64,000 bases of DNA from assembly GCA_029718625.1 (NCBI GenBank), contig CM056378.1, forward strand, positions 61,155,027-61,219,026. Reading direction: 5' to 3'. Of this stretch, positions 1-64,000 are shown one piece after another. How positions within the stretch are numbered: position 1 is the first letter of the stretch; each line of letters starts with the position of its first letter. The translations under genes were made by a program, and so were the position numbers. The DNA comes from Synaphobranchus kaupii (lineage: Eukaryota; Chordata; Actinopteri; Anguilliformes; Synaphobranchidae). Below the pieces are notes generated by a model. That model was not told the DNA's origin and did not search any database. It saw only the letters and a list, made by a program, of their open reading frames with translations.

Positions 1-580
1 TCAATCAACTCCATCATGGGTAAAGGGCCGTTCACACTACGACGATAACTATAAAAAACTAACTATAACTATAACGATGGAAAATTTCTCACGTGTCCAC
101 ACTACAACTTTTTATCGTTTTAAAACAACGCAAAAATGGATAACGAAGAGCTGACAGACATCGTCCTCATTTACGCTTTAGGCATAAATAGGCATCGAAA
201 AAAAGTTGGAACAGTATGTAAAATGCACAAGCTTTATAAATATACAATAATTCTGAATTTGATATTCACATTTTGGAATGTGTTGCAGGCATCAAATTCA
301 GAATTATTGTATAGCCTATTTATAAAGTTGATATGGTAAAACATTAAATATATTTTCTTTGTACTGTTTTCAATTAAATATATGTAAAAGAGAATGTACA
401 AATGTTTTCTGCTTTTATGTGCATTTTGCATACTGTCCCAACTTTTTGGGAATTGGGGTTTGTAGCCTACATTAAAAATTTGCATTGAATGGTACATGTT
501 CTAAATACACGTTTTGAACGACTTGCTTTCTCGTAACAACAACTTGGAATCATTTAACACCACGATCACTGAATAGATGA

Positions 581-823
581 TGCGTCCCAATACTCAAAAA
601 ACCTCCTTTCCTCCACTCGTCTCGTACCCAGAAGTGTGCAAAACAGTCTATACGTTTCAGGTACAAGTAGTTGCATATAGTCTACAATATACAATGTAGC
701 CTAACTTTTTATTAACATTGTTCAATTTTAATTTACTTTTTATATGTCTCTGTATTTTGTTTTTTATTGTTGTGAAGCACTTAGGGCTGCATTTTATGTA
801 TGAAAGGTGCTATACAAATAAAG

Positions 824-858
<35 letters not shown>

Positions 859-1013
859 GTGACATTGCGGTTTGCGTCGAGACATTAATTAATATGCAAG
901 TAATACGTAATCAGCAACATTTGATTAGGACAGAAAGATTCGTTTTCGGGGCATGGTTTCGAGGAGGTGGTAGTAGAAGAAAGGAGGATGCCTTTTTCGA
1001 GTATTGAGACGCA
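581..1013. mobile_element. possible MITE nested in the Harbinger element
   Basis: TGCGTCCCAATACTC followed by an AAA-CCTCCTTTC stretch at the left is mirrored at the right by GAAAGGAGG ... GAGTATTGAGACGCA. The arms are about 30 bp and imperfect. No target duplication is evident, so the outer limits are approximate. The interior holds a retroposon 3' tail and a TTA microsatellite and has no coding capacity. Confidence 0.4.
770..857 (+). repeat. non-LTR retroposon 3' tail with (TTA)n
   Basis: GTGAAGCACTTAGGGCTGCA, then GGTGCTATACAAATAAAG, running into about nine TTA units, is the typical 3' end of fish L2-like LINEs and their SINEs. Only the tail is present, as expected from 5'-truncated retroposition. 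The exact family cannot be set by eye. Confidence 0.55.
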
Positions 1014-1291
1014 CCCGGTATTTCCAAGTTGGAAACTTTGTAGTTCGTAAGTTATTTACCATCTCTCCCACATGACGTGAACGCAGCATCAGTCTGGTGA
1101 ATGACTCACTGACAGACAGCGAATCCCTCAATCTCATCTCTCAACTGCCAAGCTAGATGCATATAACCTACAGCCATTGCACAGCTCCTACTTTTCCCCA
1201 CACACACCCTCGCACTCCTACTAGCTAGCAGCTAGCTAACTTTAGCTAGTTTGTTCGCTGCTGTGGCTTTGTCACAGGTAACGTTACTTAC

Positions 1292-1422
1292 CACTCAAGC
1301 CAAACTTCTCCCCAATCGCTGCCCAGATGTCCTCCTTTCATCTTCTTTTGTTTGTAGTCTGGGTGATTTAGATTATACAACACTGGGTTCTTCTTTACAG
1401 CTTGTATTAGTTGCTCCTCCAT
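1292..1422 (-). pseudogene. decayed MADF (Myb/SANT-like) accessory exon of the Harbinger element
   Basis: On the minus strand an ATG at 1422 opens MEEQLIQAVKKNPVLYN, then LNHPDYK, which matches the start of MADF DNA-binding domains (acidic M-E-E start, conserved L-Y and D-Y). A one-base shift follows, and in the next frame DIWAAIGEKFGLSG completes the hallmark W and hydrophobic helix. A GTAAGT splice donor follows directly at 1291-1286. Harbinger elements are known to encode a MADF/Myb-like protein beside the transposase, so this is its first exon with a 1-bp indel. I could not find later exons. Confidence 0.6.
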
Positions 1423-1703
1423 AACGAACAGACAAACTAGTCTTGTCCCGCGCTTTTCTAAATTTCAACAGAATGTGATTTTTGATTGGCTGGAAATTGT
1501 CTATCGTTTTACAGCGTCATGAAAAATCGCTCTGGGAGTGATCGCAACGATAGGAATATTTATCGTTCTGGCTGGTTTTATAGTTGTCGTTGTAGTGTGG
1601 ACACATCCATTCACTTTGCTTTGAACGATTTACATTTTTTTAATAGTTATCGTTATCGTTATCGTCGTAGTGTGAACGGCCCTTAAGTCGTAATTGAGAC
1701 ATT

Positions 1704-1943
1704 ATGTCCAAAATTCCGAACTATCCCTTTAAAGACTTTGTAGTGTCATTTCCTGTGATGACAATAGATGGCTCTCCCTCTTGCTATCACTCCTCCGCTC
1801 AATTAATTGAATGCGTAGAGCAACTGCATAAGAGTGTTCTAGACCATCTAAGTACCCAGATAAATTATTTGCTGAAACTCTTAGCAACAAGCAACTAGGA
1901 CAATGACTGTTTATCGAGGACGAAAACCTTTAAGGGGGGAACA
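1704..1943 (+). pseudogene. 3' internal remnant and polypurine tract next to a probable LTR
   Basis: A 64-codon open frame (1704-1898) ends shortly before a purine-rich run, AAGGGGGGAACA, that abuts TGTAACC. This is the order expected at the 3' end of an LTR retrotransposon: end of coding, polypurine tract, LTR. The peptide is too short to assign to a domain. The upstream internal region is missing; the Harbinger element inserted only about 20 bp before this frame. Confidence 0.35.
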
Positions 1944-2701
1944 TGTAACCCTCATAATTTGAGGTAGTCTGGTCATTAAGGGGTTAACTATGCATTTCTT
2001 TAGTTAACGCAAGGTGTGCAGGCAAGATTACGCAAATGAGCGAAAAGCCCATTCCCTCTCATTCCTGCAACTTATACGCAATGCTTGTACCGCTGTCTGT
2101 AGGTAAGAATTATATCCTGTAATTTCTTATTTTATCTGTTCTTGCATAATGTAAATCATGTGTAACGTTACTGAATTATATTTTGACTTATTTGCATTCA
2201 GTTTAAAGATACAAACGTGAAGTTAAATCGTACAGTTGCATTTCACAAATACAGGTTTGTAACTAGTGCAACGAGTGTCCATGTTATTCATATAGTTAAT
2301 GCAGCTGCTAGTTAGCTGCTTTCAGAAGTGTTGGAAATGACAATATAAATGTTTAATGTATACTGTAGTAGTAGAGATTTCAAAACGGTTTTGAGCCTTA
2401 TTTCTGTTGTTTATTGTATGTATGTGTGTAGTAAGCGTTTATGCAAATGAGCTAAAAAGCCCATTCCCTCTCATTCCTGCAACTTATACACAATGCTTGT
2501 ACCGCTGTCTGTAGCCTTCACCTCTGACGTTACCGCGTGCGTGTGTGAGATTGGAGAACCAGTGCACCTCGCTGGAGCAAGAGAGCGACTTTCTTAGAGT
2601 TTGGAAATCGCCCATTGCCGAGTGGTCATCAGCTACAACAACGTCCTACAGACCGGTTTGCAAACACACCACATACGTAAATCCTCCGGAGGTATAAGAC
2701 A
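1944..2701 (+). mobile_element. probable solo or 3' LTR
   Basis: The stretch starts TGTAACCCTC right after a polypurine tract and may end ...GGTATAAGACA, giving TG...CA ends. It contains a 70-bp direct repeat (2033-2102 and 2442-2513) that includes GCTTGTACCGCTGTCTGTAG. The first copy is followed by GTAAGA, like a splice donor. No second LTR or primer-binding site is seen, so the call is tentative and the 3' limit uncertain. Confidence 0.35.
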
Positions 2702-2789
2702 TTAGTTGTTGTGCACAACAATAGGGGTTTCTTTTATTGTTATCTATATCACCGTTTTGAATTGTCCTGCAAAAATATTGGTATATGTA

Positions 2790-3973
2790 CAGTTGAAGTC
2801 GGATGTTTACATACACTTAGGTTGAAGTCATTAAAACTAATTTTTAACCACTCCACAGATTTCATGTTAACAAACTATAGTGTTGGAAAGTCGGTTAGGA
2901 CATGTACTTTGTGCATGACACAAGTAATTTTCCCAACAATTGTTTACAGACAGATTATTTCACTTTTAATTCACTATATCACAATTCCAGTGGGCCAGAA
3001 GTTTGCATACACTAAGTTGACTGTGCCTTTAAATCTTTAATATTTGTTTGCATATCCGTTGGCTTTGCATGCCATAACTTCCTGATGTCTGTGACCCAAC
3101 AACATCAAAAGACTCTTGATATCTTATTTTCTGGTACTCTTACAAGCGATACTATAATGTCTCTGCATTTCAATGGATCTCCATGGGAATTGGGGGACTA
3201 GATTTAGCTGTAAATTACACTGGAACAGTATGGAAACACATGGTTGGCTAAATGGCTAAAAGTCATCAAGGGTCTGACGTATCAAACAAGCCTTAAATCA
3301 TCACTCTGTTGCCGGAAATACAGTAGATATGGATGGATAACTTGAAGGGTTTCTTCTCCTGACTTATTTTTCCATAGAGTTCAATAGGAAAATTTGTCAG
3401 GAGAAACAACCCTTAAAGTGATCCATCGATATCCACTGCATATCTGGCAGCAGAGTGATGGTTTGAGGCTTGTTTGATACATCAGACCCTTGATGACTTA
3501 CAGCCATTTTACCAATCATGTATTCCATACGGTTCTAGGATAATTTTCAGCTAAATCTAGTCCCACCCCCCAATTCCCATAGAGATTCATTCAAATGCAG
3601 AGATGTTATAGTATCGCTTGTAAGAGTACCAGAAAATAAGATATCAAGAGTCTTTTTATGTTGTTGGGTCACCGGCAAAAGGAAGTCATTGCATTCAAAG
3701 CCAAAGGATATGCAACCAAATATAAAAAATTTAAAGGCACAGTCAACTTAGTGTATGTAAACGTCTGGCCCACTGGAATTGTGATATAGTGAATTAGAAG
3801 TGAAATAATCTGTCTGTAAATAATTGTTGGAAAAATTACTTGTGTCATGCACAAAGTAGATGTCGTAACCGACTTGCCAACACTATACTTTGCTAACATG
3901 AAATCTGTGGAGTGGTTAAAAATGTGTTTTAATGACTTCAACCTAAGTGTATGTAAACATCCAACTTCAACTG
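2790..3973. mobile_element. palindromic foldback element with Sleeping-Beauty-like ends
   Basis: The element begins CAGTTGAAGTCGGATGTTTA after TA (2788-2789) and ends with the inverse before TA (3974-3975). An inner repeat, CAGAAGTTTGCATACACTAA, lies about 210 bp in, so each arm has the paired outer/inner direct-repeat arrangement of Sleeping-Beauty-type Tc1 transposons. Almost the whole 1,184 bp is one giant inverted repeat with its centre near 3381, and there is no transposase. Related pieces lie at 8683-9120, 28558-28995, 45570-45945 and 59966-60400, so it is a family. Confidence 0.85.
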
Positions 3974-3975
3974 TA

Positions 3976-4800
3976 CATTTCTTTTGATTTAAATTCAAAA
4001 GGAAAGAAGGGTCAAAGAAATCAATAACAAAACTTTATTTCCTGGAATTCATGTATGGTGTTGTTTTATTTGCTGCAAATTACATCATTATACTTACATT
4101 AGAGCCTTAACAGTATAACATCCTATATAGTCACCTTATACTTACTGTCATTTCAAAGAGGAGTACACAGCCTCAGTAGTATAATACCCACTAGTAATTT
4201 GATAGTTGAAATATCAAACATAACCTAATTTTATAGGGTTACATTGGCTTTCATGATCTCTATGTCTTGATGCCAAACCCAGAGTAAAAATATAATGTTA
4301 GTTTTGAAGTTTTTAAAAGTAAGATGACAAACTGGGTTTTGATGCCCACTCTTGAGCATCACCTGACTCAGGCTGCGCTGTATTAGTGTACAGTACATTA
4401 AAAGTTGTCTTGGAGGCGGTCCTGAATGCGTCATTGATGACATAGGCACAGGAATCCCCCATAAAGGATTCTCCTGATGGAAGTTGTAGTCCATTCATCC
4501 ATTTGTCCCAACAGTTCTCAAAAATCGGCGGAATAATAATAAGTATGAGGAATAACACGAGGTGTGGTTTCACAACCACACCTAATAAGGCCATTTCAGT
4601 CAGGCCACTGTTGTTCAAATAACTTTATTGACATTATGAAACAATACATTTTAGGTTTGGCGGTATAGTTCTGTTCACCAAGCCCTCCCGCCCATCCACG
4701 CGAGCAAGCATGGGTATGGCGGCGAGGGCAACTGCACAACCCCCAACAGGGTTACGCTAGAACAGAACCGCAGCACTGAGAATGGTTTTGACAGATTCCA
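3976..4800. other. no recognised gene
   Basis: AT-rich sequence. A 101-codon frame on the minus strand (4313-4618) overlaps an 87-codon frame (4231-4494). Neither shows a motif I recognise, and both contain compositional hydrophobic runs. I would not call them genes. Confidence 0.4.
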
Positions 4801-4809
4801 TTCAGTCAG

Positions 4810-4810
<1 letters not shown>

Positions 4811-4839
<29 letters not shown>
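4811..4839. repeat. (TA)n microsatellite
   Basis: About fourteen uninterrupted TA units follow a GTTATA start. Confidence 0.9.
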
Positions 4840-4843
<4 letters not shown>

Positions 4844-4865
4844 CTTTTAAGTGTCATTATCACAA

Positions 4866-5250
4866 CTATTTACAAGGAACCGGGCCTGAACCCCCGTAGA
4901 GCATGCCTAGGGCGACAGTGGCAAGGAAAAACTCCCTGCTGTTAGCAGGAAGAAACCTTGGGCAGAACCTGACTCTGAGGGGGAAGTCCATCCGCCGCTG
5001 ACTGGCACCGGTTACTAAAATGCTGATTACGGAATAGAAATTTGCAGACCGAACATATGAAAATGTCAATGTATAAGGAGCCGGTGAGGAAGACTGATTG
5101 AAGCCCGGCAGGTGCATCATAGCTGGGTACATGCATGGAGCTGGAGCTGACCGTCTGCTTCTGGAAAACGATGTTTGTTGATCTATAGCTACCGCTCCGG
5201 CGGTTGCCGAAGCAGGAAGGAGAGAGGAAAAGAAATCAGTAGGCACTCGA
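4866..5250 (-). repeat. dispersed fish repeat segment
   Basis: Segments such as GGCGACAGTGGCAAGGAAAA, ACTCCCTGCTGTTAGCAGG and AAGAAACCTTGGGCAGAACC are, from memory, ubiquitous in teleost genomic repeats. The minus strand stays open for 126 codons and includes the peptide REFFLATVALGML, which I regard as repeat-derived rather than a gene. The class of the parent element is not certain to me. Confidence 0.45.
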
Positions 5251-5689
5251 AAAATGTTAGTGATTCATGCAGGAGCGATATAGGCTAGGTGTATGTGCGC
5301 AATGGGGAACTGAAGAGGATGGAGCTGGGGTGGAGGGGGGGGTTTTGTGTGCAGCGGGTGTGCTGACAGGGGATCCACCATGGTAGGGCGGGGTGGTTAA
5401 ATAGACCGCCTTGTTATGTGAATGGACTGATGGGTGAATCGTCACTACTCAGCTGAGCTGTCAGCTGATTATCTATGGCCAGGTTTCACTCTCGTGACCT
5501 GCCTGAACTGACACTATGCTCGATTATTAACCATTGAAATGGTCACCCTCAAATTGGACAGACTGACTAGTATTGAGGGTTTCAGGTTTATTTTGAATTA
5601 GTTTTTTTCAGGAATCTTGTACTTGCTTTTCATAATGTATTTGTTATTTCTGAATTATTTTCATATTGTTCACATTACTCTTGTAATAT

Positions 5690-5802
5690 TTTAATTTATT
5701 GTTGTGTTTTATCATTGCATTGTTGTATTCTCAGGGCGCCATTGTAAAAGAGAGCTTTGATCTCAATTGTCATATCCCTGGTTAAATAAAGGAAATCAAA
5801 TG
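5690..5802 (+). repeat. non-LTR retrotransposon 3' end
   Basis: CATTGTAAAAGAGAGCTTTG, then ATCTCAATTG and CCTGGTTAAATAAAGGAAAT, matches the common teleost LINE 3' terminus (CATTGTAAAAGAGA...CTGGTTAAATAAAGG). No upstream reverse transcriptase is visible, consistent with 5' truncation. Confidence 0.5.
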
Positions 5803-6042
5803 GGTGCCCTTTTATTTTGAAACCGCTCCCTCCTTCATGTGCCGAAAATTTATTACCGCAATACTGGTAGTATACGCACATTGAAAATAACGTGGCAGCT
5901 GGCTTGACTGTTTTTTTCCAATAGAGTGCTACAGTTGTAGTCCTAAAACCCGGAAGTGAGTTAGCATTTTTGAGCCATGGGTTCCCTCGCCAGATTTCCA
6001 ATGGGGTCTTATCATGGGGTTTTCGGATTCGTGCCGAATATG

Positions 6043-7679
6043 CAGTCAAGCCGGAAAGTCTGCACACCCCTTTCACCTTCTCCACGTTTTATTACGTTAC
6101 AGACATATTCTACAATAGATTGAGTTCATTTTTTGTCTCAAAATTCTACACAAAATAGCCCATAATGACAAAGTGAAAGGTTTTTAGACATTTGTGCTAA
6201 TTTATTAAAAATCAAAATGTAAAATATCATATGTACACAAGTGTGCACACCCTTTGATATGACACCCAAAAGTGAGCTGAGGTGCATTTTGTTTCCACTG
6301 ATACTGCTTGAGATGTTTCTACAACTTAATTTGAGTCCACCTGTGATAAATTCAATTGATTGGACATGATTGGGGATTGCCAACACCTGCCTATATAAGG
6401 TCCCACAGTTGACAGTGCATGTCAGAGCAAACTCCAAGCCATGGGGTCAAAGGAATTATCTGCAGACCTCAGAAACAGGATTGTGTCAAGGCATAGATCT
6501 GGAGAAGGGTACGGAAAAATCTCTGCAGCTTTACACGTCCCAAAGAGCACAGTGGCCACCATCATTCGTAAATGGAAGAAGTTTGGAACCACCAAGAATC
6601 TTCCTAGACCTGGCCGCCCGGCCAAACTGAGCAATCGGGGAAGACGGGCCTTGGCCAGGGAGGTGAGCAGGAACCCGAGGGTCACTCTGACAGAGCTCCA
6701 GCATATCCTTGTGGAGATGGGAGAACCTTTCAGAAGATCAACCATCCAGGCAGCACTCCACCAATCAGGCCTTTATGGTAGAGTGGCCAGACGGAAGCCC
6801 CTCCTTAGTAAAAGGTACATCACAGCCCGCTTGGAGTTTGCCAAAAGGCACCTAGAGGACTCTCAAACCATGAGAATCAAGATTCTCTGGTCTGATGAAA
6901 CCAAAATTTAACTTTTTGGCCTGAATACCAAGTGTCACATCTGGAGGAAACCAGGCACTGCTCATCACCTGGCTAATACCATCCCTACAGTGAAGCATGG
7001 CGGTGGCAGCATCATGATGTGGGGATGTTTTTCAGCAGCGGGAACGGGGCGACTAGTCCTGATAGAGGGAAAGATGAATGCAGCTAAGTACACCGAGATC
7101 CTTGAAGAAAACCTGCTCCAGAGTGCTCTGGACCACAGACTGGGGCGAAGGTTTACCTTCCAACATGACAACGACCCGAAGCACACAGCCAAGAGAACAA
7201 AGGAGTGGCTTCGGAGAACGTCTGTGCATGTCCTTGAGTGGCCCAGCCAGAGCCCAGACATGAATCCAATTGAACATCTGTGGAAAGAGCTGAAAATGGC
7301 TGTGTACCGACGCTCCCCATCCAACCTGACGGAGCTTGCAAGGATATGCCAAGAGGAATGGGCAAAAATGTCCAGAAACAAGTGTGCCAAGCTCGTAGCT
7401 TCTTTCCCAAGACGCCTTGAAGCTGTAATCGCTGCCAAAGGTGCAGCAACTAAGTATTAGGCTAAGGATGTGTACAGATATGTAACCCCTAAATAACCTA
7501 TTTTTGTCAGTTAAATAAAATTGCATATTTTCTAAAAACCTGTTTTCACTTTGTCATTATTGGCTATTGTGTGTAGATGTTTGAGGCAAACAATGAACTC
7601 AATCTATTGTAGTATAAGTCTGTAACGTAATAAAACGTGGAGAAGGTGAAAGGGGTGTGCAGACTTTCCGGCTTGACTG
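6043..7679 (+). mobile_element. full-length Tc1-like transposon
   Basis: The ends are CAGTCAAGCCGGAAAGTCTG and its inverse, about 95 bp or more per arm, enclosing one DD34E transposase. The right flank is TA (7680-7681); the left flank is TG, so the left target TA has mutated. Length of 1.64 kb is normal for the family. Confidence 0.9.
6441..7460 (+). pseudogene. Tc1-like DD34E transposase with one internal stop
   Basis: The frame runs 339 residues, standard for fish Tc1 transposases, broken only by a TAA at 6909-6911 just after WSDETKI, where the family normally has Glu. Two N-terminal helix-turn-helix regions are readable (SADLRNRIVSRHRSGEGYGK and KSTVATIIRKW), followed by a GRPAKLS hook between them. 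The catalytic triad is intact: D152 in WSDET, D243 in QHDNDPKHT and E278 in [10 protein letters not shown], with the diagnostic 34-residue spacing. The ATG at 6441 gives the expected MGSKELSADL start. It once cut and pasted its own element; the stop inactivates it unless read through. Confidence 0.9.
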
Positions 7680-7681
7680 TA

Positions 7682-8680
7682 TATGGTCTGTGATTAATAT
7701 GAGCCTAAGAGAGTTTTCACGTTTTGTTCTACGACATAAATGACACATATTAATATCTTAACCATGAATTCTTAGGCTTTTATATGGTTTTAAAAAGTAT
7801 GTTGCTAACAAGTTTCAATATTCCAATTCCAACTTGTCGGAATAAATACACATCATTAATTCAACAGATCCTTGGCAGCTCTCAAGTGTAGCTAGCTGCG
7901 TCAACGCTCCTTTCAAACTTTTCCACATCAACTTGTTTTATATGAAATTCAAGAATATGAATGAATACTATTTAAAACTAAGGTGTTCATAGCTTGCTAG
8001 GCAGCAAGCTCGAATGGCAAGCCGTTTTAACATGTATTCGATTTCCATAGCTAGCTACCTTATTAGTCCCAATTAGCTGCCTATTTTCCTAGCTAGCTGG
8101 CCATATATGACTTAGCTAACTACCACAATAGCCTAGCTAGCTGCCTTTTCAAGCTACGTTTTATTTTGTAAGCAAAATAAAATGCTCTAGTTAAACTAGC
8201 TGCACTTAGGACGTAGCTAGCTAGTATTGGAGCAGCTGGCTCGTAGCTAGGCAATCGCACTAGCTAGATAACAACTCATGTGGCCAGCCAGATAGGACAT
8301 TAGGCAGCTAGTTCGGACTAATTTAATAACTGTTAAATTAAAAAGGCTTGCCATAAGCTATCGTTAGCTTGCAAGCTAAATGTTAAAATGACTTGCCATG
8401 AGCTATCATTAGCGTGCTAGCTAGCTAACCCAGCATTGCCAAATCCGACTCGGGAGAAAAAGTTAATCAACCACCCCGTCAAAACCAAGCCCAAACAAAC
8501 GGGAGAGTAGGGTGATTGTGGACAGGAGGGGGTGGAATAGCTAAATTAATATCTAAATTGATAAGCTAGCTAAAGTCTTTGAACAATAGTAGCACCAAGA
8601 TTTTTTTTAAAACAACCCAAACCCAAAAAAACATCACCTGCGACATCAGAAAGGACAAGCCTAAATCGCGTATGTAGGTC
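7682..8680. other. intergenic, GCTAGCTA-rich, no gene seen
   Basis: Rich in AGCTAGCTAG-type low-complexity sequence typical of some teleost genomes. The part 8225-8570 is repeated in the same orientation at 12310-12595. No open frame with coding character is present. Confidence 0.5.
8225..8570. repeat. direct duplication, copy 1
   Basis: Shares GGCTTGCCATAAGCTATCG, TTAGCTTGC...GCTAAATGTTAAAA, CTAGCTAACCCAGCATTGC and ATATCTAAATTGATAAG, in the same order and orientation, with 12310-12595. Spacing differs by small indels, so the copies have diverged. Confidence 0.7.
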
Positions 8681-8682
8681 TA

Positions 8683-9120
8683 CAGTTGAAGTCGGAGGTT
8701 TACATACACTTAGGTTGAAGTCATTAAAACTCATTTTTAACCTCTCCACAGATTTCATGTTTGCAAACTATAGTGTTGGCAAGTCAGTTAGTTATCTACT
8801 TTGTGCATGACACAAGTCATTTTTCCAACAATTGTTTACAGACAGATTATTTCACGTCTAATTCACTATATCACAATTCCAGTGGGTCAGAAGTTTACAT
8901 ACACTAAGTTGACTGTGCCTTTAAACTTTTAATATTTGGTCGCATATCCTTTGCATGCAATGACTTCCTGATGTCTGTGACCCAACAACATCAAAAGACT
9001 CTTGATATCTTATTTTCTGGTACTCTTACAAGCGATACTATAACATCTCTGCATTTGAATGGATCTCTATGGGAATTGGGTGGTGGGACTAGATTTAGCT
9101 GTAAATTACACTGGAACAGT
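8683..9120 (+). mobile_element. half-copy of the foldback Sleeping-Beauty-like element
   Basis: Starts CAGTTGAAGTCGGAGGTTTA after TA and follows the left arm of the 2790-3973 element, including the inner repeat CAGAAGTTTACATACACTAA. Similarity stops after CTGGAACAGT at 9120, 438 bp in. The copy at 28558-28995 stops at the same base. No right arm follows. Confidence 0.85.
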
Positions 9121-11160
9121 GCCAAATAAGCATGAATTTTTTCAGGAAACTGTACCGTTAACCGAAGCTGAGCTTGTGACAGTTACTGACAGTATGACCT
9201 AAGCAGTATAATAGGCTATGTCTGCATTATATTTAAGGTATCTTGCTATTCCGTTTTACTGCTGGTATGAGATGATCTGGCCTGATACCGCTCCTGCTAG
9301 GTCGGGCTGTTCGTAACGGAGATAAAACGATTGCCTCATATAGTTCACACACAAAGTAGCCTTTCTAGTTTCACCATGTCTTAAACAATGAAAACGCAAA
9401 ATTTGGCTAAACAATATTTATTGTAAATAATGCCATGCATAACATTTGTAGTTAATTTCAAATGCTTAGGCCTTAATGGTGCTAACTGTACCGTAGCTAG
9501 GTTGTCGAGTAAGGTAATCCGTGGAGGTGATTCTATTGTTTTGCCTGTGTAAGGTCAAAGGTAGGCTATTCTGCATTCTGCTGACTACGTCATCAAGTGT
9601 GTTCCTAAATTGAAGCATACTTGCGCTCTTGCATACTATCAAGTGCGTTCTAGCTAGTGTAATTGGAAGAATGTACTATTTAGAATGCAAGTACGTAGAA
9701 CGCAAGTATGCATAATGGAACACAGCCATTGTATCTGTGGTTAACCCTTAGATAGCCTATGTTTAACATTTAAATCGTAGAAATACAGTGACAGTGGGCC
9801 TGCAATGCAATACTGTAATTTTGTTTTCAATATTTTGTCAGGGTTGGTTGAACTTGCTTTAAAAAAAAAAGGTAAATGGGAAAACCCCACTGTGAAAAAA
9901 AACATCAAAGGCTGTGGGAAACTAACAATTACAAGCATTACGGTAAAACTGCCTGCACTCCTTCACTGAAATCCAACCCCTGTTCCCGACTGCAGAAAGT
10001 TAGTTTGGAGGAGCATCCAAAACAGTCTGCGAGCCACCTGCGCCACACAACTCGTTATTTCCATTTTACGAGTAAGTTGGGTTTACTTACGCTATAAACA
10101 CACATCTCAGCCTTTGTTTTGCTGATGTTTGCGGTGGCCTAAAGTGTCTAACGTTGGTCTGTTTGGGTATCCACGCTGAACTGGAAAATACGGGCTATCT
10201 GCATCTGATGACATAGCTAGTTGTAACGTTAGCTTACCCAGATGTTATTTGAGTGTATAGCTCAAGTTTCATAAGCCATTTAATTAACTAGGCGATACAA
10301 AAACTTTACATTGCAGGCTATACGTAGACAATTTCACAAATAACCATTGAGTTGTTTTGTTTCTCGGTCTGTCCATTAGCCAGCAGCTTCCGTCGTTGCG
10401 ATGTTGCTAACTGTAAAAAAAACAAAAAACAACATGTAGGCTAAAACGTTAGAGCATTTTAAACCGATTGTCTTGACCGCGGCGGAACGTTACTGGAAGA
10501 CTACGTATTCCAGCAGGCTGTAGCTAAGCCCGGGTGGAGAAGTTGGCGGAGGTAGCTAGCTAACGCATAAAACACAGGCACAGAAAACTTGGAAACTACA
10601 TCTGCGAATTGAGTTTGTCTAAGCATAGGACACAGGACAAGACGCCAAAGACGGCTACTTTTGACACGCAGAAGCGTCCTGGTGGTGTACAGTAGGCTAA
10701 GGGCCGAAACATACCTCGCGCAAATGTCTGCGTGTTGCAGCGAGAGACACTATAGCAGGCAACAACAGTAAACAACTTTCTTGTTCGATCTCCGCTCCTC
10801 TGGTTTGTCTCACAAATGTCATGGCAAAAGAAAAACTGTTTGCGTAGCTCGAAGCGTCCACGTTCGCATATTTGCGTGAGGTATGTAACAGCAGGCTACT
10901 CTCACAGTAAAGGCTGTTACAGATTATTTAAAACAGGGAGCAGACACATACACGGACGGACAGTCCTCCGGATTGTCTGCGGACCTTTGCCTTTCATAAT
11001 CGAGCCAAAGAGTGTAAGAGGGTAAGCTACGGCAACAATGAGTAGGAGGCGCTGTCAACACAGTCGGTCAGTAATGTCACGTCGTCGAAAACGAAAACGA
11101 ACGCTGATTGTCACTTGTGCGCATGGCCTCCATTATGGAACACCGAGAGTGCCACAATGA
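9121..11160. other. no gene; two weak short inverted-repeat units
   Basis: No coding frame is convincing. A small inverted-repeat unit lies near 9598-9726 (GCATACTTGCG on the left, CGCAAGTATGC on the right). Another lies near 10707-10888, with ACATACCTCGCGCAAAT mirrored by ATTTGCGTGAGGTATGT. Both look like short MITEs or their remnants. Confidence 0.4.
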
Positions 11161-14100
11161 TAAATAAATAATGTGGAAATATAAAAATGAATAAATAAAA
11201 TAATTTGGAAATACATAAAGCTGGGAATGAATATAGAAATGTCAATATTTGTGTCATTGATTTAAGTTATAAAATTTATTTTAAAATATTTTATCTAGTA
11301 ATATATGTATTTATTTCCATCTATATTTCCCAATTTACTTATTTATTTCCATATATATTTACCGATTTCCCAACGAGCACAATCTGTCAACTTGCTTTGC
11401 TCCACCCACTAAGTTCGCCTCGTTCCCACCCCACCCTTCCAACGTATGTGTTCAGAGCATAGACTGTATAAAAATATGGACAAAGCCACTGTGACGTCAC
11501 CCATTGCCTTTCCACGGCCTCGTAAAAACTGAATTGAAGCTCAGAAGTCTTTTTCGCCGGCCGTTTGTACAAACAGCGCCTGCTCCGTGGAGCCGAAGTG
11601 ACCTTGGCTTGGAGCAGGGTCAACCGGATATGGCCCGGGCACAGTATGATTGACAGTTCGGGGTGGAGAAGCCACAGAACTATAAAGCCCACAGAACTAT
11701 ATCAAGCCCATGACCTGACCAAACCCACCATTTTGCTAAATAAACTCGCGGTAAACTTCCTTAAGTTGCTAATGTTTTATAATATAACATTTAATTTTCA
11801 TCCTCGATTTTACTGTGTCATTTATTCGCATTGAATGTGTGGTATTCGTCACATAATTAACGTTCATTCAGTTATCTTCAATTTATATTCAGCTAACATC
11901 AGCTAATTTGATTAGCTAAATAGCATACCAGCTGAGCTCGGTAGCCAAGCTAGACGCAATGCATCACCACCATTGCTAACCGCTAATTAACTCGACTGTG
12001 GCAGAGCAGTCTGTCACGGTTTGCCGCAGCATGAAACCCTGTTCTGAAAACTTCCAGATAAAGTGGGGATTAAGGTTAGTGGGTTCACACGCTAGCTAAA
12101 AGCACAGTAGCTACATCGTAGCTGGCATTAACTTTCATCTGCATCCTGTAACCTAATCACAAACATTTACAAACGCAGACTCCGTATTCTTTTCCGATAA
12201 ATTATTGGTTTTATTTTAAACATCCCCGTATTGAGTCAGTACAAACATACAGCTAACACTTTGGCTCTATTCCCCGCACATTTTCGTAATTTTTGGGACC
12301 TAAAACGTAACGTTAGCTAGGCAATCACGGTAGCTAGCGAACTTATATGGCCAGTCAGCAAGGATTACTTGACAGCAAGGATAACTGTTAAATTAAAATG
12401 GCTTGCCATAAGCTATCGTTAGCTTGCTAGCTAAATGTTAAAACGACTAGCCGTGAGATATCGTTAGCTTGCTAGCTAGCTAACCCAGCATTGCTAAGCA
12501 ATGGTAACGTTCATGACAGGGGAGTACATAACAGGGGGCTATTGCGTACTGGAGGGGTTGGAATAGCTGAATTAATATCTAAATTGATAAGGTTATACAG
12601 GTATGGAGCAATTGATTTGAGATACTTAACCCATAGTTTGGCTGCTTGCTCTGAGACACTGGGCCTGTAGTGTAGCTGCAACATCCCCTTCTGTCTCATC
12701 TTGTGAAACAGTATTTTTTTTCGTAGTAGACACATCATAGCTCGCTCCAACCAAAATGAATATGTGATGACAAACATGTTGAAGATGAGCGGGTAAGGCA
12801 CTCAATTTATTATGCTACGAACTGCGTCCACAAAACAACAGCTTGTTCACGGTAGGCTACTAAGGAATGTTCTCCATCGACTTCCACTCAAAAATACAGC
12901 GTGTCTCCCTGTCCCAAGCATAGACTGTATAAAAATAGGTCCCGCCCCTCCGAGTGAGGGCAGTGAGAACCATATAGAACCTATCTATGCCAGTGATCCC
13001 AGGACTCAACCTGTCCCTCTGATTGGTCCTGAACAAATGTTAATACCCTGTCCAAACGACACAGTATTTTAAAAAATCAGCACATGCACAGGCATTAGAT
13101 GAAGGAAAGGCACCTATTGCAATTAATTTTTTTTGTGTAAAAAATTTATTGACTGAGTATTTTGACCACATTGCTGCCATTGACGTACATGGGGAAAGAC
13201 CTATACTGGAGCCAACCGCAGTGGTGCTAGTGAGCAACGGCACAATGGCCGCTCCCAGCCCAACCAGGAAGTGAGCTTCAAAACGAAAGCCCAGTCTTGG
13301 CCCCTTGGTTCAGAGCATAGACCACAGAACTATATAAGAACTAGAAAGGAAACGTGGTTCCATTCAACCCTATTCAATTTGGTTCTTACGCAAGTGGCAC
13401 CACCGCAAGATGGCTGCCATGGCCCGGAAATGGTATTACAGATTTCCAGTGGAGCGTTGTGAAAGTCAACAGCAAAATCGCCCCAGAAAAATCTAGTTGC
13501 CAAAAGCTCACAATACGGTAATCAATAGAAGCAGGCAATCACATTTTACATTTTTCCTGGGTAAATTTTTTTCTAGGCTGCAAAGAAAAGAGAAAGGCAT
13601 GATTTAAAAAAGCTCATCGCTGAGTGTTGAGTAGGCGCACTGAACTCTGATTGGTTAAGAACAAACCAATGAGATTTGGAACATGGTCACCGGTCACATG
13701 ATAATCCTAGTTACGTCACAGTAAAATCACGTGAGGCCTATTCGCATTTTCGCCTCAAATCCAAATCCCATCTCCACTGAACCAGAGACCCTCCCCCAGG
13801 GAAATCTCTGACAGAACTATGGTTGTGGTTAGCTCGCAAGGAGCGTACAGCTGCTCGGTAGCTGCTGTAGCTATGAAGTTATGAAGTTCGCACGCCAGTT
13901 ATCTTGTACATAATAATGAAATGATTTTCAAATGCTTTCACGTGTAATATTGAGATAGACATCACATCTCAGAGAGAGACAGAAGTCACATCTCAAGATA
14001 AGTGTTACATCACACTATATAACCTACCCCAGTGAACATGTTGAAAAGCCGTCTCGTGTAAGGTTAGTGAAAAACTGTCTGAAAAGTGTTTGAAAAGTGA

Positions 14101-14298
14101 GTAACGTTATTTCTAACCGGCTAGGATGTAACCAGGCTATATCCGGGTAAAACTTTCGCTAAATTAGGGATAAATTGAATGAAATTGACACGTCTGTCAA
14201 GCTAACGTTAGATTTACACACCTCTCAAAGATACATAATGATGGCATAGCATATAGCTTGTTGGCTAATAAGCCTACTTTGCTAAGCCTGCTTACATC
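11161..14298. other. no gene; AT-rich repeat and recurring motif
   Basis: 11160-11365 is an AT-rich stretch of ATAAATAAATAA-like words with an inverted counterpart. The motif AGCATAGACTGTATAAAAAT occurs at 11457 and 12917 (a related form is near 33216), and CACAGAACTATATAAG-like words occur near 11690 and 13325, suggesting pieces of an unidentified dispersed repeat. I see no coding exon. Confidence 0.4.
12310..12595. repeat. direct duplication, copy 2
   Basis: Second copy of 8225-8570, sharing the ordered blocks GGCTTGCCATAAGCTATCG, GCTAGCTAACCCAGCATTGC and ATATCTAAATTGATAAG. The Sleeping-Beauty-like half element next to copy 1 is absent here. Confidence 0.7.
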
Positions 14299-15959
14299 AA
14301 CTCCTCAAAAAAAGTTCGGAAACGTTATTTCGGTCGATTATTCCTCCCCTTTAATAATACCAATTGGTATTGTATTTTATATCACTGGAAAGCCTGATTA
14401 GTCACCTTTACAACGAGGTACAACTTGTAAGGATCATGCATTCGTGGAATGAGCAACACGGCTAACCGTGTGGGTAGCGGCCCAAAAAAATGTGCCAAAA
14501 TCCCCTGCAATATTCTTCTGTTGGTATTCACTCTCGTTTTGAGCTTCAAGTGCTGGCAGGTGTATGCCAGTCACAGGTGTGTGACTGGCACCTGATTGGC
14601 ACCTAATTGACAGCACTTGTGTGCATGGGTCCTGCAACTTTGTTGAGTTTGTGTGTGCTCCAAGCATAAACATGCCACGTTTGTCCCTTCAGGATAATGC
14701 CCGTGCAATAGGGCAAGTGGAAGCTGGTGTTCCAGTACGCAGAGTGGCAGCATTATTTGGTGTCAGCCCTGGTACCATTTCCAAACTTAGGACCAAGTTC
14801 CGTGAGACTGGTGAAGTCAAAGACAGACCACGAAGTGGCCGTCCCAGGAAGACAACACCCCAAGAAGACCGGTTCCTCACCCTTGCTTCACTGAGGAACC
14901 GTAGACTTTCTTCCAGAGATTTACAGGTAAGATCTGCACAACGGTACCACAGACAGATCTCTGATCAGACGGTGAGGAACAGACTGCACATGGCCGGTCT
15001 TCGTGCTTATAAGGCTGCCAGGAAGCCTGCAATGACTGCCCTTCACCGTCAGGCCCGTTTGCGCTGGTGTCGACAGCACCGACAGTGGAACCTAAGAATG
15101 TGGGGCAACGTCATGTTCAGTGATGAATCAAGGTTCTGTCTGCGGAAGCTGGATGGCAGGATCATGGTGTGGGGCGGTATCTCTCTCACAGGCAAAACAG
15201 AACTTGTCATCATTGAAGGCAATCTCAATGCAGTGAGATATCGGAATGAGATTCTGGAGCCAGTGGCGATCCCATATCTACAGAATCTGGGACCTAACTC
15301 CATCCTCCAGGATGACAACGCTCGCCCCCACAGAGCCAGGATCATCACAGAGTACCTCCAGAATTTGGGAGTGGAGAGGATGGAATGGCCTGCCGTGAGT
15401 CCAGACCTCAACCCAATTGAACACCTGTGGGATCAGCTTGGGCGTGCTGTACGTGCCAGAGTGACCAACGCAACCATGTTGGCTGACTTGCAGCAAATCC
15501 TGGTTGAGGAATGGGATGCCATCCCACAGCAGTGTGTGACCAGGCTGGTGACCAGCATGAGGAGGAGGTGCCAAGCTGTTGTGACTGCGTATGGATCTTC
15601 CACACGCTACTGAGGTCCCTGACAGTGTAAAATTAATAAAGTGTAAAAATGGCCAATACGTGTTGTTTTTTTCTTATTACTGTGGGAGAGTGCAATCATC
15701 CAATCCACCAAGCAACTCAAAACGAGAGTGAATACCAACAGAAGAATATTGCAGGGGATTTTGGCACATTTTTTGGGCCGCTACCCACACGGTTAGCTGT
15801 GTTGCTCATTCCACGAATGGATGATCCTTACAAGTTGTACCTCGTTGTAAAGGTGACTAATCAGGCTTTCCAGTGATATAAAATACAATACCAATTGGTA
15901 TTATTAAAGGGGAGGAATAATCGACCGAAATAACGTTTCCGAACTTTTTTTGAGGAGTT
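14299..15959 (+). mobile_element. Tc1-like transposon with ~230-bp terminal inverted repeats
   Basis: The left arm begins AACTCCTCAAAAAAAGTTCG and the right arm is its inverse. The match continues past CCAATTGGTATTG and ACAACGAGGTACAACTTG to TTGGTATTCACTCTCGTTTT, about 230 bp with few differences. The right flank is TA and the left TC, so one target base may have changed. It encloses one open transposase. Confidence 0.85.
14672..15613 (+). CDS. Tc1-like transposase, open but with internal deletion
   Basis: The frame is open from 14621; the likely start is the ATG at 14672 (MPRLSLQDNARAIGQV), giving 313 residues. A paired-type helix-turn-helix (VRRVAALFGVSPGTISKL), a GRPRK hook and the DDE domain are readable. 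The catalytic residues are in MFSDESRF, LQDDNARPH and PDLNPIEHLW, with 34 residues between the last two. The first two are 63 residues apart instead of about 90. The junction LDGRIMVWGG shows that about 27 residues are missing in frame, so it is probably catalytically dead although uninterrupted. Confidence 0.85.
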   Translation: MPRLSLQDNARAIGQVEAGVPVRRVAALFGVSPGTISKLRTKFRETGEVKDRPRSGRPRKTTPQEDRFLTLASLRNRRLSSRDLQVRSAQRYHRQISDQTVRNRLHMAGLRAYKAARKPAMTALHRQARLRWCRQHRQWNLRMWGNVMFSDESRFCLRKLDGRIMVWGGISLTGKTELVIIEGNLNAVRYRNEILEPVAIPYLQNLGPNSILQDDNARPHRARIITEYLQNLGVERMEWPAVSPDLNPIEHLWDQLGRAVRARVTNATMLADLQQILVEEWDAIPQQCVTRLVTSMRRRCQAVVTAYGSSTRY

Positions 15960-15977
15960 TAGTTATAGCTTTATCTA

Positions 15978-16165
15978 CACTGTAAAAAATGTACTGTAAA
16001 TTTTACAGTAATTTACGAGCAGCAGAGTTGCCAGTAAAGTACTGTAAATTCACAAGAAATAACTAAAATATATTAACAGTAAATTACTGTAAATTATTTA
16101 CAGTTCATTACTGTATTATTTACGGTATAGCACTTTTTTTTACAGCCCTGTATTCAAATGAGATG
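15978..16165 (+). repeat. CACTG-ended repeat with ACTGTAAATTTACAGT words
   Basis: Starts CACTGTAAAAAATGTACTG and is packed with TTTACAGTAA-like short palindromes; related words continue at 17095-17200 beyond the TTAA element that interrupts it. An inverted end of the same type lies at 26700-26849. CACTG termini are known for animal EnSpm/CACTA elements, but no transposase or matching TSD was found. Confidence 0.4.
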
Positions 16166-16169
16166 TTAA

Positions 16170-17086
16170 AGGTATACTATGTAGTTTCATTACAAACAAC
16201 TCGTTCTTTGTTTACATTCAAATTTTCTCCCCAAAAAACACTGTATATGTCCTTGTGGTCTAATAAACATGTTGAATGTATTTCCTACCTCATAAGTCGT
16301 TCGCAAAGTGTTTTTTTGTTAATGTTTTGAATGTTACGCAGCATTACATAAACATTACATTACAGTCATTTAGCAGACGCTTTCATCCAAAAGCGACAAT
16401 CGTGTTTGTGATGGGAGGCAGGGCCAGGGGAAGAGGACAGCTTGATCAGAGTGACTGTGATAGAGTCAACAGACTCCGGGAGGAGAAACATTGCCATCTC
16501 AACGAAGTTGAGACGGAGCGGCACTTTATCACAAAATGCGAAAAATACAATTAAATCTGAAATAAATATTTTTTATATATAGCTGCCTGCCATCGTCTTA
16601 GGGACAGTGAGTGACAGAGATCATTATAAACCAATTTTTTATATTTATTATATTCACTTTATAAGATCATATGTGTCGTTCTCATCATTATTATCATTTC
16701 TATTGATAATTATTTTTAATTGTACTTTTATTTTACATTATTGTTATTTCTAAATCCATAATCAAAGAAAAGTTCTTGTTTTCATGTATGGTTACTGTTC
16801 ATTCGTTTCTAGTCTTTGCTGTTTTGTATTGTTCAGAGTTAGATGTATGTCTTCGACTGTTTTAATGCAGTATGCTTTGACAATACAGATTCAATGTCTT
16901 GTCATGCCATTAAAGCGTATTGAATTGAGTCCACGGTCAGAGAAAATATGTGTGAAACGTCACCACAATGCTTGTGCGTCGTCGTGCGCGTCTGAGAAGA
17001 ACACGTGATAAGCAATTTTCGGGGAGCCCTTTTCTCCTACGTGCTCAATATTTCCATCTAGTGTTCTGAAACTACATAGTACACCT
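16170..17086. mobile_element. TTAA-flanked non-autonomous element
   Basis: Ends AGGTATACTATGTAGTTTC and its inverse (GAAACTACATAGTACACCT, one or two mismatches) lie between TTAA at 16166-16169 and 17087-17090. TTAA targets and AGG-starting ends fit Kolobok or piggyBac. The interior has CAGTCATTTAGCAGACGCTT, a very common fish repeat motif. It also has a 92-codon frame (16276-16554) ending ETERHFITKCEKYN, which resembles the C-terminal tail of fish LINE ORF2 proteins and is probably passenger sequence. Confidence 0.65.
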
Positions 17087-17377
17087 TTAAGTGTCATGCA
17101 AATCTAACTGAAATTACAGTTAAAGCTGTATATTTTACAGTATTCTACTGCACAGTTTACAAGACAATACTGCATTGTAAATCTACAGTCATTTAAAGAT
17201 TATGCTTTGTTGTCTTGGCACAAATCTGGTTGCAATCAAACCATATCAAATAAGTCACCTTCAATTTCTCACTATATTCAACAGTTAGACATAATTATTA
17301 GTCCACAATTGTGTATGCACTTCGGGGACATGCCTGTGTTATTGTGTATTCCACCTTATAAATAGCAGCACAACATA

Positions 17378-18188
17378 CAGATCCTTTCCAAAAAATTAGA
17401 ATATCATGGAAAAGTTTTTTTTTTTCCATAATTCCATTCAAAAAGTGAAACTGTCATAGATTATAGATTCATTACACACAAAGTGAAATATTTCTAGCCT
17501 TTATTTGTTTCATTTTTCATAATTTTGGCTTACAGCTCCAGAAACCCCCCAAAACAGTATTTCAAGAAATTAGAATAGTGTGTCGAAAATCAGCATTTAC
17601 TTCAGTTCTTTCAGAGAATGAGTGGAGTGGCTTGACTTGAGGAATCCGACAGTTGTAGCCCATGTCCCGGATACGTCTGTACGTGGTGGTTTTTTGACCC
17701 TTCTCCTGCCACATTTTTCCCTCCACTAAACTTTCTATTGATATGCTTGGACACTGCACTCTGTGAACAGCCAGCCTCCTTAGCGGTGACCTTTTGTGGC
17801 TTACCCATCTTCTGGAGGGTGTCAATGATGGTCTTCTGGCCAATTGTCAAGTCTGCAGTCTTCCCCATACTGAACCAAACCGAGATAAACTTTGCAGGTG
17901 TTTTGAGTAAATTAGATGATAGTGTGACACTCAGTCTAAAACATTAATTCTCTGAAATAACTGAAGTAAATGCTGATTTTCGACACACTATTCTAATTTC
18001 TTGAAATATTGTTTTGCGGGTTTTCTGGAGCTGTAAGTCAAAATTATGAAAAATGAAACAAATAAAGGCTAGAAATATTTCACTTTGTGTGTAATGAATC
18101 TATAATCTATGAAAGTTTCACTTTTTGAATGGAATTATGGAAAAAAAACAACTTTTCCATGATATTCTATTTTTTTGGAAAGGATCTG
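17378..18188 (-). mobile_element. deleted Tc1-like element
   Basis: Ends CAGATCCTTTCCAAAAAATT and inverse, flanked by TA (17376-17377, 18189-18190). The arms are about 210 bp, down to GCTGATTTTCGACACACTAT. The 811-bp length is half of a full Tc1 element, matching the internal loss of most of the transposase. Confidence 0.85.
17562..17868 (-). pseudogene. Tc1-like transposase N-terminal fragment
   Basis: Starts at 17868 with MGKTADLTIGQKTIIDTLQK and a helix-turn-helix (AKEAGCSQSAVSKHINRKF), as in a well-known fish Tc1 family. After this the frame shifts: the neighbouring frame carries YRRIRDMGYNCRIPQVKPL, which belongs to the second DNA-binding region. The catalytic domain is absent, so this is a deletion derivative. 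Confidence 0.8.
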
Positions 18189-18637
18189 TAGTTGGCTGTT
18201 CACTTGTTGGGTAGTTCAAAAACAGATGCGTCCTGAACTGATCTCAACCAAAACAAAAAGTATATGCAAAAAGTAAAGACCACACAAGTAATGATTCATT
18301 TTCCTTTTATTGCTAATTAAAAACTGAAAATGAGCTTCATTTTAGGCTCCAAAGTACATTCTTTACTGATGCAATTGCCCAGAAAAAGTTTTTTTCAACA
18401 CTTTATTTTGTTTAGGAGTCCTGTGTAACACTTAGTTTTCCTCAAAAAAATTTATAAAATCTGTCATGGTTTCACAACTAATAATAATCATAAATAAAAT
18501 CCAAGAAATTAAAACACATTTTTGATTATAAACCAAAAAACTCACATATTTGGAATCCAAACCTGGACACGGTCGCAATACCTATACACTTCCATACCTA
18601 TACATTTTCTTAAACTGCATTCCACTCTAAATCCACC

Positions 18638-18743
18638 ATGGGGATTCATGGGTTTCTTCTGGACCGTCCGTCCTGATTTTTTGCCGATGACCTTTCCGTG
18701 TCTGGCCTTTGAACCCCTTTCCGGATTGACACCGAGAAAACTT
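18638..18743 (-). pseudogene. candidate C-terminal exon of the split zinc-finger gene
   Basis: On the minus strand a good acceptor (TTGCCTTACAG) precedes a frame with SFLGVNPERGSKARHGK and GRTVQKKPMNPH. From memory this resembles the C-terminal NPERG-K and NPHVTT region of a large teleost family of uncharacterised, SAMD3-like proteins. After NPH the expected ending is not readable (HGGFRVEC instead), so the exon end is lost or decayed. Confidence 0.4.
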
Positions 18744-19329
18744 CTGTAAGGCAAAGTCAAAGAAACATGAGCCATTCTTAATAAAGGCTGCTAACCCATG
18801 GTCCTACATTACAGAACCAGTCAACAGTAGGTTGCCAGATTTCCGTGGACGACCAACCAGGAAAAAGTACAGAATTAAGTCAGTAGAATCACAGGGTAAA
18901 ATACAGTCATAGCATAATACATGGAGCAGCTCTTGGATAAAAATGGGCAGCCCTGTGAAAATTTAAACTTACTTAAGCAGAAAATAAAGCAAAATGAAAA
19001 CACAGAATAAAACAAATCACTATTAAACAAATAACAGAAATCACTAGAAAAATCACACATTATTTTAAATTTATTTTTACCTTTGAATGAATTAGAGCAT
19101 ACATTCGGCTTCTTCCTGATACTGAAGATTAAAATTATAAAAGCTGGTGAAGACTGCTGCGATCCCAGACACAAAGGTTGCTGTTGAACTTTGTGCCTCA
19201 AACACCACCTGGCCCTCAATACTTCGCATCCAGTGTCCCGAAGAAGTTTTCACACCCCTTAATAATTATGAACAAAAAACAGACTGTCACAGTACAAACA
19301 ATAAATGAAATACAATGAATGATACAAAC

Positions 19330-19397
19330 CTAGAACAATCAGTATTGGACTGTCTGGCAGGGGGAAAGTCCTCTATGTCAGCTGGTGTGGCAGACAC
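19330..19397 (-). CDS. 68-bp exon of the split gene
   Basis: Bounded by a clear acceptor (TTGTTTTGCAG before 19397) and a donor (CTAG then GTTTGT after 19330). It reads VSATPADIEDFPPARQSN in phase with the preceding exon, which ends IFIQAD at a GTAAGT donor. The peptide matches the family pattern of an Ala/Asp-rich linker before a Pro-rich segment. Part of the gene interrupted by hAT. Confidence 0.5.
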
Positions 19398-19501
19398 CTG
19401 CAAAACAATAACTTAATTAGGACAACATCAAGTCAAATAATTAGTAAAATTGGTTGTGCAGTTCATGTACGATTGATGACATGAGAATTGTTTTAACTTA
19501 C

Positions 19502-19717
19502 ATCAGCCTGGATGAATATGGCATCGCTCTTCTCCATGAAATATGCCATGAGGAGCTGGATGACATATGGAGCCATTGCACTTTCATCGCCCATTGAGAG
19601 GACAGCCTGTAAGTCATCTGTTGGTTTGTTCTTGAAATACTGGACAATTCTCTTCCCCTTTTCTTGGAAGGACTGTTCCAACTGAGACAAAATTGGAATG
19701 TCGGTCAATAAGTGGAA
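19502..19717 (-). pseudogene. 3' part of the hAT-split exon
   Basis: Reads HFHLLTDIPILSQLEQSF through to EKSDAIFIQAD and ends at a GTAAGT donor (19501-19496), so it was a working internal exon. It is cut off exactly at the GTGCCTGT target duplication of the 4.8-kb hAT element. Its upstream half lies at 24522-24710 in the same frame: the two halves join as KWMYRH across one copy of the duplication. The family is unidentified but resembles teleost proteins with a KWP-L-F motif. Confidence 0.65.
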
Positions 19718-20969
19718 GTGCCTGTCAAGGTTATTATCGTTAACGAAATAACGAAAACTAGGTGTGAAAAAACATTTTCGTTAACTGAAATAAAAATAAA
19801 AACAAGGCTGTACAAAAAAAAACGATAACTTAACTGAAACTGTATTGTGTGTTTACAAAACTAACTAAAATAAACTAAAATTATAGAGAAAATGTCTTTA
19901 GTTTTCATCTGTCAATTTATTTTATTTCATACATAAGCCTAGTATTTTGGGTGGATATGCAAGGGCGCAGATCTCATTACAACTTAGGGGGGAACACAAA
20001 CATGGAATTTCACAAACATGGAGTATTTTCTGGAGGGGACATCAATAATATCACCAACGTAACGTATACAAGTCGCACCGGAGTATAAATCGCACTCAGA
20101 AAAAAACACGTTGTTGCGAGGAAAAAAACAAGTCGCATATACATTTAATTTTTTTAATTTTCTTTCACAATAAACAGAGACCAAGTGCTTTTTGATTAAT
20201 CACTTTCATTCTGCTGCCCGATTACTGTTTTCGGGTGTATATTTTACTATCTACAGTTTAATCTATACTTTAACTTAACTCTAATATAGCGCTAATATAT
20301 GCCATAATGAGCATGGGTGTTAATGTGGGCTACTGGAGGCTATAATGTTAGCATAAGTTCACAGTAGCTAGCTAATGTGAGCTGGCACACATTTAAATAG
20401 CTAAGTAAACGTTTATGTTAGCTAGACGATCATTACCATGGAAGATGTAGCTCCTCAACATCCACTTTAAACACTCACCATCAGAAACCGGAATGAGTCT
20501 CCGAATTTTTTAATTAATATAACTGCAATATAAACGCCTGTCTCAAATAATGGCCTGTCTCTAATAAAGGCCGGGTGCGCTGCGCTATACACGCCCGGGC
20601 TATTATTGGAAGTTTTACGGGTATGATCAATGTAACTTTAGCTTGCAAGCTAGCTAGCAAAACTAGCTAGCTACCTCAAAATATGGATCTGGCTGGGGAT
20701 AAGTTCATTCACTTGAGGCGGTAAACACAGTCTGGTTACATTTTTAAACCTTTTATTCTGTTGATGGGTAGACTTTATCTTTGTTATCTTTGTTTGCTTG
20801 GACTAGTTTATGGTCCTACCAGTCACCAGTCACAAGACTCTCTCACTGAAGATGCAACTCACGTGCTGCAGAGATGGAATCTGGGAAACATAGTCCAATC
20901 GCAAGCAAAGGTATCAGGATGTAAACCGGAAACTTCATTTCCCCAATTCCCACTAAGTTTAGTAAATGC

Positions 20970-23499
20970 TAGTGTTGTGTCGTTCGCGAACGATTCGTTC
21001 AAAAGAACGAATCTTTTGGGTGAACGAACTGAACTGAATCACTTACTGAAAAGATCCGTTCATTTCTCAGTTCAGTTCAGTTCACGAACGGATCTGATCA
21101 GCAGCGAGCGTGCACCGTGCAGGGAGGGGGAGGGACTGCCGCGAGCGAACGTGATTCGTCCCTTGCGAACCAGTTCTGCTGTGCTGAACGAATCATTCGC
21201 ATTTGCTTCTTCCTATTCCATTTCGGACGTATTGTTCTAAGTATTGTATAGCCGAAATGAGTACCGTGTTTGCGTGTTGTATACTAGAAAGTTTTTTTTT
21301 CTCTAATTTGTTTCCTAAATTGTTCGAAATAAAGTTTATATTAAAAAAAAAAATTATAAAAAAAATTCACGGGCGGGCAGGCGCCGAGCGAGGCAGCGAG
21401 CGTGCAGAGTGGACTGATTCGTTCACTGCGTGACGTGACGTGATCCTGAGTGATAATCAGCGGCTCAAACTGCCAGAATCAGGCCCAGCAAGTTAAGACT
21501 TAAAAGTCATTGAAAACCAGCGTTCACCTCCAATATTGATATTCAACGAGGAAACTTTTAAAATATCAAGATTTGTAAACGGAGTTTGGCGCATTTGTCA
21601 AAGCGACAGCACTTCCGCATGAACTGTTCGGCCGTCAGTTCACTGAGTGAACGAACTGGGACGTAACGGTGCAAGTTCAGTGATCCGTTCACTGAAGCTA
21701 CTAGACACAGTGAGTTAACGTGACGTGATCCTGAGTGATAATCAGCGGCTCAAACTGCCAGAATCAGGCCCAGCAAGTTAAGACTTAAAAGTCATTGAAA
21801 ACCAGTGTTCACCTCCAATATTGATATTCAACGAGGAAACTTTTAAAATATCAAGATTTGTAAACGGAGTTTGGCGCATTTGTCAAAGCGACAGCACTTC
21901 CGCATGAACTGGTCGGCCGTCAGTTCACTGAGTGAACGAACTGGGACGTAACGGTGCAAGTTCAGTGATCCGTTCACTGAAGCTACTAGACACAGTGAGT
22001 TAACGTGACGTGATCCTGAGTGATAATCAGCGGCTCAAACTGCCAGAATCAGGCCCAGCAAGTTAAGACTTAAAGGTCATTGAAAACCAGCGTTCACCTC
22101 CAATATTGATATTCAACGAGGAAACTTTTAAAATATCAAGATTTGTAAACGGAGTTTGGCGCATTTGTCAAAGCGACAGCACTTCCGCATGAACTGGTCG
22201 GCCGTCAGTTCACTGAGTGAACGAACTGTGACTTAACGGTGCAAGTTCAGTGATCCGTTCACTGAAGCTACTAGACACAGTGAGTTAACGTGACGTGATC
22301 CTGAGTGATAATCAGCGGCTCAAACTGCCAGAATCAGGCCCAGCAAGTTGAGACTTAAAAGTCATTGAAAACCAGCGTTCACCTCCAATATTGATATTCA
22401 ACGAGGAAACTTTTAAAATATCAAGATTTGTAAACGGAGTTTGGCGCATTTGTCAAAGCGACAGCACTTCCGCATGAACTGTTCGGGCCGTCAGTTCACT
22501 GAGTGAACGAACTGGGACGTAACGGTGCAAGTTCAGTGATCCGTTCACTGAAGCTACTAGACACAGTGAGTTAACGTGACGTGATCCTGAGTGATAATCA
22601 GCGGCTCAAACTGCCAGAATCAGGCCCAGCAAGTTAAGACTTAAAAGTCATTGAAAACCAGCGTTCACCTCCAATATTGATATTCAACGAGGAAACTTTT
22701 AAAATATCAAGATTTGTAAACGGAGTTTGGCGCATTTGTCAAAGCGACAGCACTTCCGCATGAACTGGTCGGGCCGTCAGTTCACTGAGTGAACGAACTG
22801 GGACGTAACGGTGCAAGTTCAGTGATCCGTTCACTGAAGCTACTAGACACAGTGAGTTAACGTGACGTGATCCTGAGTGATAATCAGCGGCTCAAACTGC
22901 CAGAATCAGGCCCAGCAAGTTAAGACTTAAAGGTCATTGAAAACCAGCGTTCACCTCCAATATTGATATTCAACGAGGAAACTTTTAAAATATCAAGATT
23001 TGTAAACGGAGTTTGGCGCATTTGTCAAAGCGACAGCACTTCCGCATGAACTGGTCGGCCGTCAGTTCACTGAGTGAACGAACTGTGACTTAACGGTGCA
23101 AGTTCAGTGATCCGTTCACTGAAGCTACTAGACACAGTGAGTTAACGTGACGTGATCCTGAGTGATAATCAGCGGCTCAAACTGCCAGAATCAGGCCCAG
23201 CAAGTTAAGACTTAAAAGTCATTGAAAACCAGCGTTCACCTCCAATATTGATATTCAACGAGGAAACTTTTAAAATATCAAGATTTGTAAACGGAGTTTG
23301 GCGCATTTGTCAAAGCGACAGCACTTCCGCATGAACTGTTCGGCCGTCAGTTCACTGAGTGAGTCGGACTACGCAGTACGCAGTCGGAGCTCCGCCCAAG
23401 CACTGAACGATTCGGTGAACGAATCTTTTGAACGAATCTTTTTAATGAACTGATTCTATTGATTCGTGTCACTGAAGTGAACTGTTTTGCCCATCACTA
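20970..23499. mobile_element. third hAT element, nested in the second
   Basis: The left end is TAGTGTTGTGTCGTTCGCG and the right end, inverted, TAGTGATGGGCAAAACAG. Both lead into GAACGATTCG/GATTCGTTC words. Flanks are identical GTAAATGC (20962-20969, 23500-23507). This is a common fish hAT end type. The interior is mostly a seven-copy tandem repeat and no transposase exists. Confidence 0.85.
21430..23360. repeat. seven-copy 285-286-bp tandem array with higher-order pattern
   Basis: The landmark TGATCCTGAGTGATAATC recurs at 21441, 21726, 22011, 22296, 22582, 22868 and 23153. Copies 3 and 6 share AAAGGTCATT and GTGACTTAACGG. Copies 2 and 5 have GGTCG before GCCG but AAAAGTCATT. Copies 1, 4 and 7 have GTTCG. 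The variants therefore repeat with a period of three units (about 856 bp). Each unit contains TTCACTGAGTGAACGAACTG, echoing the hAT end motifs. Confidence 0.9.
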
Positions 23500-23833
23500 G
23501 TAAATGCAACGGTTCAGACCACTGATCAGGATACACAGGGGGGACGTAAACAAAACCTTCAAAAAGTGTTGTGTTTATGTGTGAATTATTTCAAAAGTGG
23601 AGTCGGCTTCTATTAAATATATGTTTTTAATTACATAATTTATTTAGAAATAATTTATTAGGGGGGACAACTTTATGTTTTTCAGAAGTAGGAGGGGATT
23701 CGTCCCCCCCCCCCCGACCCCCCCGGCATCTGCGCCCGTGTAGATATGAAATCTATCTTCCAATTTTTTAGCTGTGCCAGTTTTAGTCCACACCACAGAA
23801 CTATACAAGAAGTCCACACCCTCGCCTGGCATC

Positions 23834-24034
23834 ATGGCGGTGAAAGTCGGGAGAAAGCGGCAGAGTCCCATTTGGGATTACTTTGAATACGGCTTTGTCT
23901 CAGATAAGAGCAAGTGCCTTGCAGTGGAAGGTGATAAAATATGCGGAACTTTTCTCATGGGGAAAAATCCCACGAATCTAAAAGTCCATTTGAAAAGCTT
24001 GCACAAGAAGGCTAACCTAGCTTACCTCGACAAG
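23834..24034 (+). CDS. BED zinc-finger exon of hAT transposase
   Basis: From ATG 23834 the frame reads MAVKVGRKRQ, then SPIWDYFEY and CLAVEGDKICGTF, then NLKVHLKSLHKK. This is a BED finger with the aromatic W-D-Y-F start, a Cys pair and the H-x4-H pair. The exon ends at AAG|GTAAGG, a strong donor, after which the frame runs on to 24076 as intron. BED fingers bind transposon ends in hAT transposases. Downstream exons are missing. Confidence 0.75.
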
Positions 24035-24521
24035 GTAAGGGAGAACGCCCAGCCCCCCTCTCCCGAAACTAGCTAGCCCCAGGCCAGGGCTAGGCAGCAT
24101 GATGGAGCACGTATCTACATTTTATGTACTGTTGTTGTGTCCAGTTGAATTTTTCTGGTTAATGACACAAATCTTTTATAGTTGACTTTTGTGTCCCAAG
24201 TGAATAATTGACTTTTCTGTCCTAAGTGAATAATTTCTTTATATGGTATGATGTTTTGTTGAGTTTTTATTACACAATACTTTTTCTGACCTTTTTGAAT
24301 CTCGCCCCTGACAAATACCCCATATCACAAAAAAAGACAAATTAACACTGAAGCTAATAAAAAATAAACTAAAACTAAGCATTTTCAAAAAAATAAAAAC
24401 TAAACGAAACTAGCAAATCCACTTTAAAAACAAATTAAAACTAAACTGAAATTGAAAACAAAAAGTCAAAATGAAATAAAAATGAAAAACTAATGAAAAA
24501 TGCAAAACTACAATAACCTTG

Positions 24522-24710
24522 GTGCCTGTACATCCACTTTTGGAAAAACAGGTAAGGCCATTTGTCCTTAAGTTCTGCAATAGAGGGCACAGGTGTGGCA
24601 TTGATTTCCCTGTGTTGAAGAATATAGGTGATTTCCATCAATCTATTCACCTCCTCTCTGTCTGCTCCTAATGCTCCCTTCACGGGAATAAAGGCGTCAT
24701 CTCTTGGCAT
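24522..24710 (-). pseudogene. 5' part of the hAT-split exon
   Basis: On the minus strand MPRDDAFIPVKGALGADREE, then VNRLMEITYILQHREI and KDKWPYLFFQKWMY run without a stop to the target duplication, and the frame resumes at 19717. The coding part before insertion was about 135 codons, ending at the GTAAGT donor at 19501. An in-frame stop lies just upstream, so the exon starts near 24720 after an unclear acceptor, or the ATG at 24710 is internal. Function unknown. Confidence 0.6.
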
Positions 24711-24867
24711 TTTTCGTCTAGGCTTTCATCAGTCTCACCAAGCGGAAGATGTTATGGTTTCCATCTGACACAGCCATAGTTATCTGTAGGTCCTCTGGTT
24801 GGTCTTGTCTTTCCTTCTGAGTCAGCAGAAGAGGTCTTATTATTAATAGTGAAGATTAATATTCATA

Positions 24868-25101
24868 TTAATATATAACATTATAAAATCTGGACAGATT
24901 ATTTGATCTCTGGTATGCTCTATGATCTCTGTATATGTATGCTTTAAAAGCAGTGAATTTGGTAAATGAACGGCTACAATCTGGTACACCGCATTTAAAT
25001 GTTGAGTTTGGAACATTCCTGTGAAACTTTGTATGCAGAGTAAATGCTTGTAGAGAAGCGGACTCATGACCGCAAAATTGGCAGTGATACATTTCATAAA
25101 C
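24868..25101 (-). CDS. C2H2-like zinc-finger exon of the split gene
   Basis: A good acceptor (TTACTTAACAG, with a T-rich tract) precedes VYEMYHCQFCGHESASLQAF. Finger 1 has C-x2-C and H-x4-H spacing (HTKFH). Finger 2 (CGVPDCSRSF...YRDH) has Tyr where its first His is expected, so it may be weakened. CGVPxCxRxF fingers of this kind open several teleost-expanded uncharacterised proteins. The 3' splice limit is not clear; the frame is open to 24868. It lies upstream of the exon broken by hAT and is probably the N-terminal DNA-binding part. Confidence 0.5.
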   Translation of the reverse strand, partial: VYEMYHCQFCGHESASLQAFTLHTKFHRNVPNSTFKCGVPDCSRSFTKFTAFKAYIYRDHRAYQRSNNLSRFYNVIY

Positions 25102-26699
25102 CTGTTAAGTAAGCTGGCTAAAAAAATAGAAATGCGTATGCCTGTAATTAAGTACCGTCTAATATAATTAGTGTTACAGTAGTCTACAGTAGCCACCAAC
25201 CGTAGCACGGCATTAATTCAGAGAAGGGAGATGGAGAAAATCGAAGCCGAAACACGCTGCCCAATAATGCTTGTACGCTGACTGCAACTGTCTCTGAGCT
25301 GGACTGTGTCGTTCACGTTAGTGTATTTGTGATGTGATACACCGTCTAACTCTATGCACATTTTACGTTGTCAGAAGATATCGTGCTTAATAAACTACAC
25401 TCACGTCAATATTGGATATTAGCTGCCTATTACATCGTTTGGTTGTCTGCCACCATCAGCTAGGTTAACGTTATATCGGTTAGCAAACGTATTAGGCCTA
25501 TCCTTGTGAGCTAGTTTGGACAGGCATCCCCCTCTCACAGTCCTCCATGGCCGCCGTCATGTCCTCTTCCTTCCACTGCTTCCTCTTCTCGGGCTATAAC
25601 ATATAACTGATTTAGATACTGCATTGTCTTTATTGATAAAGATTACTTGATATATAGTGTGGGGCACTCACGTTCATAGTGGGCATAATGTGATTATACC
25701 GGTAGGCTAATATCTTGTCTCAGAGCAATGTATAATTATTGTGCATGCAAGTTCAGTCATACCAGTAAGGTGTGTATACTAACACGATACAGCAATGACA
25801 ATTTGTAGCTAAGGTTTAACAGAGTTAATGGGCAAAATGACAGACAGTATCGCTCAATGCAGCAGGTGCTTGTAAACATTATCCGAGATGGGTGAAATCT
25901 CGATAGGAAACATGAACAACATCGGTTCATATTCGTTGTACAAATTGTCTATAATAATCGTATCTTCATATCAGGGTAATATGACATTCTCTCAACACTT
26001 GGAAACATGGCTAGCTATCTAGCTAAAGTTTTAGCGACATTTTATTTAATTAAATCCCCCGAAGTAAACATGACTATGGTGTACTACGGTGTAGTACACC
26101 AGCGCGGAAGTAGAATCAGATTTCAGACATTTTTTTCACATCGGAGGCGTGATAAAAGTGCTCACAAAATGTGTCGGCCTATTTAACGTTAAATATTCAT
26201 GAAAATGAGCGGATACATAACTTATTTCGTTTGAAGTGGGTGGAAAATACAGGTTTTCTTATTTCCGTTGGAAACTCAGCTCTCGATGAAGTTCAAATAT
26301 GGTCGAACGAGGACGTGCCCGATAAAGCGCGCCCTGTAGCTAGTTCACTTCCACCTATTACTCAGACTAGCTCTCTGATACGGTTAGTTACTTGGGGTAA
26401 CAGGTATAACAATGAAGAAAGACAAAAAATCTAAGACACAGTTAATTTGCTAACAATATATTTGCCATGTAAGTTATACTAACTTTTGTATTCCCACAAT
26501 TTTTACGTTTTATAAGCAGCAAATGCCAGTGGAATACTGATAGCTATCTATATAAATGGATACATACCAAAATCCATGTTAAAACACGTTCTTAAGAACC
26601 TTGTGCTGGCTCCCGAGAATCAAGGAAGAAGTTAACTGATTTCTTTCACTCCCCGCCAAAACTTTACCTCGTTTTTTTCCTATTGACATCCCAAAATGC
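25102..26699. other. no gene seen
   Basis: Possible upstream or promoter region of the minus-strand gene. AACGTTA and GCTAGCT words occur. No exon or repeat could be assigned. A frame at 26171-26434 lacks recognisable motifs. Confidence 0.4.
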
Positions 26700-26849
26700 A
26701 ATGCATTCTCCAGTAATTTACTGTAAACAAACCTACCAGTACAAAAACTCCCACAATGCACTGCGTTCTACAGTAGGATACTGTAAAAAAATTAAAACAG
26801 TAGTTTGCTGTTAAAATTTGCTGTAAATTTACAGCTATTTTTTACAGTG
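26700..26849 (-). repeat. CACTG-ended repeat, inverted relative to 15978
   Basis: Read in reverse it starts CACTGTAAAAAATAGCTGTA and contains AACAGCAAACTACTG and TTACAGTAAATTACTG words, like the 15978 repeat. The flanks do not match those at 15978, so I treat them as separate copies. Confidence 0.45.
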
Positions 26850-28557
26850 TAAATGAAAATTTAATTCTTCAGTTATGAGAATTGCATATAACGTTATGCT
26901 CAACAGGCCATGTGATTTAGAAAGCGGATCTGCTCCACTTTCTAGTTAACGTTAGCAACAATGCTAAAGTTGTAGCTAACAATAGCTGTGCCTAGAGCTG
27001 AAACGTTTAGCTAGCTAGCTAACATTTGCTACCCACGAACCACCTAGCTGCCTACCTAGCTAGCTAGCTTCCCTACATATTATAGCTGGGTTTAGAACTA
27101 ACGGTAGCTAACGTTGTTGTAACGATTGTTTATCGTTTATAGCTTTTAGCACATGCCAGCTATAACTGCCACGGTTGTCCTACACAAATTATTTGATTGT
27201 TGGATAGGTAACGGGCGGCTATGTCAATGGCACTAGCTAGCTGCAGAGTTACGTGAAAGTTAGCGCTAGGTAATTACACTTAGGTGAGCAGCGAACATTT
27301 AACGTTAATCGTATAACGTTACTCTTGTTATGAATCGAATAGTAACTTTACAAGCTTCACTGTCGTGGCATAGGCAGTTACTATATAATTAGGCTATTAC
27401 ATTGTAGTCTAATGATGTTGTGTTGCTAGATAGCTAACATTAGATGGCAAATCTAATGTTATCAGTCTGTCAGATTTCAATTTGAGATGCTGTGTGTGTT
27501 CAGCTTAGCACCACGGTTGCTGTGGTCAGGAATCAGGGGAGTAGAGGTTGCTTTCTGGGGGGCTAATATGTTGGCTAATAAGCCTGCTTTTTTCACACAG
27601 CTTTGAACAAAATAACGACGAGTAGCTAACACTAACCAAACAGCTTGTTAATAACTAAGTTAGCTAACGATATAGATATTAAACATTTTTAGTAACTATT
27701 CACGGCTCATTTATCGGAATTTGTTGTGGTAACGTTAGCTGTGAGGCAATTTCAACAAGATAGCTGCTACGTAGCCTTCAACATGAATCTGTCTAACACA
27801 ACGTTACATTACAAGATCACCAAAGTTCATTCTATCAGTCTAACATCGACATTCCGGGGAGTCTATACCTGTAAAATATGATTTTCACTGTGGCCATTTC
27901 CATCACGATTTCTCATTATTCAGGCAAAATCTCACGCTATTAGCCGCGCAAGGACCGCTGGTTCATGGGAAAGCTTGAAGAAGTGGTTGTGATCACCGAT
28001 ACTGCAATAGGCTACCACAGACGGTAATAAAAACATAATCATAGCATAGACCTATTCAATAATTTATCGATGTATTTATTGTTTTGTCACTAGACCCACT
28101 CCGCGGTGGCTCTGGTCGTTAACTATATTTACAGCGGCAGCCATTACTCTGCAAAAGGGACAAAATGACGACCTTCACATAACATGTCATGTTGGCCAAT
28201 CAGAGAAAAACCTTTGGGCCGTGGAAAAAGCGCCGTTTTGAGAAAGCAGCTGCCTTTCTAGTTCTTAAATAGTTCTGTGGCATAGCCTAGAAAAGGTTCA
28301 GAACTACAAACAGCGTTTCTCAATGTGAGCAAATATACATAAATTGAGAAGTCAATTCCTGACATATTGAGAGAAACGACGGATAGAGAAAGCTTGCTAG
28401 CTATCTGTATTAGATTTAGATTTGCATCGGATGCCAGCGAACATTGTAGGCTACATTGAACAGGGTCATGTAGCTAGCTTTCTCGGATGCAAGATCGATA
28501 TATTGCTCACAGAAATAAATCTATCTATTTCTTTCAATATTTGAGAAAATATATATA
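26850..28557. other. no gene seen
   Basis: Low-complexity AGCTAGCT and AACGTTA sequence and unique-looking DNA, with no convincing exon. Confidence 0.45.
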
Positions 28558-28995
28558 CAGTTGAAGTCGGATGTTTACATACACTTAGGTTGAAGTCATT
28601 AAAACAAATTTTTAACCACTCCACAGATTTCATGTTAGAAAACTATAGTGTTGGCAAGTCAGTTAGGACATCTACTTTGTGCATGACACAAGTAATTTTT
28701 CCAACAATTGTTTACAGACAGATTATTTCACTTTTATTTCACTATATCACAATTCCAGTGGGTCAGAAGTTTACATACACTAAGTTGACTGTGCCTTTAA
28801 ACTTTTGACATTTGGTCGCATATCCTTTGCATGCCATGATTTCCTGATATCTGTGACCCAACAACATCTAAAGACTCTTGATATCTTATTTTCTGGTACC
28901 TTTACAAGCGATACTATAACGTCTCTACATTTGAATGGATCTCTTTGGGAATTGGGGGTGGGACAAGATTTAGCTGTAAATTACACTGGAACAGT
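28558..28995 (+). mobile_element. half-copy of the foldback Sleeping-Beauty-like element
   Basis: Begins CAGTTGAAGTCGGATGTTTA after TA (28556-28557), has the inner repeat CAGAAGTTTACATACACTAA and ends after CTGGAACAGT. It is the same 438-bp length as the copy at 8683. A hAT end (CAGTGTTTCCCC) starts three bases later. Confidence 0.85.
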
Positions 28996-29068
28996 TTGCA
29001 GTGTTTCCCCTAGGATGGAGTTGTACCAGCGGAGGTGAAGCACTTATATACACACACATATATATATA

Positions 29069-30599
29069 CACTACTCACAAAAAGTTAGGGATATTCGGCT
29101 TTCGGGTGAAATTTCAGGATGAACCTAAAATGCACTATAACCTTTACAGGTGAAATTAATTTGACCTTCTCTAAACTTTTGAATGCACATGTCCAACTAT
29201 TCAATGTTTCAGTACTTTTTGCACAACTTGCTGTTCTCTAACAAGGAGCTGAACGGCAAAATTCACAACAGGTGTTTGATCCATGAATCGACTAATAAAT
29301 GTCCTGGTTCAATTAGAATTGGTATTTAAACAGTCCTCTTCATCATGCTGTTCACATTTTGACATCATGAGACCAAGACGACACCTAACAATTGATCAAC
29401 AGTACCTCGCCATTGCGAGGCTTCAAACAGGATGTTCTCAGAGGGAAGTGGCCACTGAGCTTAGAGTGTCACAGAGTGTCATCAGCAGGTTGCAACAGAG
29501 ATACAGAGAGACTGGAAGAGTCACAGAAAGGCATAGAAGTGGACGTCCTTTGGCCACATCCCACACTGATGACCGCTTCATTGTGAACAGTGCCCTGCGG
29601 AACCGGATGATGAATGCCACTCAACTCCAGGCACATTTAAGGGAGGTGAGAGGCACCCAAGTGTCACGTCAGACCATTCGAAACCGTTTACATCAGCGTG
29701 GTCTGCGTGCTAGACGACCTGCAAGGGTACCTGACCACACCACCAGGCACAGGCGTCATCGTCTTGCATGGGCCAGGGAGCATTTACGCTGGACGAGGGA
29801 CCAGTGGGCCTCAGTGCTGTTCTCTGATGAAAGTCGATTCACGTTGAGCAGAAATGATGGCCACCAACGATGTTGGAGACGTCAAGGAGAGCGCTATGCA
29901 TCAGCCACTGTTGTCACCAGACGACCCTTTGGTGGTGGCGGTGTTACAGTGTGGGCAGGTGTGTCTAGTCAATACAGAACTGCCCTACACTTTGTGAATG
30001 GTACAGTGACAAGCCCATACTACCTGAATAACATCATTAATCCAGTCATTGTGCCCCTGCATGAACAACACAGGCCTAATTTCATCTTCATGGACGACAA
30101 TGCTCCAGCTCATCGAGGTCGCATCATTAGGGAAAGGCTGCTGGAGACTGGGGTACCTCAAATGGAGTGGCCTGCACTTTCTCCAGACCTGAATCCCATA
30201 GAAAACCTATGGGATCAGCTGACTCACCGTGTAGAGGCTCGTAACTCTGTACCCTAGAACCTCAATGACCTGAGGGCCGCCCTTCAAGAAGAGTGGGATG
30301 CCATGCCTCAGCAGACAATAAGTCGACTTGTGAACAGCATGAGACGTCGTTGTCAAGCTGTAATTGATGCTCAAGGGCACATGACAAGTTATTGAGACAT
30401 TGACATTTTTGTTGTGGTATACCCACCACTGTTGTTGGCTTTTGTTTCAATAAATTGTTTGAGATGAGGAAATCACCATTGCATGCTTCTACTTAAATGC
30501 CCTACTTTCATGATACGTATAGTATCACTGTAGCGTGAACTTACATTTTCCATAAATTTCACCCGAAAGCCAAATATCCCTAACTTTTTGTGAGTAGTG
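29069..30599 (+). mobile_element. nearly intact Tc1-like transposon
   Basis: Ends CACTACTCACAAAAAGTTAG, then GGATATTCGGCTTTCGGGTG, and the inverse (one mismatch seen in about 40 bp), flanked by TA (29067-29068, 30600-30601). High end identity and a transposase with a single stop suggest recent activity. It lies inside the left arm of the hAT at 28999. Confidence 0.92.
29367..30395 (+). pseudogene. Tc1-like DD34E transposase with one late stop
   Basis: Starts [20 protein letters not shown] and reaches ...AVIDAQGHMTSY at 30395, 343 codons. Helix-turn-helix ([20 protein letters not shown]), a GRP hook, [15 protein letters not shown] and [10 protein letters not shown] are all present with DD34E spacing. 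The only defect is a TAG after RNSVP (30255-30257) with about 45 codons remaining; a CAG-to-TAG change would explain it. An upstream in-frame ATG (29283) adds 28 non-conserved residues, so I prefer 29367. Confidence 0.9.
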
Positions 30600-31493
30600 T
30601 ATGTATATATATAATAAAAAAATTCCTATAAATTTTTTTTTGTGCAAACACAAAGCGCACCCTGCCGGGAGGTTTCTTTGTGTCTGCCGGCACCAGAGGG
30701 GCTCTCGAGGCCTAAGTACATACAGTACAGTCAAGGACAACTACAGGCAGGGGCGTAGGTTTCATTTGAACATTGGGGGGGGGGACCACAAACAGTAAAT
30801 GTTCTTTGTGATGATAATAGAGGTGGACACTAATAATATACCATCCAACAGTAGTGAACCTTGATTATTGGACCGAGGCCCTCAACCATTCCCGTGAGCA
30901 AAGCAATACGAAGTATCGGGGGGTCTGGGGGTCCTCCCCCAGAAACTTTTGAGCCTTTTAAAACTCATTTCCTGCATTTCTACACAACCTCACCCAGGGC
31001 ATTTTCTAAAATAAAATGTTTTATTTATGAACATTTTGGAGTTATTTTTTTTATTTTTTTTTTCAAAGCACTAGGCGAGATTTGAGATGCTTTCATATAA
31101 ATCTAAAGCCATGGTAGGCTAATCAGTACATTAGTGGATAAGATAAGTTTATAACATTTTAAACTCTGGTTCTCAAACTCGGTCCTGGGGGTCCCCTGTG
31201 TATGCTGGTTTCCGTTCCAACCACAATTGCAATCCCAAAATTTTAACAAGCTGTTAATTTTTCTTAATTAGGTGTTTTTCATGTTTAGAGGGATTATTTA
31301 CCCTCTTAAGACAAATTATGTCAGAAATAGTTATGCATACCATGAAGACTATGCCATGTTCACATTGTGCTTACAGTGCTATCTTGCAAACTATAATACA
31401 AGGTAATTTTTAAAAACTGATCAATTTAAAGACTGAGGTGAATCAATAGGCTCCTAATTCAGTAGTTGAACACTTGTGTTTTAAGTTCCTTAA

Positions 31494-32468
31494 AGGATAA
31501 GTTCGCTATTTTGGACCTTGGACCCTATTTGCGGTCTGTCTTCCATGAACCTGACACATTGAGTCCATATTTTCGCTGATCGGTCCAGTATTGAGCTAGC
31601 TACAGATTTCCTGTAGGCTCTCACTGGGCTACAATAGAAGTCAACGGGGCAATTAGAAATGTTATGGAAAAACAACGATAAATGTGCTTTCATGTACAAT
31701 AAATGAGACGGGAAGCTCAGGGTGTATTGTTACCGGTCTCAGTATGCTCTCCTGTGAAATGTATCTCAATCCGAACATTTTTACGTGCTTGGCATGGCTT
31801 GGAAGTAAGCATTTCTCTGTGCTTGTTTTCGCTGCTCCCGCGGAGTACTATGTGTCGGGGTGGGGGAGCGGGAAGGTGTGCCGGCCGTTTACGAAACTAT
31901 CTATGTGAGCAGTCTGCGTTTGTTTACCTGCAGCAACGTAGGCTACAATTTCCACAAAAAAACTTGGATGATGGATGACTATAATGATTACGAAGACGAA
32001 GAATTCGATTTTGACTTTGACGTTACTGGCTACAGATTTGAGCCAGAATACACGGACATGGAACTACAAGAGATGGATGATAAGAGAGCAAGAGAAGAGA
32101 GAGGCTGAAGTTGCGCAGGTAATGTTATCCGAAGTCAGTGCAAGGTAGTGCGGTCGGAGAAATAGTTCTGTTTCAAATGGAACTGTTGTTTCAACGTTCG
32201 GTTTGCGTTTTCGATAGCCTACATTTCACAGGAGAGCATACTGAGACCGTAAGAATACACACTGAGCTATAAAAGCACATTTATCGTTGTTTTTCCATAC
32301 CATTTCTAATTGCCCCGTTCACTTCTATTGTAGCCCAGTGAGAGCCTACAGGAAATCTGTAGCTAGCTCAATACTGGACCGATCAGCGAAAATATGGACT
32401 CAATGTGTCAGGTTCATGGAAGACAGACCGCAAATAGGGTCCAAGGTCCAAAATAGCGAACTTATCCT
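31494..32468 (+). mobile_element. TTAA-flanked Kolobok-like element carrying a ballast-type exon
   Basis: Ends AGGATAAGTTCGCTATTTTG and inverse, flanked by TTAA (31490-31493, 32469-32472). The arms are nearly identical for about 200 bp, and a further GGTCTCAGTATGCTCTCC match follows, about 260 bp in all. TTAAAGG ends resemble the Kolobok/T2 group of vertebrates. The unpaired centre holds one exon related to the gene at 36964. Confidence 0.8.
31968..32108 (+). pseudogene. N-terminal exon of a P2X7-ballast-like protein
   Basis: Reads MMDDYNDYEDEEFDFDFD, then GYRFEPEYTDMELQEMDDKR. The acidic start and the Y-x-FEPE-T-x-EL core match the N-terminus of the protein at 36964 (YSFEPEFTEEELRERERQR). 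The frame stops at 32106. Restoring phase beyond a small indel gives REAEVAQ up to AG|GTAATG, a plausible donor, so this looks like a first exon with a recent frameshift. The zinc-binding part is absent. Confidence 0.6.
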
Positions 32469-33874
32469 TTAATTTTTCCTTAAACTTAATAACACAATGC
32501 AGGTTTGGCCCATTATCATTTGCTTTGTCTTTTGAATTGTTCATTATTTACCAAGTCTCTAGTTTTAGTTGCCAATGTGTCCACAATTTCACCAATTCGG
32601 AGCCTATTGATTCACCTCAGTCTTTAATTTGTTTAATTTGATCAGTTAAAACATTTTTCCCTCTCTTTTTGTAATTGTTTGCAATATAGCACAATGTGAA
32701 TATTTGACTTTTATTATTCATGACATGCATAGCTATTTCTAACATAATGTGGCTTCAGAAGGGAAATAATCCCTCTAAACATGAAAAACACCTAATTAAG
32801 AAAGATCAACAACCTGTTCAAATTCTGGGATTGCAATTGTGATTGGAACGAAAACCAGCATATGCAGGGGGTCCCAGGACCGAGTTTAAGAACCACTGCC
32901 TTTAGTGGTAGTCGTCGACATCCCAATTATGGTATTCACATTTCTCTGAACTTCTAAATTAGGCTAATTACAGTGTCGCCGCTTGCGAATACATCAGCCT
33001 CTCATGTTGCACTGCAGGGCAATAAACATTTTAAGGAACCAAATAGCCTACATTTAAGAAGCTACAACTGTTTTCTGATGAACCCTGAAGAGATTCGCTA
33101 TTCAATTGTCCAGCAACGTCGACATTTCCACAGTGCTACCTAACGTTATCGCACTCACGGCTGTAATACATTGCTTGTTGTTATGAAAAAACGTACTTTT
33201 TTAACGTATATATAAGGCATAGACTGTAGAAAAATAAGGAGTAGTTAGCTAGGTTAGGAACAGCGCATACAATAGCCTAGCCTACCTGAATGGGGAAACT
33301 TCTGGGTCGGCGGTTCTTTTATTCACTGTGGGGATTTTGATTTGATTTTCAGTTGAGAGGACTGTTTCAGGTGAAACGTAGCAAACGCCGCAAATACCCC
33401 CGTAACGAGCGTCTCGATTTCATACTCCGTGACGTTTCTCGTCTTTTTTTGCGGTCTCACTTCTCCATTACAACCAACCTGATTATAACATATCCATAAC
33501 GTTACACAAAACACTGACTAAAGGGAATTGAAGTCCATAGTATTATCGGCTTGAGCAATCACCCCTAATTGTTGACTACAGATCCCATTTGTGCTTTCAT
33601 AAACTCGAACTTGTCGTGGCCATGAGATAAACCATTGCTACTGTTTGAAGTAGCGAGGGGGTGGGTCAATAATTCATACTATGTTTACGGGCGTTACATA
33701 TCTTTCCGCATAAATTTAAGTAGTTTTTTACCGTTGTTGCAGCCTTTATTGACTGTAAGCTTTACATGGGAGAGGGATCAATTATGGTTGGGGGGGGGGC
33801 AATTAGACTCTTTCCAACATTGGTGGGGACACATCCCCCGTTCCCCCCATAATCCTACGCCCATGACTACAGGG

Positions 33875-33999
33875 CTGCGTTCAGATCCGAATTTAATTAT
33901 TTCATCCTGTCGTTCCCTTCCCTTGATTCAAGGGAATTCACATTGAAGCAAGGGAAGGGAATGACAGGAAGAAAGCATAAATTTTGGATCCGAACGCAG
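33875..33999. mobile_element. 125-bp MITE
   Basis: CTGCGTTCAGATCCGAATTTA at the left is mirrored by TAAATTTTGGATCCGAACGCAG at the right, and an inner pair, TCCCTTCCCTTGATTCAAG and CAAGGGAAGGGA, extends the hairpin. It sits next to the right flank of the hAT ending at 33865. No clear TSD. Confidence 0.55.
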
Positions 34000-34339
34000 T
34001 CTAGCACTTCAAAATGTTGTACATCTATGGCCTTCTCTCACCAGAACAGCTGCATTTGCTAGCTAGCACTGGCCATATACGACCTTGCTGAAAGTTAGCT
34101 TTGCTTAGAAAGTTTGGACACAATCGCATTTCAAATTAGTTTATGACAGCAACTTTTCCATGAAAGCGCTTTACGTTTAAAACGTTTTTACGTTACTCTA
34201 AAACGTTTACAAGGCCGTGTAATCCAGCATTTTGAAGGGGAGAGAGTGGATTGTTTTGTTTACAAAAAAATTCAGTAGCGGCGGTCATATTTCAGGAGCG
34301 GCGTAACGCCGCTGCTAGGTGCATATAGGGGAAACACTG

Positions 34340-36170
34340 GTGTGTATAGCCTATATATGCACCTATTTATTTTATTTTATTATTTTCTCTTCCTGTATAA
34401 TTGTCCAGCTACCTGAAATAAAATGCTAAAAAAATCACACACCCAAAAAATAATTACGATGCTTTGTGTTATTTTATCTATCCATACAGTAGCCTACAAC
34501 AAGTAGGCCTAACTCATATGCCTTCCCCAGTGTCATGTAATACATTAACTTAATACAAATGCAACATTGAGAATGTTCACATTTATAGTCCAGTTATTAG
34601 GCCAAACAAATAAACTATCCAAAGAGGAGTTTGCTAATAACAATGTAATTAAATCAGAATTAATATATAATCGATCACCAACCTATAATCTCTTGTTATT
34701 GTTAAATAATAGCCTACTCATTTTAAATCGAGATGGGATATGAACATCGTTTATTAAAACTACATTAAACATGTAGGCAATTATCACTTCAGTGGGCATT
34801 GATAAGCATTGCATCTGTTACTGCCAAATAAATAAGAATAGGTTATATAGGCTTATCGTGTATTTACAATCAAGTGTAAAACTTGGCGGAAAAAAAACGT
34901 AGTCTAAACAACTGCACGTGACAAATGGTGGTGTATATTTAACACCCTAGGGTGTTTATAAACACCCCATGGTGTTAAATGTACACCAGCAGTTTTGCTG
35001 TGCACGAGACTTGATGCGGCCATAAACTGTAAAGAAAGCAAAGAGAGACGATGGACGATTGTAGATTGATCTATTAAGTAGAGAAATACATGGAGCTGTA
35101 TAACGCACGGGATTATTTCTACAGGGACAATATAAGAAAAGAAAGAGCTTGGAATGCAATTGCCTTGGCTGTTGGGAAGTATTGTTTTTTATTGTGATAA
35201 TGTTTAGCTACTTCACTAAAAACCCGTACACAAATAATTAATTTCCGAAATTGGTATGCAATACTTTACTGAAAACGAGGACGTTTCTATGCATGACTAT
35301 GCATAAACGGATCCCGGTGTTGTTACGATAGTTGAAAGTTGAAAGAGTTCTCAGGGCTAGTTTTGCATAGTCCTACCTATCCTATTTAAAAAGCAATCAT
35401 CATTATGCAGTTAAAATAGGTGTTCGTGTGCAGGTATTGTTTTCAAAATCTAGTTTTGCACCTACAGCCATCATCATCAGATGTGGCTATACATGTGTTA
35501 ATTGCTGCTATATTGTTATCAAAATCTAGTTTTGCCCCTACAGCCATCATCATTAGGTGTGGCTATACATGTGTTACTTGCTGCTATGTTATCAAAATCT
35601 AGTTTTAAACCCATGATTTAATTTCTCAAAAAATTAGACCCCCTGTTACACCCGGACTATCACCAGTAGTTTAGAGAAAATGCTTCTGAACTTTCGCAGA
35701 CTTTTTGGTATAAGCTACATCTGTGTAAGGTAGCTACATTAATAACTTATGTTCGTTTCATGTCTATGATTTAAAACCTTCCATGGCGGGTTTGACAAGT
35801 GTGCTATAGCTTCTTGTTTTTTGGGACCTGAAAAATTATGCCCATTTTGTTCCGAAAAATGTACTGTATAAATCCGTATATGAGAAGCGCGGACGCGAGT
35901 GGCGCGCGCTTCCGGTATGTTCTCTTCTGGCGCGCGTGATTCCACGAGACGCTGTCAGTGTGTTCCGGGTGTAAGGCTAGGGCAATTAGAACTCAATGCT
36001 GCCAAACGTGATAATTTCTTCTGTTCACGTTGTCATTAATCCACTATAATTATATACAAACGAAAATATTGAATATTACGATATTTCTTAAAGGCATATG
36101 GACGATATGAAAATGGGATATTGTGAGAACCCTAGTGCACACTGTTTAGTCGAAAATGAAATTGCACTTT
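34340..36170. other. no gene; palindrome and short tandem repeat
   Basis: AT-rich. 34924-34987 is a near-perfect palindrome centred on GTTTATAAAC, with arms containing ATTTAACACC/GGTGTTAAAT. 35444-35605 holds just over two copies of an ~80-bp unit (AATCTAGTTTTG, CCTACAGCCATCATCAT, GTGGCTATACATGTGTTA). No convincing coding exon. Confidence 0.5.
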
Positions 36171-36177
36171 GGTACCT

Positions 36178-36386
36178 GGCGGGGGTTCGAACCACTGACC
36201 TCACGCATGGAAAAGCAAGATTTTGACCGCTAGGTCAAAGCAGTTTACAGAAATGAGCAGACCAAATAACACTTTTGCCTTGCGGTACCAGACATTGTGT
36301 ACCAAAAATAAATGTTAGGATCAGGTGAGAATCAAACTGCCAACCTGCTACATGGTAGCGCAACACTCTAACCACTAAGCTACATA
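36178..36386 (-). repeat. two tRNA-like units, probable SINE
   Basis: On the minus strand TAGCTTAGTGGTTAGAG (A-box-like) is followed by GGCAGTTTGATTCTCACC (B-box-like) at 36386-36324. About 130 bp on, GACCTAGCGGTCAAA is followed by GTGGTTCGAACCCC (36240-36190). Two RNA polymerase III type promoters in tandem suggest a dimeric tRNA-derived SINE or two adjacent tRNA relics. I did not find clean target duplications. Confidence 0.45.
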
Positions 36387-36963
36387 CACTTTCACAGTTT
36401 TTGTAGTAGGTAGACAGCCTCTGATGCATGTAAATGCAACGAGGCAATTTTAAACAGCTTCTGATAGGCGGATTAAAGGTGGTCGTCCAATGAAGAGAAT
36501 TATTCTTTGAGGGTATGTAGGCAGGAAAAATAAGTTTGGGGCTTTATTGTGTGAAATTGTATCTGAATGCTGTGTGGTTACATGAGGTCAGAACGTACAG
36601 AGGTTAAAGGAGCACAGTCACGCTTGTTTCAGTTGAGAATATTTGGATTAAATGCTTAAATTCTGTGTGTAGGCCTTTTTAAAATCAACGTCAGTGCAGC
36701 CGTTTCCTATTTATGGGAAATACGGCAGCAAAACTTCAAAGGGCAAACACGTCCAGTGACGTCACTGGACGTGTTTGGCTTGAATCTCCAGCCAGTGTTT
36801 ACCAGAAGGTAGCGGGCGCTCAAACTCCATCCTTGAACGCAGAGACTGGTTTATGGGCGGGCACCCATCCAGGCGATCACATGACACTCCCACGAAAATA
36901 CGGTAACGTTAGCGTACAAATATCACGTGGCCTATCTTGGCCGACGACGATAGCCTGAGAGAT

Positions 36964-37376
36964 ATGGCGGAGTTCGCCGAGTTAGAGGACGATCTTTTCG
37001 ATTTTGACGAAGAAATACAACCTTACAGTTTTGAACCAGAATTTACAGAGGAAGAATTGCGTGAGCGAGAGAGACAGAGAGCGGAGGACGAGTCAGCCCA
37101 AGCTAACAGAGAGCAGAGAAGTGGGAACATAAATTGGTGCCAGTGTGGGAACTGTGAACCCGTGCCTACCGAGACGGAGAGCCTTTGCTGCCGCGAATGG
37201 GATCGAGGGCAACGGCTGTTGGCAGAAACCGAACACGGAGTTTGCATCACTGCCAATAATAACTTCGAACCCTTGCTACATCCTGCAGTACTTACCAACT
37301 TCTTATGCAGCAATAGGAGGATTAATTGGAAGAAGTATCCACAACCAAGGGGTCCAGGAATGCAACTAAGCGACGA
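36964..37376 (+). CDS. P2X7 ballast-domain-like protein, exon 1
   Basis: From ATG 36964 (MAEFAELEDDLFDFDEE) the acidic N-terminus leads to YSFEPEFTEEELRER (21-35), a charged helix, then WCQCGNCEPVPTETESLCC (58-76), and later HPAVLTNFLC. W-C-x-C-G-x-C...CC is the zinc-binding core of the P2X7 C-terminal ballast, also known as stand-alone fish proteins. The exon ends at GA|GTGAGT (donor 37377). Without splicing the frame would stop two bases later. Joined to exon 2, the protein is 194 residues with no defect. It lies wholly inside the TTAA element and probably uses a promoter there. Function as a separate protein is unknown. Confidence 0.75.
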
Positions 37377-37647
37377 GTGAGTAAATATCTAGCTAACAAG
37401 CTGTATCAAAATCTTGTAATTTAGCTAACGTTTGCTAAACTTATGTTAAAGTCGATATGTTGTGCTTGCCAGCATGACACCAAGATTCAGACATTCCATG
37501 TAACGTCAGTTAGGCTACTGTCGGAATCAGTCGCTTGTTGGCTATACCTAGATGGCTATCTAGCAGCTCATTTAGCATCCTTTGTGCAACAACAGATATT
37601 ACATTACTATAACCAGTTTTTTCTGTCACCCCTTTATTTAACGTTAG

Positions 37648-37819
37648 GCAATTCAGACTGACCGCTTATCGTTGGCTATTGGAATGGGTACTTCATGGCG
37701 AACGACTGGGGAGAGGTGTAAGAGTTGTGCTACCATCGTGTGTAGTCTCTGCAGTACGTCAAAGATACCCTGCTCCCGATGGTCAATATGTTGGATTTCT
37801 GGACAAGCAAATTCTTTGA
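37648..37819 (+). CDS. P2X7 ballast-domain-like protein, exon 2
   Basis: After a pyrimidine-rich tract and TTAACGTTAG acceptor, the frame restores E138 and reads QFRLTAYRWLLEWVLHGERL, then VRVVLPSCVVSAVRQRYP and GQYVGFLDKQIL, ending at TGA 37817-37819. This matches the second half of the ballast domain (YR-W...G-LG...PSCVV--IR--FP---G-Y-GF). Phase fits exon 1 exactly across a 271-bp intron. The end of the exon overlaps the antisense THAP ORF. Confidence 0.75.
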
Positions 37820-38035
37820 TTTAGTTCCCAGTAATTCGGCACTATAGTCGCATTGAAATTCCTCTGGCTTGAAGTGTTTCGAACAAACACAAACTTTGTT
37901 GTAATCTTTTTTTGGCAAATTTAACAGATAGATCGGGTTGTTAATTGCTGCCAGCCACTGGATGCACCTCGTCTCATTTTTGGGCAAACAGTATCCTGAC
38001 TTAATATCGCACCCACGTACGGCGCATGATGGCAT
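37730..38035 (-). CDS. THAP-like zinc-finger ORF, antisense to ballast exon 2
   Basis: Starts at 38035 with MPSCAVRGCDIKSGYCLP. It has the C-x4-C pair, a W at residue 27, and VCSKHFKPEEF giving the C-x2-H-F of a C2CH THAP finger, followed by SNILTIGS at the place of the usual AVPTI. The 101-codon frame then stops. THAP fingers give DNA binding to P, Kolobok and related transposases. The rest of a transposase is missing, or a donor near 37775 leads to a lost exon. It converges on and overlaps the plus-strand exon. Confidence 0.6.
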   Translation of the reverse strand: MPSCAVRGCDIKSGYCLPKNETRCIQWLAAINNPIYLLNLPKKDYNKVCVCSKHFKPEEFQCDYSAELLGTKSKNLLVQKSNILTIGSRVSLTYCRDYTRW

Positions 38036-38624
38036 TTTGGGCAGACACGCAAGAATTTTCTGTGGTATCTTGAACAGTTAGCTTGTCACCGTGCTGGCAG
38101 CAGTGGCGTGTACGCCCCTATTACATATTCATGTACACCAAACCTAAGCGTGCGCAGGGAGATATGGGAAATGAGGTAAATAAGGCTGGAGCTGCTCTGG
38201 AGATGGAGCTGTTCTTGAGGGCCCATATCTCAAAAACTACAAATCCAATCTTTATGATTTTTTGGAAAATATTAAACATTAAATAGTAGATTAGAATGCA
38301 GAAAACATGCATATGCCTGACTGTGCTCCTTTAATGTTTTTAAGGGCTGAGAGTCTGTGATCACTTCTGTAGGAAACCCTGAAACATGCCAAACTCTCAG
38401 TGCTGTATGGGTATGGGGCATGCCCCGCCAAGCTGTAACTTGGTGGATGACATACCTGCCATCCCAATCTCTGCTTTAAATCTCTGGCGAAAACACAGAC
38501 CGTAGAGTTTTCCATTCAAGACCCAGTCACTATGGCACTGCAGTCAAACATTTTCAGAATGCATAAAAAAAAAGTATACAAAAATAAACTAGGCTATAGG
38601 CTAATAGTTTTCAAACATAGCGAC

Positions 38625-39069
38625 TGTTACGACCCGGCTCGAAGGGGCCGCAACACAAACAATTTCAAACACAAAATGTGAATATGCTCGCTCAAACCAA
38701 AGTTAAAATCGGCTTTTAAAAACTGGGAAACACATGGAAATACAACCAGCAAATGCACACTCCCAACAGCACGGAAACACCACGACAAACCACCATATAA
38801 TAAGCGCCGCATACAGCCTGAAACAAACACCACAATGCTACTCCAAAGTGCGGTTCAGCATGGCAGCAAAAACTGGCAGCATGCATGAAACCATACCAGA
38901 GGAAATGCAAACCAACGAACCTCGAGCTAGAGAACGCTGAAAATGTATGCTCTCTGGAAATCCACAACTGTCTGCGATTTACAATCAAGACTCAGGTGAG
39001 CTAAGGAGACTCGTTAGCATGCAAAAGATTTAAAAGGCTGCACTCACAAGGCAGCCTAGGGACGTAACA
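38625..39069. mobile_element. possible solo LTR
   Basis: Begins TGTTACGACCC and ends GGGACGTAACA, so it has inverted TGTTACG/CGTAACA ends as in gypsy-like LTRs. The flanks GCGAC and ATGAC match only in part. No internal coding is present. It could instead be a small inverted-repeat DNA element. Confidence 0.35.
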
Positions 39070-39257
39070 ATGACGTTTTAACATTTTAATAACAACTCAT
39101 TTGTTACCTGTCATAATGCAAATTACGTTTCTAGAGTAACGTTTAGCCTACATGTATAGGCTATGTATTTTTGTACAGTTTATTTATTCATTTATTTATT
39201 TATTTTTACTTTACCGTGTTGTTTGTTCAATTTCAATTTCAAAACTTTATAAATTAT

Positions 39258-39398
39258 TTAAGGTGGCATGGGGAACAGTGTCAAAAATTATGACAACATA
39301 TGCTCAACACCAAAAAACAGCATCAGCAAAAAAGAACTCTGGCCGTAAGTCAAAGCTCTCCGACAGGGACAGACGGACACTTGGTAGGATAATTTGAA
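39258..39398 (+). pseudogene. Tc1-like transposase DNA-binding fragment
   Basis: The frame WGTVSKIMTTYAQHQKTASA then KKNSGRKSKLSDRDRRTLGRI has the helix-turn-helix end, the GRKSKL hook and the ERDRRTL-like start of the second DNA-binding region found in Tc1 transposases. It is about 45 codons and then stops. No terminal repeats are recognised nearby. Confidence 0.65.
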
Positions 39399-39439
39399 GC
39401 TGAAGACTGTTTTCTGATGAACACTGCAATCTTCCTGTC

Positions 39440-39640
39440 TTGTCAACACATCAAATTTTAACACGTCAAAAATGAACATGAACACGTTCATTTTTGACGT
39501 GTTAAAATTTGACGTGTTGACTAACAAGTTTGACTAACTAACAATTTTATTGTCTTGTCAACCCGTCACATTTCAACACGTTAAAAATTTACGTGTCAAC
39601 ACGTTCATTTTTGACGTGTTAAAATTTTACGCATTGAGAC
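39440..39640. repeat. palindromic AACACGTCAAA-rich hairpins
   Basis: CAACACATCAAATTTTAACA, then CGTCAAAAATGAAC, is mirrored by GTTCATTTTTGACG and TGTTAAAATTTGACGTGTTG within 39440-39521. A second, looser version follows at 39559-39640. The AACACGT word recurs in both orientations. Confidence 0.8.
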
Positions 39641-39675
39641 GTATTTCTTAAGACGTTTTGGCAATGTTGGCCTTA

Positions 39676-40145
39676 CATGAAAGGTGTAAATGCTGTTATT
39701 TTTCTTCAGTGGTTCACAGGTGTAAATGTTATGTTTCTTCAGTAGTGTACAGGTGGAAATGCTGTTATGTCTCTTCAGTGGTATACAGGTATAAATGCTA
39801 TTATGTTTCTTCAGTGGTGTACAGGTGTGAATGTTATATTTCTTCAGTGGTTACAGGTGCAAATGCTGTTATATTTCTTCAGTGGTGTACAGGTATAAAT
39901 GCTGTTGTATTTCTTCAGTGGTGTACAGGTATAAATGCTGTTATATTTCTTCAGTGGTGTACAGGTATAAATGCTGTTGTATTTCTTCAGTGGTGTACAT
40001 GTGTAAATGCTGTTATATTTCTTCAGTGTTGTACATGTGTAAATGCTGTGATATTTCTTCAGTGTTGTGCATGTGTAAATGCTGTTATATTTTTTCAGTG
40101 GTGTACAGGTGTAAATCCTGTTATATTTTTTTTAGTGGTGTACAG
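39676..40145 (+). repeat. 36-bp minisatellite
   Basis: About thirteen units of TGCTGTTATATTTCTTCAG plus TGGTGTACAGGTGTAAA. The period of 36 bp keeps frames open; one reads GINAVIFLQWCT repeatedly. It abuts the coding exon at 40151, ending only a few bases before its ATG. Confidence 0.85.
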
Positions 40146-40150
40146 GTGGG

Positions 40151-40403
40151 ATGGCGTCTAAGCTCCTGGACAGACTGCGCCGTACCTTATTCAAGGAAGG
40201 GGCTGCCTCAGCAGAGTTGGGTGGGGCAGAGGAGTTCCCTGAGAGCTCCGAGCTGGAGGATGACACGGAGTGCGTCTCTGCGCGCCTCAGCGGCACTCTT
40301 AGCTTTGAGGGTGAGAGGATGCTGGACACCGGAGAGACCTCTGGCCCTGACAGCGACTCAGACGTCCTGGTAGAGTCCATGGAGAATGGGTCCTGCAGCA
40401 CAG
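40151..40403 (+). CDS. unidentified acidic coding exon
   Basis: From ATG 40151 (MASKLLDRLRRTLFKEGAAS) the frame encodes a basic amphipathic start, then an acidic Ser-rich stretch (SSELEDDTECVSARLSG, TGETSGPDSDSDV) and ends CSTG before GTAACT, a good donor. The composition and a codon bias toward G/C third bases look like a real host gene, unlike the flanks. The frame continues to 40678 if unspliced. The family was not recognised, and further exons are outside the reach of this reading. The ATG follows an acceptor-like T-rich tract (TTTTTTTTAG), so it may be an internal exon. Confidence 0.5.
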
Positions 40404-40500
40404 GTAACTTCCTGGTAGAGTCCATAGAGATTAGGTCCTGCAGTACAGGTCACTTCCTGGTAGAGTCCATAGAGATTGCGTGGACTCATTTTGACCATGG
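40366..40500 (+). repeat. 45-bp tandem repeat over the exon end and donor
   Basis: Units start CCTGGTAGAGTCCAT at 40366, 40411 and 40456, with a separate pair near 40807 and 40852. Each full unit contains TCCTGCAG-ACAGGT, so a splice-donor-like site is repeated every 45 bp (15 codons, frame kept). Confidence 0.75.
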
Positions 40501-41194
40501 CAGGCTATCCCACATAACGTGGCAGGGGAGGGAGGAGCTCGCTGCTGGAATCATAATTGGCAGCGTGCATCATAAGCAAATGAAAATATCCAAAAACCAG
40601 CATGGCTCATTTGGAACCACTCGTTGGCGTTTGATGTCATTCACAAGTGCTTCGGCGACATTCTCCTTGTGTTTTTAGCGGGCAAAGCAGTGATGCCCGT
40701 GAGAAGGTTGCTTTGTGAGAAAAACAAGTGCAGAACACGCCCATTTAGTCATGGTCGGGAGGCCTCCTCCTTGCAAAGCGAGTCCATCCATTGGGTCCAT
40801 AACTACCTGGTAGAGTGCATCGAGAATGGGTCCTGTAGTACAGGTAACTTCCTGGTAGTCCATAGACAATGGGTCCACAAGTAACTGACCTTCAGCAACT
40901 TAAAATTGGGCGCGCAGTATTTACATGGAATACTGCGATCAAGGATCTCAAACTAAAATACTGGAGGGCCACAGTGACTTGGTTTTTGATGCGTTCCAGC
41001 ACTGCACTACGCACCTTTTTTGCAAGGCTTAACTTTGTTACTCAATCACAAATACCCACAGACACTGTGGCCCTCCATGACTGGAGCTCCACATTCTTGC
41101 TTTTCATCCTGGAAAACCTCATTACCAGGATTATGCTTTTGAGCAAATTTTGGAACTGTGGGGATTTGACCCCTTTTACTTCCAAAGAATGGTA

Positions 41195-41838
41195 GCCTTC
41201 CATAGGGATGGTTACAGTGTCCATGCGCATCACCAGAGGGATGGATGCAGTGTCCATGCGCATCTCCATAGCTGTGGTTACAGTGTCCATGCACATCTCC
41301 ATAGGTGTGGTTACAGTGTCCATGTGCATCTCCATAGTGGTGGTTACAGTGTCCATGTGCATCTCCATAGGGATGGTTCCAGTGTCCATGCGCATCTCCA
41401 TAGGGATGGTTCCAGTGTCCATGCGCATCTCCATAGGGATGGTTCCAGTGTCCATGCGCATCTCCATAGGGATGGTTCCAGTGTCCATGCGCATCTCCAT
41501 AGGGATGGTTCCAGTGTCCATGCGCATCTCCATAGGGATGGTTACAGTGTCCATGCGCATCTCCATAGGGATGGTTACAGTGTCCATGCGCATCTTCATA
41601 GGGATGGTTACAGTCTCCATGCACATCTCCATAGGTGTGGTTACAGTGTCCATGCGCATCTCCATAGGGATGGTTACAGTCTCCATGCACATCTCCATAG
41701 GGATGGCTACAGTGTCCATGTGCATCTCCATAGTGGTGGTTCCAGTGTCCATGCGCATCTCCAGAGGGATGGTTGCAGTGTCCATGCGTATCTCCATAGG
41801 GATGGCTACAGTGTCCATGTGCATCTCCATAGCGATGT
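41195..41838. repeat. 33-bp minisatellite open in several frames
   Basis: About nineteen units of GGATGGTTCCAGTGTCCATG then CGCATCTCCATAG. The 33-bp period explains open frames of 218-276 codons on both strands (for example GDAHGHWNHPY or MRMDTGTIPME per unit). I read these as repeat-driven, not genes. Inner units 41356-41530 are nearly identical, outer ones more diverged. Confidence 0.9.
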
Positions 41839-41861
41839 GTTGGGTTGAGAAGGAAAAATAC

Positions 41862-44298
41862 TAAGGCTGAGACCACTTATCGATTTGTTGATAATTATCG
41901 ATAACGGTGTGAAATCGATAAGTGGCGTCACTTATCGATTTTTTTTGCATGTGTAAAAAAATAAATAAATACTTTTTTCTATTAAAAAAAAAACGTTAGT
42001 GCGCGTGCGTGTGTGCGCGCGCGTGTGTGTCACGTGCACTCACTGTAGTTTTTGCAATGCTGTAGTTGGCCCACGACAGTGAGTCGTGCTGAGCGCGCTG
42101 CCAGTAGCGATCAGGAAGATGCCGTCTGAAGTGTGGCAACATTTCGAGAAGTTGGAGGGCAATAAATGTGTCGTTTGCAACGTATGTAAAGCGAAACTAC
42201 CGTTTTCAGGTAACACTACCAATTTACGCGATCATTTGAAAAGATGGCATTCTTCGTTGTTCTCCGCCTCCTCCACAAGTAAGGTCCAGCAAGAAGTCCC
42301 ACGTTATTTTGCGAAAAAAGTCGACCCAAGTCGAGCTAAAGAAATCACAAACAAAATTGTGGATGTTGTGGTGGATGGGTTACCTATTAGCATAGTCGAG
42401 AAAGAGTCATTTAAAACATTAATCACAAACATCGCCCCAGGCTACCAGCTGCCGTGTAGAAAGACTGTCGAAAATACTGAGCGAAAGACATGTGGCTGGA
42501 AAACGGGAGCTTACGCAGAAATTGACAGAATGCGGTTCTCTGTCAATCACCACGGATGCGTGGACAAGTCTATGCCAAGAAGCATATCTGGCAGTTACGT
42601 GTCACCATGTCGGACCAGACTGGAAATTGAAAACCAACCTCTTGGCAACAAGACCGCTAACAGAACGGCACACCGCTGTTAATTTGGCGGAGGAAATAAA
42701 CGCTACAGTTGCGGAGTATGATTTAAGTTCCAAGCTGGTAGCATGCGTCCACGACAATGCAGCCAACGTATGTCGGGCCATGCCATTACTCAAAGGTGCT
42801 GGACATACAGGTCAGGGTGGCGTTTTTTCTGTGAACTGTGCGGGACATACACTCAATCTTTGCAGTCAGCATGGTTTGGAGGGTGTGCGAGCTGTTAATA
42901 CAGCAGTGGCTGCAGCGAGACGGCTGGTGGGACATTTAAAAAAAAGTGAACTGGCGACCACAGCTTTAAAGCAAAAGCAATGCGAAATGCTAAACACACA
43001 AACCCCACTGAAATTGATTCAGGATGTATCCACTAGATGGAACACGGTGTACTACATGATGGAGCGACTTATTGAGGTGCGATGGCCAGTGGTTGCAGTG
43101 TTGTCAAACCCAGATGTTACAAATAAATCACACGCTGCTACCTTGGAGATGACAACAGAGCAATGGAACTTAATGACTGAAGTGAGTCCACTATTGAAGC
43201 CATTTGAATTGGCTACTGTGCTTCTTAGCTCAGAGAAGGGTGCCACGTCAAGCTGTGTGCTCCCTGTTGTAATAGGGATCAGAGAGCGCCTGAAAAATAC
43301 GGGCGAAGAGGATGACGATGCACTGAGCAATGCAGCCCAGAATGTGCGAAAGGGTCTTCTCGACAATCTCATCAGTCGTTTCGGACTAGATCAGCTAGAC
43401 CCTCCCGATGAAACGCTGATGCCACTGCTCATCGCGTCATTCATCGACCCAAGGTTCAGAAGCCTCGACTTTCTCACAGCCGAGGGGAGAGCCAGTGTAG
43501 CATCAGCTGCGAAGAGAACCTGTCTGCAGCATCCAGCGGTCATCGAGGAGGCAGAGGAGCAACGCGACCAGCCAGCAGAGCCAGAAAAGAAAAAGTCCAA
43601 AACGGAGGAGGCGTTGGGTCTCCTGTGTCGTCGTCAGACACATCATGGATCGCAGCGCTCCCAAGACGAAAACATCCAGCGTGAAATAGCTGCTTTCTCC
43701 GCGGAGCCAGCTATCGATGTCGACGCTGATCCACTGATGTGGTGGAAAGGGAACGCAGAGCGCTTCCCGAAGCTCGCACACCTGGCACGAATGTTTTTAA
43801 GCATTCCAGCCACGTCTGTCCCTTCCGAAAGGGTATTCAGCAAGGCAGGGCAGGTTGTGAACAAATTCAGGTCCTGTCTTAAACCTAAGAATGTGGACGC
43901 AATTCTGTTTCTGAACAAAAACAAAGAGTAGTTGTGGATATAACAGTGACATTCAGTTTTTTATTTTTTTATTTACTTAAAAAGCGACTATTTAAGAAAG
44001 CTGTTGTCATGTCCGCTGAGTTTATGTTTGATTGTAGCCTATAGGCTAATAATAATCTCATTTTCTTTTCTATGATAGGCCTAACCATGAAGCAATTAAC
44101 AAAGCTGTTTACTGTTTAGTTTCACGTGTTTAGTCGTGGCTCTTTGCTCTCTGGTGAAAATGAGAACTACATTGTGAATACTGAAGTGCTGAAAATGCGT
44201 TCTGTTTTCAATTAAAATAATAATTAAAAAATCGATATTTATCGATAATTTTGTCCCGATTTATTGATTCTTCAAAATGGCATATCGTCTCAGCCTTA
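41862..44298 (+). mobile_element. hAT element with BED-type transposase
   Basis: Ends TAAGGCTGAGAC and inverse, with identical 8-bp flanks AAAAATAC (41854-41861, 44299-44306). ATCGATA-rich subterminal repeats lie at both ends. At 2,437 bp it holds one long single-exon transposase, so it is close to full length. Confidence 0.92.
42119..43931 (+). pseudogene. hAT transposase (ZBED-like) with one frameshift
   Basis: From ATG 42119: BED finger MPSEVWQHFEKLEGNKCVVC ... NLRDHLKRWH, then a linker. Near 42468-42478 the frame shifts; the next frame continues KILSERHVAGKRELTQKL (upstream of its first Met), SITTDAWTS, VHDNAANV, NCAGHTLNL and STRWNT. The C-terminal dimerisation region (WWKGNAERFPKLAHLARMFL ... 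SIPATSVPSERVFSKAG) is complete to LNKNKE at 43931. Length near 600 codons is normal. The TTDAW and HDNA acidic residues needed for catalysis remain; one small indel separates the two halves. Confidence 0.9.
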
Positions 44299-44389
44299 AA
44301 AAATACACACTTGTCTTATAATAAAGAGGCCATCCAGTCTGGAAAAAAAAGATATAATTATAGGCGTCTTTATTTCTGCAGAAACCCCT

Positions 44390-45568
44390 GCCCCCTGCTT
44401 GACCCCTGCTCCCAAATCTGGAACATGGACTGAAGTAAAAAGAGCTGTTCTGGGTTATAGTGCAGTTATCCAGGTAACTCAGTAATCCTGCTTTGTGGAA
44501 TACCCACCTGGACACTGTATTACACTAGGTATAAATGGGCTACGTTGCCTATGAACCAAGAGACCATGTAGCTAAAATAGCCTACAGAATTACCTGGATG
44601 TTCTGGGAGGTTACAGCTGTTGCATCTAGCGTTAGCTACGTTATGCCATAAGAGAGAATGCTGATTAACTAGCTAACGTTACACTAAAGTAACATTAACT
44701 AGTTTTATTTTAACTGAGCTGCTAGCCTGGGAGACCAGTCACCTTTAGAGAGCACAGCTCTCCCGTATTTGCAGGGATGAGGAAGGACTAGCCAAAATCA
44801 TGGCTCTGGCTACAAATGTTAAGGTGACTGTTCAATTGTATCTGACATGTGGATATGTGGGCTATTATATTATGAAGAAATATTAACTTTTGGTTAAATT
44901 TTAGTTAAATAGCCTAATCAATCATGAAATGAAACATGTAAACATACATGTTCATTGGCGTTTTTAGTTCAGCCTGTCAACCATCAAGCAATAAAAAAAT
45001 AAATGAAAATAAACGACATGTAGGCCTAAACATTATAAAAAGGTTCATGTTTTATGTTACAGTTCTCGGAGGACAGTCGGCAACACAAGTTTTATTTTAC
45101 CGGCCGCTGAGAAAGATAGGCTGGGGAAAAGCCGAATGGAGCGGGCTAGCTACAGTGCGTTGTGTAACGTCATTAGTTAACGTTAGAAGTTGAACAGTAG
45201 CGATAACTTGTATGTTCATTTCATTGCAGTTGTTGAGATGGATCAACAATTAATGGCACAAAATAGACTTACATAACGTATGCTTAAGAAATCCGCAATT
45301 TACTTTTTTTTTGGAGTGGTTGCCTAACTAGGGAGAATCAGTGACTCACTGGTTGCCCAAGGCTACCGTTCATGTCTACCCCTGCTCCCAAATCTGGAAC
45401 ATAGACTGAAGTAACTGTGCAGTTAAACAGCTAACTCCTGCTTGGTGAAATACCCGATCGGGTATTTCACAGCGGTTCTGTGTACAGTTCACGTTAAGGT
45501 TATTTTTTCTACAGTCTAGACTACGGAAAATTACAGCTGTTCCAGCTAGCGTTATGCCAAAAGAGCGA
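44390..45568. repeat. diverged direct duplication
   Basis: CCTGCTCCCAAATCTGGAAC with GACTGAAGTAA occurs at 44405 and 45387, and TTACAGCTGTTGCATCTAGC / TTACAGCTGTTCCAGCTAGC occurs at 44611 and 45531. GAAATACCC-type words lie between. The copies are in the same orientation, about 0.95 kb apart. No gene. Confidence 0.6.
45445..45470. repeat. 26-bp perfect palindrome
   Basis: GTGAAATACCCGA followed by TCGGGTATTTCAC forms a perfect inverted repeat with no spacer. Confidence 0.95.
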
Positions 45569-45569
45569 A

Positions 45570-45945
45570 CTTGAATGGTTTCTTCTCCTGACTTATTTTT
45601 CCATATAGTTCAATTGGAAAATTTGTCAGGAGAAACAACCCTTAAAGTGATGCATCCATATCTACTGCATATCTGGCAGCAGAGTGATGGTTTGAGGCTT
45701 GTTTGATACCTCAGACCCTTGATGACTTAATGCCATTTTACCAACCATGTATTCCATACTGTTCCAGCATAATTTACAGCTAAATCTAGTCCCACCCCCC
45801 AATTCCCATAGAGATCCATTCAAATGCGTTATAGTATCACTTGTAAGAGTACCTGAAAATAAGATATCAAGAGTCTTTTGATGTTGTTGGGTCACAGACA
45901 TCAGGAAGTCATGGCATGCAAAGATATGTGACCAAATATTAAAAA
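45570..45945 (-). mobile_element. partial foldback-family element
   Basis: Begins in the central hairpin (TTCTTCTCCTGACTTATTTT) and follows the right arm of the 2790-3973 element through CCACCCCCCAATTCCCATAG to ATCAGGAAGTCATGGCATGC, then loses similarity before the terminal repeat. The outer end is missing. Confidence 0.8.
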
Positions 45946-45954
45946 TGATTACTT

Positions 45955-46187
45955 TATTCAATATATAAATGCAGGGGTACCAATAATTGTGGCCAATGTG
46001 GTTTTGTTAAAAATAATTATTTCTTGATGAGGGATTTTTTTTTCCTCATAATAAATTAACGTCAATTAAAGGTTGGATTTTTCTCATTTTTTCAGTGTGA
46101 GATTAAGCTAATTCACCAAACTGAGAATTTTTTATAACCCTTTTTACTCATTTTTACCAGGGGTACCAACAAATCTGAGCACGTCTG
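45955..46187 (+). mobile_element. right-end fragment of another Tc1-like family
   Basis: Contains GGGGTACCAATAATTGTGGC and ends GTACCAACAAATCTGAGCAC then GTCTG before TA, typical of fish Tc1 elements with CAGACGTGCTC ends. The left end and the transposase are absent. It abuts the foldback fragment. Confidence 0.65.
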
Positions 46188-46348
46188 TATTCGACATTTA
46201 AGAATATAAAAGCAATATGACATACAGCTGTGCAATGATACACATTCTACACAAATCAAAAGAATATTTCCTGTTTAACATTGAAAAACAATGTATATCT
46301 ATGGGAATTTTTGTGAATGTAGTCCATTGACTCAAGTGGCTAACTTAT

Positions 46349-47160
46349 GCGTTGGTAGACCAGGTACATCAGAATGCTGTAGGTTGCGATGGGAGGCAGT
46401 AGTTATACCAGACAACAGCGGAATGACCAAACCAGAGACCATGGTGTGAGACTAAAACCTCTCCCTTCTCTTTAATTTGAAGCAATAATCAATTTTTCTA
46501 TAAAAAAATAAAGTGTATTATTACACTGTAATATCTCAGTAATTTTGTTATTTATTTTTAGTCTCCTATTTTTGAATTTCCTATTTCCTAATATCTCTAT
46601 CATCCATCAGTCTCTAGTTGCGTTGGTAGACCAGGTACATCAGAATGCTGTAGGTTGCGATGGGAGGCAGTAGTTATACCAGACAACAGCAGAATGACCA
46701 AACCAGAGACCATGGTGTGAGACTAAAACCTCTCCCTTCTCTTTATTTTTTTATAGAAAAATTGATTATTGCTTCAAATTAAAGAGAAGGGAGAGGTTTT
46801 AGTCTCACACCATGGTCTCTGGTTTGGTCATTCTGCTGTTGTCTGGTATAACTACTGCCTCCCATCGCAACCTACAGCATTCTGATGTACCTGGTCTACC
46901 AACGCAACTAGAGACTGATGGATGATAGAGATATTAGGAAATAGGAAATTCAAAAATAGGAGACTAAAAATAAGTAACAAAATTACTGAGATATTACAGT
47001 GTAATAATACACTTTATTTTTTTATAGAAAAATTGATTATTGCTTCAAATTAAAGTGTATTATTACGCTGTAATATCTCAGTAATTTTGTTACTTATTTT
47101 TAGTCTCCTATTTTTGAATTTCCTATTTCCTAATATCTCTATCATCCATCAGTCTCTAGT
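46349..47160. repeat. complex array of direct and inverted copies
   Basis: Three blocks can be followed: P (GCGTTGGTAGACCAGGTACA...CTCTCCCTTCTC), Q (about 40 bp, TTGAAGCAATAATCAATTTT) and R (GTATTATTACACTGTAATAT...CATCAGTCTCTAGT). Their order is P Q R P q p r q R, lower case meaning inverted. P q p and r q R are therefore adjacent hairpins with Q as the loop. Copies are almost identical. Confidence 0.85.
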
Positions 47161-48302
47161 GTAAAGGTACACTATCCAAAGCAAACAGTTGAAAAATTGT
47201 CTTGCAGCAAAGCTACTAAGATGCCATCTTACATTACCCATGTGCCCCACCGGCTATTGTTTATCCAAATAAAATTAGCAGAAAATTAAGTTACCATCAA
47301 ATTAAAAATACCATTATATTCTAAATAACTCAATGCATTCAGTATACATTTGCATTTTCATTTGACCTTTAACTGAAATATGGCTCCTACAAATATGTTT
47401 TTAGCTATAGCAGCCTTAATAACCATGTCATGCTGTGTCAGAATCAGCACCCTTCCATAGCCTACTATTCAGTAGGCAGGACGAGAAAGTTAAGTAGGAA
47501 AAAAAAAAATTCAAAATGTAGTATACTTAAAACCCCCGTATGATATACAGTGAGAACCATAATTCATTGGACAGTGACACATTTTTCTGTAGAGCTGTTT
47601 CGCAGCACCACAAACTTATTCGCTCTGACCCTGCAACACATGCGCTCAGCACTGACACCGCTGGCTCGGGGTGTATTTTAGGAATCGCTAGTTTGTATTG
47701 AAATTAGCTAAGATACTGTGTCTGGCTATGGGTGGAATTTTGCTGAGCCTGCTAGGAAAACGCAGCTTAACCCAACTGCACTCAATTCTCTCTAAATGGC
47801 GGTTTTGGCGGTACCAATGCGAGTGCACTCAGTGCGTGAGCAGCAACATTTTTTGCATTCATTTTACCGTAAATACAGTTTCTGGAGTTCAAAGAGCCCA
47901 TGTAGGCTTTGGTTGTAAAGTACCAGTAGGGTTGTGTTTAGGAGTTAGGTTTTAAAAATCAAAGGTCCTTGAAGCTTTTTTAATATTTGAATATTACACC
48001 ATTTAGGCTATTTTGATCGCGCACAAATAGAAAAATAAATTAACAACACTCTAAAACAGAAATAAAAAATAAGTGTAGCTACATGTTTAAAAAAAAACGT
48101 ACGAAAACACAATTTGTGTTTTTACATAACAGCAACGTAGACTATTTCAGCCCGAAATGCGATAGGTCACTGTGGAAATGTCGACTGTACGGGACTTTGG
48201 CGAAACGTAACAAGATAAACTCTACAGGGTTAATCATAACACAGTGGTAGCCTACCTGCATATAGCCTACAGGTAAGATATTTGGTTCCATTAACATATT
48301 TA
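47161..48302. other. no gene; Tc1-type end at 47548
   Basis: CAGTGAGAACCATAATTCAT then TGGACAGTGACACATTTT after TA (47546-47547) resembles a Tc1/mariner left end; no right partner was found. The frame at 47698-47955 has no recognised motif. Confidence 0.4.
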
Positions 48303-48304
48303 TA

Positions 48305-48823
48305 CACTGCCTGGCCAAAAACAAAGTCGCAGTTGCACCAGTCATGCATAGTGCCCACTGTACAAGCCTCTGGAGGCAGTGTTATGATCTGGGGTTGCTT
48401 CAATTGGTCAGGTCTAGGCTCAGCAACGTTATGCAGCAATAAAATGAAGTCAGCTGAGTACCTAAATGTACTGAAAGACCAGGTTATCCCATCAATGGGC
48501 ATATTCCAGGACGACAATGCCAAGATTCATCAGGCTCAAATTGTGAAAGAGTGGTTCAGGGAACATGAGGAATCATTTTCACACATGAATTGGCCACCAG
48601 AGTCCTGACCTTAACCCCATTGAAAGTCTTTGGGATGTGCTGGAGAAGACTTCACGGAGTGGAGATCTCGGCCAAAAATTAATGCAAGTCTGGACGGAAA
48701 TAAATGTTGTGACGTTGCATAAGGTTGTCGAAACAATGCAACGACGAATGCGCGCCATAATCAAAGCTAAAGGCAGTCCAACAAAATATTGCAGTGTGCG
48801 ACTTTTTTTTTGGCCGGGCAGTG
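48305..48823 (+). mobile_element. Tc1-like deletion derivative, copy A
   Basis: Ends CACTGCCTGGCCAAAAACAA and inverse (TTTTTTTTTGGCCGGGCAGTG), flanked by TA (48303-48304, 48824-48825). It keeps only the C-terminal half of a transposase. 519 bp. Confidence 0.88.
48345..48799 (+). pseudogene. Tc1-like transposase C-terminal half, frameshifted
   Basis: [20 protein letters not shown] through [20 protein letters not shown] (second Asp) to MNWPPES and a stop. One base is missing there; in the next frame [15 protein letters not shown] (catalytic Glu) continues to AKGSPTKY. The DNA-binding region and first Asp are deleted. The same frameshift occurs in the copy at 54631. Confidence 0.85.
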
Positions 48824-48825
48824 TA

Positions 48826-49696
48826 GCTACGAGAGATTTTGGAGGAAAAAAATGAGGTGTCTTCTAAACCGAAAGTGCATCAGGTACCCTACTGTATAGT
48901 AGCCTACAGTAAGTAACGGAAAACGCCAAATGCGTAGGCTATTTGTACAACGTTTAAAAAAAATATTGTTTCTCGCTATATCTGAACATTATTTTCTTGT
49001 AAACGGTGCATTTTACAGTCTGTGGCTGTGGCAAGACGAGGGTCGTAAGCGCTTTGGGCTATTAACAGCAACCTCTTATTTTATTGCACTGTAGTATCAA
49101 TCCTGGGGTTTTCTTAAAGCTGTAGCCTAGTTTATAATTTAAGACAAGCATGAATAGGCTACTGTAATTGGGACTGATAAGTCTAACACTATAGTTGTGG
49201 GGCGCCAACGTGGATCAGGTTAAAGCTTTTACCTTTTCAGAAGTTAGAGCTTCAAAGGCAGCCTAATTCAAAATTGGAGCGTGTTCCATCCAACTCGCTG
49301 CCCACGCTATGTCTTTCTACCGAGTCGCACTCTGCCACAGAATAGCTGAGCCGCATTTCTATAGGCTACAGTCTAGGTTCTATGCTACTTCTACTCATCT
49401 CCTAGTACTGACATATTGAAGGCGACTAGTACAATATCGCCATCCGCTGACTGAAAGACCATATTGCACCCAAAATATTAATTTAAATTCATTTGGATAT
49501 GATTTTATTTGGTCATCGCGATTTCCCTTTGGCGGTCCGTGAAATCATTTTGGCGGCCGCCAAATAATTTACTAGCCTATGTAGGAAAAACCCTGAGCTG
49601 TATATTTTGTAAATATTACACATTATGCAAACAAAACAATAAAAACCGAGGTGGTCCAAGTTATTCATTCTGCGGTTGAAGTTTTTGAAACATATT
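48826..49696. other. no gene seen
   Basis: Unremarkable AT-rich sequence with short frames only. Confidence 0.45.
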
Positions 49697-49711
49697 AAAA
49701 GTAGCCTACCT

Positions 49712-50103
49712 GGGGCCGTCGCGTGGTACAACGGTAAGAGCGCCGACTTTCAGTCGGTGCAGTTGTGCTCTGAGGATCGGGGTTCGCGCCCCGGTCCTGC
49801 CAGATCCGAGCATGGCCGGCGCCCTGTGGGAGCAGCAATTGGCAGCTGCTTCCGGGTGGGGGGAGGGGCTCGGAGAGAATCGCTGCACGCATAGTTGCGG
49901 CCCTGGGCGAGCTGGATTCACGGTCAGGAGCTCGAGGAGTCGCGCCCTGTAGAGGACGTGGCGACCTCATTCCTACTACCGGCTGACAGGGTTGTGTAGC
50001 GGTGGTTCTCTAGCGGTTGCTACACGGGGGGAAATTGAATTAGAATAGGGGTTCAATTGGCTACTAAATTGGGAGAAAAATGGGGAAAAATCAGAAAGAA
50101 AAA
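49712..50103 (+). mobile_element. tRNA-derived SINE with target duplications
   Basis: The head has GTGGTACAACGGTAAGAGCG (A box), CCGACTTTCAGTCGG (anticodon-arm-like) and GGTTCGCGCCCCGG (B box), so it derives from a tRNA. The body ends ACTAAATTGGGAGAAAAATG and an A-rich tail. Identical AAAAGTAGCCTACCT flanks (49697-49711, 50104-50118) prove insertion by target-primed reverse transcription. Internal frames on both strands are not genes. Confidence 0.88.
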
Positions 50104-50118
50104 AAAAGTAGCCTACCT

Positions 50119-52399
50119 ATAAAATCTCTTCACATCCTTAAATAAATTGCGACCATCATTTCATGTCACTTAACTTTGACTCCTTTCAACTTGGAAGTTC
50201 AACATAACCGCTGCATTAGTAATAAATAACTGTACTCACGTTTACTTCTTCATGCACAAAATGGAGAATGCGAGGGCAGTGAATAGGCTTGTTTGCTTGA
50301 ACATGCAGGACAGCAGTCGTGTAGGCTAATTGCACTAAATTATCCGCAGGTGGATTTCTCTGCATTCAGGTTTGGGGTGTAGACGAGATGGAGCTTTGTC
50401 AACTAATTGTTTTCATTAGCATCTTAATGAGCAACTCCAATTGCATAATTATTATTATTTTTCCTCTCAATTGGATAATTATTCACTTGATTGTGCTGTT
50501 TGAGTGCCTACAGAGCCCCACTGGAGGATAACAGTTGAATTACGGGTTTAAATCCCTGCGAGTCATGTGGTTAAGATAAACTGGTGGCCCCGGTGATAGG
50601 TCATGGCCAATTTCGTAAATTCCAGCCCTGGACCAGGTATATAGTATTTCAGGATTGTATTGAGCCATTAATTAGAAAAACATAAACACACACAAGTTTA
50701 TAGTGGCCCCCGTGGACTGAGTGGTGACCTCACGGAGTGGTCATCTCACAAATGTTATTCTCAGTTTTGTTCAAATTGGATGAACGGTCAATGAGTTATG
50801 TAAGCAATAATCAACGACGAGGTGTGCGTTACACGGTTTTAACCGCACGACGTTGAGGCGAAGAACCACCCGACGCGAAGCGGAGTGCGGTTAAAACCGT
50901 GTAACGCACACCTCGGAGTTGATTATTGCGCTTATACCATGGTTACCAACAATGATTATATAGTTACTTTCATATTTATAGATTTTTATCGATTTAATCA
51001 GCTGAAATTTAAATATACTTCCGCAGCTCTTTGGGCTTGTTGTTTTTGCGTTGTCATGCAAAACAGCTGGTTGGTAGTTCTAATTGAACAGAAAACATCT
51101 CGTTGCTAATTCTATTTCTCGTTACTAGTTCTATTTAAGTGCGTTGCTATGCAAACCCTCTCGTCGTTAGTTCTGAAAATAATTGATTCTATCGGGGGAA
51201 AAAATAGTTCCTTCTCGGTTATAACATACAATTGGCACCAATTTTGGTTATTTTTGTCATGACATTATTTAAGAAAATTGTATGAAACCATAACTCAATC
51301 AGATTCAACATTACCTCCCTCTCTCTGTCTTGCTTTTTAAAAATGGTTTGGTCACGCAGTGTGTAGCAGATTCGCATCATGATGTCCTATGGGACCATCT
51401 AAAAAATACTACGGAGTTTGTTAGATGTAACTTATCGAAGAATTTTCGCTGGATAAAAAGTTTTCTACATATAGCCTATAGGCTACAGATTAACATGCTT
51501 TGTGAAGTAGCCTAGCTTGCATTCACAAGCAGTCAGCGTGTTGCCGACGTCAATTTACATGCAAATTCCTACTATGATAAATTTGTGTTTCCAACTGAAT
51601 AAATAATGCACTTCTAACCACAAAAATGTTTTGCTATATTGAAGTAGTTGTAACTAAGATATCTGCCGAATACAAACTTTTTTTAATCTGTAGATTAATG
51701 TTGTTTACCGATTTTTATAAATCAGATGTATGCTGTTGCTACGGCAATGTTAACTTCTACCTTAGTTAGAGACGGATTTATGGCTCGCAGTAAAAAAATA
51801 AAATAAATAGATTAGGCTACGCATTGCACATAAACACCATGCGCTTTGCTAACTCCGTGATAATGTAACTGGCTAGCTATATAGTTACCTCGCCACGTAT
51901 TGCATTTGCATTATCTTAAAAACAATGACAAAAGTTTATCCTAGCCAAAGTTAGCCCATTTGCAGCATACCTACGAGGCGAAGTAGCCGTCTGTCGTAGG
52001 CTACAGTAACGTTAGTCACTGAGGAAAATAAAGTAGGTAGGCTACATTCGTTTACTTTATTAATTCACTTTATTTATTCCACTTATTTTCTAGAACGTCT
52101 TGGACTCTGAATTGACCGGTCATGTTTGCCATTCCCAGGTTGCGTCGTACTAGCTGGCCAGGCAGGCAGCGCATTCATTTAGAACTGTGATTAAACTTGT
52201 GACCCAGATGACTGACCGGTTATACAGAATAACGACCAGTCATTGACCAATCAGAATCGAGTATTCAGCCAAGCCATGGTATAAGGCCATTTATTTGATA
52301 GACCACACCCAATCTCACATTGAGTGTCTCACAGTTCCCGTAGTTATTGTCCGATACACCTGGATTATAGTTAGCAAGTATAATTAGGTACACTAATGA
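50119..52399. other. no gene; strong palindrome and inverted TTATACCATGG pair
   Basis: 50812-50925 contains AGGTGTGCGTTACACGGTTT then TAACCGCAC, mirrored exactly by GTGCGGTTAAAACCGTGTAA then CGCACACCT around a 35-bp loop. CTTATACCATGGTT near 50933 is answered by AGCCATGGTATAAG near 52272, possibly the ends of a larger MITE. No coding exon. Confidence 0.5.
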
Positions 52400-52720
52400 T
52401 ATGTTCCAAGTCTGGTCTAAATTGGTCAAGAATACTCATAGCAAGGGAATACTCATTGCAAATTTGGTGTGAATTGCACAAAGGATGTGGGAGATATTAC
52501 ATTAAAACTTTGAATAAATAGATATTTTTATTATAGCGCCACCATGAGGCTGATTGAGGTGAGATTTTAAACACTTTTCATTTCATACATTTATGATGAG
52601 TGTGCCAAGTTTCAAATCTCTAAGATGTACCATCCCACGGGAAATTTAGCAAATACGCAGAGAAAATAAATATAGCTGCAAGCAGCGATACACAGGGTCC
52701 AAGCACACCCAGACAATAAT
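52400..52720. repeat. dispersed fish repeat
   Basis: TTATAGCGCCACCATGAGGC, GAGTGTGCCAAGTTTCAAAT and ATAGCTGCAAGCAGCGATAC followed by GGGTCCAAGCAC are, from memory, abundant teleost repeat phrases. No TIR or TSD could be fixed. Confidence 0.45.
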
Positions 52721-54628
52721 AAGCCACTTGGCAAACATTGCAAATGACCCAAATTTCAAATTATGTGGTCATTTGTTTCATGAGTTGTGGACATTTCCAC
52801 ATTTTACCCTGCAATAGGGCCACCTATTGAAGAAACAAAACGATATTTTAAACATGTCCTTTTATTGGTATAGCAAATACATACCTAAAGTTTCGTGATG
52901 ATCAGACATTGTGTTCAAAATTTGTATTTTGGTGATGGACCACACCCACACTGATATATATTGAGCAACACATAAACTGTAGCTACCAAGACTGGGCAGC
53001 CTGCTTGCCAGAAAATAGCTTAGCCTATACCATTGATTTAAAACTTGGTTCGTAACCAGCTAACTTGTTAAACTTTTCCTGAATTCATTAGGCTACGTAG
53101 AGAAAGCAGTCGCACCTTTAATCATTTTTAGTGTCCAGTCTGTCCAGCTCTCATTTGTGTTCATTGGTAGATGTTTAAATTGGATAGCTAATTTATGACA
53201 AAAAACTAAGTTTTAAGTGAGATGTTTGTTTTGGTTAAAAGCCGCAAAAGTCAGGAAATTCAAATGAGCACCACCAAAACAAACATGTCTCTCGGTACAA
53301 CAGGTATTTCCAGTACTGAGCTCTGCATCCGGGCCTAACCGTTTGAATCTGGGTAACTGACTGACTGACTGACTGACTGGCTAGCTGGCTGCCTGATCCA
53401 CCGATGTTGAAAGTACATGTGTAAATTTCAAGTAATTACGGTAAGGAGTCTGTCTAACTTCCCGTCCCCTTTTACTAGTACAAGTTGTCGCACCCAAAAA
53501 TTATGAATGAACAACTGTGGATATGTTTAAAGATACAGGTCAATTGGCTGAAATGTATAATCTTTCTTGTAGTCGTTATCGCCCAGTCAGTATGGTTTTA
53601 CCAGCGGGAGGGAGACTTTAATGATATTTAAATTTTACTCACAACTTTTTACTTCAGGGAAGTTAGGCCAGATAGCTGCACTCTCTAGAGCCCTGGTATT
53701 CAAATCATGGTCCTCGAGGTGCAGGAACTGCCGGTTTTCCACCCTCCCTTTACCTGGGAGTCCGTGGTGAAGAAGTCAATCAGTAGCACTAATTGTTCAG
53801 TGAATTACCTGGGAGAAAAGAAAACCAGGGCTGGATTTGGATTTGAGGTCCAGATTTGAATATACATGCTCCAGAGGAAGACATCCCCCATGTTTTAAAC
53901 TCAATCAATGTCAGAGGAGCAACAACTAATGAAAAGTAAGCCGAGGTCAAAGATAAATAGCCTACGCAATCTGCAGAGTGATGAATAAATAAACAGCAAT
54001 TCAAAGCATTTAGCCTCCTGGTACGAATGGTACGTAGACAAGTGTTCTGCACAAAGGTACAAACAATGACATGCCTAAATTCTGCACAAAGTCCAAGATA
54101 ACGTGATAGCGTCCGCCCGCCCCGTCCTCTTTAAAAAAAATATTTTTTATATATTTATATATGGTCACCCTATACAGTAGGCTACAAAAGGAACTAGATG
54201 ACTACTCTGATGATAACGACTATAGTAACATAATTTGTATTATAGTACAACAATAAACGACTTGTCGGCACCGCATTGGATTCATGTATGCAGTTTAGAA
54301 GGCAGTGACCCTTGTGACGACATTCTCAACTGAACATTCTAATAATACATTCTAATTACATTTTTGTGATGTTACACTTTTGGGCCAGTTCTAGAATGAT
54401 CACATATTTGTGATGGTATGCGCGAAAGGGTTAAAAGCAGGGGTCGCCATGCCTAAATTTCAAGTAATTACGGTAAAACGGTGGCAGCAAAATAATCATT
54501 CATTAAAACAACCGATCAGACCTAAACCACCCACGTTAAAGACAACGTATGTAGGCTATTTGCGGGTGTCATCAGCTACTGTTGGAATTGATTTGTCCTA
54601 TCTGGACACTGCGGTTCAGTAAACATTC
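52721..54628. other. no gene seen
   Basis: A short (GACT)n run near 53360 is the only repeat noted. Open frames are short and motif-free. Confidence 0.45.
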
Positions 54629-54630
54629 TA

Positions 54631-55163
54631 CATTGCCCGGCCAAAAAAAAAGTTGCACACGCTAATATTTTGTTGGACCGCCTATAGCCTTGATTATGGC
54701 GCGCATTCGTCGTGGCATTGGCATTGTTTCGACACAACATTTATTTCCGTCCAGAGTTGCATTAATTTTTGGCCGAGATCTTGTATTGACGACGGGAGAG
54801 TCAAACCACTCCGTAACGTGTTCTCCAGCACACCCCAAAGACTTTCAATGGGGTTAAGGTCAGGACTCTGGTGGCCAATTCATGTGTGAAAATGATTCCT
54901 CATGCTCCCTGAACTGCTCTTTCACAATTTGAGCCTGATGAATCTTGGCATTGTCTTCCTGGAATATGCCCATTGATGGGATAACCTGGTCATTCAGTAC
55001 ATTCAGGTACTCAGCTGACTTCTTTTTATTGCTGCATAACGTTGCTGAGCCTAGACCTGACCAATTGAAGCAACCCCAGATCTTAACACTACCTCCAGAG
55101 GTTTGTACAGTGGGCACTATGCATGACGGGTGCAACGGTGACTTTTTTTTTGGCCAGGCAGTG
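54631..55163 (-). mobile_element. Tc1-like deletion derivative, copy B
   Basis: Ends CATTGCCCGGCCAAAAAAAA and, inverted, CACTGCCTGGCCAAAAAAAA, flanked by TA (54629-54630, 55164-55165). The minus strand carries the same C-terminal transposase part as copy A (54860-55135), with MNWPPES and the same one-base loss, then [10 protein letters not shown] in the next frame. It has about 27 bp (TTTGACTCTCCCGTCGTC region) that copy A lacks. Confidence 0.88.
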
Positions 55164-55165
55164 TA

Positions 55166-57590
55166 TTTTGGAGAGGAGTGGAGACGAGCAACCTCTAAGT
55201 AGATCAGGGTATATTGTGATTGGGATATTGTTTTTGAGCAAATAAAAGACTTGTGAGAATGCGGTCATTGGGCCTCATTCATGAAACGTGAACAGAACGA
55301 ATTTGTACGTAAATCATTCGTATTAGCAAATTTGGCCGTATTTTGGTATTCGTCAACGTTTTCGTATCTGAGATTTGATCGGACATCCTAACAAATTTTA
55401 CACCTGCTCAAGACCACACATACCACATTCATAAATTCAAAATGCAGCTAAATGTAGCTTCTGAGTGATAATTACAATATGAATTTATTTTTATTTTCTG
55501 TTAAAGTCATGTGACAAAATGTAGCCTCTGAAATACACAATGCAAATGTAGCTAATAACTTACGATTGTAAAAACCAAATGCATTCGATGATGCCTATTA
55601 ATCAATTGTAGGCTATGAACTGGTTTAATTAGGATCATATGCATAATGAATGCTCCCAGTAGCCTACTATTTTTCTAAATTGGTAAAATTTTAATGCTAA
55701 CTTATATGACGTTAAATATGCTATTTAAAACACACATTTGGCCAGTGAACGAAATTTGCTTTAAATTGTCTCCAGGTCTGTTGCCAGCATAGCAATGGCT
55801 GACCTTGTGCTGTTGGAGGAGTTGGCTGCTTAGAGAAAGGAACGCATCTTTAAGATCGCTCAAAAGCTATTTGTTGAGAGTGATATATGGCTGGTTAGTC
55901 GTTTTCGGGTTTTTATGAAATTGACAACCTGCCTAGCAATGTTATTGGTGCCATAACTGTAGGCTACTGCACAAACATAGCCCTGGCTCCATCCGAAGAT
56001 ACGTTTGCAAAATATGAATAGAAAGAGCTGTCACGTCTGTGCAGCTCATGTCATGCTAAATGTATTGCTCAACGTCCTGGCTCGATTGCCTGGTGGGACC
56101 ATAGACGGGTGGGGACCCACAACAGCTTCAGTTGGTTGGCTTTCGTGGCTTATTAGTGTAGCTATGTCAAATTGTTACGTCAAATGTACTGTGTCAGGCA
56201 GTAAGTAGGCCTACCTCTTTCCATCACTAGGGGATCGGGAATTCAAACCACCTCTTGCATGCACAGAACACCAACAAAATGACGAAATTAATAAATGAAT
56301 TATTTTATTTCCAGGCTGTAGAGAAAGACTGCAGCCTAGTGCTTGGCAATGCGCTCCTCCGATACAGATAGGCTTGCACTTAACAGCTTGTGTAATGGGA
56401 GATTCTGCATTTCCTGCATGTTATATCCTCTTTTTACTTTACCATGTAGCAGACTTGTAGTACTCGAGTCCAGGACTTGGACTCGAGTCCGACTCGAGTC
56501 ACAATAACCGTGACTCCTGACTTGACTTGGACTCAACCATCTGTGACTTTGAATTTGCAACATGTACTGTCTACAAACAAAAGATGGAGGATAAACTGGG
56601 AACGACGACCAATTTTGTGAGGCACCTGTCCCGTATCCATCCTGCAAGGTAAGTGACTGGCTTGGTAGTGGAGCACATGTAACGTAGAAATTAACTTTGT
56701 CGGAGTTCATCGTTCAAAACAAAACACTGTTGTTGAAATTCATATCTTGCTTTCACTGTGAATAAGTCGCTGGTGGAAAACGCAGGCTAACCAAACATTA
56801 ACCAAGCTGTTGTCAGTTGACTTTACCCTAACTTGATCACAGCAGTTCATGTTTAAGTAAATCTGCTTAAAGCAGAGTAGAAAACAAGCTTCCGATTGTC
56901 AGCTATGATGAAAGGAGATGGAGTGAATTTACGTTAATTAGTAGGGTGGTCGAACGTTCTGCCCGCAATGTAATCACAATGGGCATTCCACACAAACAAA
57001 AAACAAAATTGACGTCTGGGCTCATTTCAACATGTAATTTAACAAGGAAATCTACTAAACGAGAGTAGATGAAGCTATTAATTTGTTTCAGATGTGTACT
57101 TACACTTCAACAATGTTATTTGTTTTTACTTTAGAAGCCAGAAATTATTATGCTAATTTGACTAATTTGTGCCTATACTTAACGCTGTACCGAAATCAAT
57201 GGGGTCACTATAAAACATACAACCACATTGAAGTCGTTAATACACATTTTATTACAAGAAAAACTCACTGTGAAATGTTTTAGGCATTAATCGATCGGTA
57301 TGTATCGATACTTTCGTCTATTTAGGTGTCCTGAAAACGTTACATGTGCTGCGCGTCCGGCAGGACTTCTACAGCCACTTCAGAAGCAAAATGGCACCAA
57401 AAAAATAAGGCGCTCACCACCTTATTCGAAATAACCCCAGAAGGGATTTTGTAATGGTGAAATGAAATGTTATTTCAATTGTGGCCAACCCCTGCCTTGA
57501 TATCATGCCGATTGGTCAAATCCGATTGGTCCAAGTTATGCTGGCAAAGAGGCGCACTGAAATGTTTTCTGAAGTGGCTAGGTCAGTAAA
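55166..57590. other. no gene; repeat ends at 55268 and 56455
   Basis: TTGGGCCTCATTCATGAA at 55268 is a common fish MITE end; an inverted partner (TTCATGAATGAGGTCCAA) lies near 63150. GACTCGAGTCC-type words at 56455-56550 resemble fish hAT ends, and a related GACTTGGACTTG stretch is at 62690-62805. No exon recognised. Confidence 0.4.
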
Positions 57591-57595
57591 CTACA

Positions 57596-58380
57596 GATTT
57601 TTACATGTAGATCTTCATCAATATCTCGTCTACAGTATGGTATAAAGCATTTTAATATTGCGAATGGGTGCTTTTTTAAATTAACGTGAAAAGGGAACAT
57701 GCACCTTATAGATTCCGAGTCCAAAAATGGAGAATTCTACTAACCAGTGCCAGCTAAAGTTGCTGGCTGCCATGTTTTTCTCAGGGAGAGATCACCGGTA
57801 AACTCCAGATGAACAAAGAGATTTTTACATGTAGATCTTCATCAAAATCTCGTCTACAGTATGGTATAAAGCATTTTAATATTGCGAATGGGTGTTTTTT
57901 TAAATTAACGTGCAAAGGGAACGTGCACCTTATAGGTTCCGAGTCCAAAAACAGAATTCTGATAACCAGTGTAGTGATATGCAGTTATGCAGTACCACCA
58001 CAGGCCAGTATGTGTCAGTAAATGTCTTAAGTTACTACTGAACTACTTGGGGTAAAAACATAGAAGAAATGTAATGTAATAGCAACCTCATGGTGAACTA
58101 GTAATAAAGAACTAGCACAAGCTAGCAGTTAATTACTAAACTTGTTTCTTTATTGAGAGTAACAACACAACCAGTGCCAGCTAAAGTTGCTGGCTGCCAT
58201 GTTTTTCTCGGGGCGAGATCACCGGTAAACTCCAGATGAACAACAACATTTTTACATGTAGATCTTCATCAAAATTTCGTCTACAACGTGGTATACAACT
58301 TTTTAGTTTTGCAAATGGGTGTTTTTTTAATTAACGTGAAAAGGGAACATGCATCTTATTGATTCCGAGTCAAACGACTT
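57596..58380. repeat. three ~225-bp tandem copies, one interrupted
   Basis: TTTTTACATGTAGATCTTCA followed by CGTCTACA, AATTAACGTG and CCAGCTAAAGTTGCTGGCTG blocks recurs at 57598, 57822 and 58249. The middle copy is interrupted by a 197-bp insertion flanked by AACCAGTG on both sides. Confidence 0.8.
57972..58168. mobile_element. 197-bp insertion with 8-bp duplication
   Basis: Lies between identical AACCAGTG octamers (57964-57971, 58169-58176) inside a tandem-repeat unit, so the empty site is known from the sister copies. It starts TAGTGATATGC and ends AACAACAC with poor inverted ends. The duplication length fits hAT. Confidence 0.6.
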
Positions 58381-58632
58381 CTAGAATGGCAGGTGGCATT
58401 GCTTGTGTTTGTGCTTTAAACACTGGTGTAACTTTAATCTGCAAAATGGCATAATTTTTCATGTTAGATGACTACCTAGCTAACATTTTGAATATAAGTT
58501 GGGATCTTAACTTTACTTATTTATTTTTACCACAGTTCACCATAGTTAGGTGCAAGCTAAAGCTTAAGCTGCGAAGCTGGTCTTTGTGTCACGAGGGGCC
58601 AAAACAAGGGATTTTGGGTCGCTACAGTAACG

Positions 58633-58695
58633 TATAATAATAATGCCTGACATTTATATAGTGCCTTTCTCACACTCAAAGCGCTTTACAATGAT
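58633..58695 (-). repeat. L2-like retroposon 3' tail
   Basis: Inverted, it reads TGTAAAGCGCTTTGAGTGTG, AAAGGCACTATATAAATG and ATTATTATTA, the classic 3' end of L2-like LINEs. Confidence 0.6.
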
Positions 58696-59151
58696 GAGGA
58701 GGAACCTCGCCTCAACCACCACCAATATAGGCTAGCAGCAGCTACAGCCATGGAAAAAATTGACCACCCAATATTTTTGAAGAAATATCGGGTTTACTCC
58801 CCCAATATTTATCGCTGAACCCTTCCTGAGCGAAGACATCTTATTTTCATTATTTATGTATGAGTATAAACTTGTTTTGTTTGCATTATTCAGTGTATAG
58901 CAACACGGTGTATTGTGCTTTGACCAGTTGTCATTGTCTGCAAAGATGTTCAGAACGAACAAATTGTTTGGAATTAAAAACAAATGTGGTCACTAGTTTA
59001 TGAAAGAATATCAAAGGTTAGATTTTATAAAGACACATACCCATGAACTGTGAAACTGAAAAATTTATGTGGTCTCTTCATTTTTGCCATGCTGTATATG
59101 TTCTCACACTCAATAGCCTGTTGAATGTGGCTTTTCTGTAAATAATTTTAT

Positions 59152-59538
59152 GTGCAGGTGGCATTGATGTGTGCTTGGCATTTGTCTGTGACTAATACGT
59201 TGTATAGGACACTGGAATATTTTCCCATGGTTGGCCAAACTGTACAAATCAAAGGCACCAGCCACATTAGCTGCTGTATAATTGGTGCTATAAAATATAC
59301 ACTAGCTTCCAATCAAAATAACAAGAAAAATAAAAATAAGTTTACGGGCCAACAGTATAAGTCAGCTAAGTGTACTGATAGGCCCTATCAGCATCACCAC
59401 AAGAATTTACAAAAAAAGCTGAAGTGCAGGGGGGATAAGTTATATAAAGTACAACAAGCGACTGAGGAGCTTAGACTTAGGAACAGGAGCCTATATCAGG
59501 CAATAGTGCAGGCAGAGAGCAGGGTTCAGGACCTCTGA
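59152..59538 (+). pseudogene. coiled-coil part of a transposase-like remnant
   Basis: The latter half of the frame, HKNLQKKLKCRGDKLYKVQQ then ATEELRLRNRSLYQAIVQAE, is a charged heptad-rich coiled coil ending in a stop. It precedes the remnant at 59651 in the right order for fish-expanded transposase-like proteins with a coiled coil before a conserved helical domain. The ATG at 59152 is probably not the real start. Confidence 0.4.
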
Positions 59539-59566
59539 GAATTTAGAAAAGATACACTTTTTTTTT

Positions 59567-59605
59567 TTTTACTACAGAGGGAGAAGGGACTCCCTCTGTA
59601 GTAAT
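59567..59605. repeat. perfect 15-bp-stem hairpin
   Basis: TTACTACAGAGGGAG and CTCCCTCTGTAGTAA enclose AAGGGA. It lies between two remnants of one coding region and may mark a small insertion. Confidence 0.9.
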
Positions 59606-59650
59606 TACTACCAAAGGAAGGCAGGCCAGGTTTTAAACCAGCAAGTTGAA

Positions 59651-59965
59651 TTGTGCAGTGGGGAACATTTGGCAGTGAAGGAGGAATTGGTTTGGCTTGT
59701 ACAGGGGCATGCTGGAATATCTACATTTGAACACGGCAAATATTCTGATGATGTTAGGAAGGTGTACATGGATTTGGTGACAACTAGGGGGGTAAGTGCA
59801 AATAAAGCCACAGAGGTGGCCAGAGTCATTTTAGAGAAGCTTTCTGGCCCACAGCTAGAGAGGTTGCCAAATGCCACTTTTTGTAATTGCATTGTGTCTT
59901 GGAGGCACAACAGGTGGCACTGCAGCATGTGCATGATGCTTTTCTGACAGAAAACGACATCACGG
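59651..59965 (+). pseudogene. conserved helical domain of a transposase-like protein, truncated
   Basis: FEHGKYSDDVRKVYMDLVTT then RGVSANKATEVARVILEKLS and ERLPNATF read in one frame. After a shift near 59890 the next frame gives EAQQVALQHVHDAFLTENDI. From memory this Y-S-x-x-V-R--Y--L ... S-NK---V---V pattern occurs in multicopy fish proteins of transposon origin. The sequence is cut by the foldback element that starts near 59966. Superfamily uncertain. Confidence 0.45.
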
Positions 59966-60400
59966 GAATAGTATGGAACACATGGTTGGCTAAATGGCTG
60001 TAAGTCAACAAGGGTCTGAGGTATCAAACAAGCCTTAAACAATCACTCTGCTGCCAGAAATACAGTAGATATGGATGGATAACTTGAAGGGTTTCTTCTC
60101 CTGACTTATTTTTCCATAGAGTTCAATTTGTCAGGAAAAACCATTCAAGTGATCCATCCATATCTACTGCATATCTGGCAGCAGAGTGATGGTTTGAGGC
60201 TCGTTTGATACCTCAGACCCTTTTGACTTACAGCCATTTAGCCAATCATGGGTTCCATACTATTCCCGTGTAATTTACAGCTTAATCTAGTCCCACCCCC
60301 CAATTCCCATAGAGATCCATTCAGATGCAGAGAGGTTATAGTATTGCTTCTAAGAGTACCTGGAAATAAGATATCAGGAGTCTTTTGATATCCTTTTATA
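59966..60400. mobile_element. foldback-family core fragment
   Basis: Matches the centre and right arm of the 2790-3973 palindrome: TGGTTGGCTAAATGGCT, TTCTTCTCCTGACTTATTTT, GGCAGCAGAGTGATGGTTTG, CCACCCCCCAATTCCCATAG. Both terminal repeats are missing. Its left limit corresponds closely to the point where the 438-bp half-copies end. Confidence 0.8.
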
Positions 60401-60690
60401 CAGAATCATGATGGCATCACCTGTTTACCTGTGGAATACCTGTTTACCACAGAGGTTGTTTGAGAGAATGGCAAGAATGTGCAAAGCCGTTATCAAGGCA
60501 AAGGGTGGCTACTTTGAAGAATCTAAAATATAATACTTTTTTTATTTAACACTTTTTTTGGTTTTTGCATAATTTAATTTGTGTTATCTCATAGTTTTGA
60601 TGTCTTTACTATTCCAAAATGTGGAAAACAGTAAAAATAATGGAAAAAACCTTCTATGAGTAGGTGTGTCCAAACTTTTGACTGGTACTG
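60401..60690 (+). mobile_element. right end of a Tc1-like element
   Basis: Ends GTGTGTCCAAACTTTTGACT then GGTACTG before TA (60691-60692), the well-known fish Tc1 end (CAGTACCAGTCAAAAGTTTG inverted). The transposase tail LFERMARMCKAVIKAKGGYF is still readable at 60456-60530. Left part absent. Confidence 0.8.
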
Positions 60691-60692
60691 TA

Positions 60693-61101
60693 GTTCGTTC
60701 ATCCTGGGCTGAAATACCTGTTTCTAGGTGCCAGAAGTTGGTTGACTCGATGCAACGCAGATGCGCAGCAGTTATCCAAAACAATGGTTATGCAACTAAA
60801 TATTAGTTCAGTAATTTAAAGTGAAGTTAAATCTTGAAAAATTTCTTCAGCTTATACAGTAAGTGTTTGAGTTTGAAGAGAAAAATGTCGACACTGCTAT
60901 TTTTTTGAACAGATTAATATTCCTTTTCTTTGCTTCCTGTAAAAGAATAACGCAGACTTGATAAAATTTGTTAATGCTTTGATTTGGAATTGAATGTGTA
61001 ATGTTTCCACTAAATTTGAAATATGGAACTAAAAGCTATTAAAAAATATTTGCACTTTATTCACTTTTTTTAACGCACTGCTATTTTTTTGAACACCACT
61101 G
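60693..61101 (+). mobile_element. right end of a third Tc1/mariner family
   Basis: Near the start LVDSMQRRCAAVIQNNGYAT KY gives the C-terminus of a transposase ending at a TAG. After an AT-rich tail the unit ends GCACTGCTATTTTTTTGAAC then ACCACTG before TA (61102-61103). Two Tc1-type right ends are thus adjacent in the same orientation. Confidence 0.75.
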
Positions 61102-61103
61102 TA

Positions 61104-64000
61104 GTTAGCAGCAGGAGCGGAGGGTTGAATGCTGAGTTCTGTGAGAAAAACATTCTAGTTTCAGCTAGTGCAGAAAAGTTTAATGAAATACAGAATGCAG
61201 AGCCAACCTTTTGCCAGATATAGTAGAGGGGTTTACTGAGTGTAGTGATATGTAGGATGCAAGCTTTCATGTCGTAAATTAGTTATTTTGTGACTTTCAT
61301 CTTAGTCTGTTACACCAAGCCAATAACAGTAGGTAAATGGGAAAATTAGGTGTTTGGCCCTGACAGGTAGCAAGCGTGGTACTCAGACAACAAATAGTGA
61401 GGGTGGAGATTTGTATCTTAATGTTTGTGTATTTTAATGTTTTTTTTTTGTTTGTTTTGTAAGGATAAGGAAATAACGTAACGTTATTTTCGTACCAGGT
61501 ACAATGCTTAATAAAAGACATGAACAGAATATAGGCCTACAGAATAACTACCATATTCTAACTGAAATACACAATTAGCTAAAACGATTACTTTGGTAAA
61601 AAATTCATTAAATTCACGGACATTTTACATATTAACGTTATGTTGGCTCCACAAATAATTGGTGAACAAGCTACATAAATACCATCACTAAATGGGATCT
61701 AGCAACACATCTCAACATCACAAGCAAACGTCAAAATAGATGAGCAATAGGCTAGCCTACAAGAAGGTTGTGAATACAATGGAATTCTGAAGCTGCCGGA
61801 CCCGCTAAATTTGAAATTGAGACGTTTGGCACGTATGGCGTTTTGGGAGTACACATTTCATTAAATGTCGCATCCCATGACAATATATACGAGTAAATGT
61901 GTAGAGTATATTCATTTTCCTGTAGCAATACCACAAAATATCGGTTCTTCTTGTTGACAAAATAAGGATAACCGTATCCTAAAAGCAGTGCAGATCAGAT
62001 GATGATGTGTTTCAGTTCAACGAGAGATTACACGGAAGTGCAAGGGGCAAATTTTAAAAATCATCTTAAAGCGAACAAACCCTTTTTCTGGCAAGCTAGC
62101 GGTTTGTATATTGTTATTTGGACATATTGTAGCATTTACGACAATATACAAGAAAAATAAGCTGTTTTATGAAAAATCCCGAAAACGGGGTTGACCTCCC
62201 TATAATTAGCTAAACATTGTCACTTAGGGTATGGCAAACTTGTCAAATCTTCAGCTATGATGAAAGAAGATGGAGTGAATTTACGTTAATTAGCTAAACA
62301 TTGTCACTTAGGGTATGGCACACTTGCCAAATCTTCATCTGCTATAGTGTAACAATCTCCGCTTGTTTGTCCACAGAGTTGCTTGAAAATATAGCTAGGT
62401 AATCGCTGGTTGTGTTTTTTTTTTTTTTGCTCGTCCTTGCTTTCTTTGGGTCTTTTTGTGTCTGGCTGCTTAATGCACAGATTAAATATAACATAATAAT
62501 GTCCTATTCATACTGCTTAAATAAAAAAGGGGGATACAATGTCTCTCTGTACTTCAATTTTCAATTTTGTAATAGCTATAAAATGTGATTTCTGTTAGTC
62601 ACTTTAGGACATCACATTGTTAAACAACTGCTCAAGAAATAGGAGTACCATGGACATATAGAGAGATCTTAGATTGGGACTTGGACTTAAATCGGACTTG
62701 AGTACTGGAGACTTGGGACTCGACTTGGACTTGTGGTAAGGTGACTTGGACTTGGGAACTGGAGACTTGAGACTTGACTTGGACTTGTAGTTCAGGGACT
62801 ACAACACCGCCATGTAGGCTACTTTACTATTTACTTTATGACACTGGAACGGACAATACTAAACTATTTATTTTCCTTGATTGAACATCTGCTAATACAA
62901 CTGTGATTTCAGTGTCGGAGTAGTTCTTTATTTTTTTTTGCTTTTTGTGGGCCATTTTCACTTTGTATGGAGCTTTAAATGGAAGTGACAAGCTCCATAT
63001 AAGGCAATTAATGGGCATGGATTTATGCTAATCACAAAATAACGTGAACACGCTTCCTACGTGCATACAAAAAATCTGCCTTTTCCACATGGTTTGATGA
63101 ACCCGGTGTATTTTTTTCATTTCATAAATGTACGCGCATATTTAGGAATGCTTCATGAATGAGGTCCAATGTGTGCATTCTCTGTGTACAGAAAATGTCA
63201 ACAGGTCATTAAAACTTCAACTCTCCATTAGGGTTGTTCGATCACATTTCACATCGTCACATCGGCCAATCAAACATCGCCGATGTCATCGGCTGCCTGC
63301 AAGGGGGTGCATTTTTTTATTCAGCTCTTGCAATATAATTCGTTCAGCAAAGCATCGCCAATTATTTGTAGCCGGTTTAATTTAGTAATTCATCATTGAC
63401 TATTCAAATGTTTTCATGAACTTCATAAATAAACTTGCATGTCCTTCTGAATTAAAACACAACTGATTTTTAAAGATTTGTATGGTTGATTAACACTTAC
63501 ATCTTTAATCAGTAAAAAAGCCCTGCATCTCACCACGATGCGCTCGTACCGGTGAAGATGAGCAATAACATCAATGCTTCGTTTGATTTCTGAGACAGTA
63601 AAATGACAGACTATAGGGTACGTTTCTCACCTTATCCGACAGTGCGCCTATACAGTGATGAGCGCATTCCCAACAGACGGCCTTTCACTTGTTGCACGCG
63701 TAATTTGGAGACGGCACCTTGCTTTGGTCCCCCCCCCCCCCGCATACACAGCGATGCGATCATTTTGAGAAGGCAATATGAAGCTCAGAAAAAATGACCC
63801 AAGACCATTTGCCTACTTTTTAGACATGTAATACGTGTTGTAAATAATTGTTAGTCCACACACGGTAAAACGTTTAGCTCTCTTGCTTCTTTATTTCGTA
63901 TGCTGTTCGCTCTAACAACCACACTCACTCTTCTAACGTAACTCGACAACCCACGTGACGTCGTAAACTAGAACAGGCGCGACACTGTCGTACATAACAT
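61104..64000. other. no gene; small tandem duplication
   Basis: 62203-62340 has two copies of TAATTAGCTAAACATTGTCA then CTTAGGGTATGGCA. The adjacent ATGATGAAAGAAGATGGAGT phrase also occurs near 56904. 62690-62805 is rich in GACTTGGACTTG. TTCATGAATGAGGTCCAA near 63150 is a MITE end. No exon recognised in the rest. Confidence 0.45.

What the first reader, a model, noticed from the sequence alone, without database searches (positions are those of the whole stretch)
36608..38330. A TTAA transposon carrying an intact P2X7-ballast gene and an antisense THAP gene
The sequence shows 13-bp perfect inverted ends AGGAGCACAGTCA between TTAA duplications. Inside are two exons that join in phase into a 194-residue protein with the W-C-x-C-G-x-C...CC core and the PSCVV--VR--YP---GQYVGF end of the P2X7 ballast. 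A THAP-like ORF lies on the other strand. Ballast domains are known as stand-alone fish proteins as well as the P2X7 tail. I infer that Kolobok-like elements move them and could have supplied the P2X7 tail.
Basis: partly seen in the sequence, partly recalled or inferred. Interest (0 to 1): 0.9.

Follow-up and report, generated by a model that had tools for sequence, protein, structure and literature searches.

The report
Deleted Kolobok transposon carrying P2X7-like gene
This is one of many copies, in what is likely a fish genome, of a jumping gene that inserts at TTAA sites and carries a gene related to the tail of the immune receptor P2X7; it keeps only a DNA-binding stub of what was likely its own transposase gene and is likely moved by an enzyme made elsewhere, and the idea that such elements gave P2X7 its tail was already published in 2022.

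Summary
The window holds a 1,723-bp element with perfect 13-bp inverted ends between TTAA duplications. It carries a two-exon, 194-codon P2X7-ballast gene (Pfam P2RX7_C, E 2.7e-18) and an antisense THAP frame (E 4.7e-8). The 1.5-Gb genome holds 418 exact TTAA+end matches, against 0 for the reversed control. All 40 loci that I examined beside such ends (20 pairs, 20 single ends) carry the element. Repeat copies lacking the insert show a single TTAA. Two corrections. First, the copy is a deletion derivative: longer sister copies show that the window type joins two sides at a 4-bp repeat, which changed the last few residues of the ballast protein and cut the THAP domain. No DDE transposase was recognised in it. 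Second, the idea is not new: Kojima and Bao (2022, PMC9587614) reported that the KolX protein of Kol0-lineage Kolobok transposons is the P2X7 ballast and concluded that P2X7 arose by fusion with it. THAP transposases, TTAA targets and AG ends are published Kolobok features (PMC6004289). I file it as a non-autonomous Kolobok, probably Kol0: a new member of a known kind. The autonomous partner was not found.

The parts
36604..36607 (.). left TTAA target-site duplication
   Evidence: empty paralogous sites with one TTAA
36608..36620 (+). left 13-bp terminal inverted repeat AGGAGCACAGTCA
   Evidence: genome count
36711..36807 (.). imperfect palindrome of about 95 bp, with a perfect 34-bp core at 36744-36777 that holds TGACGTCA; the same hairpin is predicted in 7 of 11 short copies by my reading
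36964..37376 (+). KolX / P2X7-ballast gene, exon 1 (ATG to donor)
37377..37647 (+). intron, GT-AG, phase 2 (predicted; no transcript seen)
37648..37819 (+). KolX / P2X7-ballast gene, exon 2 with TGA stop
37802..37805 (.). GACA at the internal-deletion junction; longer sister copies have about 390-490 bp more here
37730..38035 (-). THAP stub frame (101 codons from ATG, plus stop; codons left of about 37806 are antisense KolX sequence)
38318..38330 (-). right 13-bp terminal inverted repeat
38331..38334 (.). right TTAA target-site duplication

Best explanation
It is a non-autonomous deletion derivative of a Kolobok-superfamily DNA transposon, probably of the Kol0 lineage, which inserted at TTAA sites in many places of the genome and was likely mobilised in trans by a THAP-DDE transposase made by a fuller copy. 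Shown: TTAA duplication, shared AGGAG... ends, hundreds of end matches, paralogous empty sites, a KolX (ballast) gene, a THAP stub on the other strand, and no frame long enough for a DDE domain. Inferred: the parent element carried KolX and the THAP-DDE transposase tail to tail; internal deletions removed the transposase downstream of its THAP domain, first giving a form of about 2.1-2.2 kb and then, through a 4-bp GACA repeat, the 1.7 kb form seen here; the ends remained good substrates, so the short forms spread. The role of KolX in transposition is unknown. It is apparently not needed in cis, since a subfamily lacking part of KolX amplified too. I think a zinc-bound accessory or regulatory factor most likely.
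For: Ends and TTAA. 418 exact end matches in the genome, 0 for the reversed control. All 20 fetched end pairs and all 20 fetched single ends carry element sequence. Empty sites: the window's insertion against repeat copies in L046 and L047, and L012's insertion against the window itself at 46056-46172 and against L037, with one TTAA each. P2RX7_C and THAP matches. The window protein and three database relatives share all seven cysteines; 30 related proteins keep them (six invariant, one at 90% or more). An AlphaFold model of the relative P0001 has P2X7 as its top three Foldseek matches (prob 1.00, TMq 0.32-0.43, but E 0.02-0.1). Longer sisters L012, L016/L017, L028 and L038 have about 390-490 bp more at the junction; in the three printed (L012, L016, L028) KolX ends ...GFLDIDED or ...GFLDIDIDED, and THAP runs on to ...LLVESAVP. 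Published traits: Kolobok has TTAA and 5'-RR ends, and KolX is the ballast (PMC9587614); Kolobok transposases carry THAP, and T2-MITEs end in AGGRR (PMC6004289).
Against: No DDE transposase was found with these ends. None of the 150 scored THAP matches (of 362 candidates) lies in an open frame longer than 201 residues, so the autonomous partner is assumed, not seen. The Kol0 lineage is defined on transposase phylogeny, which could not be tested. The empty-site comparison with L044 has TGAA instead of TTAA, and L027 against L030 has a gap beside the site.
Confidence: 0.93

Rival explanations
1. The pair of genes is a selected unit: short elements keep KolX and a THAP-only protein because one or both act in trans, for example the THAP stub as a competitive repressor of the transposase at the ends.
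For: THAP is unbroken in 22 of 36 rows where it is covered at 90% or more; KolX is unbroken in 7 of 19 rows with both exons covered. Pairwise pN/pS is 0.42 for KolX exon 1 and 0.60 for THAP. Loss of catalysis with retention of DNA binding is published for domesticated Xenopus Kolobok transposases, where repression was suggested (PMC6004289, passages).
Against: pN/pS is 0.995 for KolX exon 2. Two of the 7 unbroken KolX copies, L038 and L043, have lost one of the seven cysteines. In the 21 rows, breaks per base are about the same in both genes (my estimate). A subfamily without the end of KolX exon 1 amplified too (11 of 20 single-end loci). Constraint in the fuller parent would give the same pN/pS signal.
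Confidence: 0.12
2. It is a domesticated, single-copy host ballast gene (nanor-like) that happens to lie beside TTAA repeats.
For: The window copy has an open KolX gene with good splice sites. Nanor is a known ballast-only fish gene (PMC7016195, passages).
Against: Many insertions with the same ends at different flanks, empty sites, and mostly broken copies.
Confidence: 0.02
3. It is a piggyBac element, which also uses TTAA; the 2022 paper notes that a few piggyBac families encode a KolX-like protein.
For: TTAA target; the paper's remark.
Against: The ends are 5'-AG...CT-3', the published Kolobok type (5'-RR). The paper says the piggyBac-borne versions lack most of the seven cysteines, and this one keeps all seven. 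A THAP domain fits Kolobok.
Confidence: 0.04

Closest known systems
Kol0-lineage Kolobok transposons (Kolobok-1_XT type), PMC9587614
   Same: TTAA duplication, 5'-RR ends, a KolX gene that is the P2X7 ballast
   Different: the copies seen here keep only a THAP stub and show no DDE transposase; the lineage could not be placed on a transposase tree
Xenopus XKol elements and T2-MITEs, PMC6004289
   Same: TTAA, AG/AGGRR ends, THAP as part of the transposase, non-autonomous short forms
   Different: the full XKol copies in its Table 5 are 6.8-13.9 kb with a transposase; its main text has 0 hits for 'P2X'
P2X7 ballast exon and nanor genes of fish, PMC7016195
   Same: zinc-cysteine ballast domain
   Different: host genes, not described as transposon-borne there; in P2X7 the ballast lies in one exon (exon 13), whereas here it is split by a predicted phase-2 intron

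Membership tests
Kolobok superfamily | TTAA 4-bp target-site duplication | tested here: met
   paralogous empty sites
Kolobok superfamily | termini 5'-RR ... YY-3' (AG, AGGRR in T2-MITEs) | tested here: met
   AGGAG...CTCCT; definition
Kolobok superfamily | DDD/E transposase with C/DxxH signature | tested here: not met
   absent from this copy as far as tested: longest frame in the element is 155 codons, 10 further frames show no transposase match in Pfam at E up to 1, and no open frame above 201 residues adjoins the 150 scored THAP matches; so it is filed only as a non-autonomous derivative
Kolobok superfamily | N-terminal THAP domain of the transposase | tested here: met
   partial: Pfam THAP profile 1-62 of 87; reads on to SAVP in longer sisters; that it belonged to a transposase is inferred
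Kol0 lineage | encodes KolX with ballast fold and seven cysteines | tested here: met
   (P2RX7_C), cysteines; model of a relative
Kol0 lineage | position in the DDE transposase phylogeny | not testable with these tools
   no transposase of this family in hand
piggyBac | 5'-CC-type ends (recalled) | tested here: not met
   ends are AG
piggyBac | piggyBac transposase | tested here: not met
   no Pfam transposase match in the 12 frames scanned; an autonomous partner was not found, so this says little about the family as a whole

The most novel reading that the evidence does not exclude
The short elements are two-gene regulatory satellites: they dropped the enzyme but keep a ballast protein and a THAP-only DNA-binding protein, which together steer or silence the transposase of the parent. 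KolX would then show the original function of the P2X7 tail: a zinc switch that works with a THAP transposase.
Probability: 0.08. Interest if true: 0.6.

Novelty: new member of a known kind. Interest (0 to 1): 0.3.

Why it matters
It gives a clear genomic case (ends, duplications, empty sites, hundreds of end matches) in line with the published claim that P2X7's cytoplasmic tail descends from a transposon protein. It also offers a family in which the unknown job of KolX could be tested. The evolutionary idea itself is not new.

Tried and rejected
Autonomous partner: not found. The THAP search of the genome scored 150 of 362 candidates, identity 82-100%, longest open frame 201 residues. The 10-kb stretches beside 20 single ends showed the same family and nested inserts, but only three whole stretches (L029, L040, L048) and six inserts were looked through for frames, by eye; I recognised no Kolobok transposase there, and that is not a full search. 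The KolX protein search of the genome and a count of the deletion junction did not complete.

KolX-type protein in prokaryote and virus contigs: none confirmed among 80 stretches (perhaps a capped list), 17 and 4 that matched a pattern. The 17-bp end in virus contigs: 0.

Selection: pN/pS 0.42 (KolX exon 1, 20 rows), 0.995 (exon 2 up to the junction, 26 rows), 0.60 (THAP, 36 rows); inconclusive. Rows at or below 90% coverage were dropped there.

Other frames of the element against Pfam: 10 frames, nothing but one sub-threshold match (E 0.29). The TIR alone inside the window is not significant (expected 1.45 at up to 2 mismatches). A tree of KolX against P2X7 ballast was considered and not made, for lack of full P2X7 and outgroup sequences.

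Full report
What is there. At 36608-38330 lies a 1,723-bp element with perfect 13-bp inverted ends between TTAA copies. On the plus strand a two-exon gene (36964-37376, 37648-37819) gives 194 residues. The intron is GT-AG and phase 2. The protein matches Pfam P2RX7_C at E 2.7e-18 and P2X7 chains of the PDB at 1.7e-5 and weaker (4 distinct sequences, all P2X7). On the minus strand a THAP frame starts at 38035 and matches the first 62 of 87 positions of Pfam THAP at E 4.7e-8. Ten other frames of the element show no transposase or other significant Pfam match.

It is a family. The window lies in a 1.5-Gb genome in 94 contigs, on contig C3. TTAA plus the 13-bp end occurs 194 times forward and 224 times reverse, and 0 times for the reversed pattern. 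Only the first 100 places are listed. All 20 carry the element. The longest matching piece per copy is 83.8 to 96.5% identical to the window, and the copies are 626 to 4,417 bp from outer TTAA to outer TTAA. I also fetched 20 single ends with about 10 kb each; all 20 adjoin element sequence, some only a part of it. L016 and L017 share the same flanks and count as one insertion. The eight loci L001-L008 cover places that L009-L011 and L029-L031 cover again, and were left out of these counts.

It moved. Joined flanks of 21 rows (20 pairs and the window) were compared with all sequence in hand; three insertions (window, L012, L027) had matches spanning the joint, and six of the comparisons were printed. 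The window's own insertion sits in a repeat whose other copies in L046 and L047 have a single TTAA at the same place. L012's insertion has empty counterparts in the window at 46056-46172 and in L037, also with one TTAA. The L044 counterpart of the window's site reads TGAA, and L030 against L027 has a gap beside the site.

It is a deletion derivative. Longer sisters (L012, L016/L017, L028, L038) have about 390-490 bp more between KolX and THAP. In the three printed (L012, L016, L028) KolX ends ...GFLDIDED or ...GFLDIDIDED, and THAP reads on to ...LLVESAVP before a stop. The window type joins the two sides at GACA (37802-37805), which gives KolX the end ...GFLDKQIL and cuts THAP short. A second subfamily, 11 of the 20 single-end loci, lacks element positions 544-810, and several of its members carry about 1.2 kb inserted in exon 2. 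I saw no DDE domain in any form. The longest open frame around the 150 scored THAP matches is 201 residues.

State of the genes. In 41 rows (40 loci and the window), 19 have both KolX exons at 90% coverage or more, and 7 of these have no frameshift or stop, the window among them. One of the 7, L043, lacks the aligned ATG, and L038 and L043 have each lost one of the seven cysteines. THAP is covered in 36 rows and unbroken in 22. Eighteen rows have both genes covered. Eleven short copies differ by 3.3% on average (K2P, range 2.4-4.0%), which suggests one burst; with recalled fish neutral rates this would be some millions of years.

Relatives. The protein search finds ballast proteins of similar size in many fish, often named 'P2X purinoceptor 7-like' or uncharacterized, and in unnamed metagenome contigs (6 hits with the single sequence; 150 with the alignment, of which 120 are listed). 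Thirty of them, 29 with a fish name, keep seven cysteines when aligned, six invariant and one at 90% or more. Whether these are transposon-borne was not tested. The AlphaFold model of P0001 (pLDDT 74) has P2X7 chains as its first three PDB matches, prob 1.00, TMq 0.32-0.43, though E is 0.02 to 0.1. P0006 enters the homologous second exon through residues that fit an intron end at the same place and phase; this is my reading, not a test.

What is known. PMC9587614 (abstract, Background section and passages seen) defines Kolobok by TTAA and 5'-RR ends. It says Kol0 elements encode a transposase and KolX, reports that KolX is similar to the P2X7 ballast, notes that it had not been pointed out that such proteins are part of Kolobok, and concludes that P2X7 arose by fusion with KolX. 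PMC6004289 (passages) gives THAP, DDE and H2CH as usual motifs of Kolobok transposases, and AG ends with TTAA for full Xenopus elements. [quoted passage not shown] Library searches for 'KolX' and for 'P2X7' with 'Kolobok' returned 1 and 2 papers.

Verdict. The copy is a non-autonomous Kolobok, probably Kol0. What may be new is only this family: its deletion forms, its THAP stub, its palindrome and its empty sites. I did not check it against Repbase.

Noticed in passing
36711-36807 (core 36744-36777): A palindrome of about 95 bp with a perfect 34-bp core holding the CRE-like TGACGTCA (motif recalled), upstream of KolX. By eye 7 of 11 short copies fold into the same hairpin (RNA parameters); DNA fold z -6.0 for 36725-36800 of the window.
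   Followed up: partly
46056-46172: A repeat copy that is the empty counterpart of the L012 insertion site (94% identical, one TTAA).
   Followed up: yes
6399-7460, 14585-15613, 29280-30257: Tc1/mariner-like transposase frames, recognised by eye; the window is rich in DNA transposons.
   Followed up: no
42083-43931: A hAT/ZBED-like transposase in two overlapping frames, recognised by eye.
   Followed up: no
21433-23362: A tandem array of a 285-bp unit, 6.8 copies, 98% matches.
   Followed up: no
L032, L035, L042, L045 (and a longer related insert in L034): A shared insert of about 1.2 kb near element position 1118 in KolX exon 2, with inverted ends of its own in most, which seems to have spread with the host element. 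L039 has a different insert there.
   Followed up: partly
G000 C2:67011226, 67021991, 67032756, 67043514: Four end matches in the same direction about 10.76 kb apart, which suggests a tandem duplication carrying the element.
   Followed up: no
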